64,000 nt of DNA from Prescottella equi (GTDB lineage: Bacteria > Actinomycetota > Actinomycetes > Mycobacteriales > Mycobacteriaceae). A program made the position numbers and the translations under genes. Location: assembly GCF_020171745.1 (NCBI RefSeq), contig NZ_JAIVAH010000017.1, positions 186,001-250,000 of the forward strand, in the 5' to 3' direction. The first letter of the stretch is position 1, and every line of letters starts with the position of its first letter. This document shows, piece by piece, positions 1 to 64,000 of this stretch. Under the pieces are notes generated by a model that saw only the letters and a list, made by a program, of their open reading frames with translations, was not told the origin of the DNA and did no database searches.

Positions 1-1344
1 CTGTATGCGGCACTGTCCGGCCGGCGGAATCACGGTGCCGCGTTCGCCTCGGAAGCGGCCGAGCGCGGCGCCGTCGCGATGCTGAGCGACCGGGCATCGG
101 ACATATTGCCGACTGTCCTCGTCGACGATCCACGCGTGGCGCTCGGGCCGCTTGCGGCATGGGCGTACGGCAACCCGTCGACTGCGTTCGACCTGTACGG
201 CGTCACGGGGACGAACGGTAAGACCAGCACCGTCTACATGCTGGAGGCCGCGCTCGTGGCCGTGGGCCTCCGGGCGGGCGTCGTCACCGGGATCACCGTG
301 CGCGGCCCCACGACGGTCCGGCCGGCGACGCGCACCACGCCGGAAGCGTGTGAGCTGCAGCAGAGCTTCGTCGAGTTCGTCGGGGCGCGGGTCGACGCGG
401 TCGCGATGGAGGTCTCGAGTCACGGGCTGGCCGAACACCGGATCGACGGATCCCGTTTCGACGTCGGAGTGTTCACCAACCTCGCCCGTGATCACCTCGA
501 CTACCACCCGAGCATGGAGGCGTACTACGCGGCGAAGGCGCGCCTGTTCGAACGGGAAGTCTGCGAGCGGGCGGCGATCTGCATCGACGACGACTACGGC
601 CGTCGGCTCGCCCACGGCGTCACGGTTCCACACCTGACGTTCTCGACGCACGATCCCCTTGCCGACGCGTATGCGTCCGCGGTGCGTGCGGACCGGTGGG
701 GGAGCGCGTTCATCTTCCATCACCGCGGCGAGCGAGTGCCGGTTCGGCTACGGCTCCTGGGCGGCCATCAGGTCGACAATGCCGTCGCTGCCCTCGCCAC
801 GCTGTCCGCCGGAGGGATCGACATCGGTGCGGCCGCAGCGGGGATCGAGTCCTTGGACACCGTTCCCGGCCGGCTCGAGCGTGTCGAGGCCGGGCAGCCT
901 TTCCTCGCCCTGGTCGACTTCGTGCACAACACCGCCGGCCAGCATCGGCTGTTCCCGTACCTGCGCTCGGTGACCCCCGGCAAGATCGTCGTGGTGTTGG
1001 GGGCCACTGGCGAACGAGATCCGGCCAAACGGGCTCCCCTCGGCTCCACGGCAGCGCAGTACGCGGAGGTTGTCATCGTCACCGACGAGAGCGCGTTCTC
1101 CGACGACGCTGCAGGTCTCCGCGACGACGTCGCCGAGGGAGCCCGCCGGGCCGGGTCGGCGGAGGTGATCGTGATCCCGGATCGTGCCGAGGCGATCGTC
1201 GCCGCCGTGGAACTCGCCGGCGCCGGGGACACCGTCCTGGTAGCGGGACGCGGGCACGATCCGACGCTCATCGGCAACGGCGTGACCATCGCTTTCGACG
1301 ATCGCGACGCACTGCGCCGGGTGCTGCTGACGCGGGCCTACTAG
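1..1344 (+). CDS. MurE-like Mur ligase family protein, 5'-truncated by the window edge
   Basis: The reading frame is open from base 1 (447 visible residues), and the first codons already read like the MurE N-terminal domain (GRRNHGAAF), so the real start lies upstream. The central ATPase domain has the P-loop GTNGKTST, the RTTPE motif and DHLDYHPSMEAYY, all typical of UDP-MurNAc-tripeptide synthetases. The C-terminal domain is divergent: the DNPR motif that binds meso-diaminopimelate in true MurE is replaced by a TDESAFSD stretch, and the usual DYAH is FVHN. It is therefore probably a paralogue acting on another substrate rather than the housekeeping MurE. An intracellular ATP-dependent amide ligase is inferred; the substrate is unknown. 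Confidence 0.8.
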   Translation: MYAALSGRRNHGAAFASEAAERGAVAMLSDRASDILPTVLVDDPRVALGPLAAWAYGNPSTAFDLYGVTGTNGKTSTVYMLEAALVAVGLRAGVVTGITVRGPTTVRPATRTTPEACELQQSFVEFVGARVDAVAMEVSSHGLAEHRIDGSRFDVGVFTNLARDHLDYHPSMEAYYAAKARLFEREVCERAAICIDDDYGRRLAHGVTVPHLTFSTHDPLADAYASAVRADRWGSAFIFHHRGERVPVRLRLLGGHQVDNAVAALATLSAGGIDIGAAAAGIESLDTVPGRLERVEAGQPFLALVDFVHNTAGQHRLFPYLRSVTPGKIVVVLGATGERDPAKRAPLGSTAAQYAEVVIVTDESAFSDDAAGLRDDVAEGARRAGSAEVIVIPDRAEAIVAAVELAGAGDTVLVAGRGHDPTLIGNGVTIAFDDRDALRRVLLTRAY

Positions 1345-1561
1345 TCGACGTCGTCATCGGCGAGAGTCCTCCCACGCGGTCAGCTGTCGTCTTCGTCGGC
1401 ACAGCCCGCTCGAGACGCTCTCCCGGCACCGAGCGGGGATGCCCGGCTGGCGCGGCAATCGGCACAGGGGGCATCCGCCAGTCTTCCGGCGGTTTCGGTT
1501 TCCTGGCCGTGGGTATTCCGACAGCACGCCGGGTCGTGCGTACGGGAGGGACGGAGGAGCT

Positions 1562-2527
1562 GTGAGGATCGGATACAAGCTTTTCGCGGAGGCGTACTCG
1601 CCGATCGAGTTGGTTCGGCAGGCGGTCCGGGCGGAGGAAGCGGGCTTCGACTTCGTCGAGATCAGCGATCACTTCCACCCGTGGTTGCACGATCAGAACC
1701 ATTCCGGTTTCGCGTGGTCGATCCTCGGATCGATTGCCGCGAAGACGTCCACCCTCGGATTAGCCACCGGAGTGACGTGTCCCTTCGTTCGCTACCACCC
1801 GGCGATCGTGGCCCAGGCGGCGGCAACGACCGCACTACTCTCCGACGGCAGATTCGCGCTGGGACTGGGAAGTGGTGAAAACCTGAACGAGCACGTCGTC
1901 GCGCGGGGTTGGCCGGCGGCAGCGACCCGCTCGCAGATGTTGCGAGAGTCGATCGAGATCATCCGATTGTTGTGGAGCGGTGGCTATCACAGCTACAACG
2001 GTCGACATCTCGAGCTCGAGGACGCTCGAGTCTTCGACCTACCGGAGCAGCTCCCGCCCATCATCGTGGCAGGCTCGGGAGGGCCTGCAGCCAAGATCGC
2101 CGCCGAACTGGGCGACGGGCTGTTCGCAACGGAAGCCGACCCGGATCTGGTCGCCAGTTACGAGGAGGCGGGCGGGTCGGGTTCGCGGTACGCCGAGGTC
2201 TCGTTGTCCTGGGCCTCGACGGAGGAAGCCGCTCTTCAATCCGCCCACAGGCTGTTCCGCTTCGCGGCTGCAGGATGGAAAGTTCAGGCCGAGTTGCCGA
2301 ACCCGGTCAACTTCGAGGCTGCCGCCTCCGTCGTCCGAGAGTCCGACATAGCCGAGAGCTTCGGGTACGGACCCGATCCGGAACGTCATCTCGACAGGAT
2401 CCGCGCATACGCCGACGCCGGCTTCGATCACCTCGCCCTCGTCAACGCCGGACCTGACGTCGACGGATTCTTCGACTTCTACAGCGAAGAGCTCGCTCCC
2501 GCGCTGAAGGCGTTCACAGCGGTCTGA
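1562..2527 (+). CDS. LLM-class F420-dependent oxidoreductase (TIGR03557-type)
   Basis: A 321-residue luciferase-like monooxygenase-fold protein. It begins MRIGYKLFAEAYSP and has EISDHFHPW, TGVTCPFVRYHPAI and GLGSGENLNEH, all typical of the F420-dependent G6PDH-like subfamily. The GTG start at 1562 is preceded by GGAGGAGC at the right spacing; the frame extends further upstream but those residues do not resemble the family. The family is a TIM barrel that uses coenzyme F420, abundant in mycolic-acid actinobacteria. The substrate cannot be read from sequence. It stands alone between the MurE-like gene and the stress island. Confidence 0.85.
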   Translation: MRIGYKLFAEAYSPIELVRQAVRAEEAGFDFVEISDHFHPWLHDQNHSGFAWSILGSIAAKTSTLGLATGVTCPFVRYHPAIVAQAAATTALLSDGRFALGLGSGENLNEHVVARGWPAAATRSQMLRESIEIIRLLWSGGYHSYNGRHLELEDARVFDLPEQLPPIIVAGSGGPAAKIAAELGDGLFATEADPDLVASYEEAGGSGSRYAEVSLSWASTEEAALQSAHRLFRFAAAGWKVQAELPNPVNFEAAASVVRESDIAESFGYGPDPERHLDRIRAYADAGFDHLALVNAGPDVDGFFDFYSEELAPALKAFTAV

Positions 2528-2703
2528 GAATCTGCGATTCCCGAGGCGGCGAGATCCGGAGAGGTGCACGAAGTCTTGCGCTCCGGAGGGAATCGAGAGG
2601 TCGCCGCGCAGCAATATCCTTGCGGCCGTAAGGCTTGACGCCAGCAGCGGGATGGACGCCGGAACCTGGGAGACGTTGCCTTGCGGGTGGACGAATCGGC
2701 GCA

Positions 2704-2733
2704 CCCGTTCCACGCAAGCCCGTTCCACGCAAG
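2704..2733. repeat. exact 15-bp tandem duplication
   Basis: CCCGTTCCACGCAAG occurs twice back to back in the gap between the oxidoreductase and the CsbD-like gene. There are only two copies, so this looks like a local slippage duplication rather than a functional array. Confidence 0.7.
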
Positions 2734-2761
2734 GCTGCCTCCGCGGTCCATGCGTGTTGCG

Positions 2762-3007
2762 CTACGAGTCCTGCTCCGTGCGCTGGCGTGCCTCGTCGGC
2801 GGCCGCTTTTCCGCGCGCCTTCTCGGCCTCGGCTTCCTTCTCGGCGGCTTCGCGCTGTGAGGCCGCCTTGTCTTGCTGCGCTTTTCCCTCCCGAACGAGG
2901 TCGTCCTGACCCGTGACTGCGCCCGCGGCTTCCTTGACTTTGCCCTTCACGCCCTCGACGGTTCCTTTGACAGCCTCTGCAGGCCCCGACTTGTCCTTGT
3001 CCGACAT
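2762..3007 (-). CDS. CsbD-like stress protein (microaggregate-binding type)
   Basis: An 81-residue hydrophilic, Lys/Glu/Ala-rich protein with no membrane segment or signal peptide. The first 45 residues (SGPAEAVKGTVEGVKGKVKE) match the CsbD family of general-stress proteins; the tail is a highly charged helix rich in EAEKEAEAEKARGK. The ATG at 3007 has AAGGAGA upstream; an earlier in-frame start at 3025 lacks a ribosome site. A near-perfect SigF-type promoter lies 39-64 bp upstream, matching the SigB/SigF control usual for the family. The biochemical role is unknown in the family. Confidence 0.85.
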   Translation of the reverse strand: MSDKDKSGPAEAVKGTVEGVKGKVKEAAGAVTGQDDLVREGKAQQDKAASQREAAEKEAEAEKARGKAAADEARQRTEQDS

Positions 3008-3045
3008 GATGCGGTCTCCTTCCACCGATACGGTCCGGTCGACGA

Positions 3046-3071
3046 GTACCCGATCGAATTTGGAGACAAAC
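3046..3071 (-). promoter_or_regulatory. SigF-type promoter of the csbD-like gene
   Basis: On the minus strand it reads GTTT, 16 bp, GGGTAC. This matches the actinobacterial SigF/SigB consensus (GTTT-N15-17-GGGTAY) at every defined position and sits just upstream of a classic SigF-regulon gene. Confidence 0.75.
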
Positions 3072-3076
3072 GTCGC

Positions 3077-3361
3077 TCAGTGGCCCAGTTGATCGGTGAG
3101 CGAGACGTTGTCCAGCCGCTTGATTCGTCGATGCTCGGCCAACACCAGAACGGTCCCCACCACTAGAGCGCAGCCACAGACGATGCCCGCGATCCACGCC
3201 CAGCCGGCGAAGCCGTAGCCCGCGGCGACGAGCGTGAGGCCCAGCGTGACGATTGCGACACCGATCAGGGCATACCCAGGCCAGTTACGCGTGTCCTCGA
3301 TGGCTTCGCCGGGATGTTCCCGGGTCGTGTGCGCCAGGTCGCGAGGGTCTTTGCTGTTCAT
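3077..3361 (-). CDS. usfY: UsfY-like small membrane protein
   Basis: 94 residues. The motif order HTTREHPGEAIEDTRNWPGY, two hydrophobic segments (about 31-50 and 54-75), then AEHRRIKRL matches mycobacterial UsfY, the gene found beside rsbW/usfX-sigF. The ATG at 3361 has GGGGAGG seven nt upstream; longer in-frame starts lack this and would add an arginine-rich leader. It sits in the same minus-strand stress island as sigF but about 2.2 kb from it. Two transmembrane helices with both ends on the same side are inferred. The function of UsfY is not known. Confidence 0.7.
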   Translation of the reverse strand: MNSKDPRDLAHTTREHPGEAIEDTRNWPGYALIGVAIVTLGLTLVAAGYGFAGWAWIAGIVCGCALVVGTVLVLAEHRRIKRLDNVSLTDQLGH

Positions 3362-3735
3362 TCGAACCTCCCCGGTTTCGAATCGGAGGCTCCGCACGGG
3401 AATGGACCCGTGCGGTCCTTGCGTGTGTCCTAGATTGTCGTCCGCCTCCGGTGTTCCTGCACGGCACCGTTCCGGCCGAGCACCTCCGGTTCGACAGACC
3501 TGTCCACGCGACGAGGCGCCGCGGGCCTGCGGCACCCGTCACTGCGGCAACCGTGTCGGCGTCCAGAAGGTCACGATGTTCGTCGACCATGAGCCCTTGC
3601 GACTCGGCGGAGTGTGTCGCTATCGTGGGGCGCGGTTGAACAAACAGCCGATGCTGGAAGCGCCGCTCGCGTCGGCTTCGTAATCCGTTCTCATTCACAC
3701 GGGAACGCGTCGACAGCGAGATCACCCATCTTCCG

Positions 3736-3939
3736 ATGTATCGGAGTTGTCTCGAGATGAACCGCGAACACCAACCATTTGTCGACGTCGCCATGCGCCA
3801 CCACCTCGGTGTCGGGTCCGCCGCCGAACATTTGATCTCCATGGTCGGCGATGCCGACGAGCTGCCCGGTAGCGCCGTCATCCTTTCCCCGCGGGAGACG
3901 TGCACGGTGAACTCGTGGCTGGCGGGTGCAGGCGCATGA
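3736..3939 (+). pseudogene. possible remnant of a LuxR-type regulator
   Basis: A 67-codon frame with good third-position GC whose end reads DADELPGSAVILSPRET, six residues, then WLAGAGA. LSPRE followed at +7 by Trp-Leu is how the HTH of a Nocardiaceae LuxR-type family starts (LSPREVEVLRTWL). The frame stops before the recognition helix, so it cannot bind DNA as it stands. No ribosome site is seen at 3736 or at the next ATG (3754). Called on motif spacing alone; weak. Confidence 0.3.
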
Positions 3940-4148
3940 TGCTCGATACCGACCACGGCGCCGGTCGAATGCAGCTCCGCGACTCGACGTCGGGCCAGTC
4001 GCGTCGCCGCTTCTCGGCGACGCTCGCGTGTGGTTCCGGAGCGATTTCCGCCATTCCGCCCCTATTGCTCGGTTCGTCCGGAATTATGTGTGCGACAGTG
4101 GGATTGGCGATCATGCTCGCAGTCGTCCTGGCATCGTTCCTCATTTGA
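3936..4148 (+). CDS. possible small membrane protein
   Basis: 70 codons starting ATGATG; the first ATG overlaps the stop of the LuxR-like remnant in an ATGA. The N-terminal half is Arg/Ser rich; the last 25 residues (GIMCATVGLAIMLAVVLASF) form one convincing transmembrane helix. There is no clear ribosome binding site, and an antisense frame (3878-4168) competes. Not recognised; kept because of the hydrophobic helix and reasonable codon use. Confidence 0.25.
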   Translation: MMLDTDHGAGRMQLRDSTSGQSRRRFSATLACGSGAISAIPPLLLGSSGIMCATVGLAIMLAVVLASFLI

Positions 4149-4164
4149 CCGTCGGATGCGGCCG

Positions 4165-4899
4165 TCATCCGTTCTGGGGCACGACTTTGTCCAGAAGCTG
4201 CTTGGCCACGACTTTGAGTTTGACGTTCGCTTCCTGGGATCTACGCACCAGCAGGTCGAAGGCGTCGGAGGCCGAGATGCCGTGCAGTGCCATGACGATT
4301 CCGATGGCCTGATCGATGTCGGCGCGAGAAGTGAGGGCCGCCTGGAGATTTCGGATGGAGTTCAGCGCACGTCGATGCCGCTCCGCCTGCTGTAGAGCTG
4401 TGACGGCGGCGGTGGTGAACACTTCGACCAGTGCCTCGTCGAGCGACTGGAAACCCCGAGGATCGCTGCTGTAGAGGTTGAATGAGCCTTGGACACGGTC
4501 CGAGAGCACAAGCGGCAGCGCGATGAAGCTCTTGATCCCGAGCTCGGCAGCAGATTCTTCGAGATCCGGCCATGTGGAGCGCACCTGATCGCCGTCGGCG
4601 ACGATGCTACGTCCCTCTCGCGCGGCCGTGAGGCAAGGCCCGCTGTCGTTCGTGTACTGGGCGGCGTCCATGTGCCGGACGCAGGGGTGCGTCGCGGCAA
4701 CTGTTTCTGCCGATTCGTCGGACAGCAGTGTCACGCCTGCCATCTCGGCGCCGGGGACGATCCGGACGGCGCCCTCGACGACGGTCTGCAGAACCGTTGC
4801 CAGGTCCTCGTACTCGTCGAGAACGCCGGACAGATCCTGAAGTGCCTCGGTGATCTCGTCGAAACGCTTGCTCAGTGCGTCGAGGGTGTCGTCGTTCAT
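4165..4899 (-). CDS. GAF and ANTAR domain regulator
   Basis: 244 residues. A GAF domain spans about 25-160 (VEGAVRIVPGAEMAGVTLL ... FIALPLVLSDRVQGSFNLYS) and an ANTAR domain about 180-240 (ALTSRADIDQAIGIVMALHG ... RRSQEANVKLKVVAKQLLD). ANTAR domains bind paired RNA hairpins and antiterminate transcription, so this is probably a ligand- or redox-sensing RNA-binding regulator in the cytoplasm. It lies 27 bp downstream of the STAS gene and is probably in the same transcript, which ties it to the SigF partner-switching module. Its RNA targets are not evident here. Confidence 0.85.
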   Translation of the reverse strand: MNDDTLDALSKRFDEITEALQDLSGVLDEYEDLATVLQTVVEGAVRIVPGAEMAGVTLLSDESAETVAATHPCVRHMDAAQYTNDSGPCLTAAREGRSIVADGDQVRSTWPDLEESAAELGIKSFIALPLVLSDRVQGSFNLYSSDPRGFQSLDEALVEVFTTAAVTALQQAERHRRALNSIRNLQAALTSRADIDQAIGIVMALHGISASDAFDLLVRRSQEANVKLKVVAKQLLDKVVPQNG

Positions 4900-4926
4900 C
4901 GGGATGTCCGATCAGCCGGCGCTCGG

Positions 4927-5379
4927 TCAGTAGGCGGGGTCGGTCAGTACATCGGAAGGGCTCCGTTCGTACTCCAGGGCCGATCCGACGGTGTCGTGAC
5001 GCTGGAACATCCGGCGTGCACCCGTCGCTGCGAGAGCATGCTCGACGCCCCGCGTCGGAGTGACGAGTCTCAATTCGAGTCCGTATCCCACCGCCTGATC
5101 CTTTGCGTCGACCAGTGCGGAAGCGCCGTCGACGCTGATGAAATCGACGCGGGACAGATCGAGCACAATCAGGCGGCCGTTCGCCAGTTCGTCACCACTC
5201 ACCCCGTCGAGCAGGGTCCGGAACGATCGGCGGAAACCTTCCACCGTGTTGAGGTCCAAGTCGACGAGCAGCTCCACGACCAGGGCCGTCGGAGCGCGTT
5301 CGGTGGCGCCTTCGCCGCCGTCGAACCGGTAGGTGGACGCGCGAAGCATGGTCATTGCTGAATTGGGAAGATCAGGCAC
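4927..5379 (-). CDS. STAS domain anti-sigma factor antagonist
   Basis: 150 residues with one STAS domain. The core LIVLDLSRVDFISVDGASAL carries serines at the usual phosphorylation position, so it could be phosphorylated by an RsbW-type kinase and, when dephosphorylated, sequester the anti-sigma factor to free SigF. The GTG start at 5379 has GGAGG seven nt upstream. It is followed by the GAF-ANTAR gene after 27 bp; rsbW-sigF lies about 0.2 kb upstream on the same strand. Pairing with this RsbW is inferred from position. Confidence 0.85.
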   Translation of the reverse strand: MPDLPNSAMTMLRASTYRFDGGEGATERAPTALVVELLVDLDLNTVEGFRRSFRTLLDGVSGDELANGRLIVLDLSRVDFISVDGASALVDAKDQAVGYGLELRLVTPTRGVEHALAATGARRMFQRHDTVGSALEYERSPSDVLTDPAY

Positions 5380-5614
5380 GGCGTGCCTCCATCCGCTTCA
5401 AACGAGTTGGATGGCGCCCCGCCCGAGGCTTCGGTCGAGACGCCCGATCCATGACGGCCGAAGGGTCGCCCGTCTATGTGGACAGGCTGTGTGCTCAACC
5501 TCTTTTGTTTCTAACACCGACTCGTCCTCGTGTACAGGCCACTGGCGCCGACCTGGGCTTCGATGGTCACGGGACGGCCGCTCCGGACGTTTGTCCAGCA
5601 GGGCGACGACGGCT

Positions 5615-6394
5615 CTACCGCTCCATCTTCGCGCGCAGGCTGGCGAGCGTGTCGGAGAGGATCCTGGAGACGTGCATCTGGGAGACACCCACGTGGGCTG
5701 CGATCTGCGATTGCGTCTGATTTCCGAAGAACCGGAGCAACAGCACAGTGCGCTCCCGGTCCGGCAACCCCCGCAGCACGACTCTCAACGTTTCGTGATC
5801 CTCGACCCCCGCGAGATCCGCATCCATGTCTCCCAGTAGATCGCCGAGTGTCGATCCTTGTTCAGGACTGCCACCCACATTCGCGTCGACCGAGAGGGCG
5901 CGGTAACCGTTGGCGGCCTGCAGACCCTGGGCGACCTCTTCGACTCCGATCCCGAGTTCTGCTGCCATCTCTCGCGCCGTCGGGGATCTCCCGAGTCGCT
6001 GGGACAACCTCGACGACGTCTTGACCAGGTCGAGATGAAGCTCTTTCAGGCGACGAGGCACCCTCACGGCCCAGCCGGTGTCCCGAAAGTGACGCCGGAC
6101 CTCGCCCATGATCGTGGGCACTGCGAAGGCGAGAAAGTCCGAGCCACGATTGACGTCGTAGCGGTCCACAGCGTTGACGAGGCCGATACTCGCGACCTGC
6201 ACCAGGTCCTCGAACGGCTCGCCGCGACGGTCGAAGCGTCGGGCGATGTGCTCGGCGAGCGGAAGGCAGCGCGTGATGATCGACCTCCGCAATTCGGCGC
6301 GCGCGGGGTCGGACTCGCGCAGAGATTCCAGGGACGTGAACAGGGGGTTGAGGTCGCTGTACTCGTCCGGTCGATCGTCTGTCCGGGGCGTCAC
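5615..6394 (-). CDS. sigF: RNA polymerase sigma factor SigF (SigB/F/G family)
   Basis: 259 residues. Region 2 is clear (EDLVQVASIGLVNAVDRYD, FAVPTIMGEVRRHFRD), region 3 follows (RLGRSPTAREMAAELGI), and region 4.2 is at the end (QSQIAAHVGVSQMHVSRIL). It has the SigB/SigF architecture without region 1.1. The GTG at 6394 overlaps the rsbW stop as GTGA and has GGGGAG upstream, so translation is coupled to its anti-sigma factor. The frame runs about 70 codons further up, inside rsbW, and that part is out-of-frame noise. It should direct transcription of stress genes, three of which here carry matching promoters. Confidence 0.92.
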   Translation of the reverse strand: MTPRTDDRPDEYSDLNPLFTSLESLRESDPARAELRRSIITRCLPLAEHIARRFDRRGEPFEDLVQVASIGLVNAVDRYDVNRGSDFLAFAVPTIMGEVRRHFRDTGWAVRVPRRLKELHLDLVKTSSRLSQRLGRSPTAREMAAELGIGVEEVAQGLQAANGYRALSVDANVGGSPEQGSTLGDLLGDMDADLAGVEDHETLRVVLRGLPDRERTVLLLRFFGNQTQSQIAAHVGVSQMHVSRILSDTLASLRAKMER

Positions 6395-6831
6395 ATGGTC
6401 TCCCCGCACCCCATGGCGAACGAGATTGTGATGGTGGAGGATCGGCCGTCTCCGTTGCCGTGGTGACGATGGATGGCCAGTTCGTCGGTGAGTGTACGAA
6501 GAACATGCCAGCCGAACGTCTGCTCGTATCGTCCGTCCACTTCCGGACCGGTGGTGGGGACGCAGCCGGCGAAGCGGAACGAATCGGCACTCACACGAAA
6601 CGTGCACACGATGTCGCTGCCTGGAAGTGCGATTCGGAACAGCGTGCTGCAGGCTTCATCGACGGCGAGTCGCAGATCGGCGAGCTGGTCCAGTGTCATG
6701 TCGCACTGTTCGGCCAGCGACGCGGACACCCCCCGAATCGGTGCCAGTAGGCAGGCGTCGGCCGGAGTACGCAGCTCGACGACAGGCGTGGAACCCTCGC
6801 TTCGGCTCGTGGAGATGCACGCTTCGCTCAT
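6391..6831 (-). CDS. rsbW: anti-sigma factor RsbW (histidine-kinase-like ATPase)
   Basis: 146 residues with the GHKL ATPase fold of RsbW/UsfX: N-box LADLRLAVDEACSTLF at about 50-65, then the C-terminal GWHVLRTLTDEL and a TITISF strand. It binds SigF and phosphorylates STAS antagonists. The ATG at 6831 is chosen because GAGGAG lies just upstream and the length fits the family; a TTG at 6915 has no usable ribosome site. It overlaps sigF by 4 bp. A SigF-type promoter lies 61 bp upstream, which implies autoregulation. Confidence 0.9.
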   Translation of the reverse strand: MSEACISTSRSEGSTPVVELRTPADACLLAPIRGVSASLAEQCDMTLDQLADLRLAVDEACSTLFRIALPGSDIVCTFRVSADSFRFAGCVPTTGPEVDGRYEQTFGWHVLRTLTDELAIHRHHGNGDGRSSTITISFAMGCGETM

Positions 6832-6891
6832 GACTCCTCGCTTCGAAAGTGGGCCTGACAGGAGGATCCCGTCGGCGGCGTCGATTGGAGG

Positions 6892-6917
6892 ATTCCCGTG
6901 GAGCGTCGTTTCCAAAC
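6892..6917 (-). promoter_or_regulatory. SigF-type promoter of rsbW-sigF
   Basis: Minus strand: GTTT, 16 bp, GGGAAT. One mismatch from GGGTAT in the -10. The position directly upstream of rsbW fits the autoregulation known for SigF operons. Confidence 0.6.
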
Positions 6918-7004
6918 CCCCAGATCACGGGCGTCGAGAAGTGCGCCCGGCCGGCCCGACGAATCTGTTGCCCCGGGTCCTGGCCGTGCCTTCACCCCAG
7001 GCCG

Positions 7005-7430
7005 CTACTTCTCGCGCTGTGTGGCTTCCGGTGGATGCTTCTCACCTCGTCCTGCGCCCGGCTGATGCGCCGGTCCGACACCTTCGTCGGACTCGGACGG
7101 CTGTTCGTGTTGCACGCTGCTCCGCTGTGCCTCACCGCTGCCGTCGGGATCACCGGCGCGTGCACGCATGTGCTCGCCGGACTTCGCCTTCCTCTGCCGA
7201 TCGTCGTACGGGGGCACGGAGGCCTCGTCGGAGGACGATCCGTGCCCCCCGGCATCCGGAGGCCTCTGCCAACCCGGTTCGCCCGACGAGATTGTGGACT
7301 CGTCCTCGAAGGCGCCCTCGGGTCGGTTCACGCCTGCGCCCGGCTCGTGGGCACCGGCATCGCGTGAACCCGGGGCTCCTCGCTCGGATTGTGGTTCCTC
7401 GTCCAGATGTTCACCGGGTCGCTTCGTCAT
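7005..7430 (-). CDS. disordered hydrophilic protein of the stress island
   Basis: 141 residues, almost entirely charged or small (Gly, Ser, Glu, Arg, Pro, His), with no hydrophobic core, signal or membrane segment, so probably intrinsically disordered. It begins MTKRPGEHLDEEPQSERGAP and ends KHPPEATQREK. The ATG at 7430 has GGAGA upstream; the longer frame above it is Arg-rich noise. A SigF-type promoter about 65 bp upstream supports expression as part of the general stress response. No family recognised. Confidence 0.65.
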   Translation of the reverse strand: MTKRPGEHLDEEPQSERGAPGSRDAGAHEPGAGVNRPEGAFEDESTISSGEPGWQRPPDAGGHGSSSDEASVPPYDDRQRKAKSGEHMRARAGDPDGSGEAQRSSVQHEQPSESDEGVGPAHQPGAGRGEKHPPEATQREK

Positions 7431-7847
7431 GACTGTCTCCTCGATGTCCGTCACCGTCTGAGCCGACGGCCGGTTCTCCGTCCCTGCGGGTGCGGGTACC
7501 CATTCGCGGTGTACGCAACACGCGAATGTCGCGGGCGAAACCGGGATCGACGCCGGCCGCTCACCCGATTCTCGGTGCAGTCGAGTCGTCGCCCGGATGG
7601 GACGGACGCTCCGCCAGTAGTGCCAGCCGCCGGATGCACTCCCGATTCCGGAGGACCGCGGCCAGCTCGGCGACGCTCGCATCTCCCGCGCCGCGACTCC
7701 ACGAACTGTTGCCGGCCGTCCGCGCGACCCCAGGCAGCGAGGGTGCCCCGGGTGGGTGCCGTCCCTTCACCGGGGGGGGTTCGGAAGGAGACTTCCCACA
7801 GCGGTCCGCGCAAACATCACCCGGCCGGACACGAGGGTTTCAGCTGA
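7431..7847. other. 417-bp intergenic region
   Basis: Contains the SigF-type promoter at 7496-7521 for the disordered-protein gene and otherwise no supported gene. A minus-strand frame at 7561-7770 has good GC3 and a helical stretch (ASVAELAAVLRNRECIRRL) but starts at a GTG behind a run of C with no ribosome site; it may be a decayed gene. Confidence 0.5.
7496..7521 (-). promoter_or_regulatory. SigF-type promoter of the disordered-protein gene
   Basis: Minus strand: GTGTT, 15 bp, GGGTAC. The -10 is perfect; the -35 differs from GTTT by one base. It lies 66-91 bp before the ATG. Confidence 0.6.
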
Positions 7848-8105
7848 TCAACCTGTGGGTGTCACGGCGGTGATCGAGTGCTTGATGGGACCCTGATCGA
7901 ACGGCCCACGTTCCGTGGTCGGAGGCGGGGTCGTGGGTTCCGGGTCACCGGGGTCGATCATCGGTGTGGTGGTCTCGAGCAGCCGAGGGCTGATCGAGCG
8001 TTCGAAATCGTCGGCACATCCGGATCCCAGTGCCGCCGCCGCGACGACGGCCATCGCGATCCGGGGGAGGGCTGCGCGCCTGGAGTGGTCGGTCCTGTGG
8101 CTCAT
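7848..8105 (-). CDS. small lipoprotein
   Basis: 85 residues. A twin-Arg-containing n-region (HSRRAALPR), a hydrophobic h-region (IAMAVVAAAALG) and a lipobox ending LGSGC give a lipidated Cys near residue 30. The mature part is short, Thr/Pro rich (PEPTTPPPTTERGP) and probably an unstructured surface tether. The ATG at 8105 has GGAAA upstream. Lgt, encoded in this window, would modify it. Function unknown. Confidence 0.75.
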   Translation of the reverse strand: MSHRTDHSRRAALPRIAMAVVAAAALGSGCADDFERSISPRLLETTTPMIDPGDPEPTTPPPTTERGPFDQGPIKHSITAVTPTG

Positions 8106-8234
8106 GATCGTTTCCTTCGAGCCGGTTCCTCGCGGAATTACCTGTCCAGCATCTCACCGCAGGGATCCGGGCGGGAGTCCCAACGGCCCTGCCCCGGGGA
8201 TCCACGTCCCACGTACTACAGCGACAATGACGGC

Positions 8235-8414
8235 ATGCCGTTGATTCAGATCAGCCAGACTCCCGGACTGTCCACAGAACAGAAGCGCGAGACCATCGCC
8301 GCGGTCACCAAGGCCTACGCCGAGGCGACCGGGAAGAACGCGTCGTCGGTGTGGGTGACCATCACCGAGGTTCCGCGCGAGAACTGGGGTGTCGGCGGCG
8401 AACCTCTGGGCTGA
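8235..8414 (+). CDS. 4-oxalocrotonate tautomerase family protein
   Basis: 59 residues starting MPLIQISQTPGLSTEQKRE. The Pro directly after Met is the catalytic general base once Met is removed, and the length fits the 4-OT/Pho family of 58-63-residue monomers. The C-terminus (VWVTITEVPRENWGVGGEPL) also fits. The substrate is unknown. Its 3' end overlaps the convergent transglutaminase-like gene by 53 bp. Confidence 0.85.
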   Translation: MPLIQISQTPGLSTEQKRETIAAVTKAYAEATGKNASSVWVTITEVPRENWGVGGEPLG

Positions 8415-9111
8415 CCCCGCAGCCGCGGATCGCGGCGACCTTCCGATTCATCGCGTGCCGGATCACTCGCTGGAACAAGAAGTTCCGTAATCCAGTGAGG
8501 TTGGTTCCGTGGTGTGCGTAGAAGGTATCCGGATCGTCGTACGTGCCGAAATCGCCGTTCACGCCGGTCTTCTGGATCGCTGTATCCGTGCCGGTCCACG
8601 CCACCAGCGGATCGCCGATGTCCTCGGTGCCTGCGCCGTATCCGAGGAAGGGGCCTTCCGGCGCCACCGTGTTGCGGAGCCCGGTCAGATAATCGGCATC
8701 GAGGATGACACCCTCCAGATCGACCCAACGGTCGTCGAACCGCACCTCCGCCCAACTGTGGACGATGTTCCGAGGTGCGAGTCGATAAGCGATTCCGTCC
8801 ACGACGCCCTTCTGAAGGCGTTTGTCGATGGTGGCCCCGTGAAATCGGCAGGGCACGCCCACAGCCCTCAGCAGTGCCATCAGGAGGGTCGTCTTGGTGT
8901 TGCACTGGCCGTACCCGTCTGCGAGCACACGGGAGGCCGCCAGTGCGTCGTCCGTGTTGTACCCGAAGGTGATCTCGTCCCGGACGAAGTCGTAGACAGC
9001 GCCGATGCGCGTTCCGTAGGGCAGATGCCTCCATCCGCGCTCGGTGACGAGCGCCTGCACGGAGGCATCGTCGTAGTCCAGAATCGGGGTGGGCTGCAGA
9101 TGAACGTCCAT
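8362..9111 (-). CDS. transglutaminase-like cysteine protease/peptidase
   Basis: 249 residues. A transglutaminase core spans about 35-140 with the catalytic triad visible: Cys in DGYGQCNTKTTLL, His in NIVHSWAEVRF, Asp in RWVDLEG. No signal peptide, so probably cytoplasmic. Such proteins hydrolyse or transfer amide bonds. The last ~18 codons are antisense to the tautomerase gene and read as a basic, low-complexity tail (EVRRRHPSSRAEPR), which suggests the ancestral stop was lost and the frame ran on. Confidence 0.8.
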   Translation of the reverse strand: MDVHLQPTPILDYDDASVQALVTERGWRHLPYGTRIGAVYDFVRDEITFGYNTDDALAASRVLADGYGQCNTKTTLLMALLRAVGVPCRFHGATIDKRLQKGVVDGIAYRLAPRNIVHSWAEVRFDDRWVDLEGVILDADYLTGLRNTVAPEGPFLGYGAGTEDIGDPLVAWTGTDTAIQKTGVNGDFGTYDDPDTFYAHHGTNLTGLRNFLFQRVIRHAMNRKVAAIRGCGVSPEVRRRHPSSRAEPR

Positions 9112-9186
9112 GGATCGAACGTATGCGCGCCGGGCGCCGAGAGGCTTGAACGTTGCGGCTGACCTTCGTCGCGGGCCCGAGCCGGA

Positions 9187-9972
9187 TCAGGAAGTGCTCT
9201 CCGGCCACGCGTCGCGGCGGACCGTCATCCCCAGCAGAGAAGACGGACTCAGCCCGAAATTGTTCTTGAACACCCGGCTCAGGTGCGACGAGTCACTGAA
9301 TCCGGCCGCTACCGCGGCCTGAGTCAGGTTGTCGCCCAAAGCTACTCGCTCGGCCACCGTTCGCAGACGGATCCACAGTGCGTAGCGGCGGAAGGGGATA
9401 CCCACTTCGCGGCTGAACAGGTGGGTCAGGCGCGAGGGGGAGATGTGGGCCGCGGCGGCGGCGTGCCCGAGCGTGGGCCGCGACCCGGGCGTCCTCTCCA
9501 GTTGCCGCAGTGCCGCGAGCACCGGTTCCGACAGTCGGGTGGGCCGCGGCGGGCCGTCCGGGGCGATGGTGCGAACCAGGTGGTCGATGATGCGCACGGC
9601 GTCCGAGTCGTCGGCACGATCGATCGCGATGCGTGCCATCGTGGCCTCGAACTCCCGGCCGCGGGCGCGTTCCCCGGCGAGGCCGAGCCCACGGCCACGG
9701 GGGCCGAACGGCTCGACGAGCACCAGCAGCAGGCGGCGCGAGGCGCAATGCAGCCGGTGCGGCAGCCCGCTCGGGATCACCGCAGCCGTCGTGTGAAGGT
9801 GGCCGTCCGCGAACTCGAGGACGAACGGCTCGTCCACGGAGACCATCACCTGCACGGCGTGGTGCGCGTGGAGGCCCGAGTCGCCCCCGACGCCGCGGTA
9901 CAGAACCGCACCGGGCGTCAACGTCAGTCTGCCGTCCCAGGGCGAGCCCTCGGATCTCGTCGAAGTCGACAT
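9187..9972 (-). CDS. AraC family transcriptional regulator
   Basis: 261 residues. An N-terminal cupin-like sensor domain (about 15-110, SGLHAHHAVQVMVSVDEPF) is followed by a C-terminal AraC double HTH (about 165-250) with ISPSRLTHLFSREVGIPFRR and AAVAAGFSDSSHLSRVFKNN. The start ATG at 9972 gives the expected domain length; the longer frame runs into the marR gene. Ligand unknown. It is 23 bp downstream of the marR gene and may be co-transcribed. Confidence 0.85.
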   Translation of the reverse strand: MSTSTRSEGSPWDGRLTLTPGAVLYRGVGGDSGLHAHHAVQVMVSVDEPFVLEFADGHLHTTAAVIPSGLPHRLHCASRRLLLVLVEPFGPRGRGLGLAGERARGREFEATMARIAIDRADDSDAVRIIDHLVRTIAPDGPPRPTRLSEPVLAALRQLERTPGSRPTLGHAAAAAHISPSRLTHLFSREVGIPFRRYALWIRLRTVAERVALGDNLTQAAVAAGFSDSSHLSRVFKNNFGLSPSSLLGMTVRRDAWPESTS

Positions 9973-9995
9973 GGCAGTCACGGTCGGGGACCGGT

Positions 9996-10490
9996 CTATG
10001 CCTTGCCGGTACCGGCGGCGATGCCCTTGTCGAGTTGGTCGACCAGTGCCTTGCCCAGCGTCGACAGCTGCGCCACCTGGTTGTCGTCGAGGCCCTCGAA
10101 AACCAGGGCCTGAACGGTGGCCACATGCCCGGGCGCGGCCTCGACCACCTTGTCGTACCCGTCGTCGGTGAGGACCGCGAAGGCGCCGCGCGTGCCTGCG
10201 ACAGTTTCGCGCCGCGCCCAGCCGCGCTTCTCCAGTCGCGTGACGACGTGCGACAGGCGCGACAGCGACGCGTTCGCCTGACACGCGAGTTCGGACAGAC
10301 GCAGGCGTCGGTCGGGTGCCTCCGACAGCACCGCGAGCACGAAGTACTCGAAATGGGTCAGTTCGGAGTCGCGCTGCAGCTGGGTGTCGAGTGCCGCGGG
10401 CAGCCGGGTCACCAGGGAGACGAGCGTCCGCCAGGCCTCCTGCTGTGCTCCGGTGAGCCAGGGGGTGTCGGTGCTCTTTTGCGCGCCCAT
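9996..10490 (-). CDS. MarR family transcriptional regulator
   Basis: 164 residues. A winged helix spans about 45-115 (FEYFVLAVLSEAPDRRLRLS, ANASLSRLSHVVTRLEKRGW, then the wing ETVAGTRGAFAVLTDDG), flanked by dimerisation helices. It is divergent from the DODA-type dioxygenase gene. A perfect 12-bp palindrome of MarR type lies between them, just upstream of the dioxygenase, so it probably represses that gene and perhaps itself. Confidence 0.88.
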   Translation of the reverse strand: MGAQKSTDTPWLTGAQQEAWRTLVSLVTRLPAALDTQLQRDSELTHFEYFVLAVLSEAPDRRLRLSELACQANASLSRLSHVVTRLEKRGWARRETVAGTRGAFAVLTDDGYDKVVEAAPGHVATVQALVFEGLDDNQVAQLSTLGKALVDQLDKGIAAGTGKA

Positions 10491-10608
10491 CGGGTCTTCT
10501 CTCCGATCGCTGAAAGTCGGTGTTCGGGTACCAGCGTGCCAAACCCGCGTGACCGGTTACGGAGCGGGGAACAGACGTCCGGTCGCGGCGGTTGACCCCC
10601 ATGTTAAC

Positions 10609-10620
10609 TTGAAGCTTCAA
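10609..10620. promoter_or_regulatory. palindromic MarR-type operator
   Basis: TTGAAGCTTCAA is a perfect 12-bp palindrome 13 bp before the dioxygenase start and about 120 bp from the marR start. MarR regulators typically bind such AT-richer palindromes; the neighbouring marR gene makes it the likely operator. Confidence 0.65.
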
Positions 10621-10633
10621 CAAAGGAGTTCAC

Positions 10634-11410
10634 GTGAGCGACATGCCCGCCATTTTCCTCAGTCACGGCGCACCCCCGCTGGTGGACAGCGCGCAGTGGG
10701 TCGCCGAGTTGTCCCGGTGGTCCGCTGACCTGCCGCGCCCGACGGCGATCCTCGTCGTGTCCGCGCACTGGGAGTCGGCGCCGCTCACGATCGGCGCCAC
10801 CGAGACCGGGACGCCGCTGGTGTACGACTTCGGGGGCTTCCCACGGCGGTTCTACGAGGTGACGTACCGGTCGCCGGGCGCGCCCGACCTGGCCCGACAG
10901 GTCGCCGCCCTCATGCCCGACAGCGAACCGGTGTACCACCAGCCGAACCGCGGTCTCGATCACGGCGCGTACGTGCCACTCACCGTCATGTATCCCGACG
11001 CCGACATCCCGGTACTGCAGATGTCGATGCCGACCCTCGATCCCGAGCGACTGCTCGACCTCGGGCGACGCCTGCGACCACTGCGTGAGCAGGGCGTGCT
11101 GATCATCGGATCGGGCTTCACGACGCACGGACTGCCGTTCCTGCGCGATCCGTCGCCCGACGCCGTCGCGCCGGGGTGGTCGGCGGAGTTCGACGCCTGG
11201 ACGGCGGAGCGGCTGGCGGCCGGCGACGTCGATGCGCTGATCGACTTCCGCGCGCAGGCCCCCGGCATGCCCTACGCGCACCCGACGATCGAGCACTTCG
11301 CGCCGCTGTTCGTCACGCTCGGTGCGTCGAACAACCCGGAGCAGATCGCCGATCAGGTGATCGACGGCTTCTGGATGGGGCTGGCCAAACGTTCGATCCA
11401 GGTGGCCTGA
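10634..11410 (+). CDS. DODA-type extradiol aromatic ring-opening dioxygenase
   Basis: 258 residues of the class III LigB/4,5-DOPA dioxygenase family. Metal-ligand motifs are visible: IFLSHGAPP near the N-terminus, VVSAHWES, RGLDHGAYVPL and GSGFTTHGLPFL. It should open catechol rings using a non-haem divalent metal and O2. The GTG at 10634 is preceded by AAGGAG. The MarR-type operator just upstream suggests induction by an aromatic or redox signal. Substrate unknown. Confidence 0.88.
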   Translation: MSDMPAIFLSHGAPPLVDSAQWVAELSRWSADLPRPTAILVVSAHWESAPLTIGATETGTPLVYDFGGFPRRFYEVTYRSPGAPDLARQVAALMPDSEPVYHQPNRGLDHGAYVPLTVMYPDADIPVLQMSMPTLDPERLLDLGRRLRPLREQGVLIIGSGFTTHGLPFLRDPSPDAVAPGWSAEFDAWTAERLAAGDVDALIDFRAQAPGMPYAHPTIEHFAPLFVTLGASNNPEQIADQVIDGFWMGLAKRSIQVA

Positions 11411-11417
11411 CGCCGGA

Positions 11418-11876
11418 TCAGCCGCGGCTGCGGACGAATTCGAGCGCGCGATCCGCGTGCAGGTTGGCGCGCAGTTCGCTCGAGATCACCTCGAGCACTG
11501 TCCGGTCGGTGTCGATGACGAACGTGCTCCGCTTGACCGGTGTGATCCGGCCGAGCAGTCCGCGCTTGACGCCGAACCGCTCGGCGACGGTGCCGTCGAC
11601 GTCGGCCAGCAGCGGGTAGTCGAACGACTGCGCGCGGGCGAAGCTCGACTGCTTCTCGACGCCGTCGCGGCTGATACCCGCGATGGTCGCCCCGGCCGCG
11701 GCGAACTCGCGCGCCAGATCCCGGAAATGGCACGCCTCCGCCGTGCACACCGGGGTGGACGCCGCGGGGTAGAAGAAGAGCACGAGCGGTCCGTCCGTGA
11801 GCAGCGACGTCAGCGTCCGGCGGGTGCCGTCCTGGTCGGGGAGATCGAATTCGGGTGCGCGCTCACCGGGCTTCAT
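11418..11876 (-). CDS. peroxiredoxin, Bcp/PrxQ type
   Basis: 152 residues with a thioredoxin fold: [31 protein letters not shown], then [20 protein letters not shown]. The peroxidatic Cys in PVCT is followed five residues later by a second Cys, the spacing of the atypical two-Cys Bcp subgroup, so the disulfide probably forms within one helix. It reduces peroxides using thioredoxin. The ATG at 11876 gives the family N-terminus [10 protein letters not shown]; upstream codons belong to the trpE leader. Convergent with the dioxygenase gene. Confidence 0.9.
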
Positions 11877-11934
11877 GGGCGCCGAGGCTACCCGCGACCG
11901 CGGCCGTGATCGGTGTTCCTGGGATGATGGGTGC

Positions 11935-13536
11935 ATGCGCGGCGAGTCCACCACCATCCCAGCAGCTACCTCTGCCGTTTCCGGCGAGGGGCCACGGCAC
12001 GATTCGACCACCACCCGCGAGCAGTTCCGGGCGCTGGCGGCCGAGCATCGTGTGGTCCCCGTCATCCGAAAGGTGCTGGCGGACGCCGAGACCCCGCTGT
12101 CCGCCTACACCAAGCTGGCGGGCAGCCGTCCCGGCACGTTCCTGCTGGAATCGGCGGAGAACGGGCGGTCCTGGTCGCGGTGGTCGTTCATCGGGGCGGG
12201 CAGCGCCGCCGCCCTCACCGTCCGCGACGGCGAGGCTGCGTGGTTCGGCAACGCCCCGGCGGGTGCGCCGTCGGGAGGCGATCCTCTGGTCGCGCTCGGT
12301 CGCACCCTCGAACTGCTGCGCAGCGAGCGCCTGCCGGACCTGCCGCCGCTGACCGGCGGCATGGTCGGATTTCTCGGCTACGACGCCGTCCGCCGGCTCG
12401 AGCGGCTTCCCAGTCACGCCGTGGACGACCTGCAGATCCCCGAGATGGTGATGCTGCTCGCCACGGACCTCGCGGCGGTCGACCACCACGAGGGCGCGAT
12501 CACTCTCATCGCCAACGCGGTCAACTGGGACGGTTCCGACGAGCGGGTCGACGAGGCGTACGACGACGCACTCGCGCGGTTGGACCGGATGACCGATGCA
12601 CTGGCGGCGCCCGCCCCGTCTACCGTGTCGACCTTTGCGCGTCCGGAGCCCGTGTACCGCCGGCAGCGGACCACCGAGAGCTTCGGTGCGGACGTGCGCC
12701 GGCTGATCGGCGAGATCGAGGCCGGGGAAGCATTCCAGGTGGTGCTCTCACAGCGCTTCGAGATGGATTGCACGGCAGAGCCGGTCGATGTCTACCGCAT
12801 GCTGCGCGCGTCCAACCCGAGCCCTTACATGTACCTGCTGCAGGTCCCGGGCCCGGAGGGGGACACGGCGTTCTCGATCGTCGGCTCCAGCCCGGAGGCG
12901 CTCGTCACGGTCAAGGAGGGCGTCGCCACGACGCACCCGATCGCGGGCACCCGGTGGCGTGGCGCGACCGAGGAGGACGACATCCTGCTCGAGAAGGATC
13001 TCCTCGCCGACAAGAAGGAGAACTCGGAGCACCTGATGCTCGTGGACCTCGGGCGCAACGATCTGGGACGGGTGTGCGAACCGGGAACGGTCAAGGTGCA
13101 CGACTACCGGCACATCGAGCGGTACAGCCACGTGATGCACCTGGTGTCGACGGTGACGGGACGACTGGCCGAGGGCAAGCACGCGCTCGACGCCGTCACC
13201 GCGTGCTTCCCGGCCGGGACGCTGTCCGGTGCACCGAAGGTCCGCGCGATGGAACTGATCGATGAACTCGAACCGACACGACGCGGCATCTACGGCGGCA
13301 TCGTCGGCTACCTCGACTTCGCGGGCGACGCGGACACCGCGATCGCGATCCGCACGGCGTTGATCAAGGACGGGACCGCGTACGTGCAGGCGGGCGCCGG
13401 CGTGGTCGCCGACTCGGACCCGGTCTACGAGGACACGGAGGCGCGGAACAAGGCGATGTCGGCGCTCAGCGCCGTCGCCGCCGCGCAGACTCTGCGGCCG
13501 TACGGGGCCGCTTCGGAGGTGAACAGCGTTGAGTGA
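11935..13536 (+). CDS. trpE: anthranilate synthase component I
   Basis: 533 residues. The N-terminal half includes the feedback site ([18 protein letters not shown] contains the LLES element that binds tryptophan); the chorismate-binding catalytic domain covers about 270-520 ([47 protein letters not shown]). It makes anthranilate from chorismate with a glutamine amidotransferase partner (trpG) that is not in this window. ATG at 11935; no strong ribosome site, so possibly leaderless. First gene of the trp operon; no Trp-rich leader peptide was seen. Confidence 0.95.
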
Positions 13537-14266
13537 GAACAAGACCGCGGATACCGCTTCGCGCGGCAAGCGTGCGACCGGCGTAGCGGCGCTGCTGCTG
13601 GCCGTCGCGTCGCTGTGCCTGTGGGCGTCGTCCCGGATGACGTGGGTGACCGTGACGTCCGCGGACGGCCTCGGTGAGGAACGCATCACCGAACTCGACG
13701 GCGGCACGTGGGCTGCTGCCACGACACCCCTGGCTCTCGCACTGCTCGCCGCGATCGCAGCCGCCTTCGCGGTGCGCGGCTGGCTGTTGCGAGTGGTCGG
13801 ACTGCTGGTCGCCGTCGTCGCGGTGGTGGCTGCGATCCCGGCGATCGGGTTGCTGGCGAACGGAGCTTCCGACGAGAAGGCCTCCGACATCGCAGGTTTC
13901 GAACGTGTCGCGACGCAGGTCACCGCGACCGAGGTGGCGACGGCGCCGGCACTGCTCGTGTTGCTCGGCTCCGTGGTTGCTCTGGCCGCCGCGTTCGTGC
14001 TTATCCGGAAACCGACTGCGACGGGAGGACTCTCGTCGAAGTACGACAGCCCGGCCGCGCGCCGGGAGGCCACCGCCAAGCGAGGCTCTTCCGACGCGGA
14101 GAACGAGCCGCCGACCCAGCGCATGCTCTGGGACGCACTCGACGCCGGCGAGGATCCCACCGTCGACCAGGGGGAGCGCCACTCCGCTGCAGGTGAGTCA
14201 AGCCCTCCGGCACGGGATGTGACCAAGGACACCGGGCCGTCGGGTACCCGCCCGGAGTCCGAATAA
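13529..14266 (+). CDS. Trp-operon-associated membrane protein (TIGR02234 type)
   Basis: 245 residues. Four hydrophobic segments at about 18-36, 70-90, 93-113 and 140-160, and a long hydrophilic Ser/Glu-rich C-terminal tail on the cytoplasmic side. Proteins of this type sit between trpE and trpC in mycolic-acid actinobacteria. The TTG start at 13529 overlaps the trpE end by 8 bp and has GGAGGTG upstream. Role unknown; conserved placement suggests a link to tryptophan uptake or synthesis. Confidence 0.85.
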
Positions 14267-14343
14267 CTGCGACCTCTAGGCTGAGTCAAGAGCCGATGAG
14301 TTTCCTCACATCGGTTGACATGCCGGAAAGGACTCGGGCCACG

Positions 14344-15153
14344 ATGACCGTTCTCGACTCGATTCTCGACGGAGTGCGCGCCGACGTCGCCGCCCGTGAA
14401 GCCGTTCTCGACCTCGCTGCCGTGAAGGCCGCTGCTGCCGCCGCCCCGCCGGCGCTCGATGCGGCCGCGGCACTGCGTGCTCCCGGCATCGGCGTCATCG
14501 CCGAGGTCAAGCGAGCGAGCCCGTCGAAGGGCGCGCTCGCCGACATCCCGGATCCCGCGGTGTTGGCAGCGGCGTACGAGGCCGGCGGCGCACGGATGAT
14601 CAGCGTGCTCACCGAGGAGCGGCGCTTCCACGGTTCGCTCGCCGATCTCGACGCGGTCCGTCGGGCCGTGAGCATTCCGATCCTGCGCAAGGACTTCATC
14701 GTCGGGCCGTACCAGATCCACGAGGCGCGCGCGCACGGCGCGGACGTCATCCTGCTGATCGTGGCCGCGCTCGAGCAGCACGTGCTCGCCTCGCTGCTGG
14801 ACCGCACCGAGTCGCTCGGTATGACCGCGCTCGTCGAGGTCCACACCGAGGAAGAGGCCGACCGCGCCCTCGAGGCCGGCGCCAGTGTCATCGGCATCAA
14901 CGCGCGCAATCTCAAGACCCTCGAGGTCGACATGGACACGTTCGGGCGCATCGCTCCCGGTCTGCCCACCGACCTCGTCAAGATCGCGGAGTCCGGTGTC
15001 CGCGGCACCGCGGACCTGTTGGCCTACGCCGGCGCGGGCGCCGACGCGGTCCTGGTCGGCGAGGGCTTGGTCACCAGCGGTGATCCCCGTGCGGCGGTGT
15101 CGGATCTCGTGACGGCGGGTGCGCATCCGTCGTGCCCCAAGCCGTCGCGCTGA
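14344..15153 (+). CDS. trpC: indole-3-glycerol phosphate synthase
   Basis: 269 residues, a full (beta/alpha)8 barrel: [13 protein letters not shown] with the catalytic Lys, [48 protein letters not shown]. It converts carboxyphenylamino-deoxyribulose phosphate to indole-glycerol phosphate. The ATG at 14344 gives the family N-terminus [12 protein letters not shown]. It is 77 bp after the membrane-protein gene. The N-terminal third is unusually Ala-rich ([18 protein letters not shown]). Confidence 0.95.
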
Positions 15154-15214
15154 CGCCACGCTGCCCTGCGGACCCGACCGCTCGTTCTCGATGACGTTGG
15201 GGCAGACTGGAGGG

Positions 15215-16525
15215 GTGAGTTCACGCAATGAGGCCCTCGTGTCCAAGGGTGGCAATCTGCCTCCCGCCAGCGCCGGTCTGACGGAGCGGTCCGGCCATGA
15301 GCCGGATCCCGGTGGCCACTGGGGGGCCTACGGCGGCAGGCACGTGCCCGAGGCGCTGATGGCGGTGATCGAGGAGGTCACCGCCGAGTACGAGAAGGCT
15401 CGCGCGGACGACTCGTTCCTCGACGAACTGGACCGGCTGCAGCGCGACTACACCGGTCGCCCGTCGCCGATCTTCGAGGCCACCCGATTGCGCGAGCACG
15501 CCGGTGGTGCGCGCATCCTGCTCAAGCGGGAAGACCTGAACCACACCGGATCTCACAAGATCAACAACGTGCTGGGGCAGGTCCTGCTCGCCAAGCGGAT
15601 GGGCAAGACGCGCATCATCGCGGAGACCGGCGCGGGCCAGCACGGCGTCGCGACGGCAACCGCGTGTGCGCTGCTCGGGCTCGAGTGCGTCGTCTACATG
15701 GGCGCGGTCGACACCGCCCGGCAGGCGCTCAACGTCGCCCGCATGCGTCTGCTCGGCGCCGAGGTCGTTTCGGTCGAAACGGGTTCGGCCACTTTGAAGG
15801 ACGCGATCAACGAAGCACTGCGCGACTGGGTCACCAACGCGGACCGCACCTACTACTGCTTCGGTACCGCCGCCGGGCCGCACCCGTTCCCGATGATCGT
15901 GCGTGACTTCCAGCGCGTCGTCGGACTCGAGGCGCGTGCGCAGGTGCAGGCGTCGACCGGGCGCCTGCCCGACGCGGTCGTCGCATGTGTCGGCGGTGGG
16001 TCGAACGCCATCGGCATCTTCCACGCATTCATCGAGGACCCCTCGGTCAAGCTGGTCGGCTACGAGGCCGCCGGTGACGGCGTCGAGACCGGTCGGCATG
16101 CAGCGACGTTCGCCGGTGGCACCCCGGGCGCATTCCAGGGTGCGTACTCGTACCTGCTGCAGGACGAGGACGGCCAGACCATCGAGTCCCACTCGATCTC
16201 CGCGGGCCTCGACTACCCGGGTGTCGGTCCCGAGCACGCGTACCTCAAGGACACCGGCCGCGCGTCGTACGAGCCGATCACCGACACGGAGGCGATGGAC
16301 GCACTGCTGCTGCTGTCGCGCGCCGAGGGCATCATCCCGGCGATCGAGTCGGCACACGCCGTCGCCGGAGCGCTCAAGCTCGGCCGTGAGCTGGGGGAGG
16401 GCGCGATCATCGTCGTCAGCCTCTCCGGCCGTGGCGACAAGGACATGGACACCGCAGCGAAGTGGTTCGGGTTGTTCGACGACTCCGCTGCTGCTGATTC
16501 GACCGAGGAAGGTACGGCCAAGTGA
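15215..16525 (+). CDS. trpB: tryptophan synthase beta chain
   Basis: 436 residues, PLP-dependent type I Trp[11 protein letters not shown] carries the Schiff-base Lys, [15 protein letters not shown] and [15 protein letters not shown] hold the catalytic and phosphate loops, and GRGDKDMDT is at the end. It condenses indole and serine to tryptophan. The GTG at 15215 directly follows GGAGGG, an unusually tight spacing, so initiation may be leaderless or the start slightly different. The stop overlaps the trpA start as GTGA. Confidence 0.96.
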
Positions 16526-17325
16526 GCCAACGAGATTCGCGCCTGGCGCCGACGTTCGCCAAGTGCCGCGACGAGAACCGCGCCGCGCTCGTCGGGTACC
16601 TGCCCGCCGGCTACCCGGATGTCCCCACGTCGATCGACGTCTTCAAGACGATGGTCGATGCGGGCTGCGACATCATCGAGGTCGGCATCGCGTACTCCGA
16701 TCCGGTGATGGACGGTCCTACCATCCAGACGGCAGCCGAGACGGCGCTGCGTAACGGCGTCCGGGTCCGTGACGTGTTCACCGTCGTCGAGCAGATCGCG
16801 TCGGTCGGGGGCAAGGCCGTCGTCATGACGTACTGGAACCCGGTGCTGCAGTACGGTGTCGATCGCTTCTCCCGCGACCTCGCGTCCGCCGGCGGGCTGG
16901 GTCTGATCACGCCGAACCTCATCCCGGAGGAGGCCGGCGAATGGATGGTGGCGTCCGAGGAGCATCACCTCGACCGCATCTTCCTGGTCGCGCCCTCGTC
17001 GACCGAGGAGCGCCTCGCCATGACGTTGGAGGCCAGCAGCGGGTTCATCTACGCGGCGTCGACGATGGGTGTGACCGGCGCCCGTGACTCGGTGTCGTCG
17101 ATGGCGCCCGAACTGACCGCCCGGATCCGCGCGCATTCGGACATCCCCGTCGGTGTCGGACTGGGTGTCCGTTCCGGAGCACAGGCGGCGGAGATCGCGT
17201 CCTACGCGGACGCCGTCATCGTCGGATCGGCGATCGTCTCGGCGGCAGGACAGGGTCTGGACGCGGTGCGCGCGCTCACGGCCGAACTCGCGGAGGGTGT
17301 GCGCTCGGCTAACGTGGCGTCGTGA
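16522..17325 (+). CDS. trpA: tryptophan synthase alpha chain
   Basis: 267 residues. The catalytic Glu lies in [20 protein letters not shown] and the loop Asp in the same stretch (the family has PFSDP; here AYSDP). [13 protein letters not shown] and [12 protein letters not shown] (phosphate loop) follow. It cleaves indole-glycerol phosphate and channels indole to TrpB. GTG start at 16522 overlaps trpB by 4 bp, which favours equal subunit synthesis. Its stop is overlapped in turn by the lgt start. Confidence 0.96.
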
Positions 17326-18290
17326 CTCCGATGGTGACTTCGACCGAATTGCTCGCCTATCTGCCGAGCCCACCGCAGGGTGTGTGGCACGTGGGGCCGC
17401 TGGCTCTGCGCGCCTACGCGCTGTGCATCATCGTCGGCATCGTCGTCGCCATCGTGTGGGGCGACCGCCGCTGGGTCGCCCGGGGCGGCGAGAAGGGCAC
17501 CGTTCTCGACATCGCGGTGTGGGCGGTGCCGTTCGGTCTGATCGGCGGCCGGCTCTACCACGTGCTGACCGACTGGCCGACGTACTTCGGCGAGGGCGGC
17601 AGCCCGGTCGACGCGCTGAAGATCTGGCAGGGCGGCCTCGGTATCTGGGGCGCGGTTGCGCTGGGTGCGGTCGGTGCCTGGATCGGCTGCCGTCGGCGGG
17701 GCATCCCGTTGCCGGCCTTCGGTGACGCGCTCGCGCCGGCCATCATCCTGGCGCAGGCGATCGGGCGCCTCGGCAATTGGTTCAACCAGGAGCTGTACGG
17801 TCGCGAGACCACGGTCCCGTGGGGTCTGGAAATCTACGAGCGCACCGATGCGGCGGGTCGCGTCGACACCCTGAACGGGGTGTCGAACGGTGTCGTCCAG
17901 CAGGTGGTGCACCCGACGTTCCTGTACGAGCTGGTGTGGAACCTGCTCATCGTGGTGCTGCTGGTCCTCGTCGACCGGCAGTTCAAGATCGGCCACGGCC
18001 GCCTGTTCGCGCTCTATGTGGCCGGGTACTGCGCCGGCCGTTTCTGGATCGAACTGATGCGGTCCGACCATGCCAGCGAGATCCTGGGCATCCGCGTCAA
18101 CTCGTTCACATCGGCGCTGGTGTTCCTGGCCGCCGTCGCGTACTTCGTCCTCGCGAAGAAGGGCCGCGAGGATCCGGCGGAGCTGCAGTCGCATGCGAAG
18201 GGCACCGCCCCCGCGCACATCGGCGACGCGCCGGCTACAACAGAACGGGCCGACGTCGAGCCGTCCGAGGCGAAGGGAGAGCAGAAATGA
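17322..18290 (+). CDS. lgt: prolipoprotein diacylglyceryl transferase
   Basis: 322 residues, about seven transmembrane segments. The Lgt signature GRLGNWFNQELYG is at about 149-161, and HPTFLYELVWNLL and GRLFALYVAGYCAGRFWIELMR follow. It attaches diacylglycerol to the lipobox Cys of exported lipoproteins (several are encoded in this window). A hydrophilic tail of about 40 residues extends beyond the catalytic domain, as in mycobacterial Lgt. The GTG at 17322 overlaps trpA by 4 bp; ATG at 17331 is an alternative. Confidence 0.95.
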   Translation: MTPMVTSTELLAYLPSPPQGVWHVGPLALRAYALCIIVGIVVAIVWGDRRWVARGGEKGTVLDIAVWAVPFGLIGGRLYHVLTDWPTYFGEGGSPVDALKIWQGGLGIWGAVALGAVGAWIGCRRRGIPLPAFGDALAPAIILAQAIGRLGNWFNQELYGRETTVPWGLEIYERTDAAGRVDTLNGVSNGVVQQVVHPTFLYELVWNLLIVVLLVLVDRQFKIGHGRLFALYVAGYCAGRFWIELMRSDHASEILGIRVNSFTSALVFLAAVAYFVLAKKGREDPAELQSHAKGTAPAHIGDAPATTERADVEPSEAKGEQK

Positions 18291-19039
18291 GTGACCTCCG
18301 AAAGCCCGGTGACGATGAGCCCGGCCGCGATCCCGAGGGCCCCGAGAACGGCACAGAGAACTCTTCCGCACCCGTGCCGCCGGAGTTCGGTTCACCGTTC
18401 GACTACGACGCCACCGCGGACGCGTCGATGACCGAGTCGACGTCCGGAACGTCGTCGGTGCCGCCGTCCGGTGGCAACACCGCGGGACCGGGCTGGGACA
18501 CCTACTCCGGCGTCGGGAACGGCCCCGGTTGGGGTTCGGGTCCGAGCTACCCGCCGCCGTCGAGTGATCCGTTGCCGCCGACGTCCGGTCCGGTGTACGG
18601 ATCTCCGCAGCCCGAGTACGGTCAGCCGACCCCGCCACCGCCGAGTTATCCGCCGGCACCGGGCTACCCGCCGGCACCCGGTTACCCGCCGGGAACCGGA
18701 TACCCGGGCGGGTACGGCGGTTCCTTCGGCGACCCGAGCGCACCCTACGGACGCGATCCGGTCACCGGTGAACCGTATTCGGACAAGTCGCGCGCCACCG
18801 CGGGCTTGCTGCAGATCCTGCTCGGCTTCATCTCGCTACCCGGAATCGGCCGACTGTACATCGGCAGCATCGGTATCGGGCTGGCCCAGTTGCTGGTCTT
18901 CTGGGTGGGACTGATCACGACCATCTTCGGAATCGGATTCGTCATCTTCCCGGTGATCTGGATCTGGGCATTCGTCGACGGCATCCTGATGCTGTCCGGT
19001 GCCGTGCGGGACCAGCAGGGTCGACCACTGAAGACCTGA
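18287..19039 (+). CDS. TM2 domain protein with Pro/Gly/Tyr-rich N-terminus
   Basis: 250 residues. Residues 1-150 are low complexity, with repeats of the form PxPGYPP and PSYPPAP, likely cytoplasmic and disordered. The C-terminal TM2 domain has two helices (GLLQILLGFISLPGIGRLYI and VGLITTIFGIGFVIFPVIWI) joined by GSIGIGLAQLL. The ATG at 18287 overlaps the lgt stop as ATGA with AAGGGAGA upstream. It is the last gene before a strong terminator. Function of TM2 proteins in bacteria is not established. Confidence 0.85.
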   Translation: MSDLRKPGDDEPGRDPEGPENGTENSSAPVPPEFGSPFDYDATADASMTESTSGTSSVPPSGGNTAGPGWDTYSGVGNGPGWGSGPSYPPPSSDPLPPTSGPVYGSPQPEYGQPTPPPPSYPPAPGYPPAPGYPPGTGYPGGYGGSFGDPSAPYGRDPVTGEPYSDKSRATAGLLQILLGFISLPGIGRLYIGSIGIGLAQLLVFWVGLITTIFGIGFVIFPVIWIWAFVDGILMLSGAVRDQQGRPLKT

Positions 19040-19066
19040 TTCACCGCCCGGAAACTCTCATCCGAT

Positions 19067-19109
19067 CGCACCGCCCGCGCCGTTTCCGGCGCGGGCGGTG
19101 CGCATTTTT
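19067..19109 (+). terminator. strong intrinsic terminator of the trp-lgt operon
   Basis: Perfect 15-bp stem (19067-19081 with 19088-19102), 6-nt loop GTTTCC, then CATTTTT. It closes the trpE-TM2 transcript 27 bp after the TM2 stop. Confidence 0.93.
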
Positions 19110-19327
19110 CGGCATCGCTTCGGGTGGCCTTTGCGCGGTAAACTGGCCCGGCCGGGTGTGGAACCTCGGCAACCTTCACGGGTCGACAGCAGTGCCGGTA
19201 GACCCCGATCGATGCAGTCAGCACCCGTAGTCGGCGACCCCCACGGAGTCGCCGGAGAAGTGCGTGACGCGCGATGGCCGCAGCGAAGCTCGCGGAGCTT
19301 CCGGTGGGCCGGTGTGGAGGTGTACCG

Positions 19328-22300
19328 GTGCTGTTCTCTCGGCAACCAGATGCCCGCGGCCTCTATGTCCCTGATCGTGAATCGGACTCGTGTGGTGTCG
19401 CGATGGTCGCCGATATCCACGGTCGCCGGTCCCACAGGATCGTTGCCGACGCGCTGCTCGCCCTCGAGAACCTCGAGCACCGCGGTGCCGCGGGCGCTGA
19501 GGTCAACAGTGGCGACGGCGCGGGCATTCTCATTCAGCTCCCGGTCGAATTCTTCCGTGGAATCGTCCCGTTCGATCTCCCTGACTCCGGTCCCGACGGG
19601 GCGCACACCTTCGCGGCGGGCATCTGCTTCCTGCCGACCGACCCGGATCGGCGGACTGCCGCGCAGGAACGTGTGGCACGCATCGCCGAGCAGGAAGGCG
19701 TCGAGATCCTCGGTTGGCACGAGGTCGGCGTCGACCCGCTCGGAGCCGATATCGGCAGCACGGCGCGCTCCTGCATGCCGCACATGACGTACCTGTTCGT
19801 CTCGGCCCGGTCGGAGGACGGCACACGACTGGGCGGGCTGGACCTCGACCGCCGCGTCTACGGCCTGCGCAAGCGTGCCGAACAAGTGCCCGACGATGTG
19901 GAGCGGGCGGGCATTGCGGTGTACTTCCCGTCGCTGTCGAGCAGGACGATGACTTTCAAGGGGATGCTGACCACGGCGCAGCTCGGGCTGTACTTCCCCG
20001 AACTGCGGGACCCGCGGACGGCGAGTGCGATCGCGGTGGTGCACAGCCGCTTCTCCACCAATACGTTCCCGTCCTGGCCGCTGGCACATCCGTTCCGCTT
20101 CATCGCGCACAACGGCGAGATCAACACGGTGCGCGGGAACCGGAACCGGATGCGTTCGCGCGAGGCGATGCTGGCCAGCGCGCTCATCCCGGGCGACTTG
20201 CAACGCCTCTATCCGATCTGCACGAAGGATGCTTCGGACTCGGCGTCCTTCGACGAGGTGCTCGAGCTGCTGCACCTCGGCGGGCGGTCCCTGCCGCACG
20301 CGGTGCTGATGATGATCCCCGAGGCGTGGGAGAACCACGCCGACATGCCGGCGGAACTGCGGGCCTTCTACCAGTTCCACGCATCGCTGATGGAACCGTG
20401 GGACGGTCCGGCCTGCGTCACCTTCACCGACGGCACCGTCGTGGGGGCCGTCCTCGACCGCAACGGACTGCGTCCGGGCAGGTGGTGGCGCATCGGAGAC
20501 GGGCGGGTCGTGCTCGCGAGTGAAAGCGGTGTGCTCCCGATCCCGCAGTCGGAGGTGATCGAGAAGGGACGTCTCGAACCGGGCGAGATGTTCCTGGTCG
20601 ACACCGAGGCCGGTCGGGTGGTTCCCGATCGTGAGGTGAAGACGCAACTCGCGGCGCAGCAGCCCTACGCCGAGTGGTTGCATGCCGGCCTGCTCGATCT
20701 GCGGACCCTGCCGCTCAGAGGACGAGCCCCTCACGACCACGAAGCGGTGGTCCGCCGGCAGCTGGCCTTCGGCTACACCGAGGAAGAACAGCGCGTGCTG
20801 TTGTCGCCGATGGCGACGGCGGGAGGCGAACCGATCGGGTCGATGGGCACCGACACCCCGATCGCGGTCCTCTCGCAGCGGCCCCGGCTGCTGTACGACT
20901 ACTTCGTCGAGCTGTTCGCGCAGGTGACCAATCCGCCCTTGGATGCGATCCGGGAAGAGATCGTGACGTCGCTGCGCCGGGTGATGGGGCCCGAACAGAA
21001 CCTGCTCGAGCCCACCGCGGCGTCGTGCCGCCAGATCGTGCTGTCGTGGCCGGTTCTCGACAACGACGAACTCGCCAGGATCATCGACATCAACGCGGAC
21101 GGCGACTGCCCGGGGTTCGCGACGACGGTGCTGCGGGCCCTGTACCGGGCGGACGCCGGCGGCGAAGGAATGGCGGACGCGATCGAGGATCTGCGTGCCG
21201 CGGCGAGCGATGCGATCGCGAACGGCTACCGGACACTGGTGATCTCGGATCGCGACTCCGATCATCTGCGGGCGCCGATACCGTCGCTGCTCGCGGTATC
21301 GGCAGTGCACCATCACCTCGTCCGGACCAAGGAGCGGACGAAGGTGGCGCTCGTCGTGGAGACCGGGGACGCGCGCGAGGTGCACCACATCGCGCTGCTG
21401 ATCGGATGCGGCGCCGCGGCGGTCAACCCGTACCTGGCGATGGAGTCGATCGAGGACCTGGTCGTGGAGGGGGAACTGACTGGCCTCGAAGCGTCGGTCG
21501 CGGTGCGGAACTACCTCGTCGCGCTCGGTAAGGGTGTGCTCAAGGTGATGTCCAAGATGGGCATCTCTACCGTCGGATCCTATACCGCCGCACAGGTTTT
21601 CGAGGCGATCGGACTGTCCCGGGAGGTCGTCGACGAGTACTTCACCGGGACGGTGAGCCGCCTCGGTGGCGTCGGGTTGGACGTGCTGGCCCGCGAGGTG
21701 GAACTGCGACATCGCGCGGCATATCCGGAAAACCCGTCGTCCCAGGTGCATCGCCGCCTCGACGTCGGTGGCATCTACCAGTACCGCCGTGACGGTGAAC
21801 TCCATCTGTTCACCCCCGAGACCGTGTTCCTGCTGCAGCACGCGACCCGGACCGGGCGGGTGGACGTCTTCGACAAGTACAGCGCCGAGGTCGACCGGCT
21901 GTCCGCGGAGGGCGGGACGCTGCGCGGACTGTTCGAGTTCCGTCGTGGGCTGCGGCCACCGGTGCCGATCGAGGAGGTCGAGCCGGCGGAGTCGATCTTC
22001 ACCCGGTTCAACACGGGCGCCATGAGCTACGGCTCGATCTCGGCGGAGGCACACGAGACGATGGCGGTCGCGATGAACCGGCTCGGTGGTCGCTCCAATT
22101 CGGGCGAGGGCGGCGAGGACGTCGACCGGCTGTACGACCCGATGCGGCGCAGCGCCGTCAAACAGGTCGCGAGCGGGCGGTTCGGCGTCACCAGCGACTA
22201 CCTCGTCAACGCCACCGACATCCAGATCAAGATGGCGCAGGGCGCCAAGCCCGGTGAGGGCGGCCAACTCCCGGCGTTCAAGGTCTATCCGTGGATCGCG

Positions 22301-23911
22301 CGTACCCGGCACTCGACCCCGGGGGTGGGACTCATCTCGCCGCCGCCGCACCACGACATCTACTCGATCGAAGACCTCGCCCAGCTGATCCACGACCTCA
22401 AGAACGCGAACGAGGACGCCCGCGTGCACGTCAAGCTCGTCAGCTCGGTGGGCGTCGGGACGGTTGCGGCCGGGGTGAGCAAGGCACACGCCGACGTGGT
22501 CCTCATCTCCGGACACGACGGCGGCACCGGCGCGTCGCCGCTCACCTCACTCGAACACGCGGGGCTGCCGTGGGAGGTGGGGCTCGCCGACGCGCAGCAG
22601 ACGCTCGTGCTCAACGGGCTGCGCGATCGGATCACGGTGCAGTGCGACGGCGGCATGCGGACGGCACGGGACGTCATGGTGGCGATGCTGCTCGGGGCCG
22701 AGGAGTTCGGATTCTCCACCGCCCCGTTGATCGCGGCCGGCTGCATCATGATGCGTGTGTGCCACCTCGACACGTGCCCGGTGGGTGTCGCGACGCAGAA
22801 CCCGGAGCTGCGCAAGCGGTTCACCGGCAAGCCGGAGTTCGTCGAGGAGTTCTTCCGGTTCGTCGCGGCCGAGGTGCGCGAGCGCCTCGCGGAACTCGGC
22901 TTCCGCAGTGTCGACGAGGCGGTCGGTCATCCCGAGGTCCTCGAGACCGCGGTCGGGGTGGCGCACTGGAAGAGTCGCGGTCTCGATCTCACGCCGATCT
23001 TCGCGACCGAGGAGGCGCTGCCCGGTGCGGGGATTCCGCAGCGGCGGCGGGTGCGGGCCCAGGAACACGGTCTCGATCTGGCGCTGGACCGGACGCTGAT
23101 CCAGTTGGCGGAGGGTGCGCTCGAGGACGCGCTGCCGGTTCGGCTCGAGTTGCCGGTGCGCAACGTCAACCGCACCGTCGGGACGCTGCTCGGGTCCGAG
23201 GTCACCCGCCGCTACGGGGCGGCCGGACTGCCCGACGACACGATCCGGGTCCAGCTCGAGGGATCGGCGGGGCAGTCGCTCGGTGCCTTCCTGCCGCCCG
23301 GTGTCACGATCGACCTGGTCGGCGACGCGAACGACTACGTCGGCAAGGGACTCTCGGGCGGGCGCATCGTGGTGCGGCCCGCCGACGACGTCCTGTTTCT
23401 GCCGGAGACGCAGGTGATCGCCGGGAACACCCTGCTGTACGGCGCGACGTCGGGTGAGGCGTATCTACGCGGGCGGGTCGGCGAACGGTTCTGTGTGCGC
23501 AACTCGGGGGCGGTGGCCGTCACCGAGGGCGTCGGCGACCACGCGTGCGAGTACATGACCGGCGGACGCGTCGTAGTCCTCGGTCCGATCGGCCGGAACC
23601 TGGCGGCGGGCATGTCGGGCGGCATCGCGTTCCTCCTCGACGCCGACCACTCGAAGATCAACACCGCGATGGTGCGGTTGCAGGTGCCGGACGGTGACGA
23701 CCTGCAGTGGCTGCGGGTCGTGGTCGAGCAGCACCTGCGGTGGACGGGTTCCGCGGTGGCCGCGTCGGTGCTCGCCGACTGGCCCCGCCGTTCGGCGCTC
23801 TTCACGAAGGTCATGCCCACCGACTACCAGCGCGTCCTCGAAGCGACGCGAATGGCACGGGCCGAGGGGCTCGACGTCGACACCGCGATCATGGAGGCGG
23901 CGCGTGGCTGA
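19328..23911 (+). CDS. gltB: glutamate synthase (NADPH) large subunit
   Basis: 1527 residues. The class II glutaminase domain begins after a short propeptide, its nucleophile Cys being in [13 protein letters not shown]. The FMN/synthase domain contains [16 protein letters not shown] and [12 protein letters not shown], the 3Fe-4S Cys cluster lies at [13 protein letters not shown], and the C-terminal GXGXG beta-helix follows. It makes two glutamates from 2-oxoglutarate and glutamine with GltD. GTG at 19328 is chosen for GGAGG seven nt upstream; an ATG at 19274 would give an overlong propeptide. Not at this locus in M. tuberculosis. Confidence 0.96.
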
Positions 23912-25409
23912 TCCCCAAGGTTTCCTGCACGTCGCCAAGCAGGAAGCAACCAAACGTCCGGTCGAGGAACGCATCCACGACTGGCGGGAGGTGTACGCGC
24001 ATCAATCCGCAGCCGAGCGGGCCCGGGAGGTGTCCGAACAGGCGCGCCGGTGCATGGACTGCGGGATCCCGTTCTGCCATTCGACCAGTGCCGGGTGTCC
24101 GCTCGGGAACCTGATCCCCGAATGGAACGACCTGGTGCGGCGCGGACGTTGGGAGGCCGCGGCCGAACGCCTGCACGCCACCAACAACTTTCCCGAGTTC
24201 ACCGGCCGCGTGTGCCCGGCGCCCTGCGAGGCCGCCTGTGTCCTCTCGCTCGCCGACACCCACACCACGGGAAGTGTGACGATCAAGCGGATCGAACAGG
24301 CGATCGCCGACACCGCGTGGGAGAAGGACTGCATTCCGCCCGTACGCGCCGCGCTGCGGACAGGCAAGAATGTCGCGGTCGTCGGATCGGGTCCGGCGGG
24401 ACTGGCCGCGGCGCAACAGCTCACACGGGCCGGACACGAGGTCACGGTGTACGAGCGCGACGATCGGCTCGGCGGACTGCTGCGCTACGGCATTCCCGAG
24501 TTCAAGCTCGAGAAGAGCGTCGTCGAGCGTCGGCTTTCGCAGATGCGGGTGGAGGGAACGCATTTCGTCACCGAGGTGGAGGTGGGCGTGGACCTGGCGG
24601 TGGCGGATCTACGCGACCGGTTCGACGCGGTGGTGCTCGCGACCGGGGCGCTCCTCGCCCGCGACAACCCCGACGTCCAGGGCCGCGACCTCGACGGGGT
24701 GCACCTCGCGATGGAGCACCTGGTGGCGTCGAATCACGAGTGCGAAGGCGACGGGGCGACGCCGATCACGGCGAAGGGTAAGCACGTGGTGATCATCGGC
24801 GGCGGCGACACCGGCGCCGACTGCCTGGGAACGGCACACCGGCAGGGCGCGTTGTCGGTGACACAGCTGGACTACCACCCGGCGCTGCCGGAGGAGCGGG
24901 ACGAGGCGTCGATGCCGTGGCCGGCGTGGCCGATGGTGTTGCGCACCTCGCCGGCACATGCCGAGGGCGGGGTGCGCCGGTACGAGGTTGCGGTGCAACG
25001 ATTTCTGGGGGACGCGAGCGGTCACGTCCGCTCGATGGTGCTGGCCGAGGTCCGCCTCGCCCGTGACGAACACGGGCGTCGCAGGATCACCCCGGTCGGT
25101 GAGGAGATCGAATTGCCTTGCGATCTGGCGTTGTTCGCGATCGGTTTCGAGGGCGTCGAGCACGGTCCGCTCCTCGACGACCTCGGGCTGGAGACGAACC
25201 GCCGCGGCTCGCTGTCCTGTGCGTCGGACTGGCAGACGGCCACTCCGGGCGTTTTCGTGTGCGGCGACGCACACCGCGGCGCATCCTTGGTGGTGTGGGC
25301 GATCGCGGAGGGGCGTTCGGCGGCGCAGGGGGTCGATGTCTATCTCACGGGTTCGTCCGAACTGCCCGCCCCGGTGCATCCGACGGCCCTGCCGCTGACC
25401 GTCCTCTGA
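23904..25409 (+). CDS. gltD: glutamate synthase small subunit
   Basis: 501 residues. N-terminal Cys clusters for two 4Fe-4S centres ([35 protein letters not shown]), an FAD-binding GxGxxG ([17 protein letters not shown]) and an NADPH-binding site ([15 protein letters not shown]). It passes electrons from NADPH to GltB. The GTG at 23904 overlaps gltB by 8 bp and has GGAGG upstream, so subunit synthesis is coupled. Confidence 0.96.
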
Positions 25410-25469
25410 CGCTCACTTCGTCGTCACCGTGCGTTCGCCCGCCGAATAGAGTTCGTTCCCCGGATTGAC

Positions 25470-25475
25470 TAGGCT
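25470..25475 (+). promoter_or_regulatory. candidate -10 of pyk (leaderless)
   Basis: TAGGCT ends 6 bp before the GTG start of pyk. Transcription would begin at or next to the start codon, and there is no ribosome site. The -35 is not convincing. Confidence 0.45.
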
Positions 25476-25481
25476 TTCCCC

Positions 25482-26900
25482 GTGACCCGACGCACGAAGA
25501 TTGTCTGCACTCTTGGCCCTGCTACTGCATCCGGCGACCGCGTCCGCGAGCTCGTCGAGAGCGGAATGGACGTAGCCAGACTCAACTTCAGTCACGGCGA
25601 ACACGCTGATCACGAGGATAATTACCGGCGGGTGCGGGCCGCGTCCGAGGCGACGGGCCGAGCGGTGGGCATCCTCGCCGACCTGCAGGGCCCGAAGATC
25701 CGCCTGGGGCGCTTCGTCGAGGGCAAGACCCACTGGGCGACCGGCGAGCAGATCCGGATCACGGTCGAGGATTGTGCCGGAACTCACGATCGGGTGTCGA
25801 CCACCTACAAGCAGCTCGCGCAGGACGCGCAGCCCGGCGACCGACTGCTGGTCGACGACGGCAAGGTCGGACTGGTCGTCGAGGCCGTCGAGGGTGACGA
25901 CGTGGTGTGCCGCGTCACCGAGGGTGGCCCGGTCAGCAACAACAAGGGTGTCTCGCTGCCCGGCATGAACGTGTCGGTGCCGGCGATGTCGGAGAAGGAC
26001 ATCGAGGACCTCGAGTTCGCGCTGCGCCTGGGTGTCGACTTCATCGCCTTGTCGTTCGTGCGCTCGCCCGCGGACGTCGAACTCGTCCACGACGTGATGG
26101 ACCGCGTCGGCCGCCGGGTGCCGGTGATCGCGAAGCTCGAGAAGCCGGAGGCCATCGAGAACCTCGAGGCCGTCGTGCTGGCCTTCGACGCGGTGATGGT
26201 CGCCCGTGGCGACCTGGGTGTCGAACTGCCGCTCGAGCAGGTGCCGCTGGTGCAGAAGCGGGCGATCCAGATCGCCCGGGAGAACGCCAAGCCGGTGATC
26301 GTCGCGACGCAGATGCTCGAGTCGATGATCGAGAACTCCCGGCCCACCCGCGCCGAGGCGTCCGATGTCGCGAACGCCGTCCTCGACGGCGCCGACGCCG
26401 TCATGCTCTCCGGCGAGACGTCGGTCGGCAAGTACGTGATGGAGACCGTCCAGACGATGGCGCGGATCCTCGAGGCCGTCGAGACCGATCCGGCGCGCGT
26501 CCCGCCGCTCACGCACGTCCCGCGCACCAAGCGTGGTGTCATCTCGTACGGCGCCCGCGACATCGGTGAGCGACTGGACGCCAAGGCGCTGGTGGCGTTC
26601 ACGCAGTCCGGCGACACGGTTCGCCGTCTCGCGCGCCTGCACTCGCCGCTCCCGCTCCTGGCCTTCACACCCCTCGAGTCGGTGCGCTGCCAGTTGGCGC
26701 TGTCGTGGGGCACCGAGACCTTCATCGTGGACCCGGTCGCCTCGACCGACCAGATGTTCACTCAGGTCGACCACGCCCTGCTCTCGCTCGGCCGCTACAA
26801 CAAGGGCGACCTCGTGGTCATCGTGGCCGGCTCCCCGCCGGGCACAGTAGGCTCGACCAACCTGATCCACGTGCACCGGATCGGTGAGGAAGACCACTAG
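25482..26900 (+). CDS. pyk: pyruvate kinase
   Basis: 472 residues, complete: KIVCTLGPATASGDRVREL at the N-terminus, MDVARLNFSHGEH, LADLQGPKIRLG, the B domain about 70-165, catalytic VIAKLEKPEAIENL, MVARGDLGVELP, TQMLESMIENSRPTRAEASD, and a C-terminal regulatory domain. It converts PEP and ADP to pyruvate and ATP. Apparently leaderless. It precedes tesB as in mycobacteria. Confidence 0.97.
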   Translation: MTRRTKIVCTLGPATASGDRVRELVESGMDVARLNFSHGEHADHEDNYRRVRAASEATGRAVGILADLQGPKIRLGRFVEGKTHWATGEQIRITVEDCAGTHDRVSTTYKQLAQDAQPGDRLLVDDGKVGLVVEAVEGDDVVCRVTEGGPVSNNKGVSLPGMNVSVPAMSEKDIEDLEFALRLGVDFIALSFVRSPADVELVHDVMDRVGRRVPVIAKLEKPEAIENLEAVVLAFDAVMVARGDLGVELPLEQVPLVQKRAIQIARENAKPVIVATQMLESMIENSRPTRAEASDVANAVLDGADAVMLSGETSVGKYVMETVQTMARILEAVETDPARVPPLTHVPRTKRGVISYGARDIGERLDAKALVAFTQSGDTVRRLARLHSPLPLLAFTPLESVRCQLALSWGTETFIVDPVASTDQMFTQVDHALLSLGRYNKGDLVVIVAGSPPGTVGSTNLIHVHRIGEEDH

Positions 26901-26915
26901 CGAGGGGCAGAGCAC

Positions 26916-27812
26916 GTGAACGAAGTGGGGGCGGCGTTACGGCCGACACGTTCGGCCGATCTGGAGACGCTGCTGGGCCTCCTCGATCTCGAACAGATCG
27001 GGGAGGACACCTACCTCGGACGGCACCCGGACCAGGTCGGTAGCCGCACGTTCGGCGGCCAGTTGGTCGCGCAGGCACTGGTGGCGGCGGGGCGGACCGT
27101 CGACGGCGATCGCCCCGTCCACGCGGTCAACGCCCACTTCATCCGGGGCGGCGACGTCAAGGCGCCGATCGAGTACCGCGTCGAGCGACACCGGGACGGA
27201 CGGGCGTTCGCGAACCGTCAGGTCACCGCGTATCAGGACGGGAACGTGGTGTTCTCGATGTTCGCGGCCTTCCAGGACTGGGGTTCGGGGCTCGAGCACA
27301 GTGTCGCGATCCCTGACGTAGACGGCCCGGAGAACCTGCCGTCGCTCGGCGATCACCTGGTCGGCTACGAGGATCGACTGCGGTCCTTCGTCGATGCGCT
27401 CAAGCCGATCGAGATGCGCTACGCCAACGACCCTACGTGGGTACTCAAGGATTCCGGTGAGCGCCTCGGCCACAACCGGGTCTGGATGCGTGCGGACGGG
27501 CACCTGCCCGACGACCCGCGCGGACACGCCGCAGCGCTCGCGTACTCGTCGGACACCACCGTCCTGGACTCGATCCTCACCACGCACGGGCTGTCCTGGG
27601 GACTCGACCGGATCGTCGCCGCGACGGTCAACCACTCGATCTGGTTCCACCGCCCGTTCCGGTTCGACGAGTGGGCGCTGTACGCGACGGAATCGCCCGT
27701 CGCGGCCGGATCGCGTGGTCTCGCAACCGGTCGGTTCTTCACCCGTGAGGGAGAACTGATCGCAACGGTGGTGCAGGAAGGCGTCATTCGGCACTTTCCG
27801 GCCCGGCGCTGA
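26916..27812 (+). CDS. tesB: acyl-CoA thioesterase II
   Basis: 298 residues, a double hot-dog fold. N-terminal GSRTFGGQLVAQALVAAGRT and HAVNAHFIRGG; C-terminal AYSSDTTVLDSILTTHGLSW, which supplies the Asp, Ser/Thr and Gln of the TesB catalytic site, then HSIWFHRPFRFDEW. It hydrolyses medium- to long-chain acyl-CoA in the cytoplasm. The GTG at 26916 has GAGGGG upstream and lies 15 bp after pyk, so it is probably in the same transcript. Confidence 0.95.
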   Translation: MNEVGAALRPTRSADLETLLGLLDLEQIGEDTYLGRHPDQVGSRTFGGQLVAQALVAAGRTVDGDRPVHAVNAHFIRGGDVKAPIEYRVERHRDGRAFANRQVTAYQDGNVVFSMFAAFQDWGSGLEHSVAIPDVDGPENLPSLGDHLVGYEDRLRSFVDALKPIEMRYANDPTWVLKDSGERLGHNRVWMRADGHLPDDPRGHAAALAYSSDTTVLDSILTTHGLSWGLDRIVAATVNHSIWFHRPFRFDEWALYATESPVAAGSRGLATGRFFTREGELIATVVQEGVIRHFPARR

Positions 27813-27905
27813 GTTCGTTCGGTCATGATCGTCCGCGGCACTCGTCGCGGTGACTAAACTTCTGGTTCTCTGATCACGGCACGCCATCTGTGATGGGGGA
27901 GCCCC

Positions 27906-29759
27906 ATGCGAGACGAACCGATCGACTGGAGCCACGAGGCCGTGGCCAGTCTGTTGTGGACATCCCGAGTCTTCCTGATCGCGCTGGTCTGTTTCTTCGC
28001 GATCGGCGCGCTGCTGGCTCGGCGGACCAATTGGGGCCGGCAGTTCTGGCGAATCACCGGACCCTATTTCTCCAGGCGCGACAGCTGGCGGCCCTGGTCG
28101 CTGATCCTGTCGCTGCTGTTCCTGACGATCCTCGGTGTACGGATCCTGGTCCTGCTGTCCTATCAGAGCAATGAGATGTACACCTCGCTGCAACTGGTGG
28201 CGCAGGCGCTCCAGTCCGGTGACGCTGCTGCGCTCGACGGCGCCAAGACGCTGTTCTGGCGCTCGATCGTGGTGTTCGCGGTGCTCGCGACGGTGCACGT
28301 GGTGCGGTCACTGCTCGCGCAGTACGTCGGTCAGGCTCTGGAGATCCTGTGGCGCACCTGGCTGACCGACCGGGTCACGACCGACTGGCTGGACGGCCGC
28401 GCGTACTACCGGGGGCGCTTCATCGACAACTCGATCGACAACCCGGACCAGCGGATCGAGTCCGACATCACCGAGGTCGCGACGACGTCGCAGACGCTGT
28501 CGATGGGGCTGGTCAGCTCGGTGGTCTCGGTGGTGTCGTTCACCGGGATCCTGTGGGACCTGTCGGGACCGATGGAGGTGTTCGGTGTCGAGATCCCCAG
28601 GGCGATGGTGGTCCTCGTCTACGTCTACATCCTCGCGGCCACCGCGATCGCCTTCTGGATCGGGCGCCCGCTGATCAACCTGAGCTTCCTGAAGGAACGA
28701 CTGACCGCAAACTTCCGCTACGCCCTCGTGCGCCTGCGCGACAGTGCGGAGAATGTCGCCTTCTACCGTGGTGAGGACGTTGAGAAGCAGGGCCTGCTAG
28801 GACGATTCGCGGCCGTCATCGTCAACGCCTGGCAGATCGTCTTCCGGACGTTGAAGTTCAACGGCTTCAACCTGGGCGTCAGCCAGGTTGCGGTCGTCTT
28901 CCCGATCGTGATCCAGGCGCCGAGGTTCTTCGCCGGCACGATCACGCTCGGCGACATCACTCAGAGCGCGCAGGCGTTCGGCCAGGTGTCCGATGCGCTG
29001 TCGTTCTTCCGGCAGTCGTACGACCAGTTCGCGGTGTACCGCGCCAGCCTGATTCGTCTCGACGGACTGATGGACGCGGACGAACGTTCCCGGCGGTTGC
29101 CGTCGATCCGGACCGAGGGACGCGACCGAGTGGTGGATCTGGACAAGGTCTCCGTGCGGACCCCGGACGGCAGGCTGTTGATCGACGAACTCGATCTCAG
29201 CCTCAGTCCCGGGGAGGCCCTGCTGGTCAAGGGGTCGTCGGGGAGCGGCAAGACGACGCTGTTGCGCACCCTCGCGGAGATGTGGCCCTTTGCCGACGGC
29301 AGCGTGGCCCGGCCGGTGGGGCCGGACGCGCTCTTCCTGTCCCAGCTTCCGTATCTGCCGTTGGGTGATCTACGGAGCGCCGTCGCGTATCCGGGCCGTG
29401 CGGAGGACCTCACCGACGACCGGATAACCGAGGCCCTGCGCGACGTCCACCTGGGCAACCTCGCCGGACGGCTCGACGAGCGCGCCGACTGGGCCAAGAT
29501 CCTGTCGCCGGGGGAGCAGCAACGCATTGCGTTCGCTCGTGTCCTGCTGACCAGGCCGCAGGTCGTGTTCCTGGACGAGGCCACCTCGGCGGTCGACGAG
29601 GGGCTCGAATACTCTCTGTACCAACTGATTCGGGAACGCGTCCCCGAGTGCATCCTGTTCAGCGTCAGTCACCGCAGCACGGTCGACCAGCATCACACGC
29701 GTCAGCTCGAGTTGCTCGGCGACGGTCCGTGGCGGCTCTCGGCGGTCACCGTCGGTTGA
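27906..29759 (+). CDS. SbmA/BacA-like ABC transporter (Rv1819c type)
   Basis: 617 residues. A transmembrane domain of the ABC_membrane_2 / SbmA-BacA class covers about 1-370 (DRVTTDWLDGRAYYRG, IDNPDQRIESDI are hallmark motifs), fused to an ATPase domain with Walker A GSSGSGKTT, signature LSPGEQQRIAFARVLL and Walker B VVFLDEATSA. M. tuberculosis Rv1819c has this architecture and imports vitamin B12 and hydrophilic antimicrobials. ATG at 27906 with GGGGAG upstream. Stands alone, convergent with rpf. Confidence 0.92.
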   Translation: MRDEPIDWSHEAVASLLWTSRVFLIALVCFFAIGALLARRTNWGRQFWRITGPYFSRRDSWRPWSLILSLLFLTILGVRILVLLSYQSNEMYTSLQLVAQALQSGDAAALDGAKTLFWRSIVVFAVLATVHVVRSLLAQYVGQALEILWRTWLTDRVTTDWLDGRAYYRGRFIDNSIDNPDQRIESDITEVATTSQTLSMGLVSSVVSVVSFTGILWDLSGPMEVFGVEIPRAMVVLVYVYILAATAIAFWIGRPLINLSFLKERLTANFRYALVRLRDSAENVAFYRGEDVEKQGLLGRFAAVIVNAWQIVFRTLKFNGFNLGVSQVAVVFPIVIQAPRFFAGTITLGDITQSAQAFGQVSDALSFFRQSYDQFAVYRASLIRLDGLMDADERSRRLPSIRTEGRDRVVDLDKVSVRTPDGRLLIDELDLSLSPGEALLVKGSSGSGKTTLLRTLAEMWPFADGSVARPVGPDALFLSQLPYLPLGDLRSAVAYPGRAEDLTDDRITEALRDVHLGNLAGRLDERADWAKILSPGEQQRIAFARVLLTRPQVVFLDEATSAVDEGLEYSLYQLIRERVPECILFSVSHRSTVDQHHTRQLELLGDGPWRLSAVTVG

Positions 29760-29772
29760 TCCATGGCGGCTG

Positions 29773-29812
29773 AAGGGGCCCTTCGTGCGCCGGGAGCGTA
29801 CGAAGGGCCCTT
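29773..29812. terminator. hairpin between the convergent ABC transporter and rpf
   Basis: An 11-bp perfect stem (29776-29786 with 29800-29810, GGGCCCTTCGT and complement) extended by imperfect pairs, 13-nt loop. There is no T-run on either strand; likely a shared bidirectional terminator. Confidence 0.6.
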
Positions 29813-29826
29813 CGCTCAGGGACGAA

Positions 29827-30246
<420 letters not shown>

Positions 30247-30323
30247 CTACGTGTCCGATCCGGCGGGCAGAGCGACGATGAAAGCGGATCGGCGGCGGGC
30301 TCTTTCGGTTCGAGCCGTGATCG

Positions 30324-30352
30324 ACGCTAGGGCAGGCCACCTGTCACGTCAC
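30324..30352 (-). promoter_or_regulatory. candidate rpf promoter
   Basis: Minus strand: GTGACG, 17 bp, TAGCGT, giving a 5' leader of about 160 nt. Reasonable sigma-70-type match; unproven. Confidence 0.4.
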
Positions 30353-30460
30353 GGGTCTGTTTTCTGGTACACCTGTGCGTGTTCGGGGTGTGACTTTCGC
30401 GGTCGGCCCAGGTGAGCGCAGGAACTGCGTGCGATGGACGCGCTGGATCAGGGTTCAGAA

Positions 30461-30499
30461 AGTGATCAGGGTCACTGTTGTTTGGTGAGCTGGGTCACA
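30461..30499. promoter_or_regulatory. two CRP-like sites upstream of rpf
   Basis: AGTGA-N6-TCACT (30461-30476) and GGTGA-N6-TCACA (30484-30499) fit the TGTGA-N6-TCACA consensus of mycobacterial CRP (Rv3676) with one mismatch per half at most. They lie 308-346 bp before the rpf start. rpfA is a known Rv3676 target in M. tuberculosis. Confidence 0.5.
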
Positions 30500-30632
30500 A
30501 TATGGAGTCTCGCGAAGCGCCCGTGTGATCCGAAAGTGCGCGTGGATCACGAAGGGCGCACGCGTCGCGACCGGAGCGAAAATGCTGGTCGCGCCGTGGA
30601 TTCGAGACCGTCGGTGCGATCGGTTCGGGAAG

Positions 30633-30672
30633 CACGAAGAGCTCCCGTCCGCGGGGACGGGAGCTCTTCGTG
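30633..30672. terminator. 18-bp hairpin after the thiolase gene
   Basis: Perfect 18-bp stem (30633-30650 with 30655-30672), loop GCGG, 18 bp beyond the thiolase stop. There is no T-run, but the stem is long; likely terminator for the minus-strand thiolase-DUF35 transcript. Confidence 0.75.
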
Positions 30673-30690
30673 ACGCGGGAATCCGCGGGG

Positions 30691-31887
30691 TCAGACGGAG
30701 ACGATCACCGACGAGCCGTGGCCGAACAGGCCCTGGTTGGCGGTGATGCCGACGCGGGCGCCCTCGACCTGACGGCCCTCGGCCTGTCCACGCAGCTGCC
30801 AGGTGAGCTCGCAGACCTGCGCGAGTGCCTGTGCGGGAACGGCCTCGCCGAAGCAGGCCAGACCGCCGGACGGGTTGACCGGGATGCGGCCGCCGATCGT
30901 GGTGTCACCGGCGCGCAGCAGGTGCTCGGCCTCGCCGCGCTTGCACAGGCCGAGGTCCTCGATCCAGTCGAGCTCGACCGACGTGGCGAGGTCGTAGACC
31001 TCGGCGACGTCGACGTCCTCGGGCGAGATGCCGGCCTCTTCGTAGGCCGCGTCGCCGATCGACTCCTTGAACGTGCGCTCCGGGGCGGGGACCGCGGACG
31101 CCGACTCCGTGGAGAAGTTCGGCATGTCCATGATGGTCTGCGGGAACGTCGGCGTGACCGTCGAAATCGCCCTGATCCGAACGGGATCCACGATGCCCTT
31201 CTTGCGGGCGTACTCCATCGACGTCAGGATGATCGCCGCACCGCCGTCGGACGTGGCGCAGATGTCGAGCAGGTGCAGCGGATCCGCCACCATCGGCGAG
31301 GCGAGCACGTCTGCCGCCGCAACTTCCTTGCGGTAGCGGGCGTACGGGTTGTTCAGGCCGTGCTTGGCGTTCTTCACCTTGACCGCGGCGAAGTCCTCGG
31401 GGGTCGCACCATAGAGATCGATGCGGCGACGCGCGTTCAGCGCGAAGTACGCGGGGTTCGTCATGCCCATCAGGCGGAAACGCAGCCAGTCCGGATCGTC
31501 CCAGCGCTCACCGGCGACGGGCGCCAGGAAGCCCTTCGGCGTGGTGTCGGCGCCGACGACCAGTGCGACGTCGGACAGGCCGGCGAGGATGCGGGCGCGG
31601 GCGGTGTCGAGGGCCTGCGCACCCGTCGCGCACGCCGCGTACGACGTTGCGACGCGGGCGCCGTTCCAGCCGAGAGCCTGAGCGAACGTGGCGCCGGCGA
31701 CGTAGCCGCCGTAACCGTTGCGGATCGTCTCGCCGCCGACGACGAGGTCGACATCCGTCCAGTCGATTCCGGAATCGGCGAGGGCGGCGCGGGCCGCGGC
31801 CACGCCGTACTTGACGAACGAGTGGCCCCACTTGCCCCACGCGTGCATGCCGACACCGAGGACGGCGACATCATTGTTGGTGCTCAT
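30691..31887 (-). CDS. thiolase-like lipid-transfer protein (Rv1627c type)
   Basis: 398 residues with a thiolase fold. Nucleophile Cys in TSYAACATGAQALD, LDICATSDGGAAIILTS, then NPSGGLACFGEAVPAQAL and the C-terminal NQGLFGHGSSVIVS. It belongs to the non-specific lipid-transfer/acetyl-CoA acetyltransferase group that works with a DUF35 partner, as in steroid side-chain thiolases and retro-aldolases. ATG at 31887 overlaps the DUF35 stop as ATGA. The GHGSS end lacks the second Cys of biosynthetic thiolases, so condensation or thiolysis on bulky substrates is inferred. Confidence 0.88.
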   Translation of the reverse strand: MSTNNDVAVLGVGMHAWGKWGHSFVKYGVAAARAALADSGIDWTDVDLVVGGETIRNGYGGYVAGATFAQALGWNGARVATSYAACATGAQALDTARARILAGLSDVALVVGADTTPKGFLAPVAGERWDDPDWLRFRLMGMTNPAYFALNARRRIDLYGATPEDFAAVKVKNAKHGLNNPYARYRKEVAAADVLASPMVADPLHLLDICATSDGGAAIILTSMEYARKKGIVDPVRIRAISTVTPTFPQTIMDMPNFSTESASAVPAPERTFKESIGDAAYEEAGISPEDVDVAEVYDLATSVELDWIEDLGLCKRGEAEHLLRAGDTTIGGRIPVNPSGGLACFGEAVPAQALAQVCELTWQLRGQAEGRQVEGARVGITANQGLFGHGSSVIVSV

Positions 31888-32336
31888 GCCTGCGCCCCGT
31901 TCTCTGCTGCCGCGATCGGCTTCCAACGCCAGATGCTGCGGTCGCCCGTCTCGTCCGTGTACAGGGTCTCGACGACCAGCTCGACCGGATTGCCGACCTT
32001 GAGGTCAGCCACGCCGAAACCGTCGGCGACCTGGCCGAGGACGACCAGGCCCTCGGGCAGCTCGACCGCGGCGAGCGCGAACGGCACGTACGGATCCGTC
32101 GTCGCGATGTACGGGGCCGGAGGCTTGTACTGCGCGTCGGTGTACGACCACACCTTGCCGAAGCGGGAGAGTTCGACGTCGTCGTACTCCTCGCCGGAGC
32201 AGGCCGGGTTCTTGCAGAAGGTGGTCTCCCGCGGGAACGAAATCGTGCCGCAGGACCGGCACTTGGTGCCGATCAGGGCCGGCTCCGGCCCGGTGGTGAA
32301 CCAGCCTTCGACGGCCGGTGTGGCGGTGTCGCTCAT
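31884..32336 (-). CDS. DUF35 OB-fold Zn-ribbon protein (Rv1628c type)
   Basis: 150 residues. A rubredoxin-like Zn ribbon (IGTKCRSCGTISFPRETTFC, then NPAC) at about 22-47 is followed by an OB fold (GKVWSYTDAQYKPPAPYIAT, VLGQVADGF). Such proteins form a complex with the adjacent thiolase and bind the acyl-CoA. ATG at 32336; coupled to the thiolase by a 4-bp overlap. A KstR-like palindrome lies about 55 bp upstream. Confidence 0.9.
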   Translation of the reverse strand: MSDTATPAVEGWFTTGPEPALIGTKCRSCGTISFPRETTFCKNPACSGEEYDDVELSRFGKVWSYTDAQYKPPAPYIATTDPYVPFALAAVELPEGLVVLGQVADGFGVADLKVGNPVELVVETLYTDETGDRSIWRWKPIAAAENGAQA

Positions 32337-32710
32337 GCAAACCTCATCTGCTTGTCGAGCCTGATCGGCCGGTCGAGTCGGTGACCGGCAAGAGAACGGG
32401 TTGCAGTATGGCATGAGTTAACTGATTCCCGATGTGCGATCCCATCCACCGGACGACACTGCGGGCCTCCGCCCGGCGGCGCGGTGCAAAACATGTCGAA
32501 CGTCCGGCCAGCGGGACTCGGCATCGCCTGCATCGGCCGCCGGCGAAAAAGACCAAACGGCCGAAACGGACGACACGCGCCTACCTGCGGGAAGCGGGGA
32601 ATCTGCGGGTTCTGGATCTGTCGCGAAACACGCGTCAATTCCTGACGGCGAAGTCCGTCACTGTCGGGCGACCGACCGTTATCGTGATGGCGACTCGTCG
32701 GAGGTGCGCT
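32337..32710. other. 374-bp divergent promoter region
   Basis: Between the DUF35 gene (minus) and the hydrolase (plus). It holds the KstR-like site at 32392-32405, the palindrome AGTTAACT at 32416-32423 and a weak -10 (TATCGT, 32680-32685) for the hydrolase. A plus-strand frame from 32432 runs into the hydrolase but is Arg-rich and unlike the family. Confidence 0.55.
32392..32405. promoter_or_regulatory. KstR-like operator
   Basis: GAGAACGGGTTGCA matches TNNAACNNGTTNNA except for the first T. KstR represses sterol-degradation genes in mycobacteria and rhodococci, and the downstream thiolase/DUF35 pair is of the sterol-associated type. Confidence 0.4.
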
Positions 32711-33586
32711 GTGCCCAGAGTGACTGTCAGGCCCGAGGATCGGGTGATCAGTCTGCGTGACGGTCGGTCGATGGGATTCGCCGACTATGGTCCCGCAGAC
32801 GGCTTCGTCGTGGTCAACGCCCACGGCGGATTGTCCTGCCGACTCGATATCCGGGCAGCCGCCCCGGTGGCCGAGGCGGCCGGGATTCGGCTCATCTCGC
32901 CGGATCGCCCCGGGATCGGGCTGTCGGACCCCAGTCCGGGCCGGACGGTCCTCGACTGGGCTTCCGACGTCGAACAACTGGCCGACCATCTCGGCGTCGA
33001 GCGAATGGGTGTTCTCGGATGGTCGATGGGCGGGCAGTACGCGGCCGCGCTCGGCTACGCGTTGTCGTCCAGGATCAGCCGCGTCGCGATCGTCGCAGGC
33101 GCGCTGCCGTTGACCGAGGCCGGCACCTTCGCGCGGCTGTCGCGAATAGAGCGCTTGTTCACCCGGATGTCGTTGGGCTGCCCCTCTCTCGCCGGGGCGT
33201 CCTTTCGGGGTTTGTCGGTGCTGGCCCGGGCGATGCCGAGGCAGTTCGCGCGGATCTCGTCGCGCACCCTCGCTCCCGCCGACGCGGAGGTGGTCGACAA
33301 CGAACTCAAGGTGTTCGCGGCCATGACCGACGAGGGGCTGAGGAATCCGGCGGGCGTCGTCGAGGACTACCGGGCATGGATGCGGCCGTGGGGCTTCGAC
33401 CCGGAGGACCTCGAGGTGCCGGTGGATGTGTGGTGGGGCGACGCGGACCGGCTGATTCCGCGCGAATGGCCCGCCGAGCTCGCAACCCGAATCCCGAAGT
33501 CCACGTTGAACATCGGGACGGGTGGCCACTTCATGGCGCACCTGCACTATCGGGCCATCCTCGACTCGCTCGCGGATGTCTCGTGA
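32711..33586 (+). CDS. alpha/beta hydrolase
   Basis: 291 residues. Nucleophile elbow GWSMGG at about 100-105, oxyanion HGG near residue 38, the acid in VDVWWGDADRLIP and the catalytic His in GTGGHFMAHLH. Probable cytoplasmic esterase or epoxide-hydrolase-like enzyme; no signal peptide. GTG at 32711 has GGAGG six nt upstream. Its stop overlaps the next start as GTGA. Confidence 0.85.
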   Translation: MPRVTVRPEDRVISLRDGRSMGFADYGPADGFVVVNAHGGLSCRLDIRAAAPVAEAAGIRLISPDRPGIGLSDPSPGRTVLDWASDVEQLADHLGVERMGVLGWSMGGQYAAALGYALSSRISRVAIVAGALPLTEAGTFARLSRIERLFTRMSLGCPSLAGASFRGLSVLARAMPRQFARISSRTLAPADAEVVDNELKVFAAMTDEGLRNPAGVVEDYRAWMRPWGFDPEDLEVPVDVWWGDADRLIPREWPAELATRIPKSTLNIGTGGHFMAHLHYRAILDSLADVS

Positions 33587-33873
33587 AGCCGAGGAAGATC
33601 CTCTACGTCGATCTCGACAACACGCTCGTCGACTTCCAGAGCTGCATCGGTTCCGCTGCCTACAAGCGGCTGATCCTGTCCCATCACAAGCACCTCAACC
33701 GGGGGGATTTCCTGGTCGACGATCGGCACCAGAACGGTGCCGGTGAGTTCGACGGCGATTGGATCCCGTTCCGATACAAGGGTGAACGGAACGTGCAGCG
33801 ACCGTACTGCGACAGCTGGGACGAGGTCACGGCCTACCTTCTGGCTCCCGCCCAACTGGGAGGCCGGCACTGA
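33583..33873 (+). pseudogene. internally deleted HAD 5'(3')-deoxyribonucleotidase
   Basis: 96 residues. The N-terminus KPRKILYVDLDNTLVDFQS carries HAD motif I; then, where about 70-80 residues of cap and motif II are expected, it jumps straight to AYKRLILSHHKHLNRGDFLV and DDR, the motif III/IV end of the bacterial 5'-nucleotidase family, closing with GEFDGDWIPF. The frame is intact, so this is an in-frame internal deletion. It is coupled to the hydrolase by GTGA. Catalysis is unlikely without the phosphate-binding motif II. Confidence 0.65.
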
Positions 33874-33932
33874 CTCCGAATCAGTGGCCGCGTGATCGTC
33901 TCGCCCACTTGTCGACTGGATAGTCGCCTGTT

Positions 33933-34394
33933 CTAACCCGCTTCTGCGCGGCTTGCGATGTCCTGCAGGTCCTGCGTCATCACCTTCGTTGTGATCCGTT
34001 TGCCGAGTCCGCCGAAGAGCAGTGCCGTCAACCGCGTGAGCGGGGACGCATTCTCCACGCGGGCGGTGAAGGTCATCGTGAGGTCGGTCCTGCCGTCGCG
34101 TTCGTCGAGTTCGAAGACGGTGCGGTACGCGGTTCCGGCCGACCGCGCCTCCACGACCGTGCGGCGCTCGGACTCGACCTCGGACACCCACATCTCCTCG
34201 GTGGCTTCCTTGCCCATCATGCGGCGGGTCTCCCGCCAGCGCGTCCCCACCTCGTAACCGGTGCCGGCGAGGCGTTCGACGCGGGTCACCCCGGTCAGCG
34301 TGTCGCCGGCGTGGTCGATGTCCGTGAGGACGCGCCACACCGCCTGCGGTGTTGCGTTGATCACTCGGTTCAGTCGGATCTCGCTCGTCGCCAC
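33933..34394 (-). CDS. SRPBCC (START/polyketide-cyclase fold) family protein
   Basis: 153 residues. Typical start SEIRLNRVINATPQAVWRVL, then DIDHAGDTLTGV, GTRWRETRRMMGKEATEEMW and TMTFTARVE. Predicted helix-grip fold with a hydrophobic ligand pocket; cytoplasmic. ATG at 34394. Ligand unknown. Not coupled to neighbours. Confidence 0.85.
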   Translation of the reverse strand: MATSEIRLNRVINATPQAVWRVLTDIDHAGDTLTGVTRVERLAGTGYEVGTRWRETRRMMGKEATEEMWVSEVESERRTVVEARSAGTAYRTVFELDERDGRTDLTMTFTARVENASPLTRLTALLFGGLGKRITTKVMTQDLQDIASRAEAG

Positions 34395-34563
34395 GTCACG
34401 CCTCTCAGGAAAGTGGTGGTCGCGGCCAGCTTACGAAGAATCTTTGCGGCTGCACGGACGCTGCGCCGACAAATTTCACCATCGGTTTCACACTTGTGCG
34501 TAGTGGGCGCACTCGCCGAGTTGTGGCACTCTGGTGTTGCTCCTTTTGGTAGGGGAGACCGAG

Positions 34564-34595
34564 AAGGCCCCGGGATCGCGAGATCTCGGGGCCTT
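34564..34595. terminator. orphan 14-bp hairpin
   Basis: Stem 34564-34577 with 34582-34595 (one G-T wobble), loop GCGA. No annotated gene ends here: the SRPBCC gene starts at 34394 going away and tRNA-Leu ends at 34683 coming towards it. It could end the tRNA transcript or an unannotated plus-strand small RNA. No T-run. Confidence 0.5.
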
Positions 34596-34682
34596 ACTCG
34601 TATGAATTGTCGGTCCGAATCGGACGGCGCCTAGAGGCGCTACCGCTGGCGGGTGTTCCGATTGAATTTCGGTGAAGTGACG

Positions 34683-34759
34683 TGGTGCCCTCGGTGAGAC
34701 TCGAACTCACACTGCACGGGTTTTGAATCCGTTTCCTCTGCCAATTGGGATACGAGGGC
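34683..34759 (-). tRNA. tRNA-Leu(CAA) with encoded CCA and a short variable loop
   Basis: The minus strand folds as a cloverleaf: acceptor GCCCTCG/CGAGGGC, T arm GTGAG-TTCGAGT-CTCAC, anticodon loop TTCAAAA with anticodon CAA (34-36), discriminator A followed by CCA in the DNA. The variable loop is only about 5 nt, whereas leucine tRNAs normally have a long arm. The anticodon stem has an A-C mismatch at 31-39. Confidence 0.9.
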
Positions 34760-34774
34760 GTCTTGCGGGTTCCT

Positions 34775-34802
34775 ACTCTAGAAGATCACGGGGCACAGTC
34801 AA
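34775..34802 (-). promoter_or_regulatory. promoter of tRNA-Leu
   Basis: Minus strand: TTGACT, 16 bp, TAGAGT, ending 15 bp before the tRNA. A strong sigma-70-type promoter. Confidence 0.8.
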
Positions 34803-34869
34803 ACCACCGGTACCCTCGAAGCGTTCGCGCCCCGATCGGCGGGCGCCGACTCCGAGGAGACAGGTGACT

Positions 34870-35490
34870 ATGAACGCTCCCGCCACGCAGGGCACGGAAC
34901 GACGGCCGCGGCGTGTAGTGGTGGCGGAGGACGAGGTCCTGATCAGGCTCGACCTGGTCGAGATGCTCCGTGAGGAGGGCTACGACGTCGTCGGCGAGGC
35001 CGGTGACGGTCAGCGCGCCGTCGAGTTGGCGGAGGAGCTTCGTCCGGACCTGGTGATCATGGACGTCAAGATGCCGCGCCGCGACGGCATCGACGCCGCC
35101 TCGGAGATTGCCGCCAAGCGCATCGCTCCGGTGGTGATCCTGACCGCGTTCAGCCAGCGCGAGCTGGTGGAGCGGGCGCGCGACGCCGGCGCGATGGCGT
35201 ATCTCGTCAAGCCGTTCTCGAAGTCGGACCTGGTCCCGGCCGTCGAATTGGCGGCCAGCCGATTCGTCGAGATCTCGTTGCTCGAACGGGAGGTCGCGAA
35301 TCTGTCGGATCGGCTCGAGACGCGCAAGGTGATCGAGCGCGCCAAGGGCGTATTGATGCAGTCGCAGAACCTGTCCGAGCCCGAGGCGTTCAAGTGGATC
35401 CAGCGGGCCGCGATGGATCGTCGGACGACGATGAAGGCGGTTGCCGAGGTGGTCCTCGACACGCTCGGTGGAGGTAGCTCACCCGCCTGA
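34870..35490 (+). CDS. pdtaR: ANTAR response regulator PdtaR
   Basis: 206 residues. Receiver domain at about 15-130: acidic pocket VAEDE, phospho-acceptor Asp in LVIMDVKMPRRDG, Thr in VILTAFS and Lys in YLVKPFSKSD. A coiled coil (VEISLLEREVANLSDRLETR) leads to the ANTAR RNA-binding domain (KVIERAKGVLMQSQNLSEPE). It is the RNA-binding output of the PdtaS sensor kinase, which lies elsewhere. Same place as Rv1626. The ATG at 34870 follows GGAGACAGG; a GTG two codons earlier is possible. Confidence 0.93.
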   Translation: MNAPATQGTERRPRRVVVAEDEVLIRLDLVEMLREEGYDVVGEAGDGQRAVELAEELRPDLVIMDVKMPRRDGIDAASEIAAKRIAPVVILTAFSQRELVERARDAGAMAYLVKPFSKSDLVPAVELAASRFVEISLLEREVANLSDRLETRKVIERAKGVLMQSQNLSEPEAFKWIQRAAMDRRTTMKAVAEVVLDTLGGGSSPA

Positions 35491-35540
35491 CCGGGTGATC
35501 GCGGGTTCCGGCCGACGACTCGCGGGGACGAGGGGTCGGT

Positions 35541-35563
35541 GTGTCGGCCCTTCTCCCTAGACT
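35541..35563 (+). promoter_or_regulatory. RecA-NDp-like promoter of polA
   Basis: GTGTCGGCC, 8 bp, TAGACT. The -10 and the 8-bp spacing match the RecA-NDp/PafBC pattern (TTGTCRGTG-N8-TANNNT), with three mismatches in the upstream box. The -10 ends 8 bp before the polA GTG, so the message would be leaderless. Confidence 0.5.
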
Positions 35564-35571
35564 GGTCAACC

Positions 35572-38310
35572 GTGAGCCCCGCAACCACGTCGTCGTCCAC
35601 GACTTCCGCCACCGCCGACGCCTCCGGTTCCGACCGGCCGACGCTGCTGCTCCTCGACGGACACTCGCTGGCCTACCGCGCATTCTTCGCGCTGCCCGCC
35701 GAGAACTTCAAGACGCAGAGTGGTCAGGCGACCAACGCGGTGTACGGCTTCACGTCGATGCTCATCAATCTGCTGCGGGACGAGCAGCCGACGCATGTCG
35801 CGGCCGCGTTCGACGTCTCCCGGCAGACGTTCCGGGCCGAGGCGTTCCCCGAGTACAAGGCCAACCGCAGCAAGACCCCGGACGAGTTCAAGGGTCAGGT
35901 CGAGATCACCAAGGACGTGCTCGCGGCCATGGGGATCCCGGTGATGGCGCTCGAACGTTACGAGGCCGACGACATCATCGCGACGCTCACCACGCAGGCC
36001 ACGGCTCTCGGCTACCGCGTGCTGGTCGTGACCGGTGACCGCGACTCGCTGCAGTTGGTCACCGACGACGTCACGGTGCTCTACCCGCGCAAGGGCGTGT
36101 CCGACCTGACGCGGTTCACCCCCGAAGCTGTCGAGGAGAAATACGGGCTCACCCCGCAGCAGTATCCCGACTACGCGGCGCTGCGCGGCGACCCGAGCGA
36201 CAACCTGCCCGGCATCCCCGGTGTCGGAGAGAAGACTGCCGCCAAGTGGATTCGCGAGTACGGATCGTTCGAGAATCTGGTGAACGAGGTCGACAAGGTG
36301 AAGGGCAAGGTGGGCGAGTCGCTGCGGGCGAACCTGCCCGCGGTGGTCCTCAACCGCCAGCTCACCGAGATGGTGCGCGATGTCCCGCTGCCGTACACGC
36401 CGGATCAGCTGGCGCTCGCGCCGTGGGACCGCGAACGTATCCACGCGCTGTTCGACGACCTCGAGTTCAAGGTGCTGCGCGATCGTCTGTTCGCGACGCT
36501 CAGCTCGGCGGAGCCGGAGGCCGAGGAGGGCTTCGAGGTCAGCGGGCGGGCTCTCGCGCCGGGCGAGGTGGCGGCGTGGATCGTCGAGCACGCGTCGACG
36601 GGGGAGCGGCACGGACTCTCCGTCGTCGGAACGGGTACTCCCTACGGCGGCGACGTGACCGCTGTCGCCATCGCTGCCTCCGACGGTGAGGGGGCCTACA
36701 TCTCCACCACCACGGCGACGCCGGAGGACGAGGCGGCACTCGCAGCCTGGCTCGCCGACGCCGGTCAACCCAAGGCGCTGCACGAGGCCAAGCGGGCGAT
36801 GCACGCGCTGCGCGGACGTGGCTGGACCCTGGCCGGCCTGACCAGCGACACCGCGCTGGCCGCCTACCTGGTGCGTCCGGGGCAGCGCAGCTTCAACCTC
36901 GACGACCTGTCGCTGCGCTACCTCAAGCGTGAGCTGCGCGTGGAAGAGTCGGGGCAGCAGCAGCTTTCGCTGCTGGACGACGAAGAGGCGGCCGACGCCG
37001 AAGCGGCCGAGGGCGAGATCCTGCGCTCGCGAGCCGTCGTCGACCTCGCGGCTGCACTGGACACCGAGCTTGCCGACATCGAGGCGGCCGGGCTGCTCGC
37101 GGACATGGAACTGCCGCTACTCGGGGTGCTCGCCGACCTGGAGTCGACGGGCATCGCGGTCGACACCACGCACCTGCACGACCTGCAGTCGGCGTTCGCC
37201 GCCCGCGTCGCCGAGGCGGCCGAGGCGGCCTACGCGGTGATCGGCAAGCAGATCAACCTGGGTTCGCCGAAGCAGCTGCAGGTTGTGCTGTTCGACGAGC
37301 TCGACATGCCGAAGACCAAGAAGACGAAGACCGGCTACACCACCGACGCCGACGCGCTGCAGTCGCTGTTCGAGAAGACGCAGCACCCGTTCCTCGAGCA
37401 CCTGCTCGAGCACCGCGACGCGACGCGTCTGAAAGTCACCGTCGACGGCCTGCTCAAGACGGTCGCCGAGGACGGCCGGATCCACACCACGTTCAACCAG
37501 ACCGTGGCCGCGACCGGGCGCCTGTCGTCGACCGAGCCGAATCTGCAGAACATCCCGGTCCGCACCGATGCGGGCCGGCAGATCCGCGACGGGTTCGTTG
37601 TCGGCGAGGGCTACGAGACGCTCCTGACCGCCGACTACAGCCAGATCGAGATGCGGATCATGGCGCACCTGTCGGGCGACGAGGGACTGATCGAGGCGTT
37701 CAACACCGGCGAGGACCTGCACAGCTTCGTCGGCTCGCGCGCGTTCGGCGTGCCGATGGACGAGGTCACCCCGGAACTGCGGCGCCGGGTCAAGGCGATG
37801 TCGTACGGACTCGCCTACGGGCTCAGCGCATTCGGTCTGGCCGCGCAGCTGAAGATCTCCACCGACGAGGCCCGTCAGCAGATGGACGCGTACTTCGCGC
37901 GCTTCGGCGGCGTCCGGGACTACCTGCACGAGGTCGTCGAGCAGGCGCGCAAGGTCGGTTACACCGAAACCCTGTTCGGACGCCGCCGCTACCTGCCGGA
38001 CCTCAACAGCGACAACCGGCAGCGCCGCGAGGTGGCCGAGCGGGCCGCCCTCAACGCACCCATCCAGGGCACGGCCGCTGACATCATCAAGGTCGCGATG
38101 ATCGACGTGCAGCGTTCGCTGCAGGACTCCGGGCTGGCCTCGCGGATGCTGCTCCAGGTCCACGACGAACTCGTCCTCGAGGTCGCGGCGGGCGAACGCG
38201 AGCGGGTCGAGGCACTGGTGCGGGAGAAGATGGCGTCGGCAATCGAACTGTCGGTGCCGCTCGAGGTGTCAGTAGGTACCGGACGCAGCTGGGACGCGGC
38301 GGCGCACTGA
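35572..38310 (+). CDS. polA: DNA polymerase I
   Basis: 912 residues. A 5'-3' exonuclease domain spans 20-310 (LLLDGHSLAYRAFFALP, YEADDIIATL, VTGDRDSLQLV). The central proofreading-like domain (about 320-510) lacks the catalytic Asp/Glu set, as in other actinobacteria. The polymerase domain holds motif A TADYSQIEMRIMAHLSGDE, the O-helix RRRVKAMSYGLAYGLSAFG and motif C LLQVHDELVLEV. It works in repair and Okazaki fragment maturation. GTG at 35572; the frame extends upstream but the leaderless -10 fixes the start. Confidence 0.96.
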   Translation: MSPATTSSSTTSATADASGSDRPTLLLLDGHSLAYRAFFALPAENFKTQSGQATNAVYGFTSMLINLLRDEQPTHVAAAFDVSRQTFRAEAFPEYKANRSKTPDEFKGQVEITKDVLAAMGIPVMALERYEADDIIATLTTQATALGYRVLVVTGDRDSLQLVTDDVTVLYPRKGVSDLTRFTPEAVEEKYGLTPQQYPDYAALRGDPSDNLPGIPGVGEKTAAKWIREYGSFENLVNEVDKVKGKVGESLRANLPAVVLNRQLTEMVRDVPLPYTPDQLALAPWDRERIHALFDDLEFKVLRDRLFATLSSAEPEAEEGFEVSGRALAPGEVAAWIVEHASTGERHGLSVVGTGTPYGGDVTAVAIAASDGEGAYISTTTATPEDEAALAAWLADAGQPKALHEAKRAMHALRGRGWTLAGLTSDTALAAYLVRPGQRSFNLDDLSLRYLKRELRVEESGQQQLSLLDDEEAADAEAAEGEILRSRAVVDLAAALDTELADIEAAGLLADMELPLLGVLADLESTGIAVDTTHLHDLQSAFAARVAEAAEAAYAVIGKQINLGSPKQLQVVLFDELDMPKTKKTKTGYTTDADALQSLFEKTQHPFLEHLLEHRDATRLKVTVDGLLKTVAEDGRIHTTFNQTVAATGRLSSTEPNLQNIPVRTDAGRQIRDGFVVGEGYETLLTADYSQIEMRIMAHLSGDEGLIEAFNTGEDLHSFVGSRAFGVPMDEVTPELRRRVKAMSYGLAYGLSAFGLAAQLKISTDEARQQMDAYFARFGGVRDYLHEVVEQARKVGYTETLFGRRRYLPDLNSDNRQRREVAERAALNAPIQGTAADIIKVAMIDVQRSLQDSGLASRMLLQVHDELVLEVAAGERERVEALVREKMASAIELSVPLEVSVGTGRSWDAAAH

Positions 38311-38317
38311 CGGAAAA

Positions 38318-38356
38318 GGGACGCCGGGCGCACCGAATCGGTGCGCCCGGCGTCCC
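38318..38356. terminator. bidirectional terminator of polA and thioredoxin
   Basis: Perfect 18-bp stem (38318-38335 with 38339-38356), 3-nt loop. On the minus strand it is followed by TTTTCC, making it a good intrinsic terminator for the thioredoxin gene; polA converges on it. Confidence 0.9.
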
Positions 38357-38378
38357 TCGGGGTCCGTGGCGTGCGGGG

Positions 38379-38744
38379 TCAGTTGCCCGACTGCGCCGCG
38401 ATCTCCGCGCGGACGGCATCCATGTCGAGAGCCTTGACCTGGGTGATCAGGTCCTCGAGAGCTGCCGGCGGCAGCGCGCCCGCCTGATTGAACACGAGAA
38501 CGCCCTGGCGGAACGCCATGATCGTGGGGATCGAGCGGATGCCGGCGCCCGCGGCGAACTCCTGCTCCGCCTCGGTGTCCATCTTGCCGTGCACGACGTC
38601 GGGGTGCTTCTCCGCCGACGCTTCGAACGTCGGGGCGAAGTTGCGGCACGGGCCGCACCACGACGCCCAGAAGTCGATGAGGACGATGTCGTTGTCCTCG
38701 ACGGTCTGCTTGAAGTTCTGCTGGGTGAGGGTCTGGGTAGCCAC
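38379..38744 (-). CDS. thioredoxin
   Basis: 121 residues with the active site WCGPC in IDFWASWCGPCRNFAPTFE and the cis-Pro loop in RSIPTIMAF. The C-terminal extension of about 12 residues (DAVRAEIAAQ) follows the fold. Cytoplasmic disulfide reductant; it could serve the Bcp peroxiredoxin of this window. GTG at 38744 with AAGGA upstream. Confidence 0.95.
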   Translation of the reverse strand: MATQTLTQQNFKQTVEDNDIVLIDFWASWCGPCRNFAPTFEASAEKHPDVVHGKMDTEAEQEFAAGAGIRSIPTIMAFRQGVLVFNQAGALPPAALEDLITQVKALDMDAVRAEIAAQSGN

Positions 38745-38865
38745 GAAGGGTCCTTTCCGGGGGAGTCGTCATCGATGTCCGGTGATTGGCCGGTACAACG
38801 CTCCATCGGCCGGAATTCTTCCGTATCGCGGATCGGCGCTGGTCCCCGTGGTCTGTTTCCGCTGA

Positions 38866-39393
38866 TCAAGGGTGACGTGTGATTCGCCACTCACGCTTGT
38901 TGTCCGAGTCCCACCGTCGGATCCCCGCCGACGTGCCTACGACGTCGCGGCTGCCGGCGCGGGTGACGACGACGGCCGTGCCGAGATCGGTCGACTGGAT
39001 GCGCCGCGACAGCGTGACGTGCGGCGTCCATTCCCCCGGCACGATGTGTGGGGGTACCCCCTCACAGTCCGCGATGAGTTCGTAGACGATCCGCTGCAGG
39101 GTGAGCAGTTCGGTTGTCGGCACCACCAGGCGGGCGAGCGTGAGCCGGCGGCCACCGAACACCACGACCCCGCCCAGCCGGATCGGGAGCGGCGCCGACG
39201 GCAGCTCCCGCACGAGCGCGTCCTCGACGTCGTCGGGAATGTGGCTCGCGACCCCCATCGTGACGTGCGGCCGGTTCGATTCCGCGGTGATGCGGTCCTG
39301 ACTGGGTAGGCGCGCGGACGAGAGCCGGCGCCATTCGGTACGAACGGTTGCGTCGATGTCGCGGTCGAGCAGCAACTCCACGGACTGGACCAT
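38866..39393 (-). CDS. 2H phosphoesterase / 2'-5' RNA ligase family protein
   Basis: 175 residues. The two HxT motifs are HVTMGVA (near 43) and HVTLSRR (near 124), about 80 residues apart as in the 2H superfamily. Probable cyclic phosphodiesterase acting on RNA ends. The ATG at 39393 matches the family start MVQSVELLLD; the longer frame upstream is antisense to the divergent dehydrogenase gene. The two starts lie close together, so the promoters must overlap. Confidence 0.85.
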   Translation of the reverse strand: MVQSVELLLDRDIDATVRTEWRRLSSARLPSQDRITAESNRPHVTMGVASHIPDDVEDALVRELPSAPLPIRLGGVVVFGGRRLTLARLVVPTTELLTLQRIVYELIADCEGVPPHIVPGEWTPHVTLSRRIQSTDLGTAVVVTRAGSRDVVGTSAGIRRWDSDNKREWRITRHP

Positions 39394-39412
39394 CGTGAGT
39401 AATGATTGTCGC

Positions 39413-40510
39413 GTGGGGAGCCTCAGTGCAGGAGATTTGCGGAATCTGTGTCTCGGTTCGTTGCAGGGCGACGGCATCGGGCGCGAGATCGTGCCTGCGA
39501 CCCGCGACGTCGTCGACGCGGCGATGTCGGCGGCGGGACTCCCGGAAGTGGAGTGGGTGCCGTTGCCGATCGGGTTCGACGCGATCGAGTCGCACGGGAC
39601 TCCGATGCCGGAGAGCACCCTCGTCGCGCTGGCAGAACTGGACTCGTGGATCCTCGGCCCGCACGACAGCGCGTCCTACCCCGATCCGTTCCAGATGCAA
39701 CTGACCCCGGGCGGTGCGATCCGCAAACGCTTCGACCTGTACGCCAACATCCGTCCGGCGCGGGCACTGCCCGGGGTGCGCGCGGTCTCGTCGCGCATGG
39801 ATCTGGTCATCGTGCGGGAGAACACCGAAGGGTTCTACGCCGACCGCAACATGTTCGCGGGCAGCGGCGAGTTCATGCCGACACCGGACGTGGCGATGGC
39901 CGTCGGGGTGGTGACGCGGCAGGCGTGCGAACGCATCGCCCACACCGCCTTCGGTCTCGCGCGGCGTCGGCGCAAGCGCGTCACCGTGGTGCACAAGGCG
40001 AACGTGCTCGCCACGACCACCGGTCTGTTCCGCGATGTGTGCCGCGATGTCGGCACGCACTATCCGGACGTCCACCTCGACGACGAACACGTCGACGCGA
40101 TGGCCGCTTACCTGGTTCGGCACGGGGAGGAATACGACGTCGTCGTCACCGAGAACATGTTCGGCGACATCCTGTCCGATCTGGCCGCGGAGTTGTCGGG
40201 ATCGCTCGGGACCGCCGCCTCCATCAACGCCTCCGAGACGAAGGCGATGGCGCAGGCCGCGCACGGCGCGGCCCCGGACATCTCGGGACGCAACCGCGCC
40301 AACCCCATCGCGCTCTTCCTGTCGACGGCGATGCTCCTCGACTGGATCGCGGCCCGGCGGAACGAACCGGGCTTCGCCGCCGCGGCCGGCCGGATCCGCA
40401 GTGCCGTCGAGCGCACCGTCGAGGCGGGCGTCGCCACCGCCGACCTCGGTGGGCTGGCGTCGACGAGCGAGTTCACCGAAACCGTGATCGCGCGGGTGTT
40501 CCGGCGATGA
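39413..40510 (+). CDS. isocitrate/isopropylmalate dehydrogenase family protein
   Basis: 365 residues of the NAD-dependent beta-decarboxylating dehydrogenase family: LQGDGIGREIVPATRDV, LDLVIVRENTEGFYADR (tartrate/isopropylmalate-type substrate loop), the catalytic Lys in VTVVHKANVL and the metal-binding ENMFGDILSDLAAELSGSLG. Closest in style to tartrate dehydrogenase/LeuB-like paralogues; the housekeeping LeuB is probably elsewhere. The start is uncertain: GTG at 39413 or 39395, neither with a ribosome site; a TAATGA box 7 bp before 39413 favours a leaderless GTG. Confidence 0.85.
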   Translation: MGSLSAGDLRNLCLGSLQGDGIGREIVPATRDVVDAAMSAAGLPEVEWVPLPIGFDAIESHGTPMPESTLVALAELDSWILGPHDSASYPDPFQMQLTPGGAIRKRFDLYANIRPARALPGVRAVSSRMDLVIVRENTEGFYADRNMFAGSGEFMPTPDVAMAVGVVTRQACERIAHTAFGLARRRRKRVTVVHKANVLATTTGLFRDVCRDVGTHYPDVHLDDEHVDAMAAYLVRHGEEYDVVVTENMFGDILSDLAAELSGSLGTAASINASETKAMAQAAHGAAPDISGRNRANPIALFLSTAMLLDWIAARRNEPGFAAAAGRIRSAVERTVEAGVATADLGGLASTSEFTETVIARVFRR

Positions 40511-40606
40511 ACGGAGTCAGATGAACGGGGTCAACTGCCGAGCTACGGGGTCGCTGAAACAGTAGGGTTTTCCCAGGCCGGTTCCGGGGTGACGGGAGGA
40601 GGCGTG

Positions 40607-41527
40607 ATGTTCGGAAGAACACCTGTCGCCTCGCGACGCTCACGTGCCACCCGGGGGATCGTCAGCGCTCTGCTCGCCGGCACGATGCTGGTTGCGGCCG
40701 GCTGTGTCACCAACAACGAAGGCCTCGTCCCGGTGGTGTCCGGCGTCGAGGTGCAGCGGGTGCCCGCCATTGCCGACCAACTGCCGGCGCCGATCGCGGC
40801 GTCCGGGCGTCTCGTCGTCGGGGTCAACGTTCCCTACGCGCCCAACGAGTTCAAGGACGAGGAAGGCCGCATCGTCGGCTTCGACGTCGATCTGATGAAT
40901 GCCGTCGGCCAGGTGCTCGGGGTGACCGCCGACTTCAAGCAGGCCGATTTCGACAAGATCATCCCCGCGGTCCAGGCCGGAACCTTCAACGTCGGAATGT
41001 CGTCGTTCACCGACACCCTCGAACGGGAGAAGTCCGTCGACTTCGTCACCTACTACAGCGCCGGCGTGCAGTGGGCCCAGCGGCCCGGCGACGACATCGA
41101 CCCCAACGACGCGTGCGGACTGCGGGTCGGGGTGCAGACCACCACCATCGAGGACATCGAGGAAGTTCCCGCCAAGAGCGACGCGTGCGTTGCCGCGGGA
41201 AAGCCACCGATCGAGAAGGTCAAGTACGACAGCCAGGACGACGTCGCGAACGCGCTGATCCTCGGCCGGATCGACGCGCTGTCCGCGGATTCGCCCGTCA
41301 CCGCGTACGCGATCAAGCGCAGTGACGGCCGCATCGTGCCCGCGGGCGAGGTGTTCGACTCGGCGCCGTACGGGTGGGTGGTCGCGAAGGGATCGCCGCT
41401 CGCCCCGGTGCTGCAGCAGGCGATGCAGTACCTGATCGACGGTGGTCAGTACCGGCAGATCGCCGAGGCGTGGGGCGTCGAGGCCGGCCTGATCGAGACG
41501 TCGGTCGTCAACGGCGCGACGAGCTGA
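40607..41527 (+). CDS. glutamate-type ABC transporter substrate-binding lipoprotein
   Basis: 306 residues. Lipoprotein signal with lipobox VAAGC at about 31-35. The mature protein is a type 3 solute-binding fold: GRLVVGVNVPYAPNEFKDEE, FDVDLMNAVGQVLGV, AGTFNVGMSSFTDTLERE, ending in QYRQIAEAWGVE. It captures glutamate, glutamine or a related polar amino acid outside the membrane. ATG at 40607 with GGGAGGAGG upstream. First gene of a three-gene uptake operon. Confidence 0.9.
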   Translation: MFGRTPVASRRSRATRGIVSALLAGTMLVAAGCVTNNEGLVPVVSGVEVQRVPAIADQLPAPIAASGRLVVGVNVPYAPNEFKDEEGRIVGFDVDLMNAVGQVLGVTADFKQADFDKIIPAVQAGTFNVGMSSFTDTLEREKSVDFVTYYSAGVQWAQRPGDDIDPNDACGLRVGVQTTTIEDIEEVPAKSDACVAAGKPPIEKVKYDSQDDVANALILGRIDALSADSPVTAYAIKRSDGRIVPAGEVFDSAPYGWVVAKGSPLAPVLQQAMQYLIDGGQYRQIAEAWGVEAGLIETSVVNGATS

Positions 41528-41546
41528 GGGTAGGAGGCGAGAAGGC

Positions 41547-42536
41547 ATGGCATCCAGCGTGAATCGGAACCCCGACGACGTCTCGGCTACCGAGCCGGAA
41601 CCGATCGAGGCCGTTCCCCTCCGGCACCCCGGCCGCTGGATCGCGGCGGTGATCGTGCTCGTCTTGTTCGGGCTGTTCGTCTACGGTGCCGCGACCAACG
41701 ACGCCTTCGATTGGGATGTCTACGGCCAGTATCTGTTCGACAAGCGCATCACCGCGGCAGCGTGGACGACCATCCAGATGACCGTTCTCGCGATGGTGAT
41801 CGCCATCGTGCTCGGCGTGATCCTCGCGGTGATGCGGCTGTCGCCGAATCCCGTTCTGCGATCGGCTGCTTGGGTGTACCTGTGGGTGTTCCGGGGTACC
41901 CCGGTGTACGTGCAGTTGGTGTTCTGGGGGCTGTTTCCCTCGATCTACAAGACGATCGACCTCGGTATCCCCTTCGTGGTCCAGTTCGCCAGCATCGACC
42001 TGCAGTCGACACTGGCGAACGCCTTCCTCTTCGCGGTGATCGGTCTCGGACTCAACGAAGCCGCCTACATGGCCGAGATCGTCCGCGCCGGCGTCAGTTC
42101 GGTGAGCGAGGGGCAGACGGAGGCGTCGACCGCGCTGGGAATGTCCTGGGCGCAGACGATGCGCCGCACCGTGCTCCCGCAGGCGATGCGAGTGATCATC
42201 CCGCCGACCGGCAACGAGGTGATCAGCATGCTCAAGACCACCTCGCTCGTGAGCGCGGTGCCGTTCAGCGGTGAGCTGTACGGACGGGCCCGGGACATCT
42301 CCGGCGCGAACTTCTATCCGATCCCGTTGCTGCTGGTCGCCGCCACCTGGTACCTCGTGATCACGAGCATCCTCATGATCGGCCAGTACTACCTCGAGCG
42401 GTACTACTCGAAGGGCGCGTCGCGCACGCTGACCGCGCGGCAGTTGCAGGCACTCGCCGATGCCCAGGGACGTCCGATCGTGATCACGCCGGACGCCGAC
42501 ACCCCGCCCGAACCGCCGGGAGGAGAACGCAAATGA
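41547..42536 (+). CDS. amino-acid ABC transporter permease
   Basis: 329 residues. A HisM/GlnP-type permease with an N-terminal TM helix ([17 protein letters not shown]), then the core ([20 protein letters not shown]) and the EAA-type coupling loop [19 protein letters not shown]. Only one permease is encoded, so it probably works as a homodimer. ATG at 41547 with GTAGGAGG upstream, 19 bp after the binding-protein stop. Its stop overlaps the ATPase start as ATGA. The tail is Pro/Asp-rich. Confidence 0.92.
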
Positions 42537-43294
42537 CGCCGATGGTGAAGGCCGACCAGGTCTGCAAGAACTACGGTGCGCTGAAGGTGCTGCGCGGCGT
42601 CTCCCTCGAGGTCGAGCGAGGTCAGGTGCTGTGCCTCGTCGGGCCGTCGGGTTCGGGCAAGTCGACGTTCCTGCGCTGCATCAACCACCTCGAGCGGGTC
42701 AACGCCGGCAGGCTCTACGTCGACGGTGAACTCGTGGGGTACTCGGAGCGCGGCGACAAACTGTACGAACTGAGCCCGCGGGCGGCCGCGAAGCAGCGAC
42801 GCGACATCGGCATGGTTTTCCAGCACTTCAACCTGTTCCCGCACCGCACGGCGCTCGAGAACATCGTCGAGGCGCCCATCCAGGTCAAGAAGGTGTCGCG
42901 TACCAAGGCGACTGCGCGGGCCCGGGATCTGCTCGACCAGGTGGGGCTGTCGGACAAGGCCGACGCCTATCCCGCCCAGCTGTCCGGGGGGCAGCAACAA
43001 CGAGTTGCGATCGCGCGGGCCCTGGCGATGGACCCCAAGCTCATGCTGTTCGACGAGCCCACGTCGGCGCTCGATCCCGAACTGGTCGGCGAGGTCCTCG
43101 GCGTCATGAAGAACCTCGCGAAGGAGGGCATGACGATGGTCGTGGTCACCCACGAGATGGGCTTCGCGCGGGAGGTCGCCGACCAGTTGGTGTTCATGGA
43201 CGGCGGGGTCGTCGTCGAAGCGGGGGAGCCGCGCGATCTGCTGGCCAACCCCCGTCACGACCGGACCAAGGCGTTCCTGTCCAAGCTGCTGTGA
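42533..43294 (+). CDS. amino-acid ABC transporter ATP-binding protein
   Basis: 253 residues. Walker [11 protein letters not shown]-loop [11 protein letters not shown], signature [16 protein letters not shown], Walker [13 protein letters not shown] and switch His in [10 protein letters not shown]: the polar-amino-acid GlnQ/HisP class. A 10-residue insertion ([13 protein letters not shown]) lies before the Q-loop. Energises the uptake of the substrate bound by the upstream lipoprotein. Coupled to the permease by a 4-bp overlap. Confidence 0.95.
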
Positions 43295-43313
43295 CGGCGG
43301 TAGCCGTCGTGTG

Positions 43314-44162
43314 TCAGGCCGGCTTGCGGGTGACGAAGATCGCGGTGCCCGGGAACAGCTGACCGCGCAGCGGGCTCCACTGTCCCCACTCGCGGTCGAG
43401 CCATTCGGGCCATTCCGGCTCGATGATGTCGCGCACCTCGAGGCCCGCGGCGACGGCCTCGCGGACGCGATCGCCGATCGTGCGGTGGTGCTCGACGTAT
43501 GTCGGCACGCCGTCGTCGTCGACCTCGACGTACGGCGTGCGATCGAAGTAGGGGAGCGTCGCGGTGAGACCGCGCGGTCCGGGATCGTCGGGGAAGATCC
43601 AGCGGATCGGATGGTTGACCGCGAAAACCCACAGCCCGCCCGGGCGCAGCACACGCGCCACCTCGGCCATCACCCGCGCCGAATCCGCGACGAACGGAAC
43701 CGCCCCGAAAGCCGAACACGCGGCGTCGAAGCTCTCGTCACGGAACGGGAGCGATTCGGCGCCGGCCTGGACCAGGGGCACTCGCCCGCCGGTCTCGTCC
43801 ATCGCCGCGACTCCGCGTGCCAGCATTCCCATCGACAGATCCAGGCCGACCGCGTCCGCGCCGTGTGACGCGAGCCACCGGGCGCACGGAGCCGACCCGC
43901 ACCCCACCTCGAGGATGCGCTTGCCGGCGACGTCCCCGAGGAGCTGGACGTCACCCTCGTGCAGTCCCTCCGGGCACCACACGAACTCGCCGGCGCTCGA
44001 GTCGACTCCCAGGAACTCGCCGTGCGTGCGGTGGTAGTCGTCGGCGTCGGCGTCCCACCACGCCCGGCTGGCCCGTTCGCTCGCCTCCGACCCGATCCGG
44101 GTGCGGGCGACCCCACTGGTCCCGAGGGTGGAGATGGCGGCGGCGTGTCGATCGTCGGACAT
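43314..44162 (-). CDS. class I SAM-dependent methyltransferase
   Basis: 282 residues. Rossmann SAM motif I ILEVGCGSAPCARWL, motif II GLDLSMGML, QAGAESLPFRDESFD and motif IV-V VLRPGGLWVFAVNHP. The N-terminus has RAWWDADADDYHRTHGEFLG, typical of a family conserved beside rpsA in mycolic-acid bacteria. Substrate unknown. The ATG at 44162 is favoured by a TAGGCT box 8 bp upstream and no ribosome site, suggesting a leaderless message; a TTG at 44171 is possible but would fall inside the -10. Confidence 0.88.
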   Translation of the reverse strand: MSDDRHAAAISTLGTSGVARTRIGSEASERASRAWWDADADDYHRTHGEFLGVDSSAGEFVWCPEGLHEGDVQLLGDVAGKRILEVGCGSAPCARWLASHGADAVGLDLSMGMLARGVAAMDETGGRVPLVQAGAESLPFRDESFDAACSAFGAVPFVADSARVMAEVARVLRPGGLWVFAVNHPIRWIFPDDPGPRGLTATLPYFDRTPYVEVDDDGVPTYVEHHRTIGDRVREAVAAGLEVRDIIEPEWPEWLDREWGQWSPLRGQLFPGTAIFVTRKPA

Positions 44163-44170
44163 GGAGGTCA

Positions 44171-44176
44171 AGCCTA
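44171..44176 (-). promoter_or_regulatory. candidate -10 of the methyltransferase (leaderless)
   Basis: TAGGCT on the minus strand, 8 bp before the ATG at 44162. Confidence 0.4.
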
Positions 44177-44243
44177 GATGTCGGGTCGGGAACGGCGCCT
44201 GCCCGCCCGGTATCGATCGCGGCCGGGTCGGTGACGGCAGGGT

Positions 44244-44273
44244 TTGCCCAGCTAGCCGTAGGTCGCGTACCCT
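44244..44273 (+). promoter_or_regulatory. candidate rpsA promoter
   Basis: TTGCCC, 18 bp, TACCCT, which would give a 5' leader of about 180 nt before the rpsA ATG. A long leader is common for ribosomal protein genes; no known motif was recognised in it. Confidence 0.4.
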
Positions 44274-44462
44274 GTTGCTCGCGAGTGTCTTCGGCGTGGA
44301 TCACCACCGGTCGAAGTTTGGTCGGTGGAGCCGGCGGAAGACCTCGTGGTGGACCGGAAGATCGGTCGGATCCGGCATTTTGTCGGAACGTACGGCATTC
44401 CGATCCGCCTGTCTGACAAACACCATCAACCGACTAACAACCCGTCCGGAGCAACTCAACAC

Positions 44463-45935
44463 ATGCCCTCCAACACCGTGACCTCGCCGCAGGTAGCCGT
44501 CAACGACATCGGCTCCGCCGAGGACTTCCTCGCCGCCATCGACGCAACGATCAAGTACTTCAACGATGGCGACATCGTCGAAGGCACCATCGTCAAGGTC
44601 GATCGTGACGAGGTCCTTCTCGACATCGGTTACAAGACCGAAGGCGTCATCCCTTCCCGTGAGCTCTCCATCAAGCACGACGTCGACCCCAACGAGGTCG
44701 TCTCCGTGGGCGATGAGGTCGAAGCCCTGGTCCTCACCAAGGAGGACAAGGAAGGCCGTCTGATCCTGTCGAAGAAGCGCGCTCAGTACGAGCGTGCCTG
44801 GGGCACCATCGAGGAGCTCAAGGAGAAGGACGAGGCCGTCAAGGGCACCGTCATCGAGGTCGTCAAGGGTGGCCTCATCCTCGACATCGGTCTCCGCGGC
44901 TTCCTGCCCGCTTCGCTCGTCGAGATGCGTCGCGTCCGCGACCTCCAGCCGTACGTCGGCAAGGAGATCGAGGCCAAGATCATCGAGCTCGACAAGAACC
45001 GCAACAACGTGGTCCTGTCGCGTCGCGCATGGCTCGAGCAGACCCAGTCCGAGGTCCGCAGCGAGTTCCTGCACCAGCTGCAGAAGGGCCAGGTCCGCAA
45101 GGGCGTCGTGTCCTCGATCGTCAACTTCGGTGCGTTCGTCGATCTCGGCGGCGTCGACGGTCTGGTCCACGTCTCCGAGCTGTCCTGGAAGCACATCGAC
45201 CACCCGTCCGAGGTTGTCGAGGTCGGCAACGAGGTCACCGTCGAGGTTCTCGACGTCGACCTGGACCGCGAGCGTGTCTCCCTGTCGCTGAAGGCGACGC
45301 AGGAGGACCCGTGGCGTCAGTTCGCCCGCACCCACGCGATCGGCCAGATCGTGCCGGGCAAGGTCACCAAGCTGGTTCCGTTCGGCGCGTTCGTTCGCGT
45401 CGAGGAGGGAATCGAGGGCCTGGTGCACATCTCCGAGCTGGCCGAGCGCCACGTGGAGGTTCCGGACCAGGTTGTCGGCGTCGGCGACGATGCGCTCGTC
45501 AAGGTCATCGACATCGACCTGGAGCGTCGCCGCATCTCGCTGTCGCTGAAGCAGGCGAACGAGGACTACAACGCCGAGTTCGATCCGTCCAAGTACGGCA
45601 TGGCCGACTCGTACGACGATCAGGGCAACTACATCTTCCCCGAGGGCTTCGATCCCGAGACCAACGAATGGCTCGAGGGCTTCGACAAGCAGCGTGAGGA
45701 GTGGGAGTCCCGCTACGCCGAGGCTGAGCGTCGCCACAAGATGCACACCGCTCAGATGGAGAAGATGGCTGCGGACGAGGCTGCCGAGGCTGCGGCCGGC
45801 GCTTCGGGCACCAACTACTCCTCGGAGTCGGGCTCGGACGAGGGCGCTGCCGTGTCCTCCGAGTCCGCCGGTGGCTCGCTGGCCAGCGATGCGCAGCTCG
45901 CTGCACTGCGTGAGAAGCTGTCGGGCAACGCCTGA
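44463..45935 (+). CDS. rpsA: 30S ribosomal protein S1
   Basis: 490 residues with four S1/OB domains at about 36-105, 122-188, 208-278 and 295-365; each repeats GxxVxGxVxxVxxxGxxVDLG with SLK or LSKK ends. The C-terminal ~120 residues are acidic and disordered, the part reported for mycobacterial RpsA as a pyrazinoic-acid-related region. It recruits mRNA to the 30S subunit. ATG at 44463 without a ribosome site, usual for rpsA. Codon use is strongly biased, as expected for a highly expressed gene. Confidence 0.97.
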   Translation: MPSNTVTSPQVAVNDIGSAEDFLAAIDATIKYFNDGDIVEGTIVKVDRDEVLLDIGYKTEGVIPSRELSIKHDVDPNEVVSVGDEVEALVLTKEDKEGRLILSKKRAQYERAWGTIEELKEKDEAVKGTVIEVVKGGLILDIGLRGFLPASLVEMRRVRDLQPYVGKEIEAKIIELDKNRNNVVLSRRAWLEQTQSEVRSEFLHQLQKGQVRKGVVSSIVNFGAFVDLGGVDGLVHVSELSWKHIDHPSEVVEVGNEVTVEVLDVDLDRERVSLSLKATQEDPWRQFARTHAIGQIVPGKVTKLVPFGAFVRVEEGIEGLVHISELAERHVEVPDQVVGVGDDALVKVIDIDLERRRISLSLKQANEDYNAEFDPSKYGMADSYDDQGNYIFPEGFDPETNEWLEGFDKQREEWESRYAEAERRHKMHTAQMEKMAADEAAEAAAGASGTNYSSESGSDEGAAVSSESAGGSLASDAQLAALREKLSGNA

Positions 45936-45970
45936 TAGCGACAGCCTGAGCATTCAGGCTTGATCTGCCG

Positions 45971-46009
45971 GAAGACCCCGGCCCTGACACTGTCAGGGCC
46001 GGGGTCTTC
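45971..46009 (+). terminator. rpsA terminator
   Basis: Perfect 17-bp stem (45971-45987 with 45993-46009), 5-nt loop, 35 bp after the rpsA stop. Confidence 0.85.
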
Positions 46010-46026
46010 TGTATGTCCCGCCCCCT

Positions 46027-46090
46027 CGCGTTTTGCGCACTTGGCGTGCGCGGTCCTCGGCGCGTCATCGCGCCAAGTGCGCAAAACGCG
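46027..46090. repeat. 20-bp perfect inverted repeat with 24-nt spacer
   Basis: Arms 46027-46046 and 46071-46090 are exact complements and unusually AT-rich in the middle (TTTTGCGCACTTGGCG core). It lies between the rpsA terminator and another hairpin and belongs to no gene. The form resembles a dispersed REP-like palindrome, but only one copy is in this window. Confidence 0.8.
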
Positions 46091-46113
46091 GGCCGACAGA
46101 TGCGGCAGAGACG

Positions 46114-46149
46114 ACAGTGGCCCGATCCCTGCTGGGATCGGGCCACTGT
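46114..46149. terminator. 16-bp hairpin after the 70-residue gene
   Basis: Perfect 16-bp stem (46114-46129 with 46134-46149), loop TGCT, 20 bp beyond the stop of the minus-strand small gene. No T-run. Confidence 0.75.
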
Positions 46150-46168
46150 GCGTGTCCTGTGCGGGCGA

Positions 46169-46381
46169 TCAGCCCGCTGCGGCAGGCACCCATCGGGTGG
46201 GCATGGTCGCCGTTCGCTTCTTGATGGTCGCGAAGCTGTGGCGAGCGGGGCTCAGGATACTGGTGAACCAGTTGCGTCGGTGCTCTGCGAGCGCCGTGGC
46301 CACCTCGGGGATGAGGATGGCGTGGATGCCGTTCTCCATGCCGAGACGGTGCCGACCGGGACGGGTGGGATGAGTGCTCAT
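46169..46381 (-). CDS. conserved-looking 70-residue protein of unknown function
   Basis: 70 residues, basic, with no signal peptide or strong membrane segment: GMENGIHAILIPEVATALAE then HRRNWFTSILSPARHSFATI. The ATG at 46381 has AGGAGA six nt upstream and the gene ends in a 16-bp hairpin, so it is probably a real, well-translated gene. Amphipathic helices are likely. No family recognised. Confidence 0.7.
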   Translation of the reverse strand: MSTHPTRPGRHRLGMENGIHAILIPEVATALAEHRRNWFTSILSPARHSFATIKKRTATMPTRWVPAAAG

Positions 46382-46507
46382 GCGCTTCTCCTACTCGAGT
46401 CAATCGGCTGTTCGGACGGTCTCCGAAAGGGTATCTGGCCAGGTCGAAGAACCCCGTCATTTGGTGCGTAGATGATCTTCGGCGTGTTTGGTGACAGACT
46501 GGTCCGC

Positions 46508-47731
46508 GTGTTGAGAGTGGGCCTCACGGGAGGCATCGGAGCCGGTAAGTCGACCGTGTCGAAGGTTCTCGCGGAATTGGGTGCGGTGATCGTCGACGCC
46601 GACCTGATCGCCCGGGAGGTCGTCGAGCCTGGAACGCCGGGTCTCGCGGCGCTGGTCGACGCATTCGGCGACGGAATCCTGCACGACGACGGCACGCTGA
46701 ATCGTCCGGCCTTGGCGGAGAGGGCATTCGGCAGCGACGACTCGCGAATGCTGCTCAACTCGATCCTGCATCCGCTCATCGGCGCGCGTACCGCGGAACT
46801 CGTCGACGGCGCACCCGTCGATGGAATTGTCGTGCAGGACATCCCGCTGCTCGTCGAGGGCCGCATGGGGCCTGCGTTCAATCTCGTTGTCGTCGTGTAC
46901 GTCGACCAGGAGGAACGGGTCCGGCGTCTCGTCGAGCTGCGAGGCATGCCGGAGGCCGACGCGCGGGCTCGGATCGCGGCGCAGGCCTCCGACGCGCAGC
47001 GGCGCGAGGCTGCGGACGTCCTGCTCGACAACAGCGGAGCGCCCGAGTTGATCCGTGAGCAGGCCCGCGCGCTGTTCGCCGATCGCCTGACGCCTTTCGA
47101 GGCCAACCTACGGACCGCCACGGTCGTGTCGGTGCCGCCGATCGTGCGCCCGTCGGACCCCGACTGGGCGGCGCAGGGCCGGCGCCTGGTCGAGCGACTG
47201 CGGCTGGTGTGCGGAGCCGAGGCCGTGCGAATCGATCATGTCGGCTCCACCGCCGTGCCCGGTCTCGACGCGCGCGACCTGATCGATGTCCAGATCACCG
47301 TGAAGGACCTCGCAGCCGCCGATGCGCTCGCCGGATCGCTCGCTGCAGCGGGATTCCCGCGTATCGACGACGAGAACCGCGACGCGCCCAAGCCGGCGTA
47401 CGGCGTCGGGGGCGAAGGCGATCCGGGGCTGTGGGACAAGCGCACGCACGGCGGCGCCGACCCCGGACGGCCCGTCCGGATCAGTCTCCGCGTCGAGGGG
47501 TGGCCGGGGCAGCAGTTCGCGCTGCTGCTGCGGGACTGGCTGATCGCGGACGCGGAGGCGCGGGCCGAGTTCCTCGAGGTCAAGCGGGCTGCGGCGGCAA
47601 CTGCTGCCGAGAACGCACACGAGTCCGACGCGGACGCGGCGTATGCCGATGCCGTCGCGCCCTGGTTCGACCAGGGCTACCAGCGGGCGTGGGCGTGGGC
47701 CGAGGCTACCGGGTGGACGCCCGGCGACTGA
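46508..47731 (+). CDS. coaE: dephospho-CoA kinase fused to a GrpB/UPF0157 domain
   Basis: 407 residues. The N-terminal CoaE kinase (1-200) has P-loop GLTGGIGAGKST, VDADLIAREVVEPGTPGL and IPLLVEG. The C-terminal half (about 215-400) is a GrpB-like nucleotidyltransferase-fold domain: VRIDHVGSTAVPGLDARDLI with the DxQ of the fold. The length and fusion match mycobacterial CoaE (Rv1631), where the C-terminal domain aids folding. It makes CoA in the last step of the pathway. GTG at 46508. Confidence 0.94.
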   Translation: MLRVGLTGGIGAGKSTVSKVLAELGAVIVDADLIAREVVEPGTPGLAALVDAFGDGILHDDGTLNRPALAERAFGSDDSRMLLNSILHPLIGARTAELVDGAPVDGIVVQDIPLLVEGRMGPAFNLVVVVYVDQEERVRRLVELRGMPEADARARIAAQASDAQRREAADVLLDNSGAPELIREQARALFADRLTPFEANLRTATVVSVPPIVRPSDPDWAAQGRRLVERLRLVCGAEAVRIDHVGSTAVPGLDARDLIDVQITVKDLAAADALAGSLAAAGFPRIDDENRDAPKPAYGVGGEGDPGLWDKRTHGGADPGRPVRISLRVEGWPGQQFALLLRDWLIADAEARAEFLEVKRAAAATAAENAHESDADAAYADAVAPWFDQGYQRAWAWAEATGWTPGD

Positions 47732-47737
47732 CGGCCG

Positions 47738-48322
47738 TCACCGCCAGCTGATCGGCATGCCCTTCGACGCGAGCCACGCGTCCATGTCGTGGCCGTGGGC
47801 GGCGATCCCGTCGACGGCCGCCACCGCCCGCTGCACCGCGCGATCGGCCGTCCGCGGCGAGATGTAGCCGTGCGCGGTAGCGGAGATCAGTTCGTCGACG
47901 TCGAGGAGTTCGGTCTCCCGCCCGGTCCGGACGACCAGGTCGAGGTAGTGGTCCTCGGCCTTCCACACGTCGGAGCCGCGGGTGAAGTCGCCGATGTCGA
48001 TGTAGTGATCCTGATCGCGGTCGTGGTAAGGGTGGAAGTGGAAGACCGACGCCCGGATCCCGAGATCCGGGATGATCCAGGACTCCAGGTAGTGGAACTG
48101 CGGGTGGTCCGCCGTACGCGCCATGTACAGCCCCCATTGCTCGAGGCGGTAGTGGTCGACCGGGCGCACGAAACCTTTGGGATCGGTGTTGGTGCACTCG
48201 GTGACGTTGAAGTATTCGATCTTGGGGCGGTGCGCCGGAGCCAGGTCGACCGTCGGCAGGTAGACGGCTGCGGGGGGTGCCGGCGGGGCAGCTGCGGCGA
48301 TGCCAGGTTCGACGTTCTCCAT
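47738..48322 (-). CDS. DUF402 family protein (Rv1632c type)
   Basis: 194 residues. A DUF402 beta-barrel with IEYFNVTECTNTDPKGFVRP, LEQWGLYMARTADHP and the conserved acidic motif DIGDFTRGSDVWKAEDHYLD. Other DUF402 proteins are nucleoside phosphate phosphatases or RNA-associated, with a divalent metal in this barrel. The ATG at 48322 is chosen because the first 25 residues are already low complexity (AAAAPPAPPAAV); the upstream frame is antisense to the uvrB promoter. Confidence 0.85.
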   Translation of the reverse strand: MENVEPGIAAAAPPAPPAAVYLPTVDLAPAHRPKIEYFNVTECTNTDPKGFVRPVDHYRLEQWGLYMARTADHPQFHYLESWIIPDLGIRASVFHFHPYHDRDQDHYIDIGDFTRGSDVWKAEDHYLDLVVRTGRETELLDVDELISATAHGYISPRTADRAVQRAVAAVDGIAAHGHDMDAWLASKGMPISWR

Positions 48323-48396
48323 ACAGCAAGAAAGTACCGGCAAACGTGGTGCAGGGCACTGGCGATCGACCGGGCGTCGGACAGCGTTATGAGAAC

Positions 48397-48419
48397 TTGT
48401 CGGAACCGGCGCATACCCT
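48397..48419 (+). promoter_or_regulatory. RecA-NDp/PafBC-type promoter of uvrB
   Basis: TTGTCGGAA, 8 bp, TACCCT. Seven of nine positions match TTGTCRGTG, the spacing is exactly 8, and the -10 ends 6 bp before the ATG, giving a leaderless mRNA. Confidence 0.7.
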
Positions 48420-48425
48420 GGTGAC

Positions 48426-50582
<2,157 letters not shown>

Positions 50583-50603
50583 GGGCCACTACGCTTCTCG
50601 GAC

Positions 50604-51476
50604 ATGGACGTACATCTCGCCGGACGCACCGCGCGGTCCCTCGAACTTCTGCATTCGCTCGCCTACTTCGCACCCGAGGTGGAACAGGAACTGGTCGGGA
50701 GTGGACTCGAGTCGGGCCGAATGACGTACTTCGTGGGGCGGTCCGCACCGATGGGCGCGGTGTCTGCGGGGGTCGTCACGGCGGTCTTCTACAACTTCAA
50801 CCCGTCGCTGATCGCCGACGTGCTGCCGCGCGCCTGGAAGCTCGCGAATCCCGACGAGGTCGTGCAGGCGCGGTATCGAGGCGTCGACGCCGCCTATCGG
50901 GTGCTGCTCGGTGAGAAGGCGATCGCCTCACAGGCGATGTCGGAGGCTGCTCAGCTCGCCGCGATTGCGGCGCAGGCGATCCCGGGCGTCGACGGGCGAC
51001 CGCTGTACGCGGGGTATGCGGCACTGGAGTGGCCGGAGCAGCCGCACCTGGTGCTGTGGCACGCGCTGACTCTGCTCCGCGAGTACCGCGGGGACGGACA
51101 CGTGGCGGCGCTGCAGACCGCAGGTCTCAGCGGTCTCGAGGCGCTGATCACGCACACGGCGGCCGGTATCGGGTTCCGGAAGTCGTTCGCGCAGTCGCGT
51201 CGCGGATGGAGCGGCGAGGAGTGGTCGGCGGCGGTCGCCGGCCTGGTCGACCGCGAACTGTTGACGCCGGGAGGCGAATTGACCGGGGACGGTCGCGAGC
51301 TGCGTGAGGTCGTCGAGGATCTCACCGACGACCTTGCGTCGGCGCCCTGGACCGGTCTGGGCGAGGACGGCGCCGCACGCCTGGCCGAACTCGCCGCTCC
51401 GTGGTGCCGGACCGTGCGTGCGTCGGGACTGTTCCCGGAGTCGCTGTTCGGGCCGCGGTACGGCGAGTCTCGCTGA
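50604..51476 (+). CDS. SCO6745-type helical family protein
   Basis: 290 residues, all-alpha, Ala/Leu-rich: RTARSLELLHSLAYFAPE, RMTYFVGRSAPMGAVSAGVV, VFYNFNPSLIADVLPRAW, WHALTLLREYRGDGHVAAL. These match the SCO6745 family, abundant in actinobacteria and without a defined function; the RGDGHxAAL segment is conserved in it. Downstream of uvrB by 21 bp, so it may be co-transcribed. ATG at 50604; no clear ribosome site. Confidence 0.8.
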   Translation: MDVHLAGRTARSLELLHSLAYFAPEVEQELVGSGLESGRMTYFVGRSAPMGAVSAGVVTAVFYNFNPSLIADVLPRAWKLANPDEVVQARYRGVDAAYRVLLGEKAIASQAMSEAAQLAAIAAQAIPGVDGRPLYAGYAALEWPEQPHLVLWHALTLLREYRGDGHVAALQTAGLSGLEALITHTAAGIGFRKSFAQSRRGWSGEEWSAAVAGLVDRELLTPGGELTGDGRELREVVEDLTDDLASAPWTGLGEDGAARLAELAAPWCRTVRASGLFPESLFGPRYGESR

Positions 51477-51675
51477 CCGGGTGTCCCATCCAGCGGAATC
51501 CCGTGGTGAAATGGTGGCAGGGGTGGGTCCGTCCACCGGGGGATGAAGCATGTTGTGCCGCAATTCCACCTGACGTCGCGCGGATGCGGATAGTGTCAGC
51601 GCAGCGAACGGTGATCTTCGGTCGAACAGGGCATGCTGCCGGAGTCCTCGATCGAACGCACACATGGAGGAATCA

Positions 51676-52128
51676 ATGACCGCGTACCGGACCGTCGTCG
51701 TCGGAACCGATGGATCGGATTCGTCGTACCGCGCAGTCGACAAGGCTGCAGCCCTTGCGGGTGCCGCGGATGCGAAGCTGGTGATCGCGTGCGCCTACTA
51801 CCCTGCGGACCCGAAGGACACCGAAGCCGCGCAGGACACACTGCGTGAGGACGCCTACCAGGTGACCGGGTCGGCGCCGACGTTCGAGATCCTCCGTTCG
51901 GCGCGCGAGCGTGCGGTCGCGGCGGGCGCGAAGGAGATCGTGGAACGTGCGGTCGTCGGTGCGCCGGTGGATTCGCTCCTCGCCCTGGTCGACGAGGTGG
52001 ACGCCGATCTTCTGGTCGTCGGTAACCGTGGACTCAACACGCTGACGGGTCGTCTGCTCGGCTCGGTTCCGTCCGACGCGGCACGGAAGTCGACCTCGGA
52101 CGTCCTCATCGTGCACACGGTTCGCTGA
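51676..52128 (+). CDS. universal stress protein (Rv1636 type)
   Basis: 150 residues, a single USP domain: TVVVGTDGSDSSYRAVDKAA at the N-terminus and the ATP/cAMP-binding G-x2-G-x9-G motif in VVGNRGLNTLTGRLLGSVPS. The M. tuberculosis orthologue Rv1636, at the same locus, binds cAMP. ATG at 51676 with GGAGG upstream; an ATG at 51664 would put the ribosome site inside the gene. Cytoplasmic. Confidence 0.93.
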   Translation: MTAYRTVVVGTDGSDSSYRAVDKAAALAGAADAKLVIACAYYPADPKDTEAAQDTLREDAYQVTGSAPTFEILRSARERAVAAGAKEIVERAVVGAPVDSLLALVDEVDADLLVVGNRGLNTLTGRLLGSVPSDAARKSTSDVLIVHTVR

Positions 52129-52140
52129 CGGTTCGGATTT

Positions 52141-52557
52141 TCAGCAGAAGTCGCTGCGCGTCGAATCGAGCAACAACCGAGCGGACCGCTCGACGGTGAG
52201 TGCACCGCCTGACTGGCTGGCGGCGTAGGCGGCCGTCGATTGCAGGTACGGGAGGATCTCCGAATCGGGTGTGCCGGCCGAAATTTGCCGGCACACCCCG
52301 TCGGCGAGCGCGAACAGCGTCTGGTCGGGCACGACCACGGGGAAGCCCTCGGTCGCGAGCACCTCGACGAGGTGCGCGGTGCGGGTGTCGGCCACGGTCG
52401 CGAGCGTCGAGGGCCCCGGAGATTCCGTAACCGGATCAGCGGGAGGGCCGGCGGGGTTCGTGGCGCCGCACGCCGCCAACGACACCGTCATCGCGCCGAC
52501 TACCAACGCGGTGGGCAGTGCGCGCACGGCGCGGCCCCGCAGACGCGATCGGGTCAC
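52141..52557 (-). CDS. DUF732-type lipoprotein
   Basis: 138 residues. Signal with RGRAVRALPTALVVGAMTV and lipobox SLAAC. The mature domain has HLVEVLATEGFPVVVPDQTL, ADGVCRQISAG and a C-terminal Cys, the two-Cys helical DUF732 fold common in mycobacteria. GTG at 52557 with GAGGAG upstream. Role unknown. Confidence 0.8.
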   Translation of the reverse strand: MTRSRLRGRAVRALPTALVVGAMTVSLAACGATNPAGPPADPVTESPGPSTLATVADTRTAHLVEVLATEGFPVVVPDQTLFALADGVCRQISAGTPDSEILPYLQSTAAYAASQSGGALTVERSARLLLDSTRSDFC

Positions 52558-52665
52558 GATCTCCTCTTCCTGTCCAATAGCCGACGGTCGGGTCGCCCAG
52601 GGAGGGGACCCGCGGTCCCTGGGCACCGTACCGCCTCGACCTTGCCGCCAGAGGCTGTTGGGCGA

Positions 52666-54942
52666 TCAGGCTCGTGCGGCGACCGAATCGTCCAGCGCGC
52701 CGAGGACGCTCGGCAGCGGCCGGGCATGGACGATGCCGAGGCGCTGCGTCGCCCGCGTCAGTGCGACGTAGAGGTCGTTCATGCCGCGCGGTGACTCGTC
52801 GAGCAGGTTCTGCGGCTCGACGATGATGACCGAATCGAACTCGAGACCCTTCGCGTCCTTGACCGTCAGCACGCTCACGTCGTCGGACCGCAGATCTGCG
52901 AGCTGTGCGACGTGCTCATGTCCCGCTAGGACGGCCGTCAGCCCGGGGCCGGACTCGTCGGCGACGCGTCGGCGAACCTCGTCGAGGACGACGGCGGAGT
53001 CGACGCGCTGCGCCCACGGCGCATGGCCCGAGGCGCGAACCGACCGGGGCACCGTCTGGTCAGGATCGATCTCCGCGAGAACCTGGTGGGCGAGCTCCAT
53101 GATCTCCGAGGGCGTGCGGTAGTTGACGGTGAGCTGGGTCAGCTTCCAGCGCTGCGCTACGTACGGTCCGAGAACGTCCTGCCACGACGAGCTGCCCGCA
53201 GGGTCGCCGGTCTGCGCGGTGTCTCCGACGAGGGTCATCCACCGATTGGGGATGCGGCGCATCAACATTCGCCATGCCATCTCGGACAGTTCCTGTGCCT
53301 CGTCGACGATCACGTGGCCGTACGTCCACGTGCGATCGCCCGCGGCGCGCTCGGCAGTGGTCCGGTGGCGGCCGAGGTCCTGACGTTCGGCCAGCTGGCT
53401 GGCATCGATGAGGTCGTAGGCCATCAGGATCTCGGGATCCATCTCGTCCTCGAGGTCCTGTGGTGCCGATCCGGTGAGGATGTCGAGAGCGCCCTGCGCG
53501 TCCGCGATCTGGGCCCGCCAGCGACGTTGTGCGCGTTCGCGTTCGGCGGCGTCGTCGATACCGAGCAGCTCCGCGAGCTCGTCGAGCAGCGGTGCGTCGG
53601 CGGCGCTGAACCCGACGCCGGAGGTGCGGAGCAGTACCGCTCGCTCGGCGTCGCTGAGCCCGGGCGCGGCCGATGCCAGCCTTTCGGCGGAGCGGAGCAG
53701 GTCGGTCAGGACCTGCTGCGCGGTCAGCTCCGGCCACAACGCGTCGAGGGCGGCCATGATGGACGGGTCCTCGCGCATCTCGTCCCGCATGTCGGCGACG
53801 TCGTCGCGGCTGAGGAGGTTCGAGCCGTCGAGGACGTTTCGTCCGAGGGTGGCCGCGAGTTGGTCGGCGAGGGCCTCGATCGCGGCGGACACGAAGATCG
53901 GCCGAGCCAGGTTGTGCGGGCGCCGCGACGACCGCGCACGGCCGCGTGCCCGGGTGACGACCTTGCGGTCGAGCGTGATCGGGTAGGTGTCGAAGCGCAG
54001 TTCGATCGGCGACTTCGGCACTTCCTGGCGGTCGCGGACCGCCTTCTTCAGCACGTCGATCATCGCCAGGGAACCCTTGAGTTCGCCCGCCTCCAGCGAG
54101 TCCTCACGGGTGGCACGGACGCCCGGGTAGAGGTCACCGATGGTCGAGAGCAGGACGCCGGTCTCACCGAGCGAGGGCAGGACCTGGCTGATGTAGTCGA
54201 GGAACGTGGAATTGGGGCCGATGATGAGGACGCCGGCCTTCTCCAACTGCTGCCGGTACGTGTACAGGAGGTAGGCGGCGCGGTGCAGGGCGACTGCGGT
54301 CTTGCCGGTGCCCGGGCCGCCCTGCACGACGAGGACGCTCCGGTGTGTCGAGCGAATGATCGCGTCCTGCTCGCTCTGGATGGTCTCGACGATGTCGTGC
54401 ATCTGGCCGGTGCGGGCCGCGTTGAGTGCGGACAGCAGGGCACTTTCACCTGCGACGCCGCCGGCGCCGCCGTCACCGTGCGCCTGTGCCGCATCGAGGT
54501 CGAGGTACTCGTCGTTGATCGCGGTGACCGTCCGGCGCCGGGACCGGATGTGGCGCCGACGGGTGACGCCCTCCGGCGCGGCGGGGGTCGCGAGATAGAA
54601 CGGCCGCGCGAGGGGAGCGCGCCAGTCGAGCAGCAGCGTCTCGTAGTCGCCGTCCTCGTCGAGGATCCCGACGCGTCCGACGTAGCGGTGCTCGCCGTCG
54701 ACGTCGATCCGGCCGAAGCACAGCCCGTTCTCCGCTGCGTCGTACCGGGCCAGGTCCTCGGTGTACATCTGGGTGAACGACTCGCGCTCGCTCCGGGCCT
54801 GCGGGGTTCCACCGCCCTCGAGGAGCACCCGGCTGAGCCGGTTCGAGGCGTATGCGCGCAGGCCGTCGAGGCGTTCGTACAGCATCGACACATACCCCTG
54901 CTCGTGGTCGAGATCAGGGTGCACGGGGGACTCGTCCGGCAA
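52666..54942 (-). CDS. helD: HelD-type RNA polymerase-associated helicase
   Basis: 758 residues, UvrD/Rep-like SF1 with a long N-terminal arm (1-160: EQGYVSMLYERLDGLRAYA) as in mycobacterial HelD. Walker A QGGPGTGKTAVALHRAAYLL, Walker B HVIVDEAQELSEMAW, motif IV NYRTPSEIMELAHQVL, and motif VI LYVALTRATQRLGIV. HelD pulls stalled RNA polymerase off DNA; the Streptomyces relative HelR protects against rifamycins. The TTG start at 54942 has AGGAGA six nt upstream. The middle domain has basic RARGRARSSRRP stretches. Confidence 0.88.
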   Translation of the reverse strand: MPDESPVHPDLDHEQGYVSMLYERLDGLRAYASNRLSRVLLEGGGTPQARSERESFTQMYTEDLARYDAAENGLCFGRIDVDGEHRYVGRVGILDEDGDYETLLLDWRAPLARPFYLATPAAPEGVTRRRHIRSRRRTVTAINDEYLDLDAAQAHGDGGAGGVAGESALLSALNAARTGQMHDIVETIQSEQDAIIRSTHRSVLVVQGGPGTGKTAVALHRAAYLLYTYRQQLEKAGVLIIGPNSTFLDYISQVLPSLGETGVLLSTIGDLYPGVRATREDSLEAGELKGSLAMIDVLKKAVRDRQEVPKSPIELRFDTYPITLDRKVVTRARGRARSSRRPHNLARPIFVSAAIEALADQLAATLGRNVLDGSNLLSRDDVADMRDEMREDPSIMAALDALWPELTAQQVLTDLLRSAERLASAAPGLSDAERAVLLRTSGVGFSAADAPLLDELAELLGIDDAAERERAQRRWRAQIADAQGALDILTGSAPQDLEDEMDPEILMAYDLIDASQLAERQDLGRHRTTAERAAGDRTWTYGHVIVDEAQELSEMAWRMLMRRIPNRWMTLVGDTAQTGDPAGSSSWQDVLGPYVAQRWKLTQLTVNYRTPSEIMELAHQVLAEIDPDQTVPRSVRASGHAPWAQRVDSAVVLDEVRRRVADESGPGLTAVLAGHEHVAQLADLRSDDVSVLTVKDAKGLEFDSVIIVEPQNLLDESPRGMNDLYVALTRATQRLGIVHARPLPSVLGALDDSVAARA

Positions 54943-55138
54943 GGGGGTCTCCTATTCGAGAACGGCAGAAAAGCGCCCAAGCAGTCTAGTGGGCGGGGTG
55001 GATCCCCGCAGAATCCCAGGTGGCAGCGTCGTTCACCCCGGCGGAGGAATCGACCGCGAGGATCGTGCATGACGACCCGTGGATCCGGGTATGCGAGCGG
55101 GTGAACGAGTCGAGAATCCGAAGCAGAAGGGTGTGCGA

Positions 55139-56602
55139 ATGACTTCCACGAGCGTGCAACCGACGAGCGCGTCCGGTCCCGATCCGACTCCGTTCCACAC
55201 GGTCGATCCGTACACGGGGCGATCCATCGCGGAGTACCCATTCCTCGTCGAGGAGCAGGTAGACGCGATCGTCGACCGTGCCGACGCGGCCTTCGGCCTG
55301 TGGCGCGACGAACCGATCGCGATACGAGCGGGAGTACTCGCGCGAACCGCGGAACTCGTCCGTGAACGCAAGGACGAGCTCGCCGCGCTCGTGACGCGGG
55401 AGATGGGCAAGCTGATCGGCGAGAGTCGCGCCGAGGTGGATCTGGCGGCCGACATCTTCGACTACTACGCCGAGCAGGGGCCACGATTCCTCGGTGCGAA
55501 ACGAATCGAGGTGGAGACCGGCACTGCAGAGCTGGTGACCGAACCGATCGGCGTCCTCTTCGGGATCGAGCCCTGGAACTTTCCGCTGTACCAGGTAGCG
55601 CGGTTCGCTGCGCCGAACCTGCTCGTCGGCAACGTGGTGCTGGTCAAGCATGCGAGGTCCTGCGCGCAGACGGCGTTGGAGATCGAGAAGATCATCGCCG
55701 ATGCGGGAGCACCGGTCGGTGTCTACAGCAATCTGTTCCTCCGGATCGCGGACGTCGAACGTGTGGTCGCGAACCCCGCAATCCAGGGGACGTCACTCAC
55801 GGGGAGCGAGAGTGCCGGTGCCTCGTTGGCCGAGATCGCGGGCAGACATCTGAAGAAGTGTGTTCTCGAGTTGGGTGGCAGCGACCCGTTCATCCTGCTG
55901 GACGCGGACGACCGGGAAGGTGCGCTCACCGCCGCAGCGGCCGGACGGCTGGGCAACACCGGACAGAGTTGCGTCGCGTCGAAGCGGTTCATCGTGCCCG
56001 ATCCCATCTACGACGACTTCGTCGCAGGCCTGTCGCAACGCTTCGGCGACCTCGTCGCCGGGGATCCCTCCGATCCGAGGACGACCCTCGGACCGCTGTC
56101 GTCCGAGCAGGCAGCGCAGACACTGCTCGAGCAGATCGACGACGCGCTCGACAAGGGCGCCGCGGTGAGCGTCGGCGGAGCGCGGCCGCTCGACCGCGGG
56201 CCCGACGGAAACGGGGCGTTCGTGGAAGCCACGATCCTGACCGACGTGGTTCCGGGAATGCGCGCGTACGAAGAGGAGCTCTTCGGACCGGTCGCCGTCG
56301 TGTACCGGGTCGAGGACGAGGACGAGGCGATCCGGCTCGCCAACTCGACCCGGTTCGGTCTCGGCGGCACCGTCTACGGCTCGGACCCCGAGCACGCCCG
56401 TTCGGTCGCTGACCGGATTCGCAGCGGCATGGTGTGGATCAACCATCCCACCTCGACGGAACCCGAACTGCCCTTCGGAGGCGTCAAGAGCTCGGGTTTC
56501 GGTCGCGAGCTCGGCGAGTTGGGCTTGTTCGAGTTCGCGAACCGCAAGCTGATCCGCTCGTTCCCATCCGGTACCGGAACGGAGAACGCCGCCGCCGGTT
56601 GA
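55139..56602 (+). CDS. succinate-semialdehyde dehydrogenase-like aldehyde dehydrogenase
   Basis: 487 residues. Catalytic Cys in [12 protein letters not shown], general-base Glu in [14 protein letters not shown], and cofactor-site [18 protein letters not shown]. The normal KPA at the cofactor loop is [10 protein letters not shown], and WFTGS is SLTGSESAG, as in the mycobacterial GabD1 class. It oxidises an aldehyde, probably succinate semialdehyde, with NAD(P). ATG at 55139 with AGAAGG upstream. Confidence 0.9.
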
Positions 56603-56689
56603 CCTCAGGGGACCACACCGGCAAGAGGTGAGCATGACCATCTCGCGCAGCGGCTGCTCGGAGCCCTGACGACGTTCTCCGCATGGCGA

Positions 56690-56968
56690 TCAGTGGTCGC
56701 GCAGCGCCGAGATCAGCTCATCCTTCTTCATCGAGGAGTAGCCGGAGATTCCCAGTTCCTTCGCGCGTTCTCGAAGCTCGTCCGCGGTCCGGTCCTCGTA
56801 GTTCGCGGCCTTGCCGCCCTTGTGACCGACGGACGAGCGACCCTCGTTGGCGGCTGCGTTCGAGATGCGCGCCGCCTTCTCCTTCGAGTCGCCCTCTTCG
56901 CGGAGCACCTCGTACAGTTCCTGATCCTCGAGGTGCGGGTCCGAATCCTGTGATCGGTTGGTGGGCAT
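56690..56968 (-). CDS. DUF7218/Rho-N-like small protein
   Basis: 92 residues, hydrophilic. The N-terminal part is [20 protein letters not shown] and the middle [20 protein letters not shown]; the C-terminal 35 residues form a SAP/Rho-N helix-extended-helix ([20 protein letters not shown]). Probably a nucleic-acid-binding stress protein. It is 27 bp downstream of the DoxX gene on the same strand, so likely in one operon. Confidence 0.8.
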
Positions 56969-56995
56969 GATGATTGCCTCCCGTCGACGAATCGG

Positions 56996-57844
56996 TCAGT
57001 CCTGCAGTTCCGCGGCCTTCGCCCGTGCCGTCGCCAATGCGCGCTCGGCCTGCTTGCGGGCGCGGCGGCTCAGCACCTCGCCCTGCTCGCTCGCGGTGGC
57101 TGCCCACTCCGTGCCGCGCTCACGAGCCAGGTGCGCGATTTCGCTTCCCCGCTCGCGGGCAAGTTCGGCGAGGACAGGGCCCCGCTCCCGCGCGACCTCA
57201 CCCAGTTCGGTACCGCGCTCCTTCGCGAGGTGGGCCAGCGCGGAGCCTCGCACCCGCGCTGCGTCGAGCAGTTCGCCGCCGCGTTCGCCGGCCTGTTCGG
57301 CGGCAACCCGGGCACGCTCGGACACGACCTGCATCGTGTGCTCGGCGTCGGAGCCGTTGCCGTTCGAGAAGGCCTCGGCGACGGAGGCCTGCGCCTTGCG
57401 GGCGGCGCGCCGGCCGCGCCAACCCAGTGACGGCTTGCCCTCGGTGTCGACCGCAGCGATGAGCAGTCCTCCGAGCATCGACATGTTCTTGAAGAACTGC
57501 ATGCGCTGCATCGCGCGCTGCTGCGGGTCTTCGACGTTCCAGAAGTCGTGGCCGGCGAGCGTGGTCGGGACCAGTGTTCCGGCCAGGACCAGCGATGCCG
57601 CTCGGGGTGCCTTACCGATCGCGAGCAGTGCACCCGCTCCGACCTGAAGCGCGGCATTGATCTTGACCAGCGTCTCGGGGTCGGACGGCAGCTTCTCGGT
57701 GACAGCACCGGGCAGCGTCCCGACCGATTTCTCGATCAGCGATCCGGCAGCCTCGGCTTTCGGAGCCGGACTACGCAGAGAATCGATGCCACCGGCGATG
57801 AACACGGTGGACAGAAGCGGGCGGGCAATTCGGCGAACGATCAT
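56996..57844 (-). CDS. DoxX membrane protein with 11-residue-repeat tail
   Basis: 282 residues. The DoxX domain (1-140) starts [20 protein letters not shown] and has about four TM segments. After a linker, residues 188-264 are seven units of exactly 11 residues, each starting RG (QG in the last) at 188, 199, 210, 221, 232, 243, 254; the core unit is RGxxLAxLARE. Such 11-mers form long amphipathic helices as in LEA and apolipoproteins, which would lie along a membrane or form a coiled coil. ATG at 57844 with GGGAGG upstream. Confidence 0.88.
57053..57283 (-). repeat. 33-bp coding repeat (7 units) in the DoxX gene
   Basis: Seven in-frame units of 33 bp encoding the 11-residue repeat. The phase of RG is kept exactly, but the DNA units have diverged, so it is not a recent slippage product. 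Confidence 0.85.
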
Positions 57845-57946
57845 GGGCGGCCTCCCTACCTGGATTGTGATTCCACCGTATCCAGGTGCGCTCGATCCGG
57901 CACGGCACCGCGGAAAAGGGAGACCGACCAGCGACGATCGCCGGGT

Positions 57947-58639
57947 TCACCAGCCCCGTTCGCGCCATTCCCGAAGATGCGGGCGTTCGACGCCGAGCGT
58001 GGAGTCCTTGCCGTGTCCGGGGTAGAAGGCCGTGTCGTCGGGGAACCGGGCGAACAGCTTGGTCTCGACGTCGTCCATCAGCGATGCGAACCGTTCGGCG
58101 TCAGGGGTCTTGCCGACGCCGCCCGGGAAGAGCGAGTCGCCGGTGAACAGGTGGACGCGGCTGTTGTCGCCCTTCTCGGTGAGTGCGAGAGTGATGCCGC
58201 CCGGCGTGTGCCCGCTCAGGTGGATCACCTCGAGCGTGAGATCGCCCACCGTCACGGTGTCGCCGCCCTCGAGGCTGCGCGTGGGAGCGACCGACAGGAT
58301 CTCCGAGTCGAGCGGATGCGCGGCCGTCGGGAGTCCGGTCTTCTCGGCGACCTCGGCGAGCGCGAACCAGTGGTCGTGGTGCTGATGAGTCGTGACGATC
58401 AACTCCAGCCCCGGGGCCTGCTCCTCGATCAGCTGCAGGATTCGTACCGCGTCGTTCGCGGCGTCGATGAGCAGCGACTTCCCGGTCGTGGAGCACGTGA
58501 TCAGGTAGGTGTTGTTGTCCATCGGCCCGACGGACATCTTCGTGATCGTGGCGCCCGGGACGGTCCGTCGCTGGGCCGCGGAACTGCCGGACAGGTCGCC
58601 CGTGTAGTCGTCGTCGATGGTGATGCGCTGCTGCTCCAT
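57947..58639 (-). CDS. MBL-fold metallo-hydrolase (Rv1637c type)
   Basis: 230 residues. The metal motif HxHxDH is THQHHDHW, followed by the second-site His in LSGHTPGG, Asp in [10 protein letters not shown] and His in YPGHG: a glyoxalase II-like dinuclear Zn or Fe centre. No signal peptide. Conserved beside uvrA in mycobacteria; the substrate is not known. ATG at 58639; divergent from uvrA. Confidence 0.9.
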
Positions 58640-58716
58640 GATCGGGAGGCTACCGTCGAATCGAGGCGCCGACGCCCGCTGCCGCCGATCATCGGGAAAC
58701 CCGCTGGTCGGCGAGT

Positions 58717-58739
58717 TTGTCGGTGCCCGCGCCTACCAT
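58717..58739 (+). promoter_or_regulatory. RecA-NDp/PafBC-type promoter of uvrA
   Basis: TTGTCGGTG, 8 bp, TACCAT: a perfect match to TTGTCRGTG-N8-TANNNT. A second, weaker copy (TTGTCCGAC, 8 bp, TACCGA) follows at 58757-58779. The start codon is about 47 nt downstream of the predicted initiation site. Confidence 0.85.
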
Positions 58740-58792
58740 GGGCTTCGCCCGGACGATTGTCCGACGACGGCTGTACCGAGAAGGGAATACGT

Positions 58793-61750
58793 GTGGCGGA
58801 TCGCCTGATCGTGCAAGGTGCGCGTGAGCACAATCTGCGAGGGATCAATCTCGATCTGCCCCGGGACAGCCTGATCGTCTTCACCGGGCTGTCCGGCTCC
58901 GGCAAGTCCAGTCTCGCGTTCGACACCATCTTCGCGGAAGGACAGCGGCGCTACGTCGAATCGCTGTCGGCGTACGCGCGCCAGTTCCTGGGGCAGATGG
59001 ACAAGCCGGACGTCGACTTCATCGAGGGCCTGTCGCCCGCGGTGTCGATCGACCAGAAGTCCACCAACCGCAACCCACGCTCGACCGTGGGCACCATCAC
59101 CGAGGTGTACGACTACCTGCGTCTGCTGTATGCGCGGGCCGGCAGCGCGCATTGCCCGGTGTGTGGCGAGCCGATCGCGCGGCAGACGCCGCAGCAGATC
59201 GTCGACCAGGTGCTCGAGATGGAGGAGGGGACCAAGTTTCAGGTCCTCGCCCCGGTGGTCCGGACCCGCAAGGGCGAGTTCGTCGATCTGTTCGAGCAGC
59301 TCAACACGCAGGGCTACTCGCGTGTGCGCGTCGACGGTGTGATCCATCAGCTCACCGATCCGCCCAAGCTCAAAAAGCAGGAGAAGCACGACATCGAGGT
59401 TGTCGTCGACCGCCTCACCGTCAAGGCGAGCGCGAAGCAGCGGCTCACCGACTCCGTCGAGACGGCCCTGCGCCTGGCCGACGGAATCGTCGTGCTCGAC
59501 TTCGTCGACCGGGACGAGGATGCTCCCGATCGCGAGCGGCGGTTCTCGGAGAAGCTCGCGTGCCCCAACGCACACCCGCTGTCGATCGACGACCTCGAGC
59601 CGCGCTCGTTCTCGTTCAACTCGCCGTACGGCGCCTGCCCCGAATGCACCGGCCTCGGCATCCGCAAGGAGGTCGACCCCGACCTCGTCGTGCCGGATCC
59701 GGAGCTGACGCTCGAGGACGGTGCCATCGCCCCGTGGTCGATGGGCCAGAGCTCGGAGTACTTCGGCCGCCTGCTGTCGGGTCTCGGCGACATCATGGGC
59801 TTCGACATGGCCACTCCGTGGAACAAGCTGCCGGCCAAGGCGCGCCGAGCGATCCTCGAGGGCAGCACCGAGCAGGTGCACGTCAAGTACAAGAACCGCT
59901 ACGGGCGCACGCGCTCGTACTACGCCGAGTTCGAGGGCGTAATGCCGTTCCTGCACCGTCGGCTCGAGCAGACCGAGTCCGAGCAGATGAAGGAACGCTA
60001 CGACGGGTACATGCGCGACATCCCGTGTCCCGCATGTGACGGCGCCCGCCTGCGCCCGGAGATCCTGTCGGTCACCATCTCGTCCGAGACCTACGGCAAG
60101 AAGTCGATCGCGCAGGTCTGTGAACTCTCCATCGCCGACTGCTCGGCGTTCCTGAACAGCCTCACCCTGGGCGCTCGCGAGGAAGCGATCGCCGGCCAGG
60201 TCCTCAAGGAGGTGCAGGCGCGTCTCGGGTTCCTGCTGGACGTCGGTCTCGAGTACCTGTCGTTGGCGCGTGCCGCGGGCACGCTGTCCGGCGGTGAGGC
60301 GCAGCGCATCCGACTCGCCACCCAGATCGGTTCCGGGCTCGTCGGCGTTCTGTACGTGCTCGACGAGCCGTCCATCGGCCTGCATCAGCGCGACAACCGC
60401 CGACTCATCGAAACCCTGAGCCGACTGCGGGATCTCGGCAACACGCTGATCGTCGTCGAGCACGACGAGGACACCATCCGGACGTCGGACTGGGTCGTCG
60501 ACATCGGCCCGCTCGCCGGCGAGCACGGGGGCCGCGTGGTGCACAGCGGCACGTACAAGGAGTTGCTCGACAACACCGAGTCCCTGACGGGCGCCTACCT
60601 GTCGGGCCGCAGCGTCATCGAGGTGCCGGCCGAGCGGCGTGCGGTGGACCGCAAGCGGCAGATCACCGTCGTCGGGGCGCGGGAGAACAACCTCGCGGGT
60701 ATCGATGTGAGCTTCCCGCTCGGGGTCCTCACCTCGGTCACCGGCGTGTCCGGCTCCGGCAAGTCGACGCTGGTCAACGACATCCTGGCCACCGTGATGG
60801 CGAACAAGCTCAACGGCGCTCGGCAGGTGCCCGGCCGGCACACTCGGATCAACGGCCTCGACCAACTCGACAAGCTGGTGCAGGTCGACCAGTCGCCGAT
60901 CGGCCGAACCCCGCGATCGAATGCCGCCACCTATACCGGCGTCTTCGACAAGATCCGGACGCTGTTCGCCGCCACCACCGAGGCCAAGGTGCGTGGTTAC
61001 CAGCCCGGGCGGTTCTCGTTCAACGTCAAGGGCGGCCGGTGCGAGGCGTGCTCCGGCGACGGCACCCTGAAGATCGAGATGAACTTCCTGCCCGACGTCT
61101 ACGTCCCGTGCGAGGTCTGCCACGGAGCCCGCTACAACCGCGAGACGCTCGAGGTGCACTACAAGGGCAAGACCATCGCCGAGGTGCTGGACATGCCGAT
61201 CGAGGAGGCCGCGGAGTTCTTCGAGCCGGTCACCTCGATCCACCGGTACCTCAAGACGCTCGTCGAGGTCGGGCTCGGGTATGTCCGGCTGGGTCAACCG
61301 GCGCCGACCCTCTCCGGTGGCGAGGCGCAGCGCGTCAAGCTGGCGGCGGAACTGCAGAAGCGGTCCACCGGGCGCACTGTCTACGTTCTCGACGAGCCCA
61401 CCACCGGCCTGCACTTCGAGGACATCCGGAAGCTCCTCAAGGTCGTCAACGGTCTCGTCGAGAAGGGCAACACCGTGATCGTCATCGAGCACAACCTCGA
61501 TGTCATCAAGACGTCCGACTGGATCATCGATATGGGGCCCGAGGGCGGGTCGGGCGGCGGCACGGTGGTCGCCGAGGGAACTCCGGAGGATGTCGCGGCC
61601 GTTCCGGGCAGCTACACCGGACGCTTCCTGGGTGAAGTTCTGTCGGCGCCGTCGGCGGCATCCAACGGTGCCGCGCCCCGGAAGTCCGCCGCGGGCAAGT
61701 CGAATGCCGCGCCGCGGAAGCGAGCGCGAAAGGCCGCAGCGGTCGGGTAG
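58793..61750 (+). CDS. uvrA: excinuclease ABC subunit A
   Basis: 985 residues, two tandem ABC ATPases with Zn modules. Walker [15 protein letters not shown] and [13 protein letters not shown]; Zn fingers CPVCGEP, C-x2-C in [10 protein letters not shown] and the damage-binding [14 protein letters not shown] / [14 protein letters not shown]; signatures LSGGEAQRI and [15 protein letters not shown]. The C-terminal 35 residues are Ala/Lys/Arg-rich ([20 protein letters not shown]). GTG at 58793 with AAGGGAA upstream; the much longer frame that precedes it is not coding. Confidence 0.97.
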
Positions 61751-61778
61751 CCGCAGCCATCGAGCTTCGACCAAGCGA

Positions 61779-61812
61779 ACGGCGGTGGGAAACCGAGGTT
61801 TCCCACCGCCGT
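61779..61812. terminator. bidirectional hairpin of uvrA and small gene A
   Basis: 16-bp perfect complementarity (61779-61794 with 61797-61812), apical bases forming the loop, midway between the uvrA stop and the convergent 40-residue gene stop. Confidence 0.75.
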
Positions 61813-61832
61813 CAAGCTGTCAGCGGACCGAC

Positions 61833-61955
61833 TCAGACCGGCTGCTGCTGCTCGGACGAGCCGCCGAGCAGGCCGCCCAGCAGTGCGGTGATGTCGAGGT
61901 CTCCGCTGCTGAGAGCGCTGATCAGGCCGGGGAGGATTTCGGTGATCGATCCCAT
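61833..61955 (-). CDS. 40-residue amphipathic small protein (paralogue A)
   Basis: The protein starts MGSITEILPGLISALSSGDL, continues DITALLGGLLGG and ends SSEQQQPV. GAAGGAGA lies six nt before the ATG, and a 16-bp hairpin follows the stop. No signal peptide; two short helices with leucines on one face, separated by GDLD, and a polar Gln tail. It is 63% identical over 38 residues to the 43-residue protein at 62754-62885. Size and character resemble the small signal-less PorA/PorH porins of Corynebacterium, but there is no clear sequence match. Function unknown. Confidence 0.8.
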   Translation of the reverse strand: MGSITEILPGLISALSSGDLDITALLGGLLGGSSEQQQPV

Positions 61956-62008
61956 GTTTCTCTCCTTCGATTCGGACCTTCGGGGGGAAGGGCCCGGTGG
62001 GGGTATGC

Positions 62009-62052
62009 GTGATCTGGATCACTTCCTGATCACGCGACGGTCACGCTACCAA
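62009..62052 (-). promoter_or_regulatory. promoter/operator of small gene A
   Basis: Minus strand: TTGGTAGCGT (62043-62052; likely -10 TAGCGT), then the palindrome GTGATCCAGATCAC (62009-62022). The elements TTGGTAGCGT, TCGCGTGAT, TCACGCA and CCCCCACC recur in the same order upstream of small gene B. Gene A has an extra 11 bp between the first GTGAT and the palindrome. Confidence 0.6.
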
Positions 62053-62203
62053 CACGGCGGCCCGATTCGGGGCGGTTTTCGCGAACTTGTTTTTCGTAAG
62101 CGAAGAGGCGGGTCTGTGCAGGCCAGGCCCAAATCGGACAACTGTCCAAATAGTGCCTGGTAGCGGCGTCGCGGGCCCGAGGCTCGCGGGTTGTGGCGGA
62201 AGC

Positions 62204-62626
62204 TCAGAAGTGGTCGAGCCGCCGGGCGGCGGTCACGGATCGTCCGATCAGTTCGACGAGGGTCGCCTCGTCGACGAGCGCGAGTCTGGTGATGTACAGG
62301 CAGCCCTTGCCGAGCCTGTGTGGCCCGAGTCTGTCGAGCTCCTCGGATAGTTCGTCGCACTCGAGGGTGAGGTAGAGGCTCAGGGCGGTCGCTCTGGGGG
62401 AGTAGCCGACGAGTGGGGTCTCGCCGGTCCGCCCACTGGCGTACCGGTAGGTGCGGGAACCGAAGCCCACGATGCTCGTTCCCCACATCACGGCGGGTTC
62501 GCCGGACTCGTCTTCCATGATCGATCGAAGGCGCCGAGCGTCTGCCCGGCGGGTCGGATTCGGAAGATTCTCGATGAACGCGTCGACGCTCGAATCGGTT
62601 GCGTGTGTCTTGTTCGCGGCGGCCAT
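62204..62626 (-). CDS. DUF1801 (YdhG-like) protein
   Basis: 140 residues. DUF1801 motifs: SSVDAFIENLPNPTRRADAR, VMWGTSIVGFGSRTYRYASG, TPLVGYSPRATALSLYLTLE and GKGCLYITRLALVDEATL. Small iron-chaperone/frataxin-like fold in relatives; role unclear. ATG at 62626. It separates the two small-protein paralogues and is on the same strand. Confidence 0.88.
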   Translation of the reverse strand: MAAANKTHATDSSVDAFIENLPNPTRRADARRLRSIMEDESGEPAVMWGTSIVGFGSRTYRYASGRTGETPLVGYSPRATALSLYLTLECDELSEELDRLGPHRLGKGCLYITRLALVDEATLVELIGRSVTAARRLDHF

Positions 62627-62700
62627 GGGTGGAGGTTAGGCCGGGCGTGCCGAGGATGGTGCGCCGACGCCGCGCGCTTGCCCTGGAACGGGTCGGGAAA

Positions 62701-62738
62701 AAGAAAACGGCGGCGGAGGCTGAACGCCTCCGCCGCCG
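62701..62738 (-). terminator. strong intrinsic terminator of small gene B
   Basis: Perfect 13-bp stem (62708-62720 with 62726-62738), 5-nt loop; on the minus strand it is followed by TTTTCTTTTT. It lies 16 bp beyond the gene B stop. Confidence 0.93.
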
Positions 62739-62753
62739 GAAAGTTCCGGGACC

Positions 62754-62885
62754 TTACTGGCCGGTGCCGCCCTGCTGCTGCTCTGCAGAGCCGGCGAGCA
62801 GCTGGGTGAGCAGCCCGGTGATGTCGATGTCACCGTTGGTGATGGCGCCGAGCAGGCCGCTGAAGATTTCGCCGATCGATCCCAT
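62754..62885 (-). CDS. 43-residue amphipathic small protein (paralogue B)
   Basis: The protein starts MGSIGEIFSGLLGAITNGDI, continues DITGLLTQLLAG and ends SAEQQQGGTGQ. AAGGAGA lies four nt before the ATG, and a strong intrinsic terminator follows. Shares MGSI, EI, GL, GD, DIT, LL and EQQQ positions with paralogue A. Like A it lacks a signal peptide and has a hydrophobic face but no full transmembrane span. Signals for transcription end and translation start are among the best in the window, so high expression is inferred. Function unknown. Confidence 0.82.
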   Translation of the reverse strand: MGSIGEIFSGLLGAITNGDIDITGLLTQLLAGSAEQQQGGTGQ

Positions 62886-62935
62886 TCGTTCTCCTTAGGT
62901 CGTCCTCGGGCGAGGACTTTTGGTGGGGGAGTTGC

Positions 62936-62968
62936 GTGACCTGAATCACGCGAAGGGGACGCTACCAA
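62936..62968 (-). promoter_or_regulatory. promoter/operator of small gene B
   Basis: Minus strand: TTGGTAGCGT (62959-62968), then GTGATTCAGGTCAC (62936-62949), part of a GCGTGA-N6-TCACGC palindrome of CRP/GlxR type. Paralogous with the region upstream of small gene A. Confidence 0.6.
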
Positions 62969-63029
62969 TGGGGCAGGCGTGACGGAAGGGAAATCGGTGT
63001 ATCTGTTTGCCGGGTTTGTACCGCCGTGG

Positions 63030-63407
63030 TCAGTAGACCGGGCCGGTGTACTTCTCGCCGGGGCCCTTGCCCGGCTCGTCGGGGTGGGCGGAGGTCTCGC
63101 GGAAGGCGCGCTGCAGTGCCTGGAGACCCTCGCGGATCGGCCCGGCGTGCGGTCCGAGGTACTCGACGGAGGCGGTGACCAGGCCGGCGAGCGCGGTGAT
63201 CACACGTCGCGCCTCGTCCAGGTCCAGGTTCGGGCTGTTCTCGGGGTTCTCGTCGGACAGGCCCAGCTTCTCGGCCGCCGAGCTCATGAGCATGACGGCG
63301 GCGCGGCTGATCACCTCGATGGCGGGTACATCGGCGAGATCGCGGATGTCGTCGAGATCGTCCTCGGCATGCTGAACGGCTTCGGCCGGGTCGGGGTTCT
63401 GCGTCAT
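63030..63407 (-). CDS. DUF1844 protein
   Basis: 125 residues. DUF1844 core: DLADVPAIEVISRAAVMLMS, AEKLGLSDENP, LDLDEARRVITALAGLVTAS, then REGLQALQRAF and a disordered Pro/Gly tail. Helical, cytoplasmic; found divergent from infC in many actinobacteria. ATG at 63407, the only start that gives the family N-terminus. Function unknown. Confidence 0.88.
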   Translation of the reverse strand: MTQNPDPAEAVQHAEDDLDDIRDLADVPAIEVISRAAVMLMSSAAEKLGLSDENPENSPNLDLDEARRVITALAGLVTASVEYLGPHAGPIREGLQALQRAFRETSAHPDEPGKGPGEKYTGPVY

Positions 63408-63493
63408 GCTGTCAGGATCCCACCCGCGATCGCGTCCGGGGGCGGCCGGGTGGTGGGCTCCGCGGTCGATTCGATTCCCGACATGGGAGGTGT

Positions 63494-63499
63494 TAGGCT
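63494..63499 (+). promoter_or_regulatory. candidate -10 of the infC operon
   Basis: TAGGCT; a poor -35 (TCGATT) lies 17 bp upstream. Placed between the divergent DUF1844 gene and infC. Confidence 0.5.
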
Positions 63500-63690
63500 G
63501 TGCGTCACGACCGCCCTCGGCTCCGGCCAGGGCAGCAAAGTGGAGTCCGACTCCCACCTCTGCGCGGCACCCATGGTGCAGTTCAGTGGTCCGGTCGCCG
63601 AACGGCAGCAATGCCGGTCGGCTCCTTCAGTGAAGCGAAGGGATGCATGGTCCGATTTTTCGGATCCGGCATCGCACCGGTCGACATCGG

Positions 63691-63732
63691 GCCCCGCACG
63701 ACGTTCACACGTCGACGCGGGGCTTTCTTGTT
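63691..63732 (+). terminator. attenuator-like terminator in the infC leader
   Basis: Stem of two perfect blocks: GCCCCGC (63691-63697) with GCGGGGC (63717-63723) and CGACG (63699-63703) with CGTCG (63710-63714), followed by TTTCTTGTT. It lies 65 bp before the infC start, inside the leader, so readthrough is required for infC expression. Confidence 0.75.
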
Positions 63733-63796
63733 GGGGTAGAGGGCGCACGGGCTGCGGCGCGGTCAACGGACTGCACCGCACTACCTAGGAGGCCCC

Positions 63797-64000
<204 letters not shown>

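What the first reader, a model, noticed from the sequence alone, without database searches (positions are those of the whole stretch)
61833..62968. Pair of undescribed 40/43-residue amphipathic proteins, each an independent, well-signalled gene
Two paralogues (24 of 38 aligned residues identical) flank a DUF1801 gene. Each has an excellent ribosome site and a hairpin after the stop (B has a T-rich intrinsic terminator), and their upstream regions are homologous, so the whole promoter-gene unit was duplicated. They lack signal peptides and full TM spans but have leucine-rich amphipathic helices and a conserved EQQQ near the C-terminus. This resembles the tiny signal-less outer-membrane porins PorA/PorH of Corynebacterium; the resemblance is in size and character, not in alignable sequence. 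Alternatives: membrane-active toxins, regulators of membrane complexes, or secreted peptides.
Basis: partly seen in the sequence, partly recalled or inferred. Interest (0 to 1): 0.82.

Follow-up and report, generated by a model that had tools for sequence, protein, structure and literature searches.

The report
Tiny outer-membrane-type proteins beside uvrA
Two real 40- and 43-residue genes in a Prescottella (Rhodococcus equi group) genome look like members of a widespread, apparently undescribed class of tiny 'MGS' proteins, some of which sit next to the enzyme type that glues mycolic acids onto proteins, so they are probably lipid-anchored outer-membrane proteins rather than toxins.

Summary
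Confirmed: A (61833-61955, -) and B (62754-62885, -) are genuine paralogous genes (24/38 identical). A orthologues show pN/pS 0.03-0.15. The promoter/operator unit occurs exactly twice in the 5.5-Mb genome, before A and before B. The locus (DUF1844 gene to uvrA) holds 1-4 such units in 12 of 14 Prescottella genomes (P. equi included); the peptides turn over into at least six types under one conserved leader; two genomes have none. DUF1801 is a bystander (absent between B and A in P. equi). New: similar tiny proteins (about 29-52 aa, mostly M-G-S start, no signal peptide) occur in other genera of the family. One sub-type, also present elsewhere in the window's own genome, lies beside a Cmt1-like protein in 27 of 29 places found; Cmt1 is the Corynebacterium protein O-mycoloyltransferase. 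Best reading: tiny, signal-less, probably O-mycoloylated mycomembrane proteins that work like ProtX/PorA/PorH, but are not members of the PorA/PorH families as modelled by NCBIfam. Pore formation and mycoloylation are inferred. The link of A/B to Cmt1 is at class level only: no Cmt1 gene lies at the 14 uvrA loci, nor at five other tiny-gene loci checked.

The parts
61833..61955 (-). tiny gene A, 40 aa, MGSITEILPGLISALSSGDLDITALLGGLLGGSSEQQQPV
   Evidence: orthologues in 2 close species, pN/pS 0.03-0.15
61962..61968 (-). ribosome site GAAGGAG of A
61778..61813 (-). 16-bp hairpin after A, no T-run; lies between the convergent A and uvrA
   Evidence: z -6.6
62009..62022 (-). GTGATCCAGATCAC palindrome (GTGA-N6-TCAC) before A
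62043..62052 (-). TTGGTAGCGT, proposed extended -10 (TGnTAnnnT) of A
   Evidence: role inferred, no sigma-70 consensus promoter found
62754..62885 (-). tiny gene B, 43 aa, MGSIGEIFSGLLGAITNGDIDITGLLTQLLAGSAEQQQGGTGQ
   Evidence: AF2: helices 4-16 and 22-39, pLDDT 80.5
62891..62896 (-). ribosome site AAGGAG of B
62708..62738 (-). intrinsic terminator of B
62936..62949 (-). GTGATTCAGGTCAC palindrome before B
62959..62968 (-). TTGGTAGCGT, proposed extended -10 of B
   Evidence: role inferred
62204..62626 (-). DUF1801 gene between A and B; bystander
   Evidence: PF08818 36.4 bits; not between B and A in P. equi
63030..63407 (-). DUF1844 gene, upstream border of the locus in all 14 genus genomes searched
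   Evidence: start codon chosen by eye

Best explanation
A and B are members of a class of tiny (about 29-52 aa), mostly acidic, signal-less proteins, usually starting M-G-S, of Prescottella and related genera. Each is made from its own monocistronic unit: extended -10 box, GTGA-N6-TCAC operator near the start of the transcript, strong RBS, hairpin/terminator. The product folds as two short helices around a GD-[IL]-D-[IL]-T turn. I propose that it crosses the inner membrane without a signal peptide, as PorA, PorH and ProtX do; is O-mycoloylated on Ser/Thr in a Gly/Ala/Ser-rich stretch (for example GGSS/AGSA before EQQQ) by a Cmt1-type mycoloyltransferase encoded elsewhere in the same genome; and sits in the mycomembrane as a lipid-anchored oligomer (pore or surface protein). 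The array at the uvrA locus gains, loses and swaps units quickly, as expected of surface-exposed proteins under phage or environmental pressure. SHOWN: real coding genes, unit structure, turnover, similar tiny genes in several genera, linkage of one sub-type to Cmt1-like genes. INFERRED: that A/B share the fate of the Cmt1-linked proteins, export, mycoloylation, location. SPECULATIVE: pore activity, phage-driven turnover.
For: Purifying selection on A, absent in the shifted frames of the two A pairs so tested. Units in 12 of 14 genus genomes, 23 units; -10 box or a near variant in 20 of 23, operator >=7/8 in 19 of 23 (one of them, L040, out of register), against 2.1% of shuffled upstreams. Box plus operator exactly twice in the own genome. 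Tiny MGS ORFs in other genera: 9 of the 21 out-of-genus loci translated; one more (L148, 37 aa) behind an operator. One sub-type found in 27 of 201 genomes, with a Cmt1-like gene beside it in 27 of 29 places, against 0 of 14 uvrA loci and 0 of 44 unrelated loci. The neighbour enzyme's best solved match is Cmt1 (own genome E 1e-61; next Protein PS1 1e-45, Ag85 about 1e-24). The own genome's Cmt1 locus has four tiny genes and probably a fifth (63-80 aa). A profile of the A/B type prefers the true sequences: 41 of 74 distinct tiny peptides are equalled by at most 5 of 100 tail-shuffled decoys. Literature passages: Cmt1 is the only known protein mycoloyltransferase, sites are Ser/Thr among Ser, Gly and Ala, orthologues exist in Nocardia and Rhodococcus (PMC11066868); ProtX is a tiny (3874 Da) protein mycoloylated on Ser37 (PMC5310785); [quoted passage not shown]
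Against: No Cmt1-like gene at the 14 uvrA loci, anywhere in the window, or at the five other tiny-gene loci checked (g6 twice, g4, g27, g23): the linkage holds for one sub-type. The Cmt1-linked units mostly lack the GTGA-N6-TCAC operator. A/B match neither PorA nor PorH models. Amphipathic moments are unremarkable against shuffles. Tail shuffling also destroys helix periodicity, so one search shows shared pattern, not proven homology; 33 of 74 fail it. Starts and composition were partly selected for by the searches (asked for ATGGG; one search kept only MG.., M[GAS]S.., Mx[GAS]S starts and at most three R/H/C/W), so MGS and Cys-free frequencies are biased upward. Selection on B (pN/pS 0.13-0.59) and type 4 (0.36-0.90, few changes) is weaker. 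All 14 genus genomes have MspA porins. No expression or protein data.
Confidence: 0.6

Rival explanations
1. Tiny cytoplasmic-side lipid-binding proteins (e.g. lipid-droplet or acyltransferase cofactors): most Cmt1 loci also carry a WS/DGAT wax-ester/triacylglycerol synthase gene, and amphipathic helices without signal peptides suit droplet surfaces.
For: WS/DGAT-like gene present in 20 of 24 loci examined (20 of 23 Cmt1 loci); no signal peptide by eye.
Against: Missing from three Cmt1 loci that keep the tiny pair and the enzyme (L200-L202); the Cmt1-like neighbours begin with signal-peptide-like sequences by eye, i.e. act outside the cytoplasm.
Confidence: 0.15
2. Small regulators of envelope enzymes (activators or chaperones of mycoloyltransferases) rather than substrates.
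For: Same genomic linkage; size typical of small regulatory membrane proteins.
Against: Up to six dissimilar tiny genes around one or two such enzymes and separate, fast-turning-over arrays with no such enzyme near suit many substrates better than one regulator.
Confidence: 0.12
3. Secreted membrane-active peptides or bacteriocins, or membrane toxins of toxin-antitoxin pairs.
For: Size, hydrophobicity, duplication and diversification.
Against: Net negative charge (-4 each), no partner or immunity gene seen beside each unit, no Rfam match in 61500-64000, linkage of a related sub-type to a mycoloyltransferase-like gene, no hit for B in 50,697 phage records or for the type-4 peptide in 72,556 plasmid records.
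Confidence: 0.08

Closest known systems
ProtX of Corynebacterium glutamicum (cg2875)
   Same: Tiny (3874 Da), signal-less, start M-T-S-V-F (deduced from the S3A primer printed in PMC5310785), mycoloylated on Ser37, dependent on mytC; required for phage Cog adsorption (PMC9671496).
   Different: Mycoloylation of A/B untested; full ProtX sequence not compared; start M-G-S instead of M-T-S; no array of ProtX paralogues mentioned in the passages I saw.
PorA / PorH porins (NCBIfam NF033925, NF033938, NF033937); PorACj 40 aa, PorACur 37 aa
   Same: Size, no signal peptide, helical prediction, tandem tiny genes between fixed neighbours (PMC5944148 passages).
   Different: No match of A/B to NCBIfam at E <= 10; different locus (between groEL2 and PKK2 genes in Corynebacterium); pore activity unknown here.
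Cmt1/MytC protein O-mycoloyltransferase (PDB 4H18, 8QHF)
   Same: The enzyme beside one sub-type of the class is closest to Cmt1 among solved structures (E 1e-67, 2e-56, own genome 1e-61).
   Different: Here it stands in a cluster with tiny genes and usually WS/DGAT; its activity is not shown.
MspA-type porins (PF09203)
   Same: Present in all 14 genus genomes searched.
   Different: 179-position family; A and B match no Pfam family.

Membership tests
PorA family porin (NF033925) | match to the curated profile | tested here: not met
   A and B: 0 NCBIfam families up to E = 10; the model itself is live, PorA as I recall it scores 83.5 bits
PorH family porin (NF033938/NF033937) | match to the curated profile | tested here: not met
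   PorH as I recall it scores 39.5 bits on NF033938
PorA/PorH/ProtX-like tiny mycomembrane proteins (functional kind) | tiny, no signal peptide, helical | tested here: met
   40/43 aa; no signal peptide by eye, no predictor run; AF2 two helices, pLDDT 80.5, for B
PorA/PorH/ProtX-like tiny mycomembrane proteins (functional kind) | O-mycoloylated on Ser | not testable with these tools
   candidate sites only; sub-type linkage to Cmt1-like genes
PorA/PorH/ProtX-like tiny mycomembrane proteins (functional kind) | located in the mycomembrane / forms channels | not testable with these tools
   needs fractionation and bilayer assays
Cmt1-linked tiny class | M-G-S start, about 29-52 aa, no Cys, Gly/Ser/Leu-rich | tested here: met
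   A and B by sequence; 74 distinct comparison peptides all Cys-free, 54 net negative, but the collecting scan favoured such peptides
Cmt1-linked tiny class | Cmt1-like gene next door | tested here: not met
   0 of 14 uvrA loci; the same genome has such a locus elsewhere
Cmt1-linked tiny class | detectable sequence relation to the A/B-type profile | tested here: inconclusive
   41 of 74 peptides equalled by at most 5/100 tail-shuffled decoys, 33 of 74 not that distinct

The most novel reading that the evidence does not exclude
An undescribed superfamily of tiny, signal-less MGS proteins, encoded in large, rapidly rearranging sets (two loci and at least six, probably seven, genes in this genome), is a main protein O-mycoloylation clientele of Prescottella and several related genera, served by a clustered Cmt1-type enzyme. 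Protein mycoloylation and tiny helical mycomembrane proteins would then be a general mycolata trait outside Corynebacterium.
Probability: 0.45. Interest if true: 0.87.

Novelty: new variant of a known kind. Interest (0 to 1): 0.74.

Why it matters
[quoted passage not shown] glutamicum (PMC11066868, passage). These genes give concrete candidate substrates with a clustered candidate enzyme in several other genera, and in P. equi. They also give a natural array for asking how tiny signal-less proteins cross a membrane and why their sequences turn over so fast.

Tried and rejected
Family membership in PorA/PorH: rejected by profile. Pfam: none for A/B at E <= 10. Rfam: nothing in 61500-64000 at E <= 1. 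Phage carriage (B) and plasmid carriage (type-4 peptide): none. MspA absence as a reason to need tiny porins: rejected, 14 of 14 genomes have MspA. Operator as a class-wide mark: rejected; it holds for most Prescottella uvrA units and for one gene of the g6 pair and the g4 gene, not for most Cmt1-linked units. The leader RNA of A and B does not fold better than chance (z -1.8, -1.5). Hits discarded after reading: L113, L114 (transcription-factor-like ORFs); L147 (277-aa dehydrogenase-like ORF); L013 (long repeat ORF); of the 8 out-of-genus genomes only the two at E about 1e-5 were read, six at E 0.03-0.09 were not. L185 and L187 (weak or partial, no Cmt1) are kept as the misses in 27 of 29. 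Of 39 places, 30 had loci and were translated; 9 were not; L116 (51 aa) was judged unlike. From the tiny-ORF lists I dropped three ORFs by eye (two in L158, one minus-strand in L188). The genome contigs pattern scan gave 44 stretches; beyond names and the Cmt1 control those outside the genus were not studied. Genus handles g4-g28 are unnamed; I name none of them. Papers: R. equi channel paper PMC154412 not held; that R. equi has cation- and anion-selective channels I know only from passages citing it. Nine paper searches were run; I saw no description of this class in their listings or in the passages I read of seven papers. No whole paper was read, and the library lacks most subscription papers.

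Full report
WHAT IS THERE. A (61833-61955, minus, 40 aa) and B (62754-62885, minus, 43 aa) are as described. They are 63% identical over 38 residues. Each is a separate unit: TTGGTAGCGT, a GTGA-N6-TCAC palindrome, AAGGAG-type RBS, ATG, stop, strong hairpin. B's hairpin is followed by a T-run; A's is not. TTGGTAGCGT occurs twice in the window against 0.02 expected. The palindrome alone is not rare (4 against 1.1 expected). Box plus palindrome occurs exactly twice in the 5.49-Mb genome, with a reversed-pattern control of 0. No sigma-70 consensus promoter was found; reading TTGnTAnCGT as an extended -10 is my inference.

ARE THEY GENES? A orthologues in two related species differ by 5-12 synonymous changes over about 31 sites but only 1-3 non-synonymous changes over about 86 sites (pN/pS 0.03-0.15). 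In the four A and B pairs also read in the two other frames, the synonymous excess is lost. B is more relaxed (0.13-0.59 over the pairs compared), type 4 more so (0.36-0.90, few changes), type 2 is 0.17, and A against B is 0.97, i.e. fast divergence after duplication.

GENUS AND LOCUS. Contig lengths and titles place the relatives in Prescottella: G004 contig C14 (64,667 bp) equals P. equi DSM 20307 NZ_LWTX01000014.1; G002 and G003 match P. defluvii records and G006 Rhodococcus sp. OK519. A single-sequence search with B finds matches in 7 of 14 genus genomes at E <= 0.1, and in 251 family genomes in no other genus at E <= 0.01. A mixed profile finds 12 of 14. In all 14 genomes the locus is bordered by the DUF1844 gene and the convergent uvrA end. 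Between them lie 23 units in 12 genomes (1-4 each); two genomes have only 42 and 81 bp and no unit. One of the 23 (L031, position 3193) has the leader but an 81-aa ORF. Peptides fall into at least six types under one leader: A/B type; MGSLGDILGDFDIKALLEKLL; MGSLLSIAKLLGFDPKEA; MGSLYAVLDALQPQIHVLLGS; MLGSPEMPELSAFD; and a type with LDLGSL repeats. The box or a near variant is present in 20 of 23 and the operator (>=7 of 8 fixed bases) in 19 of 23, one of these (L040) out of register. The operator starts 19-20 nt after the start of the box, 30 nt in the three A units. Shuffled upstreams reach >=7/8 in 2.1%. These units are related by descent, so this is conservation, not 23 independent events. 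DUF1801 lies between B and A in two genomes but not in P. equi.

BEYOND THE GENUS. Type-4 peptides occur in two genomes of another genus at a different locus, and type-3-like peptides at a second locus in two Prescottella genomes (L109, L110). A pattern for RBS plus ATGGGATC matched 36 of 401 family genomes at 39 places, of which 30 had loci. All 9 in-genus loci and 9 of 21 out-of-genus loci translated to 29-43-aa MGS proteins; the rest were longer, unlike or trivial ORFs. The g6 and g4 genes found this way, without using the operator, carry a perfect GTGA-N6-TCAC site 43-55 nt before the ATG in the three loci scored; the partner gene of the g6 pair does not. An operator-plus-RBS pattern over 397 order genomes gave own A and B, one tiny MGS protein (L148, 37 aa) and one 277-aa ORF. 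None of the 317 genomes outside the family matched; that sample held no other Prescottella.

THE KEY LINK. Reading around those hits showed tiny MGS genes, often in pairs, upstream of an esterase-fold protein with a signal-peptide-like start. It is PF00756. Its best solved match is Cmt1 of C. glutamicum (E 1e-67, 2e-56 and, in the own genome, 1e-61), then Protein PS1 (about 1e-42 to 1e-45), then Antigen 85 (7e-33 to 8e-25). A profile of that tiny sub-type finds 29 places in 27 of 201 genomes. In 27 of 29 places the Cmt1-like gene is within the fetched DNA (25 of 27 without the two loci that supplied queries; two places of G127 share a stretch). Controls: 0 of 14 uvrA loci, 0 of 44 unrelated loci; also 0 of 5 other tiny-gene loci (g6 twice, g4, g27, g23), which is against a class-wide rule. 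These loci are homologous to each other, so the count shows conserved linkage across genera, not independent events. In 20 wider stretches all 20 have the enzyme, and up to six tiny genes surround it. That scan kept only starts such as MGS, MSS and MAS with few R/H/C/W, so MGS and Cys-free frequencies are biased upward. A WS/DGAT gene is present in 20 of 24 loci. The window's own genome has such a locus on contig 3 (L188): uppS, hlyIII, WS/DGAT, tiny genes, Cmt1-like, tiny genes, contig end. It has four tiny genes and probably a fifth of 63-80 aa; with A and B that makes six or seven in two places.

IS A/B PART OF THAT CLASS? Shared: length, MGS start, no Cys, Gly/Ser/Leu-rich, acidic (54 of 74 comparison peptides are net negative). 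An A/B-type profile ranks 41 of 74 distinct tiny peptides so that at most 5 of 100 tail-shuffled decoys score as well; 33 are not that distinct. AlphaFold gives B two helices (4-16, 22-39; pLDDT 80.5) and the Cmt1-linked sub-type two helices with low confidence (69). So class membership is likely but not proven, and A/B are not themselves next to a Cmt1 gene.

MECHANISM. In C. glutamicum Cmt1 is the only known protein mycoloyltransferase; modified sites are Ser/Thr among Ser, Gly and Ala without a strict motif; Cmt1 orthologues exist in Nocardia and Rhodococcus (PMC11066868, passages). [quoted passage not shown] ProtX is a phage adsorption factor (PMC9671496, passages) and is mycoloylated at Ser37 (PMC5310785, passages). 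By analogy A/B would be exported, mycoloylated and embedded in the mycomembrane. I put 0.6 on that and about 0.3 on actual pores. Regulation by a CRP/GlxR-type protein is suggested by the GTGA-N6-TCAC site (consensus recalled) but untested.

AGAINST. No Cmt1 gene at the uvrA locus or at five other tiny-gene loci; no PorA/PorH match; amphipathic moments of A and B not better than shuffles (p 0.10 each); MspA porins in all 14 genomes; no expression data; lipid-droplet or regulator roles remain open.

Noticed in passing
L188 (own genome contig 3, 99500-105969): A WS/DGAT acyltransferase, several tiny MGS-type genes and a Cmt1-like mycoloyltransferase form a cluster near uppS and hlyIII; WS/DGAT is present in 20 of 24 comparable loci.
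   Followed up: partly
L151 about 3228-3650 and L152 about 3110-3530, reverse-complemented in L151 (genus g6): A pair of tiny MGS proteins (37 and 29 aa) just upstream of an alpha/beta hydrolase gene; these loci give no match to the Cmt1-like queries. Could be another lipid-modifying partner.
   Followed up: no
L013 (genome G009, contig 1, 602263-605364): An open frame of about 1200 residues with LDLGSL / ALGSLGLP-like repeats, resembling the LDLGSL repeats of the type-6 tiny proteins.
   Followed up: no
window 30462-30498: Two GTGA-N6-TCAC sites 23 bp apart, the only others in the window.
   Followed up: no
window about 63500-63740: Leader upstream of the next plus-strand gene (infC by position, recalled synteny) with, by eye, a GC-rich hairpin and a T-rich tail; no Rfam match at E <= 1; possible attenuator.
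   Followed up: no
L193-L195, also L197-L199, L201, L202: Two Cmt1-like matches in tandem near the tiny genes; in L195 and L202 one of them gives several separate matches, perhaps a broken or misassembled copy.
   Followed up: no
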